A DNA stretch of 43,011 bases, taken from the NCBI GenBank assembly GCA_938085425.1, contig CALKGQ010000043.1, positions 1 to 43,011 on the forward strand. Reading direction: 5' to 3'. This stretch comes from an uncultured Flavobacteriales bacterium (lineage in GTDB: Bacteria > Bacteroidota > Bacteroidia > Flavobacteriales_D > Sanyastnellaceae). Below the pieces are notes generated by a model, which searched no databases, was not told the DNA's origin, and saw only the letters and a list, made by a program, of their open reading frames with translations. Below, in pieces: positions 1 through 43,011 of this stretch (position 1 is its first letter; the number at the start of each line of letters is the position of its first letter). A program made the position numbers and the translations under genes.

Positions 1-537
1 GTGTTGTTCAGAAGGAGAAGCTTCCATGTCGTCTTCCGTCAAATTGGCATGCCAACGTTTGCTGAATGGCGTGAACACGGTGTAAGGCGTGCCATCAGGC
101 TTCACAACCTCCCCCGGTGCCTTGATCACATGGTCTTTGAACGTATGCAGGGGGGTGTTTTTCGCACTCAAAGCCTCCATCAACAGTCCATCTCGCCCCA
201 AGGCGTAGGGCTCATAGTCCTCATTGGCGTAGACCCCACGAACATCGAGTTTGGCAATGAGTTCGAGGAGAACGTCATGGGGGGTTCCGTGGGCCACATA
301 GATGTCCGAACCCATAGTCTTTGCTTCTTTCTGAAGGACCGACATGCGGTTGTGCAAGAAGGTCACCCTTGCGTCCTGTTTGTCCTCCAAGTGTTGCAGA
401 ATGTTTTCGTCAAAAACGAAGAGCAACAACACCCTATGCCCAGAGGACAGGGCTGCATGTAGGGCACGGTTGTCGTTCCAGCGAAGGTCTCGGCGGAACC
501 AATGGATGACCAACGGAGAAGAGGGGAGGGCAATCAT
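1..537 (-). CDS. phr: Deoxyribodipyrimidine photolyase / cryptochrome family (5' part, cut by window edge)
   Basis: Only the first 179 codons are in the window; the C-terminal FAD-binding helical domain lies off the left edge. The family repairs UV pyrimidine dimers with blue light, or acts as a cryptochrome. The visible part is the N-terminal alpha/beta antenna domain: the hallmark opening VIHWFRRDLRWNDNRAL (residues 10-26), ANEDYEPYALGRD (104-116) and YTVFTPFSKRW (152-162), which matches the class I photolyase YTVFTPFW pattern. The ATG at 537-535 is chosen because conserved sequence starts a few residues later. It is transcribed away from the fasciclin gene. No clear -7 box is seen upstream, only a hairpin and a repeated palindrome at 564-613. 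Family assignment is secure. Photolyase versus cryptochrome cannot be decided from this part. Confidence 0.9.
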   Translation of the reverse strand, partial: MIALPSSPLVIHWFRRDLRWNDNRALHAALSSGHRVLLLFVFDENILQHLEDKQDARVTFLHNRMSVLQKEAKTMGSDIYVAHGTPHDVLLELIAKLDVRGVYANEDYEPYALGRDGLLMEALSAKNTPLHTFKDHVIKAPGEVVKPDGTPYTVFTPFSKRWHANLTEDDMEASPSEQH

Positions 538-563
538 TGAAGTTGGTTTTGACGGGCAAGGAA

Positions 564-585
564 ACGGCCCACCTCCGTGGGCCGT
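564..585. repeat. Perfect 9-bp stem hairpin between divergent phr and fasciclin genes
   Basis: ACGGCCCAC (564-572), loop CTCC, GTGGGCCGT (577-585), then CCTTTTGG. It resembles an intrinsic terminator, but no plus-strand gene ends just upstream and the T tract is weak. It could be an attenuator or a cruciform operator. The role is unknown. Confidence 0.5.
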
Positions 586-587
586 CC

Positions 588-613
588 TTTTGGTCCAAAA
601 CTTGGTCCAAAAC
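588..613. repeat. Tandem 12-bp repeat with palindromic core, possible operator
   Basis: TTGGTCCAAAAC occurs twice head to tail (590-601 and 602-613). The first copy lies inside the odd palindrome TTTTGGTCCAAAA (588-600). It sits in the 211-bp gap between the divergent phr and fasciclin genes, a position where a regulator could bind. Binding is inference; only the repeat is seen. Confidence 0.4.
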
Positions 614-748
614 ACCTTACGATTTCGTGAATCTCATGAATCCACAAATTCAAAACCACCCGTGAGAAAGAAAGGTTCACTGTCACAGAACATTTTTTTT
701 AGGACAATGTTAGACACTCACATTAATTCAATTAACCCTTTCAGATTC

Positions 749-2611
749 ATGAAACATTTGTTCTCCAGCCTCGCACTTTGCTTGGCCACCATCGCCGGAT
801 TCGCCCAATGCGAGGCCGACCACACCGTGGAAGCGACTTCAAACCTCACGTTCGAGCCTTCAATGCTGACCATTGAGCAAGGCGAAAGCGTTGCCTTCCT
901 CAACGTGGGAGGAAATCACGACGTGAATGGCGTTACCAATACTGTCACCCAAGACCCCTTCGGGAATCCTGTTGACTTTTCTTTCGATGCTGTCATGGCC
1001 ACGGACGAGCCAGTCTGCATTGGCACGTACACCTTTGATACCCCAGGAACTTACAACTACGACTGCAGCATTTATGGCCATGCGGCCGCGGGAATGGTGG
1101 GCACCATCACTGTCAATCCAGCCCCTGTAACAACCACAATCTGGGACATCGTTGAAGGCAGTGACGACCACACCTACCTCGAAGCAGCATTGTTGCAGCA
1201 GGGTTTGGATGGTGCATTGAACGATACCACAGTTTTGACCTTGTTTGCTCCTACCGATGCTGCTTTCGAAGCCGCAGCCGCAGCTTACGGAACGGACATC
1301 GCTGGCCTCCTGGCGCTGCCGTACCTGACAGACATCCTCTTGTACCACGTTACCGGCGGTGCGGTCATGAGCACTGACTTGTCCGACGGACAGGTGGTGA
1401 CCATGTTGAACGAGGGAACGGCCACCGTCACCACCGACATGGGCGTGTTCATCAACAATGCGCAAGTGACTGGACCAGACAACACAGCTGACAATGGAGT
1501 CGTCCATATTTTGGACGCTTTGATCCAGCCTGCGCCTCCAGTGGCGACGACCATCTGGGACATCGTTGAAGGCAGTGACGACCACAACTACCTAGAGGCT
1601 GCATTGTTGCAGCAGGATTTGGATGGTGCTTTGAATGATACCACAGTCCTGACTTTGTTCGCTCCAACCGACGCGGCCTTTGAGGCTGCAGCGGTCGCCT
1701 ACGGAACGGACATTGATGGTCTTTTGGCGCTGCCGTACTTGACAGACATTTTGTTGTACCACGTCACTGGCGGTGCGGTCATGAGCACTGACTTGTCCGA
1801 TGGACAGGTGGTGACCATGTTGAACGAGGGAACAGCCACCGTCACCATCGACATGGGCGTGTTCATCAACAATGCGCAAGTGACTGGACCAGACAACACA
1901 GCTGACAATGGAGTCGTCCATATTTTGGATGCTTTGATCCAGCCTGCACCTCCAGTGGCAACAACCATTTGGGACATTGTTGTGGCGAGTGAGGACCACA
2001 CCTACCTCGAGGCAGCTCTGCTTCAGGAAGGTTTGGATGGTGCGCTCAGTGACACCACAGCACTCACTCTTTTCGCTCCAACGGATGCTGCACTGGAAGC
2101 CACAGCGGCTGCCCTTGGCACAGACATCACCGGTATTTTGGCCCTGCCCAATCTGACCGACATCCTTCTCTACCATGTGACCGCTGGAGCCGTGTTGAGC
2201 ACGGATTTGAGCGACGGTTTGACGGTGGGCATGTTGAACGATGCTGAAGCCACCATCACCATTGATGAAAATGGTGTGTTTGTGAATGACGCCCAGGTGA
2301 CGACTCCAGATTTGACTGCCGACAACGGCGTGGTGCACGTCATCGATGGCGTCTTGTTGCCTCCTACTGATGGCATCCAAGAAGCCCAAGCGTCATGGAC
2401 TGTGATGCCAAACCCAGCCTCAGATGAGGTGCGTTTTGCGGGATTGGCTGCAGAAGCCACAGCTGTGGTGTTGGATTTGACAGGACGTCAAGTCGCCCAG
2501 TTGGCCGCAGGAAACAACATCCTGGCTGTTGGACACATGGCACCGGGTACCTACGTGGTGGCAGTGACCTCCAATGGTTCCATCACCACAAGCAAGTTGG
2601 TGGTGCGCTGA
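749..2611 (+). CDS. Secreted cupredoxin - triple fasciclin (FAS1) protein with T9SS type A sorting domain
   Basis: 620 aa. The start is the ATG at 749 because it gives a signal peptide (MKHLFSSLALCLATIAGFAQ); the open frame upstream has no homology features. Domains in order: signal 1-20; a plastocyanin/azurin-like cupredoxin domain, about 22-123, with a complete type 1 copper ligand set (H57, C106, H111, M116, spacing C-x4-H-x4-M); three FAS1 domains of 138 aa period starting near 129, 267 and 405, each opening with TTIWDIV; and a C-terminal T9SS domain from about 545 (VMPNPASDEVRFAG ... LVVR). FAS1 domains mediate adhesion and cupredoxins carry electrons or bind copper. The likely location is the cell surface via T9SS. 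A strong terminator follows. The function of the combination is not known to me. Confidence 0.9.
   Translation: MKHLFSSLALCLATIAGFAQCEADHTVEATSNLTFEPSMLTIEQGESVAFLNVGGNHDVNGVTNTVTQDPFGNPVDFSFDAVMATDEPVCIGTYTFDTPGTYNYDCSIYGHAAAGMVGTITVNPAPVTTTIWDIVEGSDDHTYLEAALLQQGLDGALNDTTVLTLFAPTDAAFEAAAAAYGTDIAGLLALPYLTDILLYHVTGGAVMSTDLSDGQVVTMLNEGTATVTTDMGVFINNAQVTGPDNTADNGVVHILDALIQPAPPVATTIWDIVEGSDDHNYLEAALLQQDLDGALNDTTVLTLFAPTDAAFEAAAVAYGTDIDGLLALPYLTDILLYHVTGGAVMSTDLSDGQVVTMLNEGTATVTIDMGVFINNAQVTGPDNTADNGVVHILDALIQPAPPVATTIWDIVVASEDHTYLEAALLQEGLDGALSDTTALTLFAPTDAALEATAAALGTDITGILALPNLTDILLYHVTAGAVLSTDLSDGLTVGMLNDAEATITIDENGVFVNDAQVTTPDLTADNGVVHVIDGVLLPPTDGIQEAQASWTVMPNPASDEVRFAGLAAEATAVVLDLTGRQVAQLAAGNNILAVGHMAPGTYVVAVTSNGSITTSKLVVR
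1132..2370 (+). repeat. Three in-frame 414-bp tandem repeats encoding FAS1 domains
   Basis: The TGGGACAT motif recurs at 1142, 1556 and 1970, exactly 414 bp apart. Copies 1 and 2 share about 80 consecutive identical bases near 1435-1515 / 1849-1929, while their 5' halves differ at many synonymous sites. Copy 3 is clearly more diverged. Confidence 0.9.
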
Positions 2612-2633
2612 GCACAGAAAATTGAAACGACAG

Positions 2634-2664
2634 AAAAGGCCTCCCTTGTGGGAGGCCTTTTTTT
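2634..2664. terminator. Bidirectional intrinsic terminator
   Basis: An A-tract is followed by stem GGCCTCCC (2638-2645), loop TTGT, GGGAGGCC (2650-2657) and seven Ts. It lies between the convergent fasciclin gene and the SDR gene and can serve both strands. Confidence 0.92.
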
Positions 2665-2670
2665 GTTTTG

Positions 2671-3570
2671 TCAAATGCAATCCAGCAGCGCTTCTTTCAG
2701 TGCGGGATGCCGCCACTGAAAGCCCTCCTTAAGAAGGTTGTCAGGGACGACATTTTGAGACGCCAAAACGATGGTGGCCATTTCACCAAGCACCAAACGA
2801 AGCGCCCAAGCGGGAACCGATGGTGCGAAATGCGGTCGACCAAGGCATTTCGCCAGGACTTTGGAAAATTGGGCGTTGGGAACACTCTCAGGGGCCACCA
2901 AGTTGAAGGTGCCATGTGCCGTTTCCGTTGTTGCGGCATATTGAACAAATCGAACGACGTCGTCCACATGGATCCAGCTCATGCATTGGGAGCCCTGGCC
3001 AAGGGGAGCTCCGAGACCGAGGCGATAGATGGGCAGGAGCCGATCGAGTGTGCCTCCATTTGGCGAGAGGACGATGCCAAGGCGCATCACCACATGACGG
3101 GTTGAAGAGGGCAAATGGACGGCAGCGGACTGTTCCCAAGCTTCTGACACCTGGGCCAAAAAACCCTGCCCAACGGTGCCGCTTTCGTCGACAGCGGACG
3201 TGCATTCCCCGTAAAACCCCACCGCGGAGGCTTGGATGAAGGTGCCAGTGAATCGCATTTGCTTCAAGGCCTTGCAAAGAAGAGAGGTGCCCTTGGTCCG
3301 GCTTTCCATGATGGCCAATTTGTGGGAGCGTGTCCAGCGTTGCCCAACATTTGCCCCGGCGAGATGGACCACGACATCCACATCTTCAAGTGCTGCAGAA
3401 GGAAAGATGCCTTGCTCGAGGTCCCACGCAAAAGCTGTTGCATCAGGGTGGGTGCGCGCATCACTTCGTCCAAGGGTCCTGACGGTCGCGCCTCTTTGGA
3501 GGAGCGAATGGGTCAATGCCGTGCCAATCATTCCCGAGGCGCCAGTGATCAACCAAGTTTGGGGTTTCAT
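2671..3570 (-). CDS. TIGR01777 / SDR39U1 (YfcH-like) NAD(P)-dependent epimerase family protein
   Basis: 299 aa, the full family length. It is an extended short-chain dehydrogenase-like protein whose substrate is unknown even for well studied homologues. Visible features: Rossmann dinucleotide motif TGASGMIG (9-16), the VVHLAGANVG strand (about 66-75), the family signature SAVGFYG (the Tyr replaces the usual YxxxK pair) and a C-terminal DUF1731-type end (VPAWALRLVLGEMA ... FQWRHPALKEAL). The start ATG lies at 3570-3568, immediately before MKPQTWLITGASG. It is divergent from the choice-of-anchor-B gene and convergent with the fasciclin gene across a shared terminator. Family confidence is high. 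The reaction is not known. Confidence 0.9.
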   Translation of the reverse strand: MKPQTWLITGASGMIGTALTHSLLQRGATVRTLGRSDARTHPDATAFAWDLEQGIFPSAALEDVDVVVHLAGANVGQRWTRSHKLAIMESRTKGTSLLCKALKQMRFTGTFIQASAVGFYGECTSAVDESGTVGQGFLAQVSEAWEQSAAVHLPSSTRHVVMRLGIVLSPNGGTLDRLLPIYRLGLGAPLGQGSQCMSWIHVDDVVRFVQYAATTETAHGTFNLVAPESVPNAQFSKVLAKCLGRPHFAPSVPAWALRLVLGEMATIVLASQNVVPDNLLKEGFQWRHPALKEALLDCI

Positions 3571-3601
3571 TCGTATCTTATGTTAACTATTGTATTCACA
3601 C

Positions 3602-5674
3602 ATGCTGCATTCCTTTAACCGCTTGGCACTTTCCTTGTTCGGAAAGTCTCTCCCTACTTGGCATCTGGCCATCGCATTTTTGTGCGTTGCCCATGCCCAA
3701 GAGGCTCGAGCACAGGGAGAAGCAGCAATTCATCAGCAAATTGATTCAGTGGCCTTCCTCTCGGCATCTTCCATGTTTGCAGAGCACGTGAATGACATCG
3801 GTCTTTGGTTGGATGAAGAGACTTTGGAATCTTATCTCCTTGTCGGGTGTGACAATGGTACGGCCTTTGTAAAAATGTTGCCGGGGGGTCAACCCATGTA
3901 CATGGGCAAGTTGCCCACAACAACTGTTGTGAGCCTTTGGCGGGACATCAAGGTGCTGAACGATCACGCTTACGTGGTGAGTGAAGCGCCTGCACATGGG
4001 ATGCAAGTGTTCGATTTGACAGCATTGCGCGATTGGCATCCACTTGACGGGGTCCAAGATTGGGTGCCAGACGCGGTGATCTCCGCACCAGGCTCTGCGC
4101 ACAACTTGGCTGTTCTTCCCGAAGCAGATATGGTGATTCAACTCGGCTCGAACAGCTTTGGTGGGGGAGCGGTGTTGTTCGATGCATCGGATCCGGGTGC
4201 GCCTTTTCTTGCAGGTGGGTCGTCAGAACAGGGGTACTTTCATGATGCGCACGCACTTCGTTACGAAGGCCCAGATGAGGAACATCATGGAAAGGACCTT
4301 TTGTTTGCAGCAGCGGGGTCTCGGTTGTCCATTTTGGACATCAGTGACCCGTCTGATGTCTTGCTGATCGGGGAGAGCGATTATCCTCAGTCGGTGTACA
4401 CCCACCAAGTTTGGGTCTCGGAGTCCCAAGACCATGCGTTCTTGGGGGATGAGTTGGACGAATCTCAATTGGGCGGGGGGACCAAAACCATTGTTTTCGA
4501 CTTGACCGACTTGGACGCTCCTTTCGTCCACGAAATCCACGAGTCAGAGTTGGAGGCCACCGACCACAACCAATATGGTCATGGCGAATGGTTGTTTCAG
4601 AGCAATTACAGTGCAGGTTTGAGAATGTTGAGCAGCGCCTGGCCTGAGTTGCCTGTGCTCTCGGAGAGAGGCCACTTTGATCCTTTGCCAGATGTGGAGG
4701 GAGCGGGCTTTCAGGGTGCGTGGTCCCATGTCATTCTTGCCGATCAAGGCCTCGTGGCTTTCACTTCCATCAACCAAGGGGTATGGGTGGTGCGTCCCAA
4801 GATGGCATGGTTGCAAAACATTGCCATTTCCAGCTGCGAGGCGGGCACCGTGCCGTCCCCCAACAATTGGAGCATGACAGTGCATGCGCTTGATGGTTGG
4901 GACTTTCCGTTGGAAGTCACCGTTGAAGGGGTGGCATTTCTGCCTGAAAGCCCAAGCACTTGGGTGATGGAGGAGAGTGGCAGCACACTCTTGTATTTTC
5001 AGGCTTATGGATTGCCAGGAGTTCAGGCCAAGGTGCACGTGACCTCAGCGCAGTCCAGCTGGCCCATCCCAATTTTGACGTCAGAAGCCTTGTGGCCTGC
5101 GCACTATGCAGACGAGGATGGCGATGGCTATGGCAATCCCAACTTGCCAGTATGGGGCTGTGGGGATGTGCCAGGCACTTCTGCACTTCCATTGGATTGT
5201 CAAGATTGGAATGCCCAGACTTATCCGACGGCGCTTGAACTTTGCGATGGTTGGGACAACGATTGTGATGGAGAAGCCGACGAGGAAACCGCAGCGCTTC
5301 CTTGGTACATAGATGGAGACGGCGATGGTTTTGGCGACGGTGCGCACCCTGCGGTGACGAGTTGTGTTCCGTTGGTCAACCGCGTGTTGGTGTCAGGGGA
5401 TTGCAACGACAATGAAGCGACCATGTATCCTGGCGCCATGGCCTTGCAAAATGGCACAGACAACAACTGTGACGGGGTGATTTCAGAAGAGGAGTTGAAC
5501 CCTTGTCTGGGAGATTTCGATTTGGACGGTTTGCGCTCGACAAGCGACATGCTTGAGATCCTCTCGGCCATGGGGTGTCAGGTGGGCTGCACCGCGAGCA
5601 CCAATGGTGACGATTCCGTGGGCATTGCAGACCTCTTGTCCTTCCTAAGTGTGTTTGGCCTTCCTTGCAGCTGA
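3602..5674 (+). CDS. Secreted choice-of-anchor B family protein with MopE-like metal-binding repeats
   Basis: 690 aa from the ATG at 3602; a TTG four codons earlier is possible but less likely. A hydrophobic N-terminus ends at about AHAQEARAQG, consistent with a signal peptide. Residues about 50-400 form a beta-propeller-like region with the choice-of-anchor B hallmark DHNQYGHGEWLFQSNYSAGL near 320. Then come two acidic MopE/Cu-binding-type motifs, ELCDGWDNDCDGEADEE (about 546) and NGTDNNCDGVISEEE (about 617). The C-terminus has two Asp-rich dockerin/EF-hand-like segments (GDFDLDGLRSTSDML and NGDDSVGIADLLSFLS) and ends in Cys-Ser. It is probably exported and anchored or processed through this tail. 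No classical T9SS domain is seen. Function is unknown. Confidence 0.82.
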   Translation: MLHSFNRLALSLFGKSLPTWHLAIAFLCVAHAQEARAQGEAAIHQQIDSVAFLSASSMFAEHVNDIGLWLDEETLESYLLVGCDNGTAFVKMLPGGQPMYMGKLPTTTVVSLWRDIKVLNDHAYVVSEAPAHGMQVFDLTALRDWHPLDGVQDWVPDAVISAPGSAHNLAVLPEADMVIQLGSNSFGGGAVLFDASDPGAPFLAGGSSEQGYFHDAHALRYEGPDEEHHGKDLLFAAAGSRLSILDISDPSDVLLIGESDYPQSVYTHQVWVSESQDHAFLGDELDESQLGGGTKTIVFDLTDLDAPFVHEIHESELEATDHNQYGHGEWLFQSNYSAGLRMLSSAWPELPVLSERGHFDPLPDVEGAGFQGAWSHVILADQGLVAFTSINQGVWVVRPKMAWLQNIAISSCEAGTVPSPNNWSMTVHALDGWDFPLEVTVEGVAFLPESPSTWVMEESGSTLLYFQAYGLPGVQAKVHVTSAQSSWPIPILTSEALWPAHYADEDGDGYGNPNLPVWGCGDVPGTSALPLDCQDWNAQTYPTALELCDGWDNDCDGEADEETAALPWYIDGDGDGFGDGAHPAVTSCVPLVNRVLVSGDCNDNEATMYPGAMALQNGTDNNCDGVISEEELNPCLGDFDLDGLRSTSDMLEILSAMGCQVGCTASTNGDDSVGIADLLSFLSVFGLPCS

Positions 5675-5675
5675 T

Positions 5676-5699
5676 CCAGGGGTCAATCCTGGGCTTTTT
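5676..5699 (+). terminator. Possible weak terminator of the choice-of-anchor B gene
   Basis: CCAGG (5676-5680) and CCTGG (5688-5692) form a 5-bp stem with a 7-nt loop, followed by GCTTTTT. It overlaps the 3' end of the convergent ABC transporter gene. The stem is short, so support is limited. Confidence 0.3.
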
Positions 5700-7578
5700 G
5701 TTGCGCGTACATGGTGGCGTAGAGTCCCTTCATCTGCAGAAGAGATTCGTGTGTGCCTTCTTCGATCAAACAGCCGTCGTCCAGAACCAGAATGCGGTCG
5801 GCATGCCGAAGAGAAGCCAGCCTGTGGCTGACCATCAAAGTGCAAGAGGCATCTTGTTTGGAGATGGCGTCCAAAATGGATTCTTCGGTCTCCGTATCCA
5901 CTGCAGAGAGACAGTCGTCAAGCAGCAAAATTTTGGGCGCTTTCACAAGGGCCCGGGCGATGCTGATGCGCTGCTTTTGGCCTCCACTCAAATTCACTCC
6001 CCGTTCTCCGAGCAGGGTGCCATACCCATGCTCAAAGCCCTCGATGTCTGACGCTACGCCCGCATTCTGGGCCGCCAACCGCACCTCACTGCTGTCTTCG
6101 AGGAACCGATGGCTCCCAAAGGCGATGTTCCGGCCAATGGTGTCGCTGAACAAAAAGACATCTTGGGGGACGTACCCCATGTCTTTTCTCAAGGAAGCCA
6201 AAGCCCATTCTTTCAACGGAGTGCCGTCCAGCTTGATGCACCCGTCGTCGGGATCCATCATCCTTGTCGCAAGTTGAAGGATGGTGGATTTCCCGCTTCC
6301 CGTTCGCCCCGTGATCCCCAAGGTTTCCCCTGGATTCAGCTTGAAATGCAGATCCTTCAGGGCTTGGATCCCCGTCTCAGGATAGGTCCAGCTGACGCCT
6401 TCAAAGCTCAGGGAAGGGGCTTGGGAAAGTGCCGACGTTCGCCCTCCATCGTCGGGGTCCACCACCGTGGGCTGCGCATGCAAGAAGTCCAAAATGCGTG
6501 CCATGGATGCCTCTGCTTTCTGGACCAAGGACGTCACCCAGCCTACGGATGCAAAAGGCCAAGTGAGGAGATTGACGTAAAACACGAATTGGAAAATGTG
6601 TCCCAATTCCAAATCTCCTGAGGCCACCCGAAGCCCCCCCACATAGACGGTCAGAATGGTGCTCAACCCTACGAGGAGGACAATCAAAGGCATGAACATC
6701 GCTTCCACTTTTACCAAATCGAGGACACGCATTTTGTAACGGTCGGTTTCGTGGTCGAACCGATTGGCGGCGGCGGCTACTCTGTGAAAGCTCTTGAGCA
6801 CCCGGATTCCAGCAATGTGCTGCTGAACGAAGGAGGAGACTCGGCTCTGGGCTTGCTGGCGCGCATCGCTCTTTTTGTGGATGTTGGCAGAAATGAAATA
6901 CACCCCCACAGACATAAAGGGAAGCGGGAGCAAGGCAAAACCAGTCAGCACTGGGTCAATGCTGTACATGACCCCCACCACAAGGCTCACCAAAAAGGTC
7001 AAGTTCAACGAGTACAAGATGGCAGGCCCCAAATACATGCGCACCTGGCTGACATCTTCGCTGATCCTGTTCATCAAATCCCCAGTGTCGTTCGCCTTGT
7101 AGAAGGTCGCGTCCAAGCGTTGGTAATGCTGGTAAATTTTTTCTTTCAGGTCGTACTCCACCAGTCGACTCATCACGATGATGGTCTGCCGGGTCAAGAA
7201 AGAAAAGAACCCCTTGATCAAGTAGGCGAACAAGAAAAACATGGCCTGCAGAAGGCCCACCCAAACCACAAAATCCAGGACGTCTTGTTTGCTGTTGGGA
7301 ACGGTGCTTGCCACGGCCTCGAGCCCGGTCAAGTCCCGGAAGACAAGAAGGTTTTGCGGCAGACGAAGTTCAGATGTGCCCCAAATCACGGAGGAGGGGT
7401 TCTCCTCAAACGGCACCAAGAAATCCGCATTGGCATCGTGAAGTGCATTGACGCCTTCCCCAATCATGGAAGGGGCCCACACCGCGAAGATGTTGGTCAT
7501 CACCACAAAGGCAATGCCTAGAAACAACCGGCCTCGGTGGTTCCAAATCAGGGGGTGAAGGGCGCGGAGTGACTTCAT
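5683..7578 (-). CDS. ABC-type exporter, fused permease-ATPase (MsbA/MdlB-like)
   Basis: 631 aa half-transporter. An N-terminal transmembrane domain (about 1-340, several hydrophobic helices plus a large first loop around residues 45-110) is followed by an ATPase domain. ATPase motifs: Walker A GRTGSGKST (about 423), Q-loop VPQDVFLFSD, signature LSGGQKQR (about 531), Walker B ILLLDDCLSAVD (about 548) and switch His in SHRLASL (about 583). The residue after the Walker B Asp, normally catalytic Glu, is Asp, as in MdlA/YheI-type half-transporters, so hydrolysis may be weak or need a partner. The ATG lies 18 nt after the stop of the TonB receptor gene, on the same strand, so the two are probably co-transcribed. 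The substrate is unknown. Confidence 0.9.
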   Translation of the reverse strand: MKSLRALHPLIWNHRGRLFLGIAFVVMTNIFAVWAPSMIGEGVNALHDANADFLVPFEENPSSVIWGTSELRLPQNLLVFRDLTGLEAVASTVPNSKQDVLDFVVWVGLLQAMFFLFAYLIKGFFSFLTRQTIIVMSRLVEYDLKEKIYQHYQRLDATFYKANDTGDLMNRISEDVSQVRMYLGPAILYSLNLTFLVSLVVGVMYSIDPVLTGFALLPLPFMSVGVYFISANIHKKSDARQQAQSRVSSFVQQHIAGIRVLKSFHRVAAAANRFDHETDRYKMRVLDLVKVEAMFMPLIVLLVGLSTILTVYVGGLRVASGDLELGHIFQFVFYVNLLTWPFASVGWVTSLVQKAEASMARILDFLHAQPTVVDPDDGGRTSALSQAPSLSFEGVSWTYPETGIQALKDLHFKLNPGETLGITGRTGSGKSTILQLATRMMDPDDGCIKLDGTPLKEWALASLRKDMGYVPQDVFLFSDTIGRNIAFGSHRFLEDSSEVRLAAQNAGVASDIEGFEHGYGTLLGERGVNLSGGQKQRISIARALVKAPKILLLDDCLSAVDTETEESILDAISKQDASCTLMVSHRLASLRHADRILVLDDGCLIEEGTHESLLQMKGLYATMYAQQKAQD

Positions 7579-7596
7579 CGAGCATTCATGACCTTG

Positions 7597-9993
7597 TCAG
7601 AACGAGAAGTTCCAGGAGATCGAAGGCAAGATGGGGAAAAGGCTGACTTGTTTGGCTTGGATCTCCAAGTTGCCTTGCAACAAGTCGCCTTCGTTGTCAA
7701 AAAACAAGAAGTAGGGGTTGGCCCGGTTGTAGAGATTGTAGACGCTGAACACCCAACGGCGGTCCACTTTTCGGTCCTCAAAATTCTTCTTGGGAAAGAA
7801 AGTTGCGCTGATGTCTGCCCTGTGGTAGGGGATCATTCGGTACCCATTGCGCGATCCATAAATGTCAGTGACATTGCCTTCCAAGAAGTAGCGTTGAACG
7901 GGCAGGGTCAGGGTGTTGCCTGTCGCGTACACAAAGGCTGCAGCAAGGTTCCAACGCTCGTTGGGGGTCCAGTCCGCCACAATGCTGAGATCGTGTCTCC
8001 TGTCGAATTTGGCAGGGAAGGGGTCTCCGTTGTTCAGGTCTTCAAAGAGCCGGTCGGTTTTGCTCCATGTGTAGCCCACCCAACCGTTCAGCTTGCCAAA
8101 TTTTCTTTTCAGAAAAAACTCTGCCCCGTAGGAGGTCCCTTGTCCAAAGACCAGGTTGTTGTCGGGGTTGGTGCCGATGTTTTGGTCGGGCCTTGTGTTT
8201 TCTGCATATTCCACGAGGTTGCTCAGGTCCTTGTGGTAGACCTCGATGGACGTTTCCCATTCGCGGTTTTTGCCAAGGTCCACGAAGTACCCAGCGCTGA
8301 ATTGCCGCCCCCGCTGCGGAGCCACCAGGTCGGAGCTGGGGAGCCAAACATCTGTGGGCGTGGTGGTGGCCGACAGCGAGGCCAAGTGCACGTATTGGTA
8401 ATTGATGGACCACCCAGCTTTGACACTGCTTCGGGGGCCGGTTTTCAACCGGGCACTCAACCGAGGCTCCCAACCTCCATATCGTTTCACCAACTCTCCC
8501 GGGCCGTAGGTGGTGGAGTCGTCGGGCACAGAGACGTTTTCACCAGGGGTGAACCGCGTGAAAGGCCCAACATGCCGGAAATCATTTGCGCGGAGCCCAA
8601 GGTTGACACGCAAGGCATCGGTGAGATCCACCACATCTTCCACAAAGGCTGCGCTTTCATGGCTGTAGGAGACCGTGGCCTCCCCAAAGTCAAACTCGTT
8701 GTCTCCTTGCCGGAAAAAGAATGAAGTGGGTACGAATTCATGGAACACGTGCTCCACGCCCGCACGGACCTCGTGCTGCAGGTTGGGGTACCAACTCAGC
8801 TGGGCCTTCTGGGTCCAGTCGACGATGCCTGAGTTGAAGCCGAATTGGAAGTCATCTTGTCCCGATTCGAAAGAAAATTTGTAGTTGCTGTACGAGGCGT
8901 TGACATTCAGGAACATTTTGTCGTTGAGCACGTGGTTCCAGCGAGTGGAGACCATCGCATTCCCCCAGGGAATGGACGCACCAAAGCCGGCATCTGCGCT
9001 TTGAAAGCTGAAGACGTCACGCCCAAAATACCCCGAGATGAAAACCTCGTCTCTGTCACTGAAACGGTGGTTGTACTTGGCATTCAGGTCATAGAAATAG
9101 TACCCTGAACCCGCTGCTTGTGTGGTCTCGACGTATGGTTTGGTCAGCACATCGATGTACGTTCTTCGTCCTGACACGATGAAGCTTGACACCCCTTCTT
9201 TGACAGGCCCCTCCAAGGTCAAACGTGAGCTGATGATGCCAACCCCTCCACTGCCTTTGAATTCCTTTCTGTTCCCTTCCTTCAAGCCCAAATCGAGGAC
9301 ACTGGACACCCGTCCTCCAAAGCGTGCCGGCATGGTCCCTTTGTAGACCTCTACCGACGAAATGGCATCAGCGTTGAAGACGCTGAAGAACCCAAACAAG
9401 TGGCTCGCATTGTAAATGGCGGCGTTGTCCAGGAGCAAGAGGTTTTGGTCGGGGCCACCGCCTCGAACGTAAAATCCACTGTTTCCTTCTCCTGCACTTT
9501 GGATGCCGGGAAGCAATTGGATGGCTTTGAGGACATCCACTTCCCCCATCAATGCGGGGAGTCTTTGGATGGTGGCAATGGCCACATCCGTCTTGCCGAG
9601 GTTGGTGCTTTCTGTGTTTTGCCCAGACGAGCCCACCACAGTGGCCTCGTCGACCGTCACTGAGCTGGGGACAAGCTCCACGTTCCACTCTTCGTTGTCT
9701 GGTCCCGTGAATGCTTTTTTCACTTGACCGTACCCAATGAAAGTGCAGGTCAAAGACGAGGGGCCTTCGGGCAGGGTCAAACTGAAGAAGCCATAGATGT
9801 TGGTCGACACCCCGAGGCCACTTTGGTCTTCGATCACATTCGCCCCCAGGACGTACTCACCGGTGGAGGCGTCGGTCACCCGACCACTGACCGTGTACGT
9901 CTGGGCCAGGGCCCCACCCACAAACCCCAACGTGCACAGCACAAGGCAGAGGAGGGCTTCGAGAGGAAAAAAAGGGGTGGATTGTGGATGCAC
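7597..9993 (-). CDS. TonB-dependent outer-membrane receptor
   Basis: 798 aa from GTG at 9993-9991. The reading frame stays open further upstream, but a -7 box at 10016-10023 places transcription start near 10009, so earlier starts are excluded. Order: signal peptide (ending near FVGGALAQ), carboxypeptidase-regulatory-like domain (TYTVSGRVTDASTGEYVLGANV ...), plug domain (LPALMGEVDVLKAIQLLPG, YVRGGGPDQNLLLLDNAAIY, VEVYKG) and beta-barrel ending in a terminal Phe (ISWNFSF). Such receptors import siderophores, peptides, vitamins or glycans using TonB energy. No SusD partner is adjacent, so glycan use is not indicated. It is followed by the ABC exporter and is divergent from a peptide-type binding lipoprotein. 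Confidence 0.9.
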   Translation of the reverse strand: MHPQSTPFFPLEALLCLVLCTLGFVGGALAQTYTVSGRVTDASTGEYVLGANVIEDQSGLGVSTNIYGFFSLTLPEGPSSLTCTFIGYGQVKKAFTGPDNEEWNVELVPSSVTVDEATVVGSSGQNTESTNLGKTDVAIATIQRLPALMGEVDVLKAIQLLPGIQSAGEGNSGFYVRGGGPDQNLLLLDNAAIYNASHLFGFFSVFNADAISSVEVYKGTMPARFGGRVSSVLDLGLKEGNRKEFKGSGGVGIISSRLTLEGPVKEGVSSFIVSGRRTYIDVLTKPYVETTQAAGSGYYFYDLNAKYNHRFSDRDEVFISGYFGRDVFSFQSADAGFGASIPWGNAMVSTRWNHVLNDKMFLNVNASYSNYKFSFESGQDDFQFGFNSGIVDWTQKAQLSWYPNLQHEVRAGVEHVFHEFVPTSFFFRQGDNEFDFGEATVSYSHESAAFVEDVVDLTDALRVNLGLRANDFRHVGPFTRFTPGENVSVPDDSTTYGPGELVKRYGGWEPRLSARLKTGPRSSVKAGWSINYQYVHLASLSATTTPTDVWLPSSDLVAPQRGRQFSAGYFVDLGKNREWETSIEVYHKDLSNLVEYAENTRPDQNIGTNPDNNLVFGQGTSYGAEFFLKRKFGKLNGWVGYTWSKTDRLFEDLNNGDPFPAKFDRRHDLSIVADWTPNERWNLAAAFVYATGNTLTLPVQRYFLEGNVTDIYGSRNGYRMIPYHRADISATFFPKKNFEDRKVDRRWVFSVYNLYNRANPYFLFFDNEGDLLQGNLEIQAKQVSLFPILPSISWNFSF

Positions 9994-10015
9994 AGCGTCG
10001 GTTTTTGAGGCGCGA

Positions 10016-10023
10016 CAAAAGTA
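10016..10023 (-). promoter_or_regulatory. -7 box TACTTTTG of the TonB receptor gene
   Basis: Exact match to the Bacteroidota -7 consensus TAnnTTTG, 22 nt before the GTG at 9993. It supports that start. It is back to back with the plus-strand box at 10031-10038, only 7 bp away. Confidence 0.65.
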
Positions 10024-10030
10024 CTCCGCG

Positions 10031-10038
10031 TACCTTCG
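10031..10038 (+). promoter_or_regulatory. -7 box TACCTTCG of the substrate-binding lipoprotein gene
   Basis: It lies 5 nt before the GTG at 10044, the same spacing as at several other genes here. It implies a leaderless or nearly leaderless mRNA. No clear -33 TTTG is seen at the usual distance. Confidence 0.6.
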
Positions 10039-10043
10039 TCTAC

Positions 10044-11666
10044 GTGTGGAACAAATGCAAAATTCTGGGCTTTGTTCATCTCGTGTTTCTCTTGGGAACG
10101 GGATGCGGGAGCGAAGAGGTGGCCCAAGACCCACGCGTGTTTCGGTACAACGAAAGTGCAGCCATCACCAGCCTCGACCCAGCAGCGGCACGCAGCCTCG
10201 AGCACATGTGGGTGGTGGACCAGCTTTATGACGGGCTTGTGGAGCTGGGTCCGGACTTGGAGGTTGTGCCAGCGTTGGCCACTGATTGGGCTTTTTCTGA
10301 GGATGGCACGGAATGCACTTTTCAGCTGCGACAGGATGCTGTGTTTGCCTCAGGCCGGCGGGTGACGGCCGATGATGTCGTGTTTTCGCTCGAACGGCTG
10401 CGAGACCCTTCCGTCGTGTCTTCTGGAGGATGGATCTTGGATGCGGTGTTGCCCAATGGCATCCGGTCCTTGAACGACTCCACGGTCCAGGTGAAGCTTG
10501 CCCAGGCCTACCCGCCCTTTCTTGGATTGTTGACCACGGCCTATGGGAGTGTCATCGATGCCGAGCGCGCCAAAGCTCCCGGCCACGACTTGAGGGACCG
10601 CCCCTTGGGGACGGGGCCTTTCCGTTTGGCCTGGTGGCTGTCCGATGCGGGTTTGGTATTGCACCGCAACCCCAGTTTCTGGGAAAAGGACTCCTTGGGG
10701 CAACCATTGCCCTATTTGGAGGCAGTGCACATCGATGTGGTGCAGGACATGGGGGCCGAATTCCTGGGCCTGACCCAGGGCAAATACGATTTCATCAGTG
10801 GACTTCATCCAGCCTACATGGAGACGCTTCTGGACGAGGAGGGGAGTTTGAGGGCGAATTTTCAGACGGAATGGACCTTGGCCCACGTGCCTTTTTTGAA
10901 AACCGATTACCTCGGAATCGTTCTGGACGGTGAGGCCACTCCAGAGGCGCTTCGGGACCGCCGTGTGCGTCACGCCATGAGTTGTGCCCTCGACCGAAAG
11001 GGGCTGGCGAGGCATCTGCGACGGAATGCAGTCAGCCCTACGGACCACTTTGTTCCTCCCTCCATGTTGGGGGAAAGCGAACCCATGGAGGTGGACCAGG
11101 ATTTGGCCTTGGCGCGCCAGCTTTTGAGCCAAGCGGGCCATCCAGGTGGCCAAGGTGTGGAAGAAATTGTGTTGAGCACCACCTCGGACTATGTGGACAT
11201 GTGTGCAGCCTTCCAACACGACTGGGCAAAGATTGGGTTGAAGGTCCGCATCGATGTGGTTCCGGCCTCGGTGCACCGAGAGCGCGTGGCCCAAGGGGAG
11301 ACGGCCATGTTTTACAAGTCATGGCTCGCCGACCACCCCGATGCTGAAAATTTCTTGGGGTTGTTCCTACGGTCGAACTTCGCGCCCAGCGGTCCCAATT
11401 ACTCCCATTACCACCATGATGCCTACGAGCGTTTGTTTGGAGAGGCCATGGCCTTGGCGGAAGATCCTGCACGTCGCAGAGGGAAGTACGCATCCATGGA
11501 CAGCATGGTGCATGCGGACATGCCAGTCATTCCCTTGTTCCACGACAGGGTGACCCACATTCTTTCCGACCGCGTTTTGGATTGGCGCATTTCACCTGTG
11601 AACCGATTGGATTTGAGGCGCGTCCAAAAACACAGCGAAGGATGGGTGCAAGGCCAGAAGCAGTAG
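10044..11666 (+). CDS. Extracytoplasmic solute-binding lipoprotein, family 5 (DppA/OppA-like)
   Basis: 540 aa from GTG 10044. This start gives a short lipoprotein signal with lipobox LGTGC (Cys21) and lies 5 nt after a -7 box. An upstream in-frame GTG (9984) would precede the promoter and is rejected. The mature part is a typical SBP_bac_5 protein: SLDPAAARSLEHMWVVDQLYDGL, LATDWAFSEDGTECTFQLR, VTADDVVFSLERL, GTGPFRL, and a late SQAGHPGGQGVEEIVL / AMFYKSWLADHPDAENFL region. These bind di- and oligopeptides, or nickel, for ABC importers. No permease or ATPase genes of an importer are adjacent, so it may serve a distant importer. It could instead pass ligands from the divergent TonB receptor. 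Confidence 0.88.
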   Translation: MWNKCKILGFVHLVFLLGTGCGSEEVAQDPRVFRYNESAAITSLDPAAARSLEHMWVVDQLYDGLVELGPDLEVVPALATDWAFSEDGTECTFQLRQDAVFASGRRVTADDVVFSLERLRDPSVVSSGGWILDAVLPNGIRSLNDSTVQVKLAQAYPPFLGLLTTAYGSVIDAERAKAPGHDLRDRPLGTGPFRLAWWLSDAGLVLHRNPSFWEKDSLGQPLPYLEAVHIDVVQDMGAEFLGLTQGKYDFISGLHPAYMETLLDEEGSLRANFQTEWTLAHVPFLKTDYLGIVLDGEATPEALRDRRVRHAMSCALDRKGLARHLRRNAVSPTDHFVPPSMLGESEPMEVDQDLALARQLLSQAGHPGGQGVEEIVLSTTSDYVDMCAAFQHDWAKIGLKVRIDVVPASVHRERVAQGETAMFYKSWLADHPDAENFLGLFLRSNFAPSGPNYSHYHHDAYERLFGEAMALAEDPARRRGKYASMDSMVHADMPVIPLFHDRVTHILSDRVLDWRISPVNRLDLRRVQKHSEGWVQGQKQ

Positions 11667-11697
11667 GGGGAGGAGATTTTGAGGGAGGGCTTCTGTG

Positions 11698-11705
11698 TAT
11701 CTTGG
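11698..11705 (+). promoter_or_regulatory. -7 box TATCTTGG before the ACMSD-family gene
   Basis: The box ends 5 nt before an ATG at 11711 that opens a six-codon frame, and 18 nt before the ACMSD start at 11724. Confidence 0.55.
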
Positions 11706-11710
11706 CCGTC

Positions 11711-11731
11711 ATGCAGGTCGCTCATGCTTAA
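11711..11731 (+). other. Six-codon upstream ORF (MQVAHA) overlapping the ACMSD start
   Basis: ATG CAG GTC GCT CAT GCT TAA. Its ATG sits where leaderless genes in this window start (5 nt after a -7 box), and its stop (11729-11731) lies just past the ACMSD ATG (11724). This could couple or dampen translation of the decarboxylase. It may be chance; expression is not shown. Confidence 0.35.
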
Positions 11732-12731
11732 AATTGACAGTCACACGCACATTTTGCCACGGGTCATGCCCAAGTGGTCGGAGAAGTTTGGGTACGAAGG
11801 CTTTGTGCATCTCGAAGACAGCCGACCTGGCTTCGCCAACATGATGAAGGATGGTGGCTTTTTTCGAGAAATCGGCTCGAATTGCTGGGATGCTGAGGAG
11901 AGGATTGAAGCCTATGCCGCTGCAGGCGTTCAAGTTCAGGTGGTGTGCACGATTCCCGTGATGTTCGCATACAATGCCAAGGCGCGTGATGCCGCAGATT
12001 TGTCCCGCTTTCTGAACACCCACATCGCAGGTCTCGTTCAAGACCATCCCAGGCATTACGTGGGGCTGTGTTCCGTGCCTATGCAAGATCCGGACCTTGC
12101 CATTTCAGTACTGGAAGAAGCCCATGCCATGGGCCACAAGGGCGTCCAAATTGGCTCCAACATCCATGGTGTGAATTTGGGCGACACGAGGTTCAATGAT
12201 TTTTACGCGGCCTGTGAACGACTCGACATGTCCGTGTTCATCCACCCCTGGGACATGATGGGCAAGAAGGACATGGAGAAGTATTGGCTCCCTTGGTTGG
12301 TCGGCATGCCGGCAGAAACCAGCCGTGCGGCTTGTTCCATGATTTTTGCGGGGGTGTTGGACCGGCATCCGAAGCTCAGGGTGTTGTTTTCTCATGCGGG
12401 TGGGGCCTTCTTGCCCACCTTGGGCAGGATTGAACATGGCCACCGTTGTCGGCCGGACTTGGTGGCGGTGGACAATGCCAAGGCGCCGTCCGAGTACCTG
12501 GGCAAGTTTTGGGTGGACAGCATCACCCATGACCCGAGGTTGCTCCGCTACATTTTGGAGATGAAGGGGGCCTCACGCATTTGCATGGGGACAGATTATC
12601 CATTTCCACTCGGGGACCTGGAGTTTGGTCACTTCATGGAGGAAATGTCGTTGGAGACAGAAGACTTGGAGCAACTTTTTGCAGGTGCAGTGTTGTCTTG
12701 GTTGGGAATGGAGGCTTCAGCATTTGACTAA
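11724..12731 (+). CDS. 2-amino-3-carboxymuconate-6-semialdehyde decarboxylase family amidohydrolase
   Basis: 335 aa, the same size as known ACMSDs. These zinc enzymes decarboxylate ACMS, diverting kynurenine or nitrobenzoate breakdown from quinolinate. The expected metal and catalytic positions are all present: H7-x-H9 in DSHTHILP, H174 in FIHPWDMMG, H224 in FSHAGGAFLPTLGRI and D291 in GTDYPFPLGD. This spacing matches the bacterial enzyme closely. The start ATG 11724 directly precedes LKIDSHTH; the longer frame begins before the promoter. No other kynurenine-pathway gene is adjacent, so a related decarboxylase activity is possible. It is followed after 21 nt by an ECF sigma gene, probably in the same transcript. 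Confidence 0.87.
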   Translation: MLKIDSHTHILPRVMPKWSEKFGYEGFVHLEDSRPGFANMMKDGGFFREIGSNCWDAEERIEAYAAAGVQVQVVCTIPVMFAYNAKARDAADLSRFLNTHIAGLVQDHPRHYVGLCSVPMQDPDLAISVLEEAHAMGHKGVQIGSNIHGVNLGDTRFNDFYAACERLDMSVFIHPWDMMGKKDMEKYWLPWLVGMPAETSRAACSMIFAGVLDRHPKLRVLFSHAGGAFLPTLGRIEHGHRCRPDLVAVDNAKAPSEYLGKFWVDSITHDPRLLRYILEMKGASRICMGTDYPFPLGDLEFGHFMEEMSLETEDLEQLFAGAVLSWLGMEASAFD

Positions 12732-12752
12732 GCTCCGGAGGTTAAAGTGGCC

Positions 12753-13325
12753 ATGGATCCTGAATTGAAAGAACTTTTGATGCGCTGCAAGGCGGAAGAG
12801 AGAAGCGCCCAAACGGCGCTCTACAGGAGATTTGCGCCCCAGGTGTTTGCCACCGCAATGCGGTACACTGACAGCCGCGAAACGGCCTCAGATGTGGCCC
12901 AAGAAAGTTGGGTCAAGGTGTTCAAGAACCTCGGCAAGTTCACAGAATTCAAGAGTTTTGAAGGTTGGGTCCGCCGGATCACTGTCAACACCGCCATCAC
13001 GCATTACCGACGGAACCTGAAGCACAAGTACCACAGTGATGTGGAAGAAGTGTTGATCACCCCACGGGACATGGAAGCCGCGAAACAGGTAGATTTCACG
13101 ATGGCTGAAATCCAAACGGCCATGGCGGCTTTGCCCAAGGGGTACCGCACGGTGGTTCAGCTTTACTTGGTGGATGGCTACAGCCACAAGGAAATTGCAG
13201 AAATGCTTGGTGTGGACGTCAATACGTCCAAAAGCCAGCTTTCTCGAGGCAGAAAGCAATTGCAAGCCTTCTTGGGGGCCATGTCCCAAAGGGCGCGGTC
13301 TCATGAACCCAACACAAAAGAATGA
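12753..13325 (+). CDS. ECF-type RNA polymerase sigma factor
   Basis: 190 aa from ATG 12753 (a GTG two codons upstream is an alternative; GGAGG at 12737-12741 is unusual for this genome and spaced for either). Region sigma-2 lies about 22-90 (ALYRRFAPQVFATAMRYT ... DVAQESWVKVFKNLGKF ... FEGWVRRITVNTAITHYRR). Region sigma-4 lies about 122-172 (ALPKGYRTVVQLYLVDGYSH, KEIAEMLGVDVNTSKSQLSR). It directs RNA polymerase to a small regulon. The next gene encodes a single-pass membrane protein in the usual anti-sigma position. Co-transcription with the upstream ACMSD gene is likely from the spacing. Confidence 0.93.
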   Translation: MDPELKELLMRCKAEERSAQTALYRRFAPQVFATAMRYTDSRETASDVAQESWVKVFKNLGKFTEFKSFEGWVRRITVNTAITHYRRNLKHKYHSDVEEVLITPRDMEAAKQVDFTMAEIQTAMAALPKGYRTVVQLYLVDGYSHKEIAEMLGVDVNTSKSQLSRGRKQLQAFLGAMSQRARSHEPNTKE

Positions 13326-13393
13326 ACCTCCGAAGCAACCAATTTTCCCTTGCTTCGTTCTAACCTCACTGACCCGAGCTGCATCCATCGGCC

Positions 13394-13972
13394 ATGACCT
13401 CAGAAAAACAACACAGCCCAAGTCCATCGGACCAAGCCCCTGGCGATTTGACGCCCTTGGAAATCAGCATCCGCGAGGCTCTGCTTTCTGATGCCATCGC
13501 TCCACCGGCGGGGTTGGAAGCCCGCGTCATGCGGTCCATCGCCCCTCGTGCTTTGATGCCTCTCAAGGGGCGTGTCATGGGTGCGGTTGCCGCTGGGGTC
13601 TTGTTGTTGGGGGTTGGGTTTTGGTCCATTGGAGATTCGCAAGAATCAGCGCCCCTGTCGCCACCCTCGCCGCCCAGCATGGAACATACCATGAAGGAGC
13701 CTTTGCCAGATGTCTCCAAGGCGACGGACACCGTCCACCCTTCAAGTCCAACGATGGATGAAGCCCTCCAAAACGAACAACGCTCCACTTCCGAAGCCAT
13801 GCCCAAAGGCCAATCCATGCCAGAGGAAAGCACAGTGCGATTGGACGCTGAAGCTCTTTCACCGCTTGTCCCAAGTGCATTGGAATCAGGTAGCGGCGAC
13901 AAAACGCTTAGCACCCCAGGTTCAGGGGTCCAAACAGAGCGCCGACCTGCAAACCTGGAGCTGAAGCAGTAA
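13394..13972 (+). CDS. Single-pass membrane protein after the ECF sigma factor, candidate anti-sigma factor
   Basis: 192 aa, no family recognised. Residues 1-60 are soluble with an amphipathic stretch (ISIREALLSDAIAPPAGLEARVMRSI, about 24-49) like the short N-terminal segment of sigma-binding membrane proteins. One TM helix follows (about 61-79, VMGAVAAGVLLLGVGFW). The rest (80-192) is a Pro/Ser/Glu-rich, probably periplasmic and disordered tail without a fold I can see. No zinc-binding HxxxCxxC motif is present. The position 68 nt after the sigma gene suggests it restrains that sigma factor at the membrane. This is inference from context. Confidence 0.65.
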   Translation: MTSEKQHSPSPSDQAPGDLTPLEISIREALLSDAIAPPAGLEARVMRSIAPRALMPLKGRVMGAVAAGVLLLGVGFWSIGDSQESAPLSPPSPPSMEHTMKEPLPDVSKATDTVHPSSPTMDEALQNEQRSTSEAMPKGQSMPEESTVRLDAEALSPLVPSALESGSGDKTLSTPGSGVQTERRPANLELKQ

Positions 13973-13977
13973 CTTGG
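13970..13977 (+). promoter_or_regulatory. -7-like box TAACTTGG overlapping the stop codon of the preceding gene
   Basis: The TAA stop of the membrane protein gene forms the first three bases of the box. It lies 7 nt before the ATG at 13985. It would give the next gene its own start within the cluster. Confidence 0.35.
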
Positions 13978-13984
13978 CCCGACC

Positions 13985-14812
13985 ATGTGGGGGAGGACCG
14001 TCCTTTTTGTGTTTTTGTTGTCATTTGCCTCCAAACACCAGGCAATGACTGCACGTGTTCACCAGGACTCCGTCGTGGTGGACGGCCAGCGCTACGTGTA
14101 TCTGGCGGACGTTCTCATTGATACTTCGGCGCATCAGAAAGGAAATCTTGCCAAGGACTGGTGGCTGGGGCTGCAATGGGATCGGGCCATCAATGCCCCC
14201 TTTCAACCCGGAGGCGTGTCCTCGAGCAGCCTTGCTTCCAACAGGCCATTGTTTCAATTGGAACGCCAGCAGACCATGCAAAATGGCTTGAGCCGGTGGG
14301 GCCTTCGATTGGAATACTTCCAGCCTTGGGTCCTTCGACGTTCCGAGGTTTCGGAAGATGTGAAGGGTTGGATTGAATCCGAATCTGCGGCCATTTCCCC
14401 ACTCGAACAAGTCATCCTCATCCCCGACAGCCTGGCGTTTGAAAGGGACACCATTGCCGCACCTCTGGCACTTGGAAATGGACTTCGCTTGGGCGTCACA
14501 TTGGAGGGGCAAAAACGAAAGGGGTGGCATCCGAGGGTGTCCCTGTCATGCGATGTACTGAGGCCCAAATCATGGAAGTTGCGGTCTCCCGGGGACCCTT
14601 CCAAGTGGCCCCTTGGTACGGCTGAAGATGTCACGGTTTTGGAAAGCAATTGGCGGGGGCGGTGGCGAGCAGAATGTGGCATCGTGATGGATTTGTGGTC
14701 ACGCAATTCAAGCCAGCGTGCGGCGGTGCAGATGAGGGTCTCTGCGTTTGCCAGCGATCGAGGCATGTGGGGCATCTCTTTGGCTTGCATGACCTCTCCA
14801 ACGAGGCGATGA
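13985..14812 (+). CDS. Secreted protein of unknown function
   Basis: 275 aa, not recognised. A signal peptide is likely at 1-20 (MWGRTVLFVFLLSFASKHQA). The remainder alternates hydrophobic and polar residues (LADVLIDTS, WWLGLQWDRA, GLRLEYFQPWVLR, LGNGLRLGVTL, RVSLSCDVL, WRAECGIVMDLWS, AVQMRVSAFAS), which suggests a small outer-membrane beta-barrel, although the terminal residues (SPTRR) are not the usual aromatic end. It lies 12 nt after the membrane protein gene and 34 nt before the T9SS type-B gene. It is probably a member of the sigma-factor locus and may belong to the envelope process that locus controls. Confidence 0.7.
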   Translation: MWGRTVLFVFLLSFASKHQAMTARVHQDSVVVDGQRYVYLADVLIDTSAHQKGNLAKDWWLGLQWDRAINAPFQPGGVSSSSLASNRPLFQLERQQTMQNGLSRWGLRLEYFQPWVLRRSEVSEDVKGWIESESAAISPLEQVILIPDSLAFERDTIAAPLALGNGLRLGVTLEGQKRKGWHPRVSLSCDVLRPKSWKLRSPGDPSKWPLGTAEDVTVLESNWRGRWRAECGIVMDLWSRNSSQRAAVQMRVSAFASDRGMWGISLACMTSPTRR

Positions 14813-14835
14813 CCTGAAGGTCCCCCGAAATTCCC

Positions 14836-14843
14836 TACATTGC
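14836..14843 (+). promoter_or_regulatory. -7-like box TACATTGC before the T9SS type-B gene
   Basis: It lies 3 nt before the ATG at 14847, in the leaderless spacing seen elsewhere. The last two consensus positions are poor. Confidence 0.35.
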
Positions 14844-14846
14844 CTT

Positions 14847-15881
14847 ATGAATTGGAGGCCCGCGAACAAGATGTGTTGGATGCTGACCCTAGGGATGTCC
14901 TTGGGTGGATTTCATGCGCAGAACCTTGTTGTCAACGGTGGGTTTGAGTCTTTTTTGGAACTCCCCAATTCCTCCGGTCAATTTCATTTTGTTTCTGACT
15001 GGGGCCATGGTGGAAATGGAGCTGCTGTGCCGGATTTTTACCACGAAGGCGGAGCAGGGGCAGGCGACCTTCCACAGACTCCACTGGCCAAGGTTTCGAC
15101 CTACCAAGGGCGTGCGGTTGCAGGTTTTGTGGCCTACTCGGATCCGCCAAATGCAAAACACGAGTACCTGACGGGACGCTTCGCTGAACCCTTGAAGGAG
15201 GGGCAGCGGTACAGAATGTCCTTCGCCATCACCTCGGGCAAGGTCCACGATTGGGTGAATGCGGGGATTGGTGTCAGTGGGTTGGGGGTGTCGATGGGAT
15301 TTGGTGTCCCGGAGCAAGAAGACCACGAGAAATTGGACCTTGAAGCTCAGTTCGAAATCCACGAGGCCGTGTATGAACGAAATTGGAAACGTTTCACCTT
15401 CGTCTTTGAAGCCAATGAGCCCTTCACCCACTTCACCTTTGGGTTGATGGGTCGCACCCTTCGCATCCGGAGGGCAGAGGACAATTCACGAACGATGGCG
15501 TATTATTTCTTGGATGATTTTGTCCTCGAAGAGACCTCGCCTCAAATTGCCTCCAACATGGCGGTGGGCCGCGGCGAAAGAGGCCTCACCATTCCTGAAG
15601 GGGCTTATGTCCCCAATGGGTTTACGCCCAACGACGATGGTTTGAACGACACCTGGGACATGGTGTTGCCGGAGTCCCTGACTTGGGATGTCGTCGTGGC
15701 GGACCGGTGGGGAAGGACGGTTTGGACGGATCAAGTTTCCCATGACACCAATTTGGGTTGGGATGGCAACGACCATGAGGGTCAACCTTGTGTGCCTGGC
15801 CCCTATGCTTGGCGTGCGGTTTCATCCTCCGCGCTGGAAGGTCAAACCGTATGGAAGGGGTGGGTCAACGTCTTGCGATGA
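14847..15881 (+). CDS. Secreted protein with gliding-motility-associated (T9SS type B) C-terminal domain
   Basis: 344 aa. Signal peptide 1-24 (ending GGFHAQ). Residues about 26-230 look like a jelly-roll, carbohydrate-binding-like domain: NLVVNGGFESF, an FHFVSDWGHG segment, and a YRMSFAIT / YFLDDFVLEE beta pattern typical of such surface modules. The C-terminal ~92 residues are the type-B sorting domain: YVPNGFTPNDDGLNDTWDM, VVVADRWGRTVW, NLGWDGNDHEGQPCVPGPYAW. Type-B proteins exit through T9SS and are often adhesins or gliding components. Its stop overlaps the bshC start (ATGA), so translational coupling is likely. Confidence 0.87.
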   Translation: MNWRPANKMCWMLTLGMSLGGFHAQNLVVNGGFESFLELPNSSGQFHFVSDWGHGGNGAAVPDFYHEGGAGAGDLPQTPLAKVSTYQGRAVAGFVAYSDPPNAKHEYLTGRFAEPLKEGQRYRMSFAITSGKVHDWVNAGIGVSGLGVSMGFGVPEQEDHEKLDLEAQFEIHEAVYERNWKRFTFVFEANEPFTHFTFGLMGRTLRIRRAEDNSRTMAYYFLDDFVLEETSPQIASNMAVGRGERGLTIPEGAYVPNGFTPNDDGLNDTWDMVLPESLTWDVVVADRWGRTVWTDQVSHDTNLGWDGNDHEGQPCVPGPYAWRAVSSSALEGQTVWKGWVNVLR

Positions 15882-17437
15882 ATCCCATTCGAGGTCAATG
15901 GCATCCTCGTGGACTCGATGCCTGGCCTTCAGCACTGCCTTCAGGCACCGCAGGAGAAAATTGGTGGGGTTGGTCAAGTTTGCCCAGTGCCCAATGGAAG
16001 TGGGCCCCTGAACAACGCTCCTTGGTCCAGCAAGTGGTTGCCCAACAATACGAATCGGCTCGCCTAGACGCTCCTTCCAGCCTCGCCAAGTTGGCGCAAT
16101 CGGAAGCGCGTGTGGTGACCGTTGGCCATCAGTTGGTCATTGCCGGAGGTCCGGCATTCTTGCACCACAAAATATTGTCGGCCATTCGCACTGCGAGAGT
16201 ATTGGAGCGTCAGTGGGGGGTGCCGGTGGTGCCTTTGTTTTGGTTGGCCAGCGAAGACCACGATTGGAAGGAAGTTTCGACCGTACACGGCATGAAGCAA
16301 GGCCACCAATGGATCCCGGAGGACGCAGGCACCCCATGGCCTGTGGGCCGAAGGTCGTTGAACGGACTGACGGAGGTCATCCAAGCTTGGGGACAGGATG
16401 GTCCCCACCAGCAAGAAGCCGACTCTGTGGCGCGCGAAGTTCGTTTGGCCCAAACTTGTGGAGAATCCCTTGCTGGGGTGTTTCGACGCTGGCTTCATCG
16501 CTGGTACGGAGAGGATGGATTGCTTGTGCTGGATCCCGACGACGCATCCTTGAAGGCAGCAGCATCTCATTTGTGGTGCAATGAGATGAAGGGGGCAGGG
16601 GTGGCCCACATGATTGGTTCCAAGGCCCAAAGTGGCCCCGCCCACGTGCGAGACAACCAGTTGTTTTGGCTTGGAGATGCTGCGCAAGGCCGCGTAGGGT
16701 TGGTGCCTGACGCCCAAAAAGGAGGCTGGCAGGCGGGGTCCATGTCGGTGACCAAACCAGAAGCAGGTTGGGAAGAATGGGCCGTTTCCAATGCTGCGCA
16801 TTGCAGTCCGGGAGTGTTGCTTCGGCCATTGTATCAGGAATTTTTGCTGGAAAGTGCGGCCGTGGTGGTGGGCCCAGGAGAGTGGGGGTATTGGTCACAA
16901 CTTCCAGAGGCTTTTGCATCCTCTGGTCTTGCGATGCCTCCTCTGCGTTTGCGCGACCACGCTTTGGTCATTTCAGAAAGGGCCACGGAAATGGGCTGGG
17001 ACCTATCCCAAGGATGGATGCACGAGGAGGACTGGGACCGATGGGTGTTGGACGGATGGATGGCTGGCCATGCCCAAGCCTTGCAAGGTTGGGAGGCGGA
17101 GTTGGGTTCCACCATGGCGAAGGCTGGGGAATGGGCCACAAACCTGTCGCCAGAATTGAAAGGCGCGAGTGGCGCGATGTCTCAATCGTTGGACAAAGCC
17201 TGGCAACAGTGGAAGAAAAAGGTGCGGAAGAGCCTCAAGAACCAACGGCATCAAGAGTGGTCTGCCTCACGAGCTGCGCATGCCTCCTTGATGCGACGGG
17301 GAATGCCGCAGGACCGTTGGGCCAACTGGCATGTTTTGGCGGCCACCCAAGGAGACCATGACGCATGGAAGAAGGCTTGGCTGGCGTCCGCCGAGGACCC
17401 AGCTGCCCGGCTTTGGATTCTTCATTCTGAAGATTAG
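15878..17437 (+). CDS. bshC: Bacillithiol biosynthesis cysteine-adding enzyme BshC
   Basis: 519 aa, typical length. BshC adds cysteine to glucosaminyl-malate, the last step of bacillithiol synthesis, the redox thiol of many Bacillota and Bacteroidota. Motifs: VGHQLVIAGGPAFLHHK (about 81-97), PLFWLASEDHDWKEV (about 119-133) and LLRPLYQEFLLESAAVVVGP (about 313-332). The C-terminal coiled-coil part is Trp/Lys rich. The start ATG 15878 is chosen because it overlaps the previous stop as ATGA; the longer frame from 15788 runs inside the T9SS type-B domain and has no homology features. bshA and bshB are not in the window. Link to the upstream sigma-factor cluster is by position only. Confidence 0.9.
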   Translation: MNPIRGQWHPRGLDAWPSALPSGTAGENWWGWSSLPSAQWKWAPEQRSLVQQVVAQQYESARLDAPSSLAKLAQSEARVVTVGHQLVIAGGPAFLHHKILSAIRTARVLERQWGVPVVPLFWLASEDHDWKEVSTVHGMKQGHQWIPEDAGTPWPVGRRSLNGLTEVIQAWGQDGPHQQEADSVAREVRLAQTCGESLAGVFRRWLHRWYGEDGLLVLDPDDASLKAAASHLWCNEMKGAGVAHMIGSKAQSGPAHVRDNQLFWLGDAAQGRVGLVPDAQKGGWQAGSMSVTKPEAGWEEWAVSNAAHCSPGVLLRPLYQEFLLESAAVVVGPGEWGYWSQLPEAFASSGLAMPPLRLRDHALVISERATEMGWDLSQGWMHEEDWDRWVLDGWMAGHAQALQGWEAELGSTMAKAGEWATNLSPELKGASGAMSQSLDKAWQQWKKKVRKSLKNQRHQEWSASRAAHASLMRRGMPQDRWANWHVLAATQGDHDAWKKAWLASAEDPAARLWILHSED

Positions 17438-17453
17438 GATGACATCTTCGAGG

Positions 17454-17468
17454 CGTCTAAATTAGACG
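17454..17468. promoter_or_regulatory. 15-bp palindrome over a possible -7 box, upstream of the HAD gene
   Basis: CGTCTAAATTAGACG is perfectly symmetric around the central A at 17461 and ends 5 nt before the ATG at 17474. TAAATTAG inside it resembles the -7 box. A dimeric repressor site is a reasonable guess; no binding is shown. Confidence 0.4.
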
Positions 17469-17473
17469 GCTTC

Positions 17474-17905
17474 ATGAGCCACGAAACACCCCACCTCAAG
17501 CCAGCCCAGGATGCCAAAGGGCTTGCAGCGTCTCCTCAATTGCCCAACACTGTCAAGAACTACCTCATTGACATCGACGGGACGGTGACAGAGGATGTTC
17601 CCAACGAAGAACCCGAGCGCATGGTCACGTGCGCGCCCTTTCCCGATGCTTTGGAAACGTTGAACCGTTGGTTTGACGAAGGCCACATCATCACCTTCTT
17701 CACGTCGCGCACGGAAGAGCACCGCGGGGTGACGGAGGAATGGCTGACACGGCACGGATTCAAGTACCACGGTCTCTTGATGAACAAACCACGCGGAGGA
17801 AACTACCATTGGGTGGACAACCACATCGTTCGGGCCACACGATATGAGGGTCGATTCACCGATTTGGTGAGGGAGCAAAAGACAGTGGAGGTGTTCAAGA
17901 GCTGA
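17474..17905 (+). CDS. Small HAD-superfamily phosphatase-like protein
   Basis: 143 aa. HAD motif I is LIDIDGTVTED (nucleophile D33, general acid D35). Motif II is within FFTSRTEEH (about 75-83). The basic motif III is probably KPRGGNYHWVDNH with a late Asp. The cap domain is minimal. Close relatives in Flavobacteriales are often labelled phosphoheptose isomerase, apparently by mis-transfer; the sequence is clearly HAD type. The substrate is unknown. It has its own short upstream region carrying a palindrome. Its 3' end overlaps the convergent ruvX gene by 11 nt. Confidence 0.8.
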   Translation: MSHETPHLKPAQDAKGLAASPQLPNTVKNYLIDIDGTVTEDVPNEEPERMVTCAPFPDALETLNRWFDEGHIITFFTSRTEEHRGVTEEWLTRHGFKYHGLLMNKPRGGNYHWVDNHIVRATRYEGRFTDLVREQKTVEVFKS

Positions 17906-18326
17906 TCGGCCCCCATTGCTGAGCGTCCAGGTGGCGCTGCAAAATCAGGCTGGCTGAAATGGCGTCGAGGCTTCCTTTCTCCCGGCGTTTGGACTTCTTC
18001 ATGCCGCCTTGAAGTTGAATGTCCAAGGCTTCTTTCGACGTGTTGCCTTCGTCCACCAAATGGAGGGCCGTTCCCGGGAAGGTCTTTTTGAGTTTCTCCA
18101 CTTCTTCATGGATCCGTGCGGTGCTGTCTGTCTGCCCGCCCGTGATGAGCAACGGCACCCCCACGACGATTCCGTCGAAGTTGTTGGAGGATTTGAGCTT
18201 CTGAAGGAAAGCGCTGAGTTCCTCTGTTGGGATGGTCTCCAGAGGAGTGCAGATGATGCGCAACTCGTCTGTCGTGGCCACCCCCGTTCTTTTGGCCCCT
18301 ACGTCCAGACCGATCAGTCGTCCCAT
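17895..18326 (-). CDS. ruvX: RuvX/YqgF-type Holliday junction resolvase or pre-16S rRNA nuclease
   Basis: 143 aa from ATG 18326 (a TTG three codons upstream lies inside the promoter box and is rejected). RNase H-like fold: strand 1 LIGLDVGAKRTGVA with first catalytic Asp (D8), GIVVGVPLLITGGQTDSTA, LVDEGNTSKEALD with acidic DE, and SLDAISASLIL with the last Asp. The usual DERxTS is DEGNTS here, losing the Arg next to the catalytic Glu. The family processes the 16S rRNA 5' end and has been proposed as a resolvase. A box TACCTTGG 5 nt upstream suggests a leaderless mRNA. It is divergent from dapD. Confidence 0.88.
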   Translation of the reverse strand: MGRLIGLDVGAKRTGVATTDELRIICTPLETIPTEELSAFLQKLKSSNNFDGIVVGVPLLITGGQTDSTARIHEEVEKLKKTFPGTALHLVDEGNTSKEALDIQLQGGMKKSKRREKGSLDAISASLILQRHLDAQQWGPISS

Positions 18327-18331
18327 GGAGG

Positions 18332-18339
18332 CCAAGGTA
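18332..18339 (-). promoter_or_regulatory. -7 box TACCTTGG of ruvX
   Basis: It lies 5 nt before the ruvX ATG at 18326, a leaderless arrangement, back to back with the dapD box 16 bp away. Confidence 0.55.
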
Positions 18340-18355
18340 ATGCAGGACCAGACGC

Positions 18356-18363
18356 TACCTTCG
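18356..18363 (+). promoter_or_regulatory. -7 box TACCTTCG of dapD
   Basis: It lies 4 nt before the dapD ATG at 18368. Transcription should start at or beside the start codon. Confidence 0.6.
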
Positions 18364-18367
18364 CGGA

Positions 18368-19192
18368 ATGAATGTCACAACACTTCGCGCAGCGGTCGAA
18401 GCCGCATGGGCCGATCGGTCCCAACTGACAGAGGCAGGCACCCAGGAGGCTGTGGCTGCAGTCATGAAGGGGCTGGACGAAGGGGAGCTGCGTGTGGCCC
18501 AGCCCTTGACGGGTGGAGGGTGGCAAGTCAATGAGTGGGTCAAACAAGCCGTCCTGTTGAATTTCTCCGTCCAGAAAATGAAGACGATCGAAGTGGGTCC
18601 GTTTGAATTTCACGACAAGATGCCTTTGAAGAAAGGGTATGCCCAAGCAGGCGTCCGTGTGGTGCCACATGCCGTTGTGCGCTACGGAGCCTTTGTGGCG
18701 AGCGATTGCATCCTGATGCCATCTTACGTCAACCTCGGCGCTTATGTAGGGGCACGCACGATGGTGGACACTTGGGCCACAGTGGGGTCATGTGCCCAAA
18801 TTGGCGCCGACGTCCATTTGAGCGGTGGTGTGGGCATTGGTGGGGTTTTGGAGCCTTTGCAGGCTGCCCCCGTAGTGGTGGAGGACGGGGCGTTTGTGGG
18901 CTCCCGTTGCATTGTGGTGGAAGGGGTGCATGTGGGCAAAGAAGCTGTTCTTGGCGCCAATGTCGTGTTGACGGCAAGCACCCCCATTTTGGATGTGCGT
19001 GGAGAGGTGCCTGTGGAAACCCGAGGGGCGATCCCTCCGCGTGCTGTGGTCATCCCAGGCACACGTCCCAAAACCTTCCCCGCAGGCACATACAACGTCC
19101 CTTGTGCATTGGTCATTGGAGAGCGCAAAGAAAGCACCGACCGAAAGACTTCCTTGAACGACGCCTTGCGTCAACACGGCGTCGCCGTCTGA
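18368..19192 (+). CDS. dapD: 2,3,4,5-tetrahydropyridine-2,6-dicarboxylate N-succinyltransferase
   Basis: 274 aa, standard length. DapD uses succinyl-CoA to acylate tetrahydrodipicolinate in the lysine/meso-diaminopimelate pathway, so it feeds peptidoglycan. The N-terminal helical domain (about 1-100) is followed by a left-handed beta-helix of hexapeptide repeats (VVPHAVVRYGAFVASDCILM, SYVNLGAYVGARTMVDTW, ATVGSCAQIGADVHLSGGVG, IGGVLEPLQAAPVVVEDGAF), then a C-terminal segment (TRPKTFPAGTYNVPCALVIG). All core signature parts are intact. The 25-nt gap to the next gene contains a separate -7 box. Confidence 0.97.
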   Translation: MNVTTLRAAVEAAWADRSQLTEAGTQEAVAAVMKGLDEGELRVAQPLTGGGWQVNEWVKQAVLLNFSVQKMKTIEVGPFEFHDKMPLKKGYAQAGVRVVPHAVVRYGAFVASDCILMPSYVNLGAYVGARTMVDTWATVGSCAQIGADVHLSGGVGIGGVLEPLQAAPVVVEDGAFVGSRCIVVEGVHVGKEAVLGANVVLTASTPILDVRGEVPVETRGAIPPRAVVIPGTRPKTFPAGTYNVPCALVIGERKESTDRKTSLNDALRQHGVAV

Positions 19193-19205
19193 GCGGCCCC
19201 GTGGT

Positions 19206-19213
19206 TACCTTGT
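19206..19213 (+). promoter_or_regulatory. -7 box TACCTTGT of the GT9 gene
   Basis: It lies 4 nt before the ATG at 19218, which decides that ATG over the GTG at 19212, which lies inside the box. Confidence 0.5.
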
Positions 19214-19217
19214 GCCA

Positions 19218-20225
19218 ATGGCATCGCGCAGCATCTTGTTCATCCAAACGGCATTTCTGGGAGATGTTGTGTTGGCCACTGCCGCCTTGGAGGCTTGGCA
19301 TGCAGCACACCCCGAAGACGCAGTAGATGTCCTTGTGCGCCAGCCCATGGAGGCATTGTTCGAAGGCCATCCTTTCGTGCGCCATGTCCATGCCTGGGAC
19401 AAACGACCAAGAACCAAGGGACGCGATTGGCGAAGGCTGATCCGTGCCATCCGCAAGAAGCGGTACGATGTGGTGGTCAACCTTCATCGCCACGCTTCTT
19501 CCGGTGTGCTCACTGCCTTGAGCATGGCCCCTGTGCGGCTGGGCTACGCCAACAACCCCCTTGCCTGGAGGTTCACCCACCGCAAGGCCCATCAGTGGGG
19601 GGACGGGACGCACGAGGTGGAGCGACACATGATGCTGTTGTCTGAACTTTTGGACAATCCCCAAGGCGAACCGCGTCTTTATCCGGGGCCGGAGCATCGA
19701 TCCGAGGCGACCAAATTCGCAGCCGACCAATCCGTGCTCGTGATGCCCGGCTCACAATGGGCCACCAAAGCTTGGCCAGAAGGCCAGTTTTCCAGTCTGT
19801 TGGACCAAACCGATGGCCCCGTGCTGTTGATGGGCGCACCCGGCGAAAGGGCTTTGTGCGAACGATTGGCTGAAGGCCGACCGATGGTGTCCAGTGCTGC
19901 CGGGGAATTGTCGTTGTTGGGTGTGGCGGCAGCCATTGGCATGGCCAAGGCTGTGGTGGTCAATGACAGCGCACCAATGCACATGGCCAGCGCGATGGAT
20001 GCGCCAACTGTGGCGCTGTTTGCCAGCACCGTTCCCAGGTTTGGATTTGGGCCAAGGTCCACCCGGCATGTGGTGCTGGAACCCCCCAACGACATGGCCT
20101 GCCGTCCCTGCGGTGTCCATGGCCGGAAGCGATGTCCCGAGGGACATTTCCGCTGCGGTTGGGATTTGTCGGTGGCCCGGGTGCATCAGGCATTGCTCAA
20201 GGTTCAGTTTGGGGATGCAGTGTGA
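19218..20225 (+). CDS. Glycosyltransferase family 9 (lipopolysaccharide heptosyltransferase-like)
   Basis: 335 aa, two Rossmann-like domains as in GT-B enzymes. N-terminal motif ILFIQTAFLGDVVLATAALE (about 5-24). C-terminal donor-binding region: VLVMPGSQWATKAWPEGQF (about 174), GELSLLGVAAAIGMAKAVVVNDSAPMHMASAMDAPTVALF. GT9 enzymes transfer heptose or other sugars to the LPS core on the cytoplasmic face. The late Cys-rich stretch (MACRPCGVHGRKRCPEGHFRC) is seen in many GT9 proteins. The acceptor and sugar are not deducible. It starts 25 nt after dapD with its own -7 box. Confidence 0.9.
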   Translation: MASRSILFIQTAFLGDVVLATAALEAWHAAHPEDAVDVLVRQPMEALFEGHPFVRHVHAWDKRPRTKGRDWRRLIRAIRKKRYDVVVNLHRHASSGVLTALSMAPVRLGYANNPLAWRFTHRKAHQWGDGTHEVERHMMLLSELLDNPQGEPRLYPGPEHRSEATKFAADQSVLVMPGSQWATKAWPEGQFSSLLDQTDGPVLLMGAPGERALCERLAEGRPMVSSAAGELSLLGVAAAIGMAKAVVVNDSAPMHMASAMDAPTVALFASTVPRFGFGPRSTRHVVLEPPNDMACRPCGVHGRKRCPEGHFRCGWDLSVARVHQALLKVQFGDAV

Positions 20226-20297
20226 ATAAATCTCGGGTCTTTTTCGCCCTGAACACGCTGGGACCGTGGCATCTTCGTTGTCACTAAACGTCCACAG

Positions 20298-21416
20298 ATG
20301 CAGCTCATTGTTTCCAGCACCCAACTTCTTCGTCAACTCCAAACCCTAGGTGGGGTGTTGAGCAACAGCAACACCCTTCCGATCCTGGACCACTTCTTGT
20401 TTGAATTGGCCCCAGGGGAGTTGGTCATGACCGCTTCGGACTTGGAAACCACCATGTCCTCCAAGATGGAGGTCAGGACGGAAGACACGGGCGCGATTGC
20501 GGTTCCTGCACGGATGCTCTTGGACATCCTCAAAGCCTTCCCAGACATCCCGTTGACCATCAAGGTGGACCCTTCGACCTACGCGGTTGAGTTGACCAGC
20601 GACGCCGGCAAGTACAAGTTGACGGGGGCCAACGGAGATGAATTCCCGCAATCTCCGGAGTTGGAGGGAGCGACAGGGGTGGACATGAAGGCAGGAACAT
20701 TGGTGTCTGCCATCAACCGAACCTTGTTTGCTGCAGGAAGCGACGACTTGCGCCCTGTGATGAGTGGTCTCTTCTTTGAGATGTACTCGGACAATGTGCG
20801 GTTTGTGGCCACGGACGCCCACCGCTTGGTGCGCTACGCGCGAACCGACGCATCAGCCCCAGAGACGGCATCCTTCATTGTGCCCAAGAAGCCACTGAAC
20901 TTGTTGAAGAATGCAGCCGCCTCTGCGGATGCGGTGAACATCAGTTTCACGGAGAGCAACGCTTGCTTCACGTTTGACGATGTCACCATTTTGTGCCGTT
21001 TGATCGAAGGGAAGTACCCCAACTATGAGGCGGTCATTCCCAAAGACAACCCCAACCGGATGACGATCAACCGGAGTGCCTTTTTGCAGGCGATTCGGAG
21101 GGCAGCCATCTTTGCCAACAAAACCACCCACCAGGTGCGTTTGAGGATTGCAGGAAGTGAACTGACGGTCAGTGCAGAAGATTTGGACTTCGCCAACGAA
21201 GCGACAGAGCACCTCGCCTGCAGCTACCACGGGGAAGACATGGAGATTGGCTTCAACAGCAAGTTCCTTGTGGACATGTTGAACAACCTTTCTGCGGAAG
21301 AAGTCAACCTCGAATTGAGCGCACCCAACCGCGCAGGGATCATTCGTCCCAGCGAGCCTGAAGAGCCTGGAGAAGACGTGCTGATGCTCGTCATGCCAGT
21401 GATGCTCAACGGCTGA
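20298..21416 (+). CDS. dnaN: DNA polymerase III subunit beta (sliding clamp)
   Basis: 372 aa, full length. The ring-shaped clamp tethers polymerase III to DNA. Three clamp domains are visible: LIVSSTQLLRQLQTLGGVLSNSN ... LPILDHFLFEL (1), LRPVMSGLFFEMYSDNVRFVATDAHRL (2), and TINRSAFLQAIRRAAIFANKTTHQVRL with the C-terminal LMLVMPVML (3), ending just after the usual hydrophobic -MPMRL-like tail. It is not next to dnaA or an origin in this window, as is common in Bacteroidota. A CATCTTCG box-like sequence lies 20 nt upstream (20270-20277). It is convergent with the rhomboid gene with a 24-nt gap. Confidence 0.97.
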   Translation: MQLIVSSTQLLRQLQTLGGVLSNSNTLPILDHFLFELAPGELVMTASDLETTMSSKMEVRTEDTGAIAVPARMLLDILKAFPDIPLTIKVDPSTYAVELTSDAGKYKLTGANGDEFPQSPELEGATGVDMKAGTLVSAINRTLFAAGSDDLRPVMSGLFFEMYSDNVRFVATDAHRLVRYARTDASAPETASFIVPKKPLNLLKNAAASADAVNISFTESNACFTFDDVTILCRLIEGKYPNYEAVIPKDNPNRMTINRSAFLQAIRRAAIFANKTTHQVRLRIAGSELTVSAEDLDFANEATEHLACSYHGEDMEIGFNSKFLVDMLNNLSAEEVNLELSAPNRAGIIRPSEPEEPGEDVLMLVMPVMLNG

Positions 21417-21440
21417 GCCAACATCGGGCCCGAAGAAGGA

Positions 21441-22217
21441 TCAGGTGGTTGAAGGGGGGTCAAACCTCGGCACATCGGTGGAAGAGGTGAACGTCGGTGA
21501 CTTGGCCTCTTTTTGGGCATTCTCTTGGGCGCGCTGCGCCAAGGTGGAGGGGTGGTCAGGATGTGCGGCCATCCACCATTCGGGGAGAGGAGCTTCTGGG
21601 TCCTCTTTTTCAAAAGCGTAGGTGGGGTCAAGTGGGCCTTGCCTGCGGAACGCCACAGCCAACGCCACGCCAACGATGGCGCCACTGAGGTGACCTTCCC
21701 AGCTGACATGGTCGTCAATGGGCAACATCCACCACACAATCCCTCCGTACAAGAAGGCCACCGCAAGGCTCACGCGAAGCAGGAGACGGTTGTCTCGGAT
21801 GATGCCGCTGGTGAACAGGAAGGCGGCCAAACCATAGATGATGCCGCTGGCACCGATGTGGTTGCCGTCGACCGCGAGCCCCCAAAGGAGCAAGCCGCTG
21901 GCAAAAAAGAGCCACAGCCAAACCCGCAGTGCGATGCTTCGATAGAAGTAAAAGAGGAAGCCGTTCAGGGTGAAAAAGCTCATGGTGTTGTTCCACAAGT
22001 GTCCCAAATCTCCATGCAGGAAAGGGTAGGTCAATACCCCCGTCAATCCTTCCCATTGCCTCGGATGAACGCCGTGTTTGCGCCACCCCAGTCCGAGCAT
22101 GTCGTTCAGGGCATAGACCGACCAAATGGTCAACAGAAACGCCATGGTGAACCACAGGGCGTAAGACAAGCGCATGCGGTCCGTCACCTGAGGGGAGGAA
22201 GTGGGTAGGATGGGCAT
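21441..22217 (-). CDS. Rhomboid family intramembrane serine protease
   Basis: 258 aa from ATG 22217; the frame stays open for another 600 nt, but that part overlaps the SirB1-like gene and precedes the promoter box at 22226-22233. Six hydrophobic segments lie between residues 17 and 192. The catalytic dyad is Ser124 in GASGIIYGL and His176 in EGHLSGA. HGDLGHLWNNT (68-78) supplies the conserved His/Asn face. The enzyme cleaves membrane proteins within the bilayer; substrates are unknown. A hydrophilic cytoplasmic tail (about 195-258, rich in Pro, Glu, Ala) follows the core. Confidence 0.92.
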   Translation of the reverse strand: MPILPTSSPQVTDRMRLSYALWFTMAFLLTIWSVYALNDMLGLGWRKHGVHPRQWEGLTGVLTYPFLHGDLGHLWNNTMSFFTLNGFLFYFYRSIALRVWLWLFFASGLLLWGLAVDGNHIGASGIIYGLAAFLFTSGIIRDNRLLLRVSLAVAFLYGGIVWWMLPIDDHVSWEGHLSGAIVGVALAVAFRRQGPLDPTYAFEKEDPEAPLPEWWMAAHPDHPSTLAQRAQENAQKEAKSPTFTSSTDVPRFDPPSTT

Positions 22218-22225
22218 TTGAAGAG

Positions 22226-22233
22226 TGAAGATA
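22226..22233 (-). promoter_or_regulatory. -7 box TATCTTCA of the rhomboid gene
   Basis: It lies 8 nt before ATG 22217 and supports that start. Confidence 0.45.
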
Positions 22234-22324
22234 ACCAGCGGAGGTTCAACCACCTTCCATGCCATTAACACAAGGGATGTGAAAACTGCACAGCGCCCCT
22301 TCTGAAGGACATGAAAGTGGCGGG

Positions 22325-22332
22325 TAGTTTTG
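22325..22332 (+). promoter_or_regulatory. -7 box TAGTTTTG of the SirB1-like gene
   Basis: Exact consensus match 32 nt before ATG 22365. It lies downstream of the alternative ATG at 22311 and so argues against that start. Confidence 0.45.
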
Positions 22333-22364
22333 GTACCGACTGCACCCAACAATCTGCAAGCCAC

Positions 22365-23318
22365 ATGCAACCCAACGAAATCCACGCCCTGATCCAGCTT
22401 TTGGATGACCCCGATGAAGGGGTTTACAAGCACGTTCGGGACCAACTGCTGGCCAAGGGCACTTCTGTCCTGCCAGCTTTGCTTGAGTCCCGAGAAGCCC
22501 ATGCCCAGTGTGAAGAGCACGAGCGAAGGATGGACGAGTTGGTGGATGGTTTGCATGGAGCCTTCGTCCACCAGGGCATGCGCGACTGGTTTGATTCTGG
22601 TGCAGAAAGTGCCGTAGAGGGTGCCCTTTGGGTGCACAAGGCAGCAGATCCGTTGCTCGACATGGATGCCCTTCGGCAATCCTATGCCCGCTTGAAGCGG
22701 GAGGTTTGGTTGGAGCTGAACGAGGAGTTCACGGCATTGGAACAGGTCCGAATCTTGAACCACATCTTGTACGATGCGGAGGGCTACACCAATGCGAAAA
22801 GTGGTCAACCGGATCCCAAGCACGCCCTTTTGGGGGAAGTGATGAAGGAAAAGACGGGCAACCCATTGGGGCTAGGGGTGTTGTACTTGAGTTTGGCCCA
22901 AGACCTCAACCTGCCCATCCATGGGGTGAACCTGCCCAATCACTTCATCCTGTGCTATTGCGACGAGCACCACATCCACCATGAGGTGCAGTCACCTGAC
23001 AACCAGACGCCTGGAGGTGTGCTGTTTTACATCAACCCTTTCAGTCAGGGCACGGTGATCAACAAAGCGGAGGTGAGCGAGTTTTTGAGTCACCTTGAGT
23101 TGCCAGTCGACGAAAAGAACTGTGGCCCTTGCGGCAGCGTTGACATCGTCCGAAGGCTCATTGGCAATGTGGCGTATGCCTATGAAAGAGGAGGTCATAT
23201 CCGTCAAGCGGAGAAAATGAGGGAACTTCTCATGTTCGTTGAAACGGGTGCCACGGAAACCACTTCTGCCGACTCGTCTTCGGAAAACCCAGACCCTTCA
23301 GAAGGAGGGATGGCTTGA
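22365..23318 (+). CDS. SirB1-like transglutaminase-core protein
   Basis: 317 aa from ATG 22365 (ATG 22311 would add 18 residues but precedes a consensus -7 box). Residues about 1-90 are helical (repeat-like, ALIQLLDDPDEGVYKHVRDQL). The transglutaminase-like core 2 (SirB1_N) follows: LNHILYDAEGYTNAKSG, KTGNPLGLGVLYLSLAQDL, GVNLPNHFILCY (about 195). The C-terminus ends in a TPR-like helix pair and an acidic Ser-rich tail. The family role is unclear; it is often annotated as a regulatory protein. A 17-bp terminator follows directly. Confidence 0.85.
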   Translation: MQPNEIHALIQLLDDPDEGVYKHVRDQLLAKGTSVLPALLESREAHAQCEEHERRMDELVDGLHGAFVHQGMRDWFDSGAESAVEGALWVHKAADPLLDMDALRQSYARLKREVWLELNEEFTALEQVRILNHILYDAEGYTNAKSGQPDPKHALLGEVMKEKTGNPLGLGVLYLSLAQDLNLPIHGVNLPNHFILCYCDEHHIHHEVQSPDNQTPGGVLFYINPFSQGTVINKAEVSEFLSHLELPVDEKNCGPCGSVDIVRRLIGNVAYAYERGGHIRQAEKMRELLMFVETGATETTSADSSSENPDPSEGGMA

Positions 23319-23332
23319 CCCACGTCGAGTGA

Positions 23333-23371
23333 AAACACAAAAGGCGCGGCATGTCCGCGCCTTTTGTGTTT
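23333..23371. terminator. Intrinsic terminator with 17-bp perfect stem
   Basis: AAACACAAAAGGCGCGG (23333-23349), loop CATGT, then the exact complement to 23371. T-rich and A-rich flanks allow both directions. Confidence 0.93.
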
Positions 23372-23396
23372 CTTTGTTGGACCAAACCTATTGCTC

Positions 23397-23630
23397 ATGT
23401 GGACAGAACGAGACAACCGACTGGTGCGTGAATTCCGCTTCAAGGACTTCCAAGAGGCGTTCACTTTCATGACACGCGTGGCCTTTTTGGCAGAAAGCCA
23501 TGGCCACCATCCCACCATGGTGAACACCTTCAGCTATGTGCGCGTTGAACTGCACACCCACGATGCTGGGGGCGTTGTGACAGGTAAGGATAGGGCGCTG
23601 TCCGAGGACATTGATGGCTTGTTGCAGTGA
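23397..23630 (+). CDS. 4a-hydroxytetrahydrobiopterin dehydratase (pterin carbinolamine dehydratase)
   Basis: 77 aa from ATG 23397; the open frame begins 11 codons earlier, inside the terminator. The enzyme recycles the pterin cofactor after aromatic amino acid hydroxylation. The core motif is intact: ESHGHHPTMVNTFSYVRVEL, with catalytic His37, His38 and His54 (LHTHDAGG). It lacks the ~20 N-terminal residues of longer homologues and starts at the conserved Trp; I recall this short form from other Flavobacteriales. No phenylalanine hydroxylase gene is adjacent. Strong terminators flank it on both sides, so it is a single-gene unit. Confidence 0.9.
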   Translation: MWTERDNRLVREFRFKDFQEAFTFMTRVAFLAESHGHHPTMVNTFSYVRVELHTHDAGGVVTGKDRALSEDIDGLLQ

Positions 23631-23654
23631 CGGCCATCGGCATTGATGCGCATC

Positions 23655-23687
23655 AAAAAAGGCCACCCGTTTGGGTGGCCTTTTTTT
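23655..23687. terminator. Bidirectional intrinsic terminator
   Basis: An A6 tract, GGCCACCC (23661-23668), loop GTTT, GGGTGGCC (23673-23680) and seven Ts. It lies between the convergent dehydratase and DUF1573 genes. Confidence 0.93.
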
Positions 23688-23703
23688 GTGGGTGATCAGA
23701 GAA

Positions 23704-24219
23704 TCACTTCGCTTCTGCGGGATTCACAAACGCCTTGATCTTCAAGATGGTCTGAGCAGGGTCTGTGTTGGCGTTGATGGTCACGGTCTTGGTCTGGTTG
23801 TTCTTCTTTCCTTTGGAATTGAACTTGACTTCGATTTCGCCAGCAGCTCCAGGGGCGATGGGCTCCTTGGGGCATTGAGGCACAGTGCACCCGCAAGAGC
23901 CTTTGCACTTGTCCAAGAGGAGCGGCTCGCTTCCGGTGTTGGTGAATTTGAAGACATGCGTGACAGCATCGCCTTCGTCCATTGTTCCGAAGTCGTGCTC
24001 GTATGAATCAAACACCATAGAGGTGGTAGGGCCTGCAGGCTCCTGGGCTGCGGTTTTCGCAGGGTCAAACTTTTCTGGCTTGGCGTTGACAGGGGTGCCA
24101 CTGGCTTCGGTGTCTGCACCTTTCATTGGCTTGGAGTCTACGGCCGTGCCGCCGTCGTTGCATGCTGCAAGGCCTACCACGATGGCGGCAAAAGTCATCA
24201 GGGAAAGAGTAAAACGCAT
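23704..24219 (-). CDS. DUF1573 domain lipoprotein
   Basis: 171 aa from ATG 24219, chosen because it gives a lipoprotein signal MRFTLSLMTFAAIVVGLAAC (lipobox Cys20); the longer frame overlaps the S41 gene. A Thr/Lys/Pro/Ala-rich linker (21-75) leads to a DUF1573 immunoglobulin-like domain (about 79-168): YEHDFGTMDEGDAVTHVFKF, LLLDKCKGSCGCTVPQCPKE with four clustered Cys, and KAFVNPAEAK at the end. The family is common in Bacteroidota, with unknown function. It has its own -7 box just after the S41 stop codon. Confidence 0.9.
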   Translation of the reverse strand: MRFTLSLMTFAAIVVGLAACNDGGTAVDSKPMKGADTEASGTPVNAKPEKFDPAKTAAQEPAGPTTSMVFDSYEHDFGTMDEGDAVTHVFKFTNTGSEPLLLDKCKGSCGCTVPQCPKEPIAPGAAGEIEVKFNSKGKKNNQTKTVTINANTDPAQTILKIKAFVNPAEAK

Positions 24220-24248
24220 GGGTTGTGGGATAGTTTGTTGATTTGAAA

Positions 24249-24256
24249 CAAAAGTA
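24249..24256 (-). promoter_or_regulatory. -7 box TACTTTTG of the DUF1573 gene
   Basis: Exact consensus, 29 nt before ATG 24219 and just downstream of the S41 gene stop. Confidence 0.55.
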
Positions 24257-24265
24257 AGGTGGCGG

Positions 24266-25900
24266 TCAAAATGTTCGATGCGCCAAGTTTGCGGCCTTGA
24301 ACGTGCCATCGTTCAAAACCCTGATGGCTTCCTGAAGGGCTTCATTGAGCCCTCCGATCACCCTGTAAAAGGTCCTGCTGTTGTAAATGTTGCGTCCATA
24401 AAAAGCCTTCAAGCGCAGTCGGATGGCGGGGAGAGACCGCGCCCATTCCTCTTGGTCGATGTCGATGCCTTCCACGACGAGAAAGGCTTTGAAGCTCTCG
24501 ATTTCAGCATCTGTGAAGGTCATGTCCTTGACAAAGGCGGTTTCGTCTGGGTGGCGGGCTTCCCAGTCTTGGCGCCCTGCGTCCACCTGTTCCAAGGCGT
24601 ATTTGCTGCAAAGCCCCTTGCGCAAAATGCTGGAAAACGTGCCCGATTTGTACGTGGTGTCAAGGGGCACAAAAAGGTCGGGCAAGATGCCTCCTCCGCC
24701 ATACACGTCGCGCTTTTGGATCCTTGTTTGGAACAACAAACTGTCGGGGAGTTCGAGGCTGTCCAGGCTCATGAGCTCGCCCCGCTCATAACGCTCGAAC
24801 TTTTCTTTTCGGTAGGCTTCGACGCCGTCTTCGTAAGGTTTTTGGATGCAACGACCTGCGGGGGTGTAGTATTTCTGCACCGTGAGGCGCACGGCACTGC
24901 CGTCGGGCAAACGCATGGGACGCTGGACCAAACCCTTGCCAAAGCTCCTGCGGCCAATGACCAAGCCGCGGTCCCAGTCTTGCACGGCACCTGACACAAT
25001 TTCACTGGCGCTTGCGGAGGCCTCATCGACGAGCACCACCAAGCGACCTTTTTCAAAAAGCCCCTTGTATTGGGCATACGTGTTGTCCCGCTCAAAAGAG
25101 CGTCCCTCTGTGTACACAATCAATTTGTCCTCACTGAGGAACTCATCGGACATCTCAATGGCTGTCCTAAGCATGCCCCCTCCATTTCCTTGCAAGTCGA
25201 GGACAAGGTCCTTCATGCCTTCCTTCTTCAAATCCACCAAAGCTTCCCGCAGCTCATCCATGGTGGTTTTCGCAAAGCGGCTGACTTTGATGTAGCCAAT
25301 GCGCTTGTCGAGCATGTGTGCCGCATCGATGCTGTAGATGGGGATCTTGTCCCGGACAATGTCAAACGCCAACAGCTCACTTTCTCCGTCGCGTTTGATC
25401 CCGACTTGCACCACTGTGCCTTTGGGGCCTTTCAAGAGTTTCATGACATCGCGGTTGGTGATGCCAATGCCTGCGGCATTGTCTCCGTCGATGGTGACAA
25501 TGCGGTCGCCGGAGCGTATGCCCAATTTTTCCGAGGGGCCACCGCTGATGGGAGAGACCACCATGATGGTGTCCTGAAAGATGTTGAATTGCACGCCGAT
25601 GCCTTCGAAGTTGCCGTTGAGGGGCTCATCTGCCTCCTTCAATTCGTCTGCGGAGAAATACACGGAGTGGGGATCCAAATCTTCGAGCATGCTGACAATG
25701 GCCCGCTGCGTCAAGTCTTCAATGTTGACGCTGTCCACATAAAGTTGGCCCACGTAGCGCATGAGGGTCCCAAACTTCTGGGCGGCCTCTTGCGGAGTCA
25801 TGTCTTTGTCAGAAGACTGGGCTTGGAGCCCCATGGGGGTCAAACTGCAAAAAACAGTGCAAGCGACAGCAGCTGCTTGGAGGAGGATTCGAATGGTCAT
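24266..25900 (-). CDS. S41 family C-terminal processing peptidase
   Basis: 544 aa from ATG 25900, giving a signal peptide (MTIRILLQAAAVACTVFCSL to about 28). Then a helical region, a PDZ domain (about 80-165: FEGIGVQFNIFQDTIMVVSP, LGIRSGDRIVTIDGDNAAG), and the protease core with KVSRFAKTTMDELREAL, DLVLDLQGNGGG, the nucleophile Ser within EASASASEIVSGA (about 295) and the general base Lys in RSFGKGLVQ. The extra ~150-residue C-terminal part is usual in Bacteroidota members. It cleaves C-termini of periplasmic proteins. It is divergent from the T9SS protease gene. Confidence 0.94.
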   Translation of the reverse strand: MTIRILLQAAAVACTVFCSLTPMGLQAQSSDKDMTPQEAAQKFGTLMRYVGQLYVDSVNIEDLTQRAIVSMLEDLDPHSVYFSADELKEADEPLNGNFEGIGVQFNIFQDTIMVVSPISGGPSEKLGIRSGDRIVTIDGDNAAGIGITNRDVMKLLKGPKGTVVQVGIKRDGESELLAFDIVRDKIPIYSIDAAHMLDKRIGYIKVSRFAKTTMDELREALVDLKKEGMKDLVLDLQGNGGGMLRTAIEMSDEFLSEDKLIVYTEGRSFERDNTYAQYKGLFEKGRLVVLVDEASASASEIVSGAVQDWDRGLVIGRRSFGKGLVQRPMRLPDGSAVRLTVQKYYTPAGRCIQKPYEDGVEAYRKEKFERYERGELMSLDSLELPDSLLFQTRIQKRDVYGGGGILPDLFVPLDTTYKSGTFSSILRKGLCSKYALEQVDAGRQDWEARHPDETAFVKDMTFTDAEIESFKAFLVVEGIDIDQEEWARSLPAIRLRLKAFYGRNIYNSRTFYRVIGGLNEALQEAIRVLNDGTFKAANLAHRTF

Positions 25901-25908
25901 ATGGGTCG

Positions 25909-25916
25909 TGAAAATA
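25909..25916 (-). promoter_or_regulatory. -7 box TATTTTCA of the S41 peptidase gene
   Basis: It lies 8 nt before ATG 25900, divergent from the box at 25940-25947. Confidence 0.45.
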
Positions 25917-25939
25917 GGGGAGCAGAGGGGAAGTCGAGG

Positions 25940-25947
25940 TATCTTGG
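25940..25947 (+). promoter_or_regulatory. -7 box TATCTTGG of the lysyl-endopeptidase-like gene
   Basis: It lies 4 nt before ATG 25952 and fixes that start in a frame open for another 880 nt upstream. Confidence 0.55.
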
Positions 25948-25951
25948 GGGC

Positions 25952-27661
25952 ATGATTGGAAAGACGATTCAGGGTTTTTGGCATTTGCGGCGATGGGCCG
26001 CTGGATGCGGCATGTGGTTGGGCCTCTCAATGACGGTGGTTGCACAAGGTCATTGGACGGTGGAAACCCCAGATTTGGTGAAAACCCAGGCACTGATGGA
26101 AGTCGCCTCGGAGGAGCAGGGCAGGGACATGGCAGGGTTGGTACTTCCTGCATCTTTCTCCTTCTTTGAACAGGCAGAGCATGAAGTGAAGGGTGGCCAC
26201 GAGCTTTGGACGTTGTCCATTTCAGCCCCGGGCGCCCTTGCCATGAGTGTTTATTTCGACGACTTTCACCTTCCTTCGGGAGCTGAATTGTACTTCCGCA
26301 CGCCACAAGGGAAATTTGACGAAACGTGGGAGGAGGGACCCGTGAATGTCCTCGAAAACAATGTGCACAGGCGTTGGGTGAATGGCGATGTGCCTGGCGA
26401 TGAAGTGGTGATGACCTACCGCGCCCCCCTTGGTTTGACGGAGCCAGCAGCCCTGCACGTGAGTGGCATTGGCTACATGGCCCGCCATGTGCGCTTTCCG
26501 TCACCGTGGGACTCCGAGGTGGTCAGAGGAGGCTCTGAAGCTTGTCAGGTGAATGTGAATTGCCCAGAAGGGGACAGCTGGGAGTGCGAAAAATCGTCTG
26601 TGGTCCGTCTTCAAATCACTGAGGGCAAGTTCATCTTTTTCTGTTCTGGCGCCATGGTCAACAACACGGCACGCGATTGTCGCCAGCTCCTTTTGACCTC
26701 CTTCCACTGTGCAAGTGAAGTGGAGGACGATGAGTGGGCCTACCTCAGGGTGCGATTCAATTACCAAGGAGAGGCTTGTACCTCGACAATTTCCACCTTG
26801 GCGCCCATTCGTACAGGTGTCTACCGTCTGGGGGACAGCGACGACGTCAGTTTCAATGGGAACATCAACGGCAGCGACTTCCTCCTTGTGGAGGTTGAGG
26901 ATGCGATCCCCGACTCTTGGAATCCCTTCTTTGCGGGTTGGGACGCGACCGGATTCAACGGCAATGAAGGGGTGGGGATCCATCACCCTGCCGGAGATCT
27001 GAAGAAAATCAGCACCTACTCCAATTCGCTGTCGAGCAGCAGCGCTTACGCCACAGGCGCACACTGGCGAGTCTCATGGAGCTCCACTCAGACCAACTGG
27101 GGGGTCACCGAAGGAGGCTCTTCAGGCTCGCCCATTTTTGATGAAAACCACCGCATCTTGGGCACGCTGACAGGAGGCTCTTCGTTTTGTTCCAACCCCA
27201 ATGCTCCCGATTTCTACGGAAAGATGAGCTACCACTGGGACGGCCCCAATCCCACGCCCACAGCGGAGAAGCTCAAGGCACTCTTGGATCCTGCGGGGAC
27301 AGGTGAGGAGCGCATGGATGGCAGTTTCCGCTCGGAAGGCACCAACGGTGTCGAGACATGCGATGTCTACAACGCTTGTGAAGCGACTTCTCTGGAGGAA
27401 ATCTTTGTGTCAGGCTTGACGGTGTCCCCCAACCCTTCCTCAGGAATGGTCAGCGTGCGTTTGCCGGAAGGATTTTCGTTGGCCCAAGTGCAAGTCTTTG
27501 ATGCGCTGGGCCGGCCTTTGTCCACCCAGCAGGTGTCAGGGAGTCAGCGTCAGTTGGCATTGGACTTGGAGGCCTGGGGAAGTGGGATGCGCTACCTCAC
27601 ATTGACCTCCCAGCAGGGGTTCAGCACCACCCGCAAGTTGGTGGTCAACGGAGCCAGGTGA
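25952..27661 (+). CDS. Secreted trypsin-like (lysyl endopeptidase-like) serine protease with T9SS type A domain
   Basis: 569 aa from ATG 25952. Signal peptide to about residue 32 (MWLGLSMTVVAQ), then a pro-region, then a chymotrypsin-fold domain with the full triad: H252 in TSFHCAS, D309 in GSDFLLVEVED and S391 in EGGSSGSPIFDE. Numerous Cys pairs (CQVNVNCPEG, FFCSGAM, GEACTST) resemble the Achromobacter lysyl endopeptidase group. The C-terminal 75 residues are a T9SS sorting domain (LTVSPNPSSGMVSVRLPEG ... TTRKLVVNG). It is likely released or attached on the cell surface. Cleavage specificity cannot be proven from sequence. Its 3' end overlaps the convergent mutS2 gene by 17 nt. Confidence 0.9.
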   Translation: MIGKTIQGFWHLRRWAAGCGMWLGLSMTVVAQGHWTVETPDLVKTQALMEVASEEQGRDMAGLVLPASFSFFEQAEHEVKGGHELWTLSISAPGALAMSVYFDDFHLPSGAELYFRTPQGKFDETWEEGPVNVLENNVHRRWVNGDVPGDEVVMTYRAPLGLTEPAALHVSGIGYMARHVRFPSPWDSEVVRGGSEACQVNVNCPEGDSWECEKSSVVRLQITEGKFIFFCSGAMVNNTARDCRQLLLTSFHCASEVEDDEWAYLRVRFNYQGEACTSTISTLAPIRTGVYRLGDSDDVSFNGNINGSDFLLVEVEDAIPDSWNPFFAGWDATGFNGNEGVGIHHPAGDLKKISTYSNSLSSSSAYATGAHWRVSWSSTQTNWGVTEGGSSGSPIFDENHRILGTLTGGSSFCSNPNAPDFYGKMSYHWDGPNPTPTAEKLKALLDPAGTGEERMDGSFRSEGTNGVETCDVYNACEATSLEEIFVSGLTVSPNPSSGMVSVRLPEGFSLAQVQVFDALGRPLSTQQVSGSQRQLALDLEAWGSGMRYLTLTSQQGFSTTRKLVVNGAR

Positions 27662-29744
27662 GTTGATTCCTTTGGACCTTCGTTTTGAAGGCCCCGAACA
27701 TCACGGTGATGTGGTCTCCTTGAACGGCCACAACGTCGCCGCGCTCTTGCCCTGAGCGCAAACGAACGAGCGACCCTTTGACGATTTTGTCGGACTGGTG
27801 ATTGGGCCTGCGTTTGCCTTGCTTTTTGGACGGCTTTCCGCGTTTGGCTTGTTCGTCCATCCGAGACTTTTCTTTGGCCAAATACGTTTTGACTTCCTCG
27901 AGCAAGCCTTTGTTGGATTTCCCCGATTCAAAACGGTCGATGAACTGCGACAGCTTGGAGCCACGAACCCTTGCAGTGTTCAAAGCGTCCATCTGTTCAT
28001 TCAGGTTGCGCTCCTTCCCGGACATCGTCTCTTGCATGCGTTCGGCCTTGGCGATGGCCTTTTCGGCTTCCAATTCCGCACGCAGTTGTTTGTTGGTCAG
28101 CTTGGCGAGTTTGGACTTTTCCTTGTGCAGGTCCCCCAGCAATCCATCGAGTTCCACGCGGCGCTTGTCCAGTTTGCCCTTGGCCCTTTGAATGAGCTTG
28201 GCCTGGATGCCATTGATTTCAGCCACTTCAAAGGTGAACGACGAACCGGGTTGACCCACTTCCAATCGGTAGAGCGGTGCGAGAGACTCACGGTCAAACA
28301 GCATGCTCCCGTTGAAGGCTTCAGGCAGTTTGGCCGCACGGGTTTTGATGTTGGCGTAGTGCGTCGTCACCACCCCAAAGCTCCCTTTGTCGTAGAGCTC
28401 CTCGAAAAACACTTCCGCCAACGCCCCGCCGAGCTCTGGGTCAGACCCCGTGCCAAACTCGTCCAACAACAGCAGGGAGTTGGGGCCGGCCACTTGGAGG
28501 AAATGCCTCATTCTTCCCAATCGGTAACTGTATGTTGAAAGTTGATTTTCAATGCTTTGGTGGTCGCCAATGTCGGGAAGGATGGCGTCGAAGATCCCCA
28601 CCTCCGAGGCGTTGTGGCAGGGGACAAGCAAGCCACTTTGGATCATCAACTGCAGGAGTCCCACCGTTTTCATCGTGATGCTTTTGCCGCCGGCATTGGG
28701 CCCGCTGATGACCAAAATCCTTTGTTTTCGATGGATTTCAATGTGTTGCGGGAGGGTTTCTATCCCGGCCAATCGGTTGGTCAATTGCAACAAAGGATGA
28801 AACGCGGAGAGCAAGTGCAACCCTGGTTTTTTTCGGACTTGAGGAAGACTCCCGGAGAGCTTTCCGGCAAGCCTTGAACGCGTTGCGATCCAATCCAACT
28901 CTGTCAAACCACGCTGGTATCCCTTGATTTCGGGAAGGTGACGTCGAATGTTCTGTGTCAGCAGGCGCAGGATGTTGCGGATCTCTTTCCTTTCATCGTC
29001 CCTGAGCATCTCCAACTCGTGGTTGAGGGGGATGCAACTGCCAGGTTCAATGAAGGTCACGGAACCAGTGTTTGACGAGCCGAGCACCGCACCATTCACC
29101 TGCCGTTTGTAGCTGCTGATGATGGCCATGGCCCTGCGTTCTTGCACAAAGCCTTCGCGGATGTCTGCGAGGTGGCCACGTTCCTGAGCTTGTTTCATGG
29201 CCCGCAGAAAGGCCCGGTTGATTTTTCGTCGCGCAGAAGTGATGTCATCGCGGATGCCTGACAATTCGGGGGAGGCGTCGTCCCGGATGTTGCCTTTGGC
29301 ATCAAACACGGCATCGATGGCTTCAATGAGCTCTTCGTTGGGTTCTTGGCCCGCCACCACGGCTTCGAGGCGTGGCCAGGGCTCGTCGGAGCTTGCGAGC
29401 ACATGAAGCACCTGGTTCATGGTACGCGACGCGGCAGCAATGCGGCGGAACGCCTCTTCGTCAAGGACGCTGTCGCGCACTCCGAGCAATTTGATTTCGC
29501 GTTGGAGTTCATCGAACTCGAGCATGGGCCAGCCGACCCCGCCTTGCCGGATGCGCGCCATCTCATCGGTTTCCTGCAGGTTGCGCACAACCCAGGAGCG
29601 GTCCTTGCTTGGGACGAGTTGCTGGGCCCGCACTTCGCTGCTTGGACAGCCAGAAAGCTCCGCAAGCATCTCCTGGACGACATCAAACTCGAGGTCCTCC
29701 GCGACCCGGGCATCAAAGTGATCGATGGGCGCACCTGGCTTCAT
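27645..29744 (-). CDS. MutS2-family ATPase lacking the Smr nuclease domain
   Basis: 699 aa. Domains: MutS-like core and lever (1-320); ATPase with Walker A GPNAGGKS (about 346-353), Walker B LLLLDEFGTGSDPE and the THYANIKT switch; a long coiled coil (about 515-640: LDKRRVELDGLLGDLHKEKS); and a KOW-like end (IVKGSLVRLRSGQERGDVVA). The protein stops where the C-terminal Smr endonuclease domain normally follows. MutS2 acts on recombination intermediates or on collided ribosomes. Without Smr it should bind and remodel but not cut. It starts within miaA (ATGA overlap), third in an operon with the pRiA4-ORF3-like gene and miaA. Confidence 0.92.
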   Translation of the reverse strand: MKPGAPIDHFDARVAEDLEFDVVQEMLAELSGCPSSEVRAQQLVPSKDRSWVVRNLQETDEMARIRQGGVGWPMLEFDELQREIKLLGVRDSVLDEEAFRRIAAASRTMNQVLHVLASSDEPWPRLEAVVAGQEPNEELIEAIDAVFDAKGNIRDDASPELSGIRDDITSARRKINRAFLRAMKQAQERGHLADIREGFVQERRAMAIISSYKRQVNGAVLGSSNTGSVTFIEPGSCIPLNHELEMLRDDERKEIRNILRLLTQNIRRHLPEIKGYQRGLTELDWIATRSRLAGKLSGSLPQVRKKPGLHLLSAFHPLLQLTNRLAGIETLPQHIEIHRKQRILVISGPNAGGKSITMKTVGLLQLMIQSGLLVPCHNASEVGIFDAILPDIGDHQSIENQLSTYSYRLGRMRHFLQVAGPNSLLLLDEFGTGSDPELGGALAEVFFEELYDKGSFGVVTTHYANIKTRAAKLPEAFNGSMLFDRESLAPLYRLEVGQPGSSFTFEVAEINGIQAKLIQRAKGKLDKRRVELDGLLGDLHKEKSKLAKLTNKQLRAELEAEKAIAKAERMQETMSGKERNLNEQMDALNTARVRGSKLSQFIDRFESGKSNKGLLEEVKTYLAKEKSRMDEQAKRGKPSKKQGKRRPNHQSDKIVKGSLVRLRSGQERGDVVAVQGDHITVMFGAFKTKVQRNQLTWLR

Positions 29745-30694
29745 GAGGACAAATTCGTATCAGGCGGCAGGGGAGACCCCGTAGCTTGGGCCACAGCATG
29801 GGCCGCTGCCTGCTCCAAGGTGGAAGTCCTTGTGTCGGCGTCAAAGTCGAACCAAGTCGTCCTGGGATCCTTGCGGAACCATGTCATTTGCCTTTTGGCA
29901 AACTGTCGGGTTTTGGTGGTCAACTGGGCCATGGCGTCCTCCAACGGCATGGTGCCGTCCAGATGTTGAAACAACTCTTTGTAGCCCACAGTGTTCAATG
30001 CATTGGTTTCCCGGTAGGGAAGCAGCGCTTGGACCTCGTCCAGCCATCCTTGGGCCATCATCCGTTCTGCCCTTTCAGCAATGCGCTCCCTGAGCAATGC
30101 ACGCTCGGGCCTGAGCCCTATGGACACCACCCGCCAAGGGCGCTCCTTTTCTTGGTCTTTGTGGAAGCTGGAAAACGGGGCGCCTGTGCTGAGACATACT
30201 TCCAAGGCGCGCACCACCCTTTGAGGGTTGTTCACGTCCATTTTCTCGGCATGGGCAGGGTCCAGTTGCTTCAGTTCCGAAAGGAGCGGGTCCAGGCCTT
30301 CTGTCGCCAAGCGCGCATTCAACACCTTTCGGACAGCGAGGTCGGCAGGGAGGTTGTCGAGCCCTCGGAGGGCAGCTTCGACATACATGCCAGATCCGCC
30401 TGCCAAAACAGCCGCCCCCTTTTGCATGCACAACGACGTGAGGACAGGGACTGCGTCGGCTTCAAAGGCACCGGCGCTGTACAGGGATTCAGGCTCCAGG
30501 AAGTCGATGAAATGGTGGGGTGCTGCGGCCCTTTCTTCCGCGGTGGGTTGGGCCGTTCCGATGGCCATGCCCTTGAACACTTGGCGTGCATCGGCGTTGA
30601 CGATTTCAGTGCCCAAACGGTTCGCCACTTCAATGGCCAGTTCTGTTTTCCCGGAAGCGGTAGGCCCCACGATGGATACCACGACACCGCCCAT
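29741..30694 (-). CDS. miaA: tRNA dimethylallyltransferase
   Basis: 317 aa. MiaA adds the dimethylallyl group to A37 of tRNAs reading UNN codons. Motifs: P-loop GPTASGKT (10-17), NADARQVFKGMAIGTAQP (the catalytic Asp is kept; the usual DSRQ is DARQ), AVLAGGSGMYVEA, MDVNNPQRVVRALEV and RQFAKRQMTWFRKD. All substrate-binding motifs are present. The ATG lies 3 nt after the upstream gene's stop and its own stop overlaps the mutS2 start, so this is a tight operon. Confidence 0.96.
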   Translation of the reverse strand: MGGVVVSIVGPTASGKTELAIEVANRLGTEIVNADARQVFKGMAIGTAQPTAEERAAAPHHFIDFLEPESLYSAGAFEADAVPVLTSLCMQKGAAVLAGGSGMYVEAALRGLDNLPADLAVRKVLNARLATEGLDPLLSELKQLDPAHAEKMDVNNPQRVVRALEVCLSTGAPFSSFHKDQEKERPWRVVSIGLRPERALLRERIAERAERMMAQGWLDEVQALLPYRETNALNTVGYKELFQHLDGTMPLEDAMAQLTTKTRQFAKRQMTWFRKDPRTTWFDFDADTRTSTLEQAAAHAVAQATGSPLPPDTNLSS

Positions 30695-30697
30695 GGG

Positions 30698-31291
30698 TCA
30701 GATCAGGTCGTCGAGGTCGTCAATGGACAGATGCTCCCCCCCAAACTCGTCGCCGTCGTCCTCGCCGTCGAGGTACGCGTCGATTTCAGGATCCCCTGTG
30801 CGCAGAGGTCCAGAATCTTCTGGCGGCATCTCCAACTCCATGCCGTCCAACAAGTCCCCGTCTTTGCTGTCAAAGGCAGGAGGGGTGCCAAACTCGTGGC
30901 AAAGCGCAGGGTAGGCGCCGCCATCTTTGGCCTCCTCCTGCGCGAGTGGCTCGATGTAAAAGCACCACATGCGAAGGAAGTCGTACACGTAAATGGCGCG
31001 TTCGCCCAAGGCGGGGATCAAATGTCCCACCGTGCTGGCATTCATGGCGTCCTCCGGTTGGTCGCCGGCCTCGGCCATGGGGTCCGTCATGTCGAGCAAA
31101 GAGAATTCTTTGCCCCGGCTCCATGCCTCGTCGCTTTGGAAAAAAGAGGCCAACTCTCCAGCTTCCCATCCAAACGCATCCAACACCGCAAAGTGAAGGT
31201 GCATCAACGGGGCTTCGGTTTCGATGTCAATGTCCCTGAAGACGTCTTCTTCGGTGTCGAGAATGACACGCAAGCGCATGATTTGACTCAT
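30698..31291 (-). CDS. Plasmid pRiA4b ORF-3-like family protein
   Basis: 197 aa from ATG 31291; this start directly precedes QIMRLRVILDTEEDVFRDI and lies 4 nt after a -7 box. The fold family (pRiA4b_Orf3) is widespread, known from plasmids and transposons, without a settled function. N-terminal: MHLHFAVLDAFGW, typical of the family. The C-terminal half ends in a highly acidic tail (EIDAYLDGEDDGDEFGGEHL, SIDDLDDLI). It is the first gene of the operon with miaA and mutS2. It is probably a housekeeping copy here, since nothing mobile surrounds it. Confidence 0.8.
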   Translation of the reverse strand: MSQIMRLRVILDTEEDVFRDIDIETEAPLMHLHFAVLDAFGWEAGELASFFQSDEAWSRGKEFSLLDMTDPMAEAGDQPEDAMNASTVGHLIPALGERAIYVYDFLRMWCFYIEPLAQEEAKDGGAYPALCHEFGTPPAFDSKDGDLLDGMELEMPPEDSGPLRTGDPEIDAYLDGEDDGDEFGGEHLSIDDLDDLI

Positions 31292-31295
31292 GAAA

Positions 31296-31303
31296 CGAAG
31301 GTA
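31296..31303 (-). promoter_or_regulatory. -7 box TACCTTCG of the pRiA4-like/miaA/mutS2 operon
   Basis: It lies 4 nt before ATG 31291, back to back with the box at 31317-31324. Confidence 0.55.
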
Positions 31304-31316
31304 CACCCCTGTGGAG

Positions 31317-31324
31317 TAGTTTTG
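31317..31324 (+). promoter_or_regulatory. -7 box TAGTTTTG of the TPR membrane protein gene
   Basis: Exact consensus, 28 nt before ATG 31353. Confidence 0.5.
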
Positions 31325-31352
31325 TGCCACGGTTCGACCAAAATTCCAATCC

Positions 31353-31886
31353 ATGATCACCCGTCTTCTCAAAATCTTGATTGCCGCCGCCTCTTTGGCC
31401 TACATGGTCATGCTCTACGCCCAAGGAAGCTGGGGAGCGGCCATCGGAATGACCTTTGTCTCCATCGTTCTCGTGTTGGTGAATTTGCGCAGTGTGCGGC
31501 TCGTGGTGGCGTTTGCCAACCTCCGCATGCAACGGATGGAAGAAGCCGTGAAGTGGCTCAACCGGGTTTCTGTCTCGCAATTGTGGCCCCGTCAGCGGGG
31601 GTACTATCACTTCCTTTTGGGCAGTGTGACCATGCAGAACAACTTGAATGAAGCGGAATCTCACTTGCGCAAAGCGCTGAGCCTTGGTTTGCGCCAAGAC
31701 CACGACAAGGCCGCGGTCAAACTCAACCTTGCCGTTTGCCTCAGTGCAAAGCAAGACAGAAAGAGAGCCTTGATCATGATCCAAGATGCCAAGCGCCTTG
31801 ACACCAAGGGGATGCTCAAGAAAGACATCAAGCAGGTGGAGTCGATGATCAAGAACCCAAGGGTGGTGCAGCGAGGCCGGCGCTGA
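31353..31886 (+). CDS. Two-helix membrane protein with TPR-like repeats
   Basis: 177 aa. Two adjacent hydrophobic helices (about 5-22, LLKILIAAASLAYMVMLY; about 28-45, AAIGMTFVSIVLVLVNL) anchor a cytoplasmic or periplasmic helical domain. TPR-like units: GYYHFLLGSVTMQNNLNEAE, HLRKALSLGLRQDHDKAAVK, LNLAVCLSAKQDRKRALIMI. The C-terminus is basic (RVVQRGRR). TPR units bind partner proteins. The partner is unknown. It is convergent with the E1 gene with a 7-nt gap and no terminator. Confidence 0.8.
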   Translation: MITRLLKILIAAASLAYMVMLYAQGSWGAAIGMTFVSIVLVLVNLRSVRLVVAFANLRMQRMEEAVKWLNRVSVSQLWPRQRGYYHFLLGSVTMQNNLNEAESHLRKALSLGLRQDHDKAAVKLNLAVCLSAKQDRKRALIMIQDAKRLDTKGMLKKDIKQVESMIKNPRVVQRGRR

Positions 31887-31893
31887 GGCCCGG

Positions 31894-33912
31894 TCAGGCT
31901 TGCAAGAGCTGACGAAGGTCGTCTTCGAGCCTAGCGTTGGCCATGAAATTGCGTTCGAGGTCCTCTGCAAATGGGAAGGCCGTGTCGAGGCTGGCAGTTC
32001 GGGCCACTGCCGCATCCAAGTCTTGGAAGCAACATTCGTGGATCCTGGAGCTGATTTCCGCACCGATTCCGCCTGTCATGGTGTCTTCGTGCAGCACAAG
32101 GGCTTTTCCAGTCTTCCGTACGCTCGACATGACCAGGTCTTCGTCCCAAGGAAGCAGCGTACGCAGGTCGATGATTTCCACATCCCAATCGGGATGGGAG
32201 GCCATCAATGTTGTCGCCCAGTGAACGCCAAGGCCGTAGGTCACCAAGGTCGCTTGTGATCCTTCCCTCACCACGCACCCCTTGCCAAACTCAAGGAGGT
32301 AGTCCTCCTCAGGGACGGGGCCTGTAAGGCTGCGGTACAAAAGTTTGTGTTCAAAAAACAACACGGGGTTGGGGTCGTCGATGGCCATGCGCAGCAGACC
32401 CTTGGCATCGCCAGGGGTCGAAGGGTAGGCGATTTTCAACCCAGGCACATGGAAGAACCATGCCTCCGTGCTTTGGCTGTGGTAGGGGCCGGCACCAACG
32501 CCACCTCCGGTGGGCATTCGGACGACCACATCGGCCGCTTGTCCCCACCTCCAATGGATTTTGGCGAGGTTGTTGACGATTTGGTTGAAGCCACACGTCA
32601 CAAAGTCGCTGAACTGCATTTCCACCATCGCCTTTTTGCCGGCGATGGACAGTCCCAATCCCGCGCCCACAATGGCGGACTCGCAAAGGGGAGTGTTCCG
32701 CACGCGTTCCTCACCAAAGGCGTCGACAAACCCATCGGTGACCTTGAAGACGCCCCCGTAGGATCCAATGTCTTGGCCCATCAACACCAAGTTGGGGTGT
32801 TGTTCCATGCTGGTGCGAAGGCCCTCGGTGATGGCGTCGATGAAGCGAAGTTCTCGCCCTTGGGCCTCTGGCGCCTCCATGCTGCCTTGAGGGGTGCCTG
32901 CGGCAAAACGGTCGAGCAACTCCTGAGGCGTAGATGCTTCAATGGATGGCTCCGCTGCTGCGGCCTTCAAGCCCGTCAGGATCTTTCCTTTGATCCTCTC
33001 TGCCATCTCTGATTCGGTGGCCTCGTCCAAGACCTTGGACGCCTGCAAATGCGCCCGGAGTCGGTCCACGGGATCCACCTTGCCCCAGGTTTCAATCAGG
33101 CCTTCTGGATAGTATTTGGTGCCGGAGGCTTCTTCGTGACCTCTCACTCGGAACGTCTTAAATTCCAATATGATAGGTCTTGGTCGTTCGCGTAAAGATT
33201 CAACTGAATTTCGCACCGCGTGGTACACGGCAAACAAGTCGTTGCCGTCCACCTGAATGGCATCTTCTTCGGGAATGCCGTAGCCGATGGCCTTGTCGGT
33301 GAAGTGGGCACAACGGAACTGCTGGTCGCTCGGTGTGGAGAGTCCCCACGCGTTGTTTTCGATGCCAATGATGACCGGCAGTTGCCACACGGCGGCGACG
33401 TTGACAGCCTCGTGGAAGTCGCCCTCTGAAGCGCCGCCGTCGCCGGTGAAGACGAAGGAGCATCCGCCAGAGCCGTCCAGTTTCTCCGAAAGGGCCACCC
33501 CGTCGGCCAAACCGAGTTGAGGCCCCAGGTGGCTGATCATCCCCACAATGTGGTGTTCCGGGCTGCCAAAGTGAAAGCTTCGGTCACGGCCCTTCGTGAA
33601 CCCATGGTCCTTGCCTTGGAATTGGGCGAAGAGGCGGTCCAATGGCACGTCCCGTGTGGTGAAGATGCCGAGGTTGCGGTGCATGGGGAAGATGAACTTG
33701 TCCCGTGGCATGGCCGCGGCGACCCCCACGGAAATGGCCTCCTGGCCAAGGCCGCTGAACCATTTGCTGATCTTTCCTTGCCGCAGTTGCGACATCATTT
33801 TTTCCTCGATCATCCGAGGAAGCAAGAGCTTCTCGAACAGGTCGCGTTGTGCCTCCGGCCCCAGGTCTTGGGCGTCGAACAGCAAGGGATTGTGTGGGAA
33901 CGTCTCCGACAT
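31894..33912 (-). CDS. Fused alpha/beta 2-oxoacid dehydrogenase E1 component
   Basis: 672 aa from ATG 33912, 5 nt after a -7 box. The first ~330 residues are E1 alpha: KWFSGLGQEAISVGVA, FPMHRNLGIF, TPP motif FTGDGGASEGDFHEAVN with IGIENNAWGLST (about 155-190), and EFKTFRVRGHEEAS. From about 350 on is E1 beta: LRFIDAITEGLRTSMEQH, GQDIGSYGGVFKVTDGF, VRNTPLCESAIVGAGLGLSI, VRMPTGGGVGAGPYHSQSTE. It decarboxylates pyruvate or branched-chain 2-oxoacids and loads lipoyl E2. The fused form is usual in Bacteroidota and often branched-chain. E2 and E3 genes are not in this window. Confidence 0.93.
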   Translation of the reverse strand: MSETFPHNPLLFDAQDLGPEAQRDLFEKLLLPRMIEEKMMSQLRQGKISKWFSGLGQEAISVGVAAAMPRDKFIFPMHRNLGIFTTRDVPLDRLFAQFQGKDHGFTKGRDRSFHFGSPEHHIVGMISHLGPQLGLADGVALSEKLDGSGGCSFVFTGDGGASEGDFHEAVNVAAVWQLPVIIGIENNAWGLSTPSDQQFRCAHFTDKAIGYGIPEEDAIQVDGNDLFAVYHAVRNSVESLRERPRPIILEFKTFRVRGHEEASGTKYYPEGLIETWGKVDPVDRLRAHLQASKVLDEATESEMAERIKGKILTGLKAAAAEPSIEASTPQELLDRFAAGTPQGSMEAPEAQGRELRFIDAITEGLRTSMEQHPNLVLMGQDIGSYGGVFKVTDGFVDAFGEERVRNTPLCESAIVGAGLGLSIAGKKAMVEMQFSDFVTCGFNQIVNNLAKIHWRWGQAADVVVRMPTGGGVGAGPYHSQSTEAWFFHVPGLKIAYPSTPGDAKGLLRMAIDDPNPVLFFEHKLLYRSLTGPVPEEDYLLEFGKGCVVREGSQATLVTYGLGVHWATTLMASHPDWDVEIIDLRTLLPWDEDLVMSSVRKTGKALVLHEDTMTGGIGAEISSRIHECCFQDLDAAVARTASLDTAFPFAEDLERNFMANARLEDDLRQLLQA

Positions 33913-33917
33913 GTTCA

Positions 33918-33925
33918 CGAAGGTA
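33918..33925 (-). promoter_or_regulatory. -7 box TACCTTCG of the E1 gene
   Basis: It lies 5 nt before ATG 33912, a leaderless arrangement, back to back with 33937-33944. Confidence 0.6.
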
Positions 33926-33936
33926 GTTCCAGCCGG

Positions 33937-33944
33937 TATCTTCG
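33937..33944 (+). promoter_or_regulatory. -7 box TATCTTCG of the FAD dehydrogenase gene
   Basis: It lies 10 nt before ATG 33955. Confidence 0.55.
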
Positions 33945-33954
33945 CATTCAAACC

Positions 33955-35556
33955 ATGAGCGGCACTTCTTCACAAATTCAGGTTCGGGTGCTTCCCGAAG
34001 AGGTCCAGCAACACGATGTCTTGCGCCAGGCGGTGCAACGTCAGTTGCGCAAGGAGGGGCGCCCTCCATTGGATCCGGAGATGGAGATCAGGGTCAGACG
34101 CCGGAGTTGGGACGCCCGAAAGCGACCCGTCAAGGCCCAGTTGCTCGTAGAGTGGGGCGAGACTCCTTCCCCCAAATCCTGGGCATGGCCCACCTTGCCG
34201 CAAGGCGCTCCTGAAGTGCTGATTGTAGGCGCTGGACCTGCCGGACTGTATGCGGCCTTGGAATGCCTGCAACACGGCGTCCGGCCGGTGGTGGTGGAGC
34301 GCGGCAAGGATGTGCGGGCGCGCCGAAGGGATTTGGCCAAATTGAACAAGGAGCACGTCGTTCATCCCGATTCGAATTATTGCTTTGGGGAGGGGGGCGC
34401 CGGAACGTACAGCGACGGCAAGCTCTACACAAGGAGCAAAAAGAGAGGCGATGTCCGCGAGGCCTTGGAATGGTTGGTGGCCCATGGCGCAGATCCAGAG
34501 ATTTTGGTGGAGGCCCATCCCCACATCGGCACCAACCGCTTGCCTGCCGTGGTGACCGCCATGCGGGAAAGCATTGAAAAGGCAGGAGGCAAGGTCTTGT
34601 TTGGGCACCGCGTGTCGGAATTGATGGTGGACAACGGCAGGTGCACAGGGGTGAAGGCCATGGTCCTGCACCCGGAAGAGGAGGAGCACGAGGTGACACT
34701 CCATGCCAAGGCCGTGGTGTTGGCCACAGGGCACAGCGCACGCGACATTTTTGAGTGCCTGCATGCCCAAGGTCTTGAGATTGAGGCCAAACCCTTTGCC
34801 TTGGGCGTCAGGGTGGAACATCCGCAACTCTGGGTGGACCATGTGCAATACCATGGAGAGCAGGTGGCCGACCGTTTGCCGCCTGCGAGTTACAGTTTGG
34901 TGTGCCAGGTGGAAGGCCGCGGGGTGCACAGCTTTTGCATGTGCCCCGGAGGCATTGTCGCCCCTTGTGCCACGGCGCCAGGAGAAGTGGTCACCAATGG
35001 ATGGTCGCCGTCCAAACGCAACAATCCCTATGCCAATTCAGGCATGGTGGTGCAGATTGGTCCTGAGGATTGGGAGCCGTTGGGGTTCCATGGTCCGCTC
35101 GGAGGGTTGGCCTTTCAGCAACATGTCGAACGAACCTGCTGGGAGGCAGCCGGTGGGAGCCAGGCAGCTCCAGCACAGCGCTTGAAGGACTTTGTGGCCG
35201 GTCGAAGGTCGGAGAGCCTTCCCAAGAGTTCATACGTTCCTGGGACGACCTCGGTTCGTGTGGACCAAATCTTGCCCGACGTGGTCGCCAAGAGTTTGAA
35301 AAAAGGATTTGAGTCGTTTGGCCAGAAAATGCGTGGCTTCCTGCACGACGACGCGGTGGTTTTGGCCCCTGAATCGCGGACGAGCAGCCCCGTCAGAATC
35401 CCAAGAGACCCGGACACTTTGCAGCATCCGGGTCTTCAGGGATTGTACCCAGCGGGCGAAGGTGGAGGCTACGCCGGAGGGATTTTGTCGGCTGCAATGG
35501 ACGGTCGGAAAACCGCCCAGGCTGCCATTCATGCGTGGGCCCAGTTGGGGCATTGA
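33955..35556 (+). CDS. FAD-dependent dehydrogenase (COG2509-like NAD(P)/FAD oxidoreductase)
   Basis: 533 aa from ATG 33955; the long upstream open frame is antisense to the E1 gene and precedes the promoter. The N-terminal ~85 residues form a small extra domain (VRVLPEEVQQHDVLRQAVQR, EMEIRVRRRSWDARKRPVKA). Then FAD motif VLIVGAGPAGLYAALE (about 88-103), VVVERGKDVRARRRDLAKLN, YCFGEGGAGTYSDGKLYTRS, AVVLATGHSARDIFE, and the C-terminal GLYPAGEGGGYAGGILSAAM. The substrate is unknown for the family. It is divergent from the E1 gene, 42 bp between start codons. Its stop lies 1 nt from the convergent OmpA-like gene. Confidence 0.9.
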   Translation: MSGTSSQIQVRVLPEEVQQHDVLRQAVQRQLRKEGRPPLDPEMEIRVRRRSWDARKRPVKAQLLVEWGETPSPKSWAWPTLPQGAPEVLIVGAGPAGLYAALECLQHGVRPVVVERGKDVRARRRDLAKLNKEHVVHPDSNYCFGEGGAGTYSDGKLYTRSKKRGDVREALEWLVAHGADPEILVEAHPHIGTNRLPAVVTAMRESIEKAGGKVLFGHRVSELMVDNGRCTGVKAMVLHPEEEEHEVTLHAKAVVLATGHSARDIFECLHAQGLEIEAKPFALGVRVEHPQLWVDHVQYHGEQVADRLPPASYSLVCQVEGRGVHSFCMCPGGIVAPCATAPGEVVTNGWSPSKRNNPYANSGMVVQIGPEDWEPLGFHGPLGGLAFQQHVERTCWEAAGGSQAAPAQRLKDFVAGRRSESLPKSSYVPGTTSVRVDQILPDVVAKSLKKGFESFGQKMRGFLHDDAVVLAPESRTSSPVRIPRDPDTLQHPGLQGLYPAGEGGGYAGGILSAAMDGRKTAQAAIHAWAQLGH

Positions 35557-35557
35557 G

Positions 35558-37249
35558 TCATTTGGCGGCGGTCAGCGTGTGGTCGGCTTGAGGCTGTGCG
35601 GATGCCGCCCTTGCCTGTGCCACGGACACCTTTTCGCCGTCGATTTCAGCGACCAAAAAAGCATCCTCAAAACCATCGTTTCGCGCCGACAACAGATGCT
35701 GTCGTGCCGTTTCTTCAGCGGCGACGCCTGCTGTGAGGTAGCGGTGGGTGCCATCCTCGGCCAGTCGTTGTTCGATGTGGCCCATGTTCAAGAAGGCATT
35801 CAAAACCTCGACAGGCACACCGTCAGTGTACCGGCCCAGCTGGACGTGGTACGTGATGACCGCAACGTGGAAGGTTTCGGCCACCTTTTGCACGGATTCT
35901 TGGCGAATCGACTCCAAGGCCGCGGCTTCTTCCAAGGAGATCCTCACGCCATTGCGGTAGGCCGTCACAAACGCGTCTGAATGGCTTTGCGACTTGGCTG
36001 TGGCCAAGGCGGCCCGCGCAGCACTGAGCCTCTCGTGTTCTTTGCCCACGTGCACCGTCAACCCCTCTTCACCTGCGACAGCTTCCACCCGGTCTGAGCC
36101 GTACATGTCCGTGGAAGGCGCGAATGCAGTGAGGTAGGCTCCATATTGGACGCGGTAAGTCACCCCGGGGTTGTACACTTTTTCACGCAGGTCGTGGAGC
36201 ATTTTTTGCTCTGTTTGGGCCGCCGTGTTGCCGACGGTCTCGAGCATTTGCGCCATTTGGGCTGCAGTCAATTCCGAGATCACCACCGCGCTGTCTTGTG
36301 CAAAAGTCGCGGGATCGCCTTTGGCTGGCGCGTACAAGGCCTTCCACTCGGCAAGTGAAATCGTCTGGCCATGTTCGTTCACCAGCATGTCCGGGCTGTT
36401 GGGCTCGAGGTCCCTGTGGTCAGGCACCCCGTCGGCGTCGCTGTCCAGGGCGCATCCATTTTTGTCGACAATGGCGCCGAGTTCCGTGCCACCGCAAAGA
36501 TCCTTGACGTCTTTCACACCGTCGCCGTCGGCATCCACACCCAAGGCGAGGAAGTCTTCGGGAAACAATGTCTTGAGGTAGGTCTTTCCGCGGCCGAGCT
36601 GGAAGCCCAAGCCGGCCTGGGCCGTGCGCCAGTTGGCACCGGCTCCGGGAATGGCTGTGACCGCCAAAGTGGCGTGCAGCCGTCTTGTGAGTTGAACATC
36701 CACTCCAGCGCGTAAAGGAATTGCCATGCCGCTGCTGCGCTCCAAGGTGGTTTCGAACACATTGTCACGGGTCAAAGGGCTTGGACGTTCGATGTCAGGC
36801 ATGGGCACGGGCTGGATGGTTCCGTAGAGCAACCCGTCGTCCCAAAGGTGGTACGTAGATCCTGCTGCGTCTTGCTCGTCTGCACGAAGGGCAGAGGTCT
36901 GCCAGCTGAGGCCTGCACCAGCCCAAGGCCGAATGGCATGCGATTCCGCTCCAAACGCCAAGTAGCGAACCCCAGCACCCAATGTTTGGGTCGAAGCTTG
37001 GTGCATGACCACACCGCGGTCACGGGTGGCACGCGCAGAGAGCAAGTCGAGGTCCACACTCCAATGGCTGCCCACGGCTTGGGACATGGAAAAGCCTCGG
37101 CTCAGCGAGGCGTTCATGTCCTGAACTGCGGTGGTGCCAGACGATGCGCTCAGGCTGGGTTGTGCCCAGGCTTGGCCCGTCGAAAGAAGCGCAATTGCCA
37201 CCCCCGCGGTGCGGAGTGTGGCCATAAGAGATGTCATAGGGTCCTTCAT
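35558..37249 (-). CDS. Outer-membrane protein: beta-barrel-like domain, TSP type-3 repeats and two SPOR-like domains
   Basis: 563 aa from ATG 37249. Signal peptide to about residue 29 (ALLSTGQAWAQ). Residues 30-230 have an OmpA-like barrel pattern (HWSVDLDLLSARA, LGAGVRYLAFGAE, RAGVDVQLTRRLHATLAVTA, LGFQLGRG). About 236-275 contains thrombospondin type-3 calcium repeats (DADGDGVKDVKDLCGG, DSDADGVPDHRD). Two SPOR-like units follow (YRVQYGAYLTAF ... DAFVTAYRNGVRI near 363-445; YHVQLGRYTDG ... DAFLVAEIDGEKV near 466-545). SPOR domains bind denuded peptidoglycan, so the protein may link the outer membrane to the wall. The OmpA C-terminal domain is absent. A weak box TACCTCCA lies 5 nt upstream (37255-37262). 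Confidence 0.8.
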   Translation of the reverse strand: MKDPMTSLMATLRTAGVAIALLSTGQAWAQPSLSASSGTTAVQDMNASLSRGFSMSQAVGSHWSVDLDLLSARATRDRGVVMHQASTQTLGAGVRYLAFGAESHAIRPWAGAGLSWQTSALRADEQDAAGSTYHLWDDGLLYGTIQPVPMPDIERPSPLTRDNVFETTLERSSGMAIPLRAGVDVQLTRRLHATLAVTAIPGAGANWRTAQAGLGFQLGRGKTYLKTLFPEDFLALGVDADGDGVKDVKDLCGGTELGAIVDKNGCALDSDADGVPDHRDLEPNSPDMLVNEHGQTISLAEWKALYAPAKGDPATFAQDSAVVISELTAAQMAQMLETVGNTAAQTEQKMLHDLREKVYNPGVTYRVQYGAYLTAFAPSTDMYGSDRVEAVAGEEGLTVHVGKEHERLSAARAALATAKSQSHSDAFVTAYRNGVRISLEEAAALESIRQESVQKVAETFHVAVITYHVQLGRYTDGVPVEVLNAFLNMGHIEQRLAEDGTHRYLTAGVAAEETARQHLLSARNDGFEDAFLVAEIDGEKVSVAQARAASAQPQADHTLTAAK

Positions 37250-37305
37250 GAGAATGGAGGTAGGATTCACTTTCCTTACGCCTCCAGCCTCTGAAAGGTT
37301 ACGTC

Positions 37306-38439
37306 TTACGCAAGACCGGCCATGGATTGTCCAATGTGCGTGCCGATGGCCACCCCCATGCCTCCAAGCCGGACCCCCACATAAAGACCGGGCTTGACTT
37401 CTTGGACGATGGGCAAACGCATGGAACCTACGCCCAGCTGTCCCGTCCATCGATGGGCCGTGGCAAAAGCTTCCGCACCTTGGATGTGCCTTTGTGCCCA
37501 CGCCACAAGCCGTTCCTCCGATTCTCCGGGATCCTGGCAATCCCACTGTCTACCTCCGCCAATCAAGATGCGTCCATCCACCTCCCTGGCGTAGACGTAG
37601 CCTCGGTCGTGGTGAACCGTGGAGGTCAAACGCAATTCTGGGAGAGGCTGACTGACCAGGACCATGTTGGGCACAGGCCCAACGTCCACAGGCACCAAAT
37701 CAGAGGCCAAAGCATTCGTGGCGAGAAACACGCGGGAGGCATTCAATACACCATGGGGCGTGGCCAAGGACCAGCCTTCGGGGGCGGCCTCCACGGACTC
37801 AATGGACATCCCCGCAAGCCATTGGATGCCCGCAGGGGCGAGGGCTGACCGCATGGAGGCGATCATGCGTGCCGTGTCCACATCGCCTTCCAATGGGCTC
37901 GAGATGCTACCGCATAGTTCGCGCAGACCGCTCTGGTTTGCGGTGGTTTCAGCAAACACCTCCCGGCCCATGATGGGGGCGAGCTGTTGGTTCAAGACAG
38001 GGAGAAAGTCCTTCGCCTCGGCGTGCAAATCTGGATCGGTGAAGGCTTCCACGGCCCCACAAGCCCGGTAGGCAATGGCCTTGTCCCCCCAAGTATCTCG
38101 GAGCGCCAAGAGTCCCTTCCATCTCATCTCGACCATTGCCAAGGTGGCGTCTGGTCCCATTTGCTTCCAGTCGTCCAAGAGCTCGGATGGACTGCCAAAA
38201 CAGGCAAATCCAGCATTCCTCGTGGAAGCGCTCCCAATGGGCGCCCGGTCCACGATGGAAATTGTCCAAGAGGGGTGCCGCTTGCGAAGAGCCAGCGCCG
38301 CATTCATGCCCACAATGCCAGCGCCCACCACAACAGCATCTTGGGTTGGAACCCAATGCTTTGATTCCCAGAAGCTGAATCCCGAAGGGGAGTCGGGGTC
38401 CTTTGCGGAGAAACCCGTATTTTTCGGCTGACCTGACAT
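37306..38439 (-). CDS. FAD-dependent oxidoreductase, DAO (glycine/D-amino acid oxidase) family
   Basis: 377 aa. Rossmann motif DAVVVGAGIVGMNAALAL (34-51), IVDRAPIGSASTRNAGFACF (FAD and substrate loop), GRILIGGGRQWDC, and the C-terminal GLYVGVRLGGMGVAIGTHIG. It oxidises an amine or amino acid with FAD; the true substrate cannot be read. The start ATG 38439 is the only plausible one: no in-frame start lies closer to the FAD motif, and a perfect -7 box TAGGTTTG ends 4 nt before it. That ATG overlaps the ATG of the divergent gene. It is followed after 56 nt by the OmpA-like gene. Confidence 0.88.
   Translation of the reverse strand: MSGQPKNTGFSAKDPDSPSGFSFWESKHWVPTQDAVVVGAGIVGMNAALALRKRHPSWTISIVDRAPIGSASTRNAGFACFGSPSELLDDWKQMGPDATLAMVEMRWKGLLALRDTWGDKAIAYRACGAVEAFTDPDLHAEAKDFLPVLNQQLAPIMGREVFAETTANQSGLRELCGSISSPLEGDVDTARMIASMRSALAPAGIQWLAGMSIESVEAAPEGWSLATPHGVLNASRVFLATNALASDLVPVDVGPVPNMVLVSQPLPELRLTSTVHHDRGYVYAREVDGRILIGGGRQWDCQDPGESEERLVAWAQRHIQGAEAFATAHRWTGQLGVGSMRLPIVQEVKPGLYVGVRLGGMGVAIGTHIGQSMAGLA
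38418..38425 (+). promoter_or_regulatory. -7-like box TATTTTTC of the coiled-coil gene, inside the DAO gene
   Basis: It lies 12 nt before ATG 38438, within the first codons of the divergent oxidase gene. The match is moderate. Confidence 0.35.
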
Positions 38440-40219
38440 GATGCAAACCTACGCGACACCCCTCCAAGCGATTTTCGCTTCCTTGGCCTTGACTTTGGCC
38501 TGCATGAATGCCTCTTGGGCACAATCGGAACTGATTGTGAGTGGGACCTTGCGAAACGAAGACACCAAGGCCAAACTCGCAGAGGTGGAGGTGAGCGTTT
38601 TGCAGAATGGGGAGCCATTCGACCAGATCACAGCCGACCGCAACGGACGCTACTTCTTGGAGTTGCCCATGGGGCAGGACTACACCATCGTTTTTGGGAC
38701 CCAAGGCATGGTGTCCAAGCGTGTCCAGATCAACAGTTCAGGCACGCCGGAAGGCGTCTTGGAGGAGGGGTTCATGTTTGACCTCGACATGTCCCTTTTT
38801 GACAACGTCGAAGGGTTTGACACCAGCATTTTGGACACCCCCATTGGGATTGCGTCCTTCGACGACAGAAGTGAGCGCATTCAGTTTGACTTGGACCACA
38901 CCAACGACATGCGCAGGCGCATTGACAGGGAGCTGGACCGTTTGGCCAATCTGGAGGAAGATCTTGAACGCGCACAGATGCGCTACGACAACGCCATGGA
39001 AGATGCCGCAAGGGCGGAGGCCCGGGAGCGATGGGAGGATGCCTACGAGGAATTTGAGAAGGCATTGTCCTTCATTCCAGGGGATGAAAGGGCCCAGGCA
39101 GGAATGGACAGGATGGGACGTGCGTTGGGCGCTTTGGCCCAAGCCGAGGAAGATGCACAACGGGCACTGGAGGAAGCCGCGGCAGAGGAGGCTGCTGCAT
39201 TGGCTGCGGAGGAGGCCGCGGCTGCGGCTCTCTTGGCGGAAGAAGCCGCTGCTGCGGATGCTGCAGCGCGTGCCGAAGAGGCTGCTGCCCGGCAGGCGGA
39301 GGCCGCCGCACGTGCCGAAGAAGCTGCAGCACGCGAGGCAGAGGCCGAGGCAAGCCAACCCGATGCGCCTGAGGAACAGGAAGCCCCTGAGGAGGAGGTG
39401 CAAGAAGAACTTGAAGAGGAGCCCGTGGTCAACGTTCCAGAACCACAGGTGGTCCCTGAGGAAAGAGAGGACAATTCTGGTGCTTTGTTGGAGGCTACGG
39501 AAGCCGAGTGGAAGCGCAAGCAAGACCAACTTGAAGCCGATCGCAAGGCACGTCAAGCCCAAGCCCAGGCCAGGGCAAAGAATTGGTCCCAACGGGCCAG
39601 CAACGCCGAGGATGAGGCCGAGGCTTACTACCGAAAGGCCCTTGAGTCAGAGCGTCAGGCCACGGCCGCTGACGTCCAAGACGTCAAGGACGGACAAATG
39701 ATTCAGTCGGAGAGATGGAAGGCAGAGGCCGCAGGACGTGCCCGCAATGCCCGCAAAGAGATGATGTCCTTGGACAATGGGACACGAACGGCTTTGGCCC
39801 GGGACATCGACCTGCCTTATGAGGGGAGAGAGGCAGAGCATCGCCGCAAGCGGACTGCAAGCTGGGATGAGCTGGAGTCGTTCAAGCGCGCCAACCAGAC
39901 CCGGCAAAACACCCAGGCCCAGGCAGTCAAGAACAGGGGCCAGAGTGCTTTGATGGAGATGGACATGAAGGTGGCGGCGTCCAAAGAGCGCGGCTTTGAT
40001 TTGTCCTTGCCTCCTGAAGACCGTGACATCCCACAAGGGGTGCACGAGACGAGTTACGAGATTCAAAATGGTTTGGTCATCATGCGGACGGTCCGCGACG
40101 GAGATGTCGTGCAGCGGTACCGGAAAGTGGTCATGAAGACCGGCACCTATTACTTCTGCGGGGACCAAAGCATCACCAAAGACCGCTGGATGTTGGAAAC
40201 CAACTTGTCCTTCGACTGA
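38438..40219 (+). CDS. Exported Ala/Glu-rich coiled-coil protein with N-terminal carboxypeptidase-regulatory-like domain
   Basis: 593 aa (ATG 38438, or the next codon). Signal peptide to about 29 (LACMNASWAQ). Residues 30-100 resemble a transthyretin-like CarboxypepD_reg domain (LIVSGTLRNEDTKAKLAEVE, DRNGRYFLELPMGQDYTIVF). About 155-235 is TPR-like (WEDAYEEFEKALSFIPGDERAQAGM). About 235-310 is almost pure Ala/Glu/Arg coiled coil. An acidic Pro-rich bridge, more coiled coil, and a compact C-terminal domain (YEIQNGLVIMRTVRDGDVV, QRYRKVVMKTGTYYF) follow. It was not assigned to a named family. It probably spans the periplasm and works with the TonB-like gene 3 nt downstream. Confidence 0.78.
   Translation: MMQTYATPLQAIFASLALTLACMNASWAQSELIVSGTLRNEDTKAKLAEVEVSVLQNGEPFDQITADRNGRYFLELPMGQDYTIVFGTQGMVSKRVQINSSGTPEGVLEEGFMFDLDMSLFDNVEGFDTSILDTPIGIASFDDRSERIQFDLDHTNDMRRRIDRELDRLANLEEDLERAQMRYDNAMEDAARAEARERWEDAYEEFEKALSFIPGDERAQAGMDRMGRALGALAQAEEDAQRALEEAAAEEAAALAAEEAAAAALLAEEAAAADAAARAEEAAARQAEAAARAEEAAAREAEAEASQPDAPEEQEAPEEEVQEELEEEPVVNVPEPQVVPEEREDNSGALLEATEAEWKRKQDQLEADRKARQAQAQARAKNWSQRASNAEDEAEAYYRKALESERQATAADVQDVKDGQMIQSERWKAEAAGRARNARKEMMSLDNGTRTALARDIDLPYEGREAEHRRKRTASWDELESFKRANQTRQNTQAQAVKNRGQSALMEMDMKVAASKERGFDLSLPPEDRDIPQGVHETSYEIQNGLVIMRTVRDGDVVQRYRKVVMKTGTYYFCGDQSITKDRWMLETNLSFD
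38444..38451 (-). promoter_or_regulatory. -7 box TAGGTTTG of the DAO gene, inside the coiled-coil gene
   Basis: Exact consensus, 4 nt before ATG 38439, lying in codons 3-5 of the divergent gene. Confidence 0.6.
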
Positions 40220-40222
40220 TCC

Positions 40223-40930
40223 ATGGGGGGGACCCAAAAAGCAGTGTTGATCACCCTCGTTTTGCACGTTGTGGTGCTGGGGGCAATGGTGGTTGTGCCC
40301 GTCAGGGAAGGTCTTTTGCCCAGCGAAATCTTTGCGGAGGTCGCCATGGTAGATGCGGAAGATGACGCCACACAAAGACAGTCTTTTGAAGAGCAATTGC
40401 AAGAGAAGATGGCGCAGCGTGTGGCGAATTTGAGGGCTGACGCACAAGCGGAGTCTTCGTCGGAAGCCCGGTCCACTTCGTCAGGTCTGGACGAGGCCCA
40501 ACTGGAAGCCCAAGTTGAAGCCGAGTTGCGGGCCATGGAAGAGGCGGAGTTTGAAAGGCTTGCAGCGGAAGAAAAGGAATTCGATACCGCCGGCGAAGCC
40601 GCCATGGAGCGGCAAGAGGTGGGGGAGACGTTTGAGGCATGGGATGCGCAATACGATGGGCTCGTTACGGTTCGCTACAGTTTGAAAAATCGGTCAGGTC
40701 GGGACTTGGACGTGCCGGGTTACACCTGTGAAGGCGCCGCCCAAGTGGAGGTGGCCATCGAGGTGTCCCCCACAGGCCAGGTCATGGAGGCAACTTTGGT
40801 GAAAGGAGATGTGGAGAGCTGCTTTGGACAGGCCGCCTTGAAGAGCGCGCAAAGGGCGAGGTTCAATGCCGATGCGCAGGCGCCACGGCGCCAGGCCGGG
40901 AGGCTGACTTACGTCTTCGTGGCGCAATAA
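40223..40930 (+). CDS. Short TonB/TolA-like energy-transducer protein
   Basis: 235 aa. One N-terminal TM helix (about 6-26, AVLITLVLHVVVLGAMVVVP), an acidic/Ala coiled-coil spacer (about 45-125), then a C-terminal domain (about 140-235) with the TonB/AgmX-type pattern: VEVAIEVSPTGQVMEATLVK, ESCFGQAALKSAQRARF, GRLTYVF. A Cys pair (C168, C198) brackets it. The usual TonB Pro-rich spacer is replaced by coiled coil. It lies 3 nt after the coiled-coil gene, so the two are surely co-transcribed. No ExbB/ExbD is adjacent. It may pass force or bind the coiled-coil partner. Confidence 0.75.
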   Translation: MGGTQKAVLITLVLHVVVLGAMVVVPVREGLLPSEIFAEVAMVDAEDDATQRQSFEEQLQEKMAQRVANLRADAQAESSSEARSTSSGLDEAQLEAQVEAELRAMEEAEFERLAAEEKEFDTAGEAAMERQEVGETFEAWDAQYDGLVTVRYSLKNRSGRDLDVPGYTCEGAAQVEVAIEVSPTGQVMEATLVKGDVESCFGQAALKSAQRARFNADAQAPRRQAGRLTYVFVAQ

Positions 40931-40946
40931 CGTAGCTCAATAACGT
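40925..40946. repeat. 9-bp direct repeat CAATAACGT between convergent genes
   Basis: Copies at 40925-40933 (spanning the TAA stop) and 40938-40946. No terminator is seen in this 39-bp gap. The repeat may be chance. Confidence 0.3.
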
Positions 40947-40969
40947 GGAACAAGCTGGGTGACGCCGTC

Positions 40970-42193
40970 TTATGCCCCGGCGGCCTGTTGGATGTAGTCG
41001 CTGAGGTAAAGGAACTTGGGTGCAAGTCCACCTTCCAGGGTGGTTTCCGTGGCATTGGTGAGCATGTTGTCCCGGTCTCCGCCGACGAGCAGGGGGACGA
41101 CGTGCGCGAGCAGGTCTTGACCAAATCCATGGCTGGCATCGCGCGGCAGCTCGCACGGCAGGTTGTCCACCGCCATGACGGTGACAGCTCCTTCCGCATC
41201 GAATGCCACAACAGATTCCGAGTGGGGGTCGTAGCCGTAGAGCGGGTCGGCAATGGTGCTAGGGCGCAACGTGCAGGCCACAGGGCCGTCGATGTCGCAG
41301 CTGACATCGGCCACCACTTCGATGCGCCAGTCCGGGCGTTTCATGTCGTCACGGGTGAAGAGGTAAGGAGATCCTTCCCCCCAATAGTGGCCCGCGATGT
41401 ACATGTCCGCCACCTTGGCGTAGGGAAGGAAGGTGCTTTTGAAGTCGGTGGGGTCCGCGATGAACGCTTCCATGTCAAAGGGCCTTCCATCCTTGTGTGC
41501 GTTGTATCCCTCAACATCTAGCCGACAGAAAACAGCCTCGTTGAAGGTCTCGCCGAGAAAGGCTTCGGGATGGACTTCTCGGAGCCCGATGGAGGTGAGC
41601 AGTTCATGCGCCCCCATGCCCACGCGTCCTCCACCCGTCAGGACGAGCTTGAGGTCGGACGGCAGGTCCACGGCTTTGGCATGCTCTGTCATCTCCTTCA
41701 AATGGGCACAATCGATGGCTTTGGGCAAATGAAAGCTGTTCTTGCGCATGCCCCAAGCCCGAAGGGCGTTGTAGGCTCCCACGATGCCAGCCCAGCGCCC
41801 AAACCCAATGACGCGGCTTCCGTTGGCGCGCTTGATCAATTCGTAATCGATGAGGCGAATGCGCTTGTCCACAACGGCCTTGAGCAGGGGGGCATTGTAG
41901 GGCTGGAGTTTGTACGTGTGGCTGAAGAACAAGTAGGTCGTGTCTGAAATCAACTGGTCCACAGGTACTTCCTTGACGCCCATAAGCACGTCGCACCCTT
42001 GGTCGACGAGCGAAGGGACCACTTCGATGCCAGCCGCTTCGTATTCTGAGTCGGGGATGCGCCTGACGTCGCTCGATTCCACCACCAACTCTACGGTGGG
42101 GTACAATTTGCGCAGGGAAGCACATTGCTCGGGGGTAAGGGGCACCCGCTGGTCGGGGGGCATTTTCCCTTCTCTGACGACTCCAATCTTCAT
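40970..42193 (-). CDS. NAD(P)-dependent oxidoreductase, alanine dehydrogenase/PNT - saccharopine dehydrogenase (LYS1)-like
   Basis: 407 aa. The N-terminus MKIGVVREGKMPPDQRVPLT is typical of the AlaDH/PNT group and of lysine-forming saccharopine dehydrogenases. Further motifs: TYLFFSHTYKLQPYNAPLL, IGFGRWAGIVGAYNALRAWG, VLTGGGRVGMGAHELL (Rossmann), YIAGHYWGEGSPYLFTRDDM, VVADVSCDIDGPVACTLRPS. Length and the GRWAG and DISCDI-like signatures favour LYS1-like over true alanine dehydrogenase. It reduces or oxidises an amino acid with NAD(P). The substrate is uncertain. A perfect -7 box TACATTTG lies 4 nt before the ATG. Confidence 0.85.
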   Translation of the reverse strand: MKIGVVREGKMPPDQRVPLTPEQCASLRKLYPTVELVVESSDVRRIPDSEYEAAGIEVVPSLVDQGCDVLMGVKEVPVDQLISDTTYLFFSHTYKLQPYNAPLLKAVVDKRIRLIDYELIKRANGSRVIGFGRWAGIVGAYNALRAWGMRKNSFHLPKAIDCAHLKEMTEHAKAVDLPSDLKLVLTGGGRVGMGAHELLTSIGLREVHPEAFLGETFNEAVFCRLDVEGYNAHKDGRPFDMEAFIADPTDFKSTFLPYAKVADMYIAGHYWGEGSPYLFTRDDMKRPDWRIEVVADVSCDIDGPVACTLRPSTIADPLYGYDPHSESVVAFDAEGAVTVMAVDNLPCELPRDASHGFGQDLLAHVVPLLVGGDRDNMLTNATETTLEGGLAPKFLYLSDYIQQAAGA

Positions 42194-42197
42194 GATT

Positions 42198-42205
42198 CAA
42201 ATGTA
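42198..42205 (-). promoter_or_regulatory. -7 box TACATTTG of the AlaDH/LYS1-like gene
   Basis: Exact consensus, 4 nt before ATG 42193. It is the clearest leaderless case, but no TTTG is seen at the -33 position. Confidence 0.62.
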
Positions 42206-42276
42206 GGAGAGGCGAGGCGTTTTGATGCAGCACTTTTTGCCAGATCCAAAGATTGTTGCGGCAGAGAAATGGGTTG

Positions 42277-42284
42277 TACTTTCA
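42277..42284 (+). promoter_or_regulatory. Likely ssrA promoter (TTG ... TACTTTCA)
   Basis: The -7-like TACTTTCA has TTGTTG (42253-42258) 18-21 nt upstream as a -33 element. It lies about 38 nt before the mature tmRNA 5' end, so the precursor would be trimmed by RNase P. Confidence 0.45.
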
Positions 42285-42322
42285 CAGTCCGCCTGATGGG
42301 GTGGAGGTGTTCTTTGATTTTT

Positions 42323-42720
42323 GGGGCCGATTTTGGATTTGACAGCAAGATGACCAAATCGGGGAAGCATGTCGAGCCTTTGGAGATGTGGCTCGTGAAT
42401 CTCAAATCTCCAGTCAGAAATGACAACACTTCCTACGCGCTCGCAGCCTAATCGACTCAGTCGATCGGCCTAATTCCAGTCATTAGATGGCGGAACGAGC
42501 TATCCAGTGGCGACGTACGGACCCTTTCGTCGTCACAACGGGTATCAGGTAAATGGGACTAGCTAAAGGTGGGTCCGACACCCGGCGCGAATTTTACTGG
42601 ACTACGCTGTTTGGTGGACTGCTCGTGGTCAGCCTTCAGCCGACAATCAATCACGAGATAAACATGTAGAAACTTCGCTTTGGCCTTGTTTGGACGGGGG
42701 TTCGACTCCCCCCGGCTCCA
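42323..42720 (+). ncRNA. ssrA: tmRNA (trans-translation RNA)
   Basis: 398 nt. 5' GGGGCCG pairs with 3' CGGCTCC to form the 7-bp acceptor stem, with discriminator A at 42720; the CCA end is not encoded (CAA follows). The T arm GACGGGGGTTCGACTCCCCC is near the 3' end. The 5' GATTTTGGATTTGACAGCAA region is the usual D-loop-like start. The tag reading frame is at 42416-42451: after the conserved AGTC, the resume codon AGA, then RNDNTSYALAA and TAA. The tag ends in the ALAA degron recognised by ClpXP-type proteases. It rescues stalled ribosomes together with SmpB. Confidence 0.95.
42416..42451 (+). other. tmRNA proteolysis tag reading frame (RNDNTSYALAA)
   Basis: It directly follows AGTC (42412-42415), which occupies the -4 to -1 position known to set the resume codon. 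The resume codon is AGA (Arg) rather than the common GCA or GGN. Confidence 0.85.
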
Positions 42721-42819
42721 CAAGTAAAGTGGACTTGATCCATTGGATCTTGAGGTTGTGAAACAACAAAGCAACTCTCGATGTCACATTTTCGTGTTGT
42801 AGGGTATAGTTAATAGGTG

Positions 42820-43011
42820 ATGGCTGTAGTCGAAACACTTTCAATTCATGGATCCAAGCTTCGCCTTTTAGGCTTGGCCGTTTGTTCAGCGGTCACGTTT
42901 TTGTCGTGTACAAAGGAAGGATTTGACATCGAGTCAACGACAGTCCACACCCCGCCGCCTGACACTCTCTACGTTGTTGACTGCCCCAACCTCTGGCTCA
43001 ATGTCGGAGAC
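42820..43011 (+). CDS. Lipoprotein, N-terminal part (cut by window edge)
   Basis: 64 codons open to the right edge from ATG 42820. Hydrophobic segment LRLLGLAVCSAVTFLSC (14-30) with lipobox FLSC, Cys30. A short linker (TKEGFDIESTTVHTPPPDT) precedes VVDCPNLWLNVGD. That last part matches the DCPxLxLNIGDPC opening that I recall from secreted Flavobacteriales proteins with repeated Cys/Asp modules. The rest of the protein is off the window, so the function is unknown. A TATAGTTA stretch 7 nt upstream is a poor -7 box. Confidence 0.7.
   Translation, partial: MAVVETLSIHGSKLRLLGLAVCSAVTFLSCTKEGFDIESTTVHTPPPDTLYVVDCPNLWLNVGD

Follow-up and report, generated by a model that had tools for sequence, protein, structure and literature searches.

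The window, that is, the whole stretch of DNA that was analysed (43,011 nucleotides), contains two divergent genes that meet head to head. The leftward gene encodes a flavoprotein oxidase. Its match to PF01266 scored 120.6 bits against a gathering score of 27.9 and covered residues 34–374 and profile positions 1–351 of 353. For a named DAO subfamily, 12 NCBIfam models matched, none above its cut-off; the best was ThiO (48 vs. 250.8 bits). Viral contigs, searched with the oxidase, gave no relative. Its N-terminus is about 20 residues longer than in other genera. The rightward gene encodes a coiled-coil protein with a signal-peptide-like start that has neither K nor R in the window. The earlier note had named the pair an amine oxidase and an envelope module. 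These names were loose: the oxidase is assigned only as far as a DAO-type flavoprotein, and the CarboxypepD_reg-type matches of the coiled-coil gene are all below cut-off. Within the genus, 11 genomes were sampled, and the junction was assembled or found by pattern in seven of them, the congeners of the following list.

37306–38439, minus strand: oxidase gene, FAD-dependent, DAO family (PF01266), 377 aa
38402–38405, plus strand: TTTG, invariant in 7/7; third position of oxidase codon 12 constant, residue varying between A, P and S
38418–38461, no strand: conserved shared block with both elements and both starts, 30/44 columns invariant in 7 genomes
38418–38425, plus strand: putative −7 box of the coiled-coil gene, TATTTTTC, 7/8 match to TAnnTTTG, predicted +1 at 38430
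38437–38439, minus strand: oxidase start codon ATG, first base 38439, the sole ATG/GTG/TTG in oxidase codons 1–30 of the window
38438–38440, plus strand: first candidate start of the coiled-coil gene (ATG1), present in 4/7 congeners, ACG in three
38441–38443, plus strand: second in-frame candidate start (ATG2), present in 6/7 congeners, ATA in G001
38444–38451, minus strand: oxidase −7 box, TAGGTTTG, 4 nt before the ATG, predicted +1 at 38439, six consensus positions invariant in 7/7
38438–40219, plus strand: coiled-coil gene, 593 aa, signal-peptide-like start and coiled coil by eye
40223–40930, plus strand: next gene, TonB_C-type C-terminus, 235 aa

The start codons share two bases in a CATG palindrome at 38437–38440, exactly at the coordinates that had been proposed for the overlap. 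Such sharing is cheap: CATG is self-complementary, so that any ATG preceded by C yields an opposite ATG. An in-frame stop lies shortly upstream in both frames. Other start overlaps of the CATG type were seen in the window (31353/31354) and at locus L148 (6377/6376); they are uncertain because the starts themselves are uncertain. The two −7 boxes face each other at a distance of 18 bp. Each lies inside the opposite gene, as described before: the oxidase box in codons 3–5 of the coiled-coil gene, the putative box of the coiled-coil gene in oxidase codons 5–8.

Promoter elements and leaderless spacing

In Flavobacterium psychrophilum, the promoter box occupies positions −12 to −5 (PMC9723704), which places the predicted +1 of the oxidase on the A of its ATG. 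Counted from this A, TAGGTTTG covers exactly −12 to −5. A similar spacing, with a box about 10–12 bp upstream of the start codon, is described for leaderless genes of Actinobacteria and Deinococcus-Thermus (PMC3160421); the box here is of the Bacteroidota type TAnnTTTG.

This spacing forms a large class in the genome. Near called starts of the own-genome sample, 20 of 50 TAnnTTTG sites sit 4–6 nt before the ATG, compared with 3 of 54 TTnnTTTG sites (p = 2e-5). The corresponding numbers in G001 are 11/20 and 2/26 (p = 6e-4). Small control motifs separate poorly from TAnnTTTG by spacing and have too few sites to judge (at 4–6 nt, TTTAnnTG 1/5, TAnnTTTC 2/5 and TAnnTTGT 2/8 near-start sites). Whole-genome counts of TAHHTTTG-N4-ATG, which leave the GG box of the oxidase outside, were 61 vs. 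11 at one control spacing in the own genome and 535 vs. 77 at N9, the sole control spacing, in 11 genomes of the genus. They were 1812 vs. 553 at N9 in 26 other genomes of the family and 1458 vs. 1188 at N9 in 23 genomes of other families. Since the predicted +1 falls on the A of the start codon and this spacing is so frequent, the oxidase mRNA is likely leaderless. Leaderless mRNAs are reported as rare in the portions of the literature consulted: they account for 5.5% in F. psychrophilum (PMC9723704), and leaders under 10 nt for 3.7% of Bacteroides mRNAs.

Each box has a flaw. The oxidase box reads TAGGTTTG in six of the seven congeners, with GG at both H positions of the flavobacterial consensus TAHHTTTG. 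Only G003 agrees with the consensus; its TAATTTTG is the sole variant and differs only at the two free positions. In the available account of Flavobacterium johnsoniae promoters, G almost never occurs at these positions (PMC6847099). The oxidase box belongs to the 20 leaderless-spaced boxes of the own-genome sample and is the only GG box among them. The putative element of the coiled-coil gene is, by its letters, off-consensus at its end: TATTTTT is present in 7/7 congeners, followed by C in five and A in two. TAnnTTTC was found near called starts in 5/33 cases, not above control motifs.

A −33 element was not visible among 61 aligned promoters of the genus, so that its absence at the junction carries little weight. 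A scan of the region for sigma-70 type sites gave none, with 0.4 expected from shuffles, and is uninformative for this phylum. The family element TATTTTTACGTT might be an ECF-type promoter; in five samples, TTTACGT was not clearly enriched close to called starts. The CGT within TATTTTTACGTT resembles motif SM6 of F. psychrophilum, as far as this motif is presented in the sections consulted (PMC9723704). By eye, TGCAAGG was seen near the start of the coiled-coil gene in several genera, a candidate for an ancestral oxidase box.

Conservation in the genus and the family

The shared block has no indels in the seven assembled junctions, and both promoter elements are present in all of them. The oxidase start codon is located at the junction in 7/7, as ATG in four and GTG in three. 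The earlier note had proposed to look for the overlap in related genomes. The arrangement is kept in all seven junctions, but the ATG/ATG overlap proper persists in only four; in G002, G008 and G004 the first plus-strand ATG is an ACG, which leaves the starts one base apart.

Constraint beyond the protein sequence is visible on the oxidase side. Third codon positions are invariant at 6/9 codons in the block vs. 21/362 elsewhere (6 sequences; Fisher p = 6e-6), and none of 316 other 9-codon windows of the oxidase exceeds two. On the coiled-coil side, 3/7 third positions are invariant, in a stretch too short to prove constraint at the DNA level. Geometry, conservation, the oxidase-side constraint and the spacing class can be read from the sequence itself.

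One or both genes might start downstream of the block. In that case, part of the coding overlap would stem from annotation, and the real overlap would be confined to the promoters. The coiled-coil start may indeed lie downstream in relatives: a further in-frame start is present at codons 6–11 in 6/7 congeners (ATG in five, GTG/TTG only in G003), and the N-termini from some of these, such as MKRLFFKHAW in G005, look by eye more like ordinary signal peptides. In 4/7, the oxidase has a later in-frame ATG, at codon 11 in G003 and at codon 19, directly before a conserved motif, in the three GTG genomes. In the window, however, the coiled-coil gene has no further in-frame start before codon 16 (TTG at codons 16–20) and no later ATG before codon 23, and the oxidase has none in codons 2–30. 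G005 and G001 likewise lack a later oxidase start, and at least one of ATG1 and ATG2 is present in 7/7. Downstream starts are an unlikely explanation.

The block could also be kept mainly for a single promoter or DNA-binding site, with the other box a by-product of coding and the other gene transcribed from elsewhere. The flaws of both boxes fit this, and so does the TTTG at 38402–38405, which is invariant although it lies outside the block; it may be an upstream promoter element, with an unusual spacing of 12 bp. Key positions of both elements are invariant in 7/7, however, and 43 of 65 junctions from other genera hold an element that corresponds to that of the coiled-coil gene. A block with only one function is rather improbable.

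These 43 junctions come from genera elsewhere in the family, and in each of them the T of the oxidase start codon is at the same time part of a TAnnTTT element, against a background of 86 of 4996 stretches. The ATG overlap therefore looks like a late compaction. In genus g14, the oxidase start (GTG) seemingly lies 22 nt beyond the coiled-coil element, as in the genus of the window, in 3/3 junctions seen. The overlap looks like the end point, reached at the level of the genus, of a compaction that can be followed across the family, with g14 as an apparent intermediate: in many genera the oxidase start touches the coiled-coil element, and in the genus of the window it falls together with the coiled-coil start.

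The head-to-head pair itself occurs in the family of the window and, within the order, in some further families. A coiled-coil homologue is detectable beside the oxidase in at least 3 of 80 named loci, one of them (L067) from the family of the window; this is a lower bound because the queries were drawn from few families. An order-wide pair had first been suggested by a coiled-coil homologue in 27/30 loci and was dropped.

Predicted competition for the shared block

A conserved block of about 44 bp probably holds two promoters and two start codons in compacted form. The coiled-coil gene would be read rightward from 38418–38425, with a leader of 8 or 11 nt, and the oxidase leftward from 38451–38444, with a leaderless mRNA. 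The packing is possibly this tight because many genes here seem to be read from mRNAs that begin at the start codon. From the box spacing, the +1 positions 38430 (plus) and 38439 (minus) are predicted to be crossed and 9 bp apart, and the opposite transcripts to be complementary over 10 nt at their 5′ ends. With boxes that face each other, each transcript would cross the opposite promoter, and a single polymerase would be on the block at any time. We infer the start sites, leaderless translation and steric exclusion.

It is physically likely that the block takes a single polymerase at a time, in agreement with the earlier proposal that only one side can be served: both promoters would need the same DNA, and the regions predicted to melt are about 4 bp from each other. 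The most likely consequence is ordinary low-level competition of two weak promoters, rather than an on/off switch. Of the two outcomes suggested in the earlier note, mutually exclusive expression is not supported, and the case for strong sense–antisense coupling is weak as well. For the former, the comparison is with five E. coli promoters with opposite transcription start sites 10–23 bp apart: in the parts of the report consulted, basal activity did not suffice for competition, and competition set in once one side was strongly activated (PMC12825309). For the latter, the predicted 5′ overlap is 10 nt long.

A regulatory switch would go further. Through competition for the block, strong expression of either gene would repress its partner, and a regulator bound to the block would pick the direction. 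Steric exclusion is forced by the geometry, and the 44 bp of the block exceed two 8-bp boxes, with the middle conserved too. Repression upon activation of one direction has its precedent in the E. coli promoters, whose basal state argues in the opposite direction. Scans of four neighbouring proteins gave no match to a regulator family. The sole perfect inverted repeat of at least 6 nt between 38380 and 38500, a possible operator dyad (AAGCGA/TCGCTT, 38466–38480), is located outside the block. There is also no known reason for an oxidase and an envelope-type protein to exclude each other. A switch is quite improbable. A meaningless chance overlap, to which the CATG palindrome and overlapping candidate starts in 7 of 39 divergent pairs (own-genome sample with all possible starts allowed, this pair included) lend some plausibility, is highly improbable in view of the 7/7 conservation and the DNA-level constraint.

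The proposed compact double promoter can be compared with known systems. Bidirectional promoters of E. coli give transcripts in both directions from a single short stretch, as is predicted here (Warman, Grainger and colleagues; PMC12825309). As described in the consulted sections, polymerase bound one way blocks the other way, which is also expected here, and their start sites are 10–23 bp apart (PMC12825309), against 9 bp predicted here from box spacing. They have one shared pseudo-symmetrical −10 element (PMC12825309); here, two separate −7 boxes are 18 bp apart, the predicted transcripts cross and the start codons overlap. No single pseudo-symmetrical box serves both directions, the boxes being at 38418–38425 and 38444–38451.

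In E. coli argE-argCBH, the promoters face each other, and the 5′ ends of their transcripts overlap; this pair has separate start codons and, between its promoters, an operator for a repressor. By sequence, the junction has the same face-to-face geometry, with opposed boxes and a predicted transcript overlap, conserved in 7/7 junctions; unlike argE-argCBH, it has no known operator, and its predicted promoters lie within coding sequence. In an excludon, opposite transcripts overlap over hundreds of nucleotides at their 5′ ends. A 5′ overlap as such is predicted here too, but its 10 nt are not a long overlap.

Meaning for the family

Divergent promoters usually occupy an intergenic spacer. There is no spacer at this junction: predicted promoters and start codons sit together in 44 bp that code on both strands and that selection has preserved across the genus. 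The apparent intermediates in other genera suggest a route by which the overlap arose. On a bolder and rather improbable reading, this would be a family with leaderless mRNAs as a major class, which would have let a divergent pair fuse promoters and starts into a shared coding block; with room for one polymerase at a time, the block would choose between the oxidase and the envelope protein. Such a leaderless-rich family of Flavobacteriales, if true, would differ from the Bacteroidota covered by the portions of the literature consulted. Bacteroidota are generally without Shine-Dalgarno signals. Should many genes in the family prove leaderless, Bacteroidota would initiate translation in more varied ways than the data from two Flavobacterium species and one Bacteroides imply.

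Start codons and conservation of the junction

The CATG at 38437-38440 of the window is read on the minus strand as the ATG of an oxidase gene and on the plus strand as the ATG of a coiled-coil gene. Each gene has a candidate -7 box.

37306-38439, minus: oxidase, FAD-dependent, 377 aa (PF01266 DAO, score 120.6 bits, cut-off 27.9)
38438-40219, plus: coiled-coil gene, 593 aa, CarboxypepD_reg-type matches below threshold
38451-38444, minus: oxidase box TAGGTTTG, predicted
38418-38425, plus: coiled-coil element TATTTTTC, putative

The overlapping starts and the positions of both elements, described in an earlier note, match the window sequence; its interpretation held in part. Both starts are preceded by in-frame stops. 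The oxidase has no alternative ATG, GTG or TTG in codons 2-30, and the conserved FSFWE motif forms residues 21-25. The coiled-coil gene begins with two tandem ATGs, the first supplied by CATG. By eye, its product has a coiled coil and a signal-peptide-like N-terminus; the following gene encodes a C-terminus of TonB_C type. The gene downstream of the oxidase (35558-37270, minus, start uncertain) shows 53-66% identity in the congeneric genomes G003, G005 and G001; in G002, G008, G004 and G006 identity is no more than 33-35%, and the matched stretches are shorter. The downstream neighbour is thus not constant across the genus.

The junction is a variant of face-to-face divergent promoters; what sets it apart is that no spacer is present, that the starts overlap and that the spacing is of the leaderless type. 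A second head-to-head pair, at 31353-31354, contains a CATG that gives an ATG on each strand, and its plus gene (31353-31886) has TAGTTTTG 28 nt upstream. The minus gene, which by eye we take to resemble a pRiA4b ORF3-like protein, may start later, so this start overlap is uncertain.

The block 38418-38461 holds both elements and both start codons. A pattern search found it at the oxidase/coiled-coil junction in 7 of 11 genomes of the genus; in the other four, either the oxidase or the start of the coiled-coil gene was partial or not found. The window's own genome (GCA_938085425.1) has one further, unrelated match with three mismatches. The arrangement is therefore kept in related genomes: all seven assembled junctions align without gaps over the block (30/44 columns invariant) and retain the oxidase start, as ATG in G000, G003, G005 and G001 and as GTG in G002, G008 and G004, which resemble one another. 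Five of these relatives share only 50-57% oxidase identity with the window. Exact ATG/ATG sharing is limited to four of the seven. The three GTG genomes have ACG for the first plus ATG and keep the second, leaving the opposing starts one base apart; G001 keeps the first and has ATA for the second.

Among six full-length oxidases, third positions are invariant in 6/9 of codons 1-9 versus 21/362 elsewhere (Fisher p = 6e-6), and none of 316 nine-codon windows past codon 10 exceeds two. Therefore, the constraint at the oxidase start acts on DNA, not on protein alone. On the coiled-coil side, 3/7 gap-free codons have an invariant third position, a stretch too short to show DNA constraint. Two shared bases alone are unremarkable, since CATG reads the same on both strands; what goes beyond chance is the conservation of the junction. 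The coiled-coil gene has a further in-frame start in codons 6-11 in 6/7 genomes (ATG in five, only GTG and TTG in G003). Later oxidase ATGs occur in frame at codon 11 in G003 and codon 19 in the GTG genomes; the oxidases of G005 and G001, as that of the window, have no later start within codons 2-30. The coding overlap is therefore firmest in the window and less certain in relatives.

Predicted promoter strength and possible polymerase competition

The oxidase box keeps all six consensus bases in 7/7 genomes, and the sole variant, TAATTTTG in G003, differs at the two free positions only. The window's box has GG at these two positions, where G is virtually absent from F. johnsoniae promoters in the available part of PMC6847099. 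The coiled-coil element ends in C in 5/7 and A in 2/7 genomes; in the own genome, 5/33 TAnnTTTC sites are near called starts, a share not above that of control motifs. All seven genomes keep a TTTG at 38402-38405, including an oxidase third codon position whose amino acid varies. It lies 12 bp from the coiled-coil element, at odds with the classical -33 element distance. Both predicted promoters may be weak or in need of help.

Transcription would start at 38430 (plus) and 38439 (minus), and with the footprint size of RNA polymerase, two open complexes would occupy the same DNA. One polymerase at a time would thus serve the junction, as had been proposed, if both promoters are used. Mutually exclusive expression does not follow. 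Five bidirectional promoters of E. coli had basal activities too low to compete, and competition set in once one side was strongly activated (PMC12825309, in the part available). The predicted 5' ends do overlap, but the complementarity of the opposite RNAs would extend over just 10 nt, covering the oxidase AUG; an antisense mechanism would have little to act on, and the case for the strong sense-antisense coupling suggested is weak. Four neighbouring proteins gave no match to a regulator family, and perfect inverted repeats of at least 6 nt are absent from the block. In the likeliest state, both promoters would be weak and would interfere mildly with each other. They would stay together because neither can shift without damaging the opposite gene.

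Proposed origin of the overlap in the family

In sequences from other genera, most of the genus N-terminal extension is missing from the oxidase, which starts just before FSYWE (10/10 in alignment A1, starts set by the author). Homology matches yielded 65 junction stretches from other genera of the family, some without a coiled-coil neighbour; unfetched matches include G114 and G116. At 43/65, the T of the oxidase start codon, which reads CAT on plus, also belongs to a TAnnTTT element, usually CATATTTTTACGTT or CATACTTTTGCG; as background, 86/4996 of the 100-bp stretches from these loci contain CATAnnTTT. Three junctions, all from genus g14, have TAnnTTT and no CAT; in the 100 bp inspected, the remaining 19 show neither. 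In the three g14 junctions, the end of an oxidase-frame GTG and the element's first T are 22 nt apart, as they are in the window's genus. These data agree with a stepwise compaction in which the oxidase start would have moved from the element to beyond it and then atop the neighbour's start, an order read from how the states are distributed and not from a tree.

NZRP01000026.1 contains the 601-bp junction of G127 (g14) without a single difference. This MAG carries the label Crocinitomicaceae, so the family falls among Flavobacteriales labelled in that way. In another g14 genome (G023, locus L040), the coiled-coil gene is also followed by a gene resembling, by eye, the window's TonB_C gene. Between both genes, TATTTTTACGT is almost identical over several genera (e.g., L009, L027, L202 and L208); its CGT is reminiscent of SM6, an ECF-type motif described in F. 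psychrophilum. TGCAAGG (CCTTGCA on minus) recurs next to or just before the coiled-coil start (L010, L013, L017, L018, L027 and others), also in non-coding cases, and is possibly the ancestral oxidase box.

Leaderless spacing

In F. psychrophilum, the -7 box extends from -12 to -5 (PMC9723704), and in F. johnsoniae the gap between the box and +1 is 4 or 5 nt (PMC6847099), according to the available parts of both papers. Four nt lie between the oxidase box and its ATG. With the published spacing, this puts +1 on the A of the ATG, and the oxidase mRNA is probably leaderless.

The own-genome sample (392,519 bases, the window and 20 stretches) contains 76 TAnnTTTG sites, 50 near a called start. 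In 20 of these 50, the oxidase box included, an ATG follows after 4-6 nt; the distance is exactly 4 in 14 of them. Among the 20, only the oxidase box has GG, and it stands outside the TAHHTTTG counts. Control motifs at 4-6 nt reached 3/54 (TTnnTTTG) and 0/39 (ATnnTTTG), and three rarer ones 1/5, 2/5 and 2/8. The self-made gene caller was crude and placed the oxidase start downstream; all plausible starts were taken, and controls passed through the same caller. TAnnTTTG versus TTnnTTTG at leaderless spacing gave 11/20 versus 2/26 in G001, 7/34 versus 1/35 and 6/30 versus 0/24 in G013 and G021 of the same family, and 7/57 versus 2/30 in G038 of another family. TAnnTTGC, with 14/33 near called starts in the own-genome sample, resembles TAnnTTGY, an alternative motif (SM5) described in F. 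psychrophilum.

A test free of gene calls compared TAHHTTTG-N4-ATG with a single control spacing, N9.

Counts of TAHHTTTG before ATG
Own genome: N4 61, N9 11
11 genus genomes: N4 535, N9 77; ratio at least 3 in 11/11
26 other family genomes: N4 1812, N9 553; ratio at least 3 in 16/26
23 genomes of other families: N4 1458, N9 1188; ratio at least 3 in 2/23

The accessible parts of published maps give a leaderless share of 5.5% in F. psychrophilum (PMC9723704), leaders above 10 nt for 87% in F. johnsoniae (PMC6847099) and leaders below 10 nt for 3.7% in B. thetaiotaomicron (PMC7366714). A literature search of open-licence papers found no report of leaderless-rich Bacteroidota. The large class of TAnnTTTG boxes 4-6 nt before ATG suggests that leaderless mRNAs are widespread in this family of Flavobacteriales.
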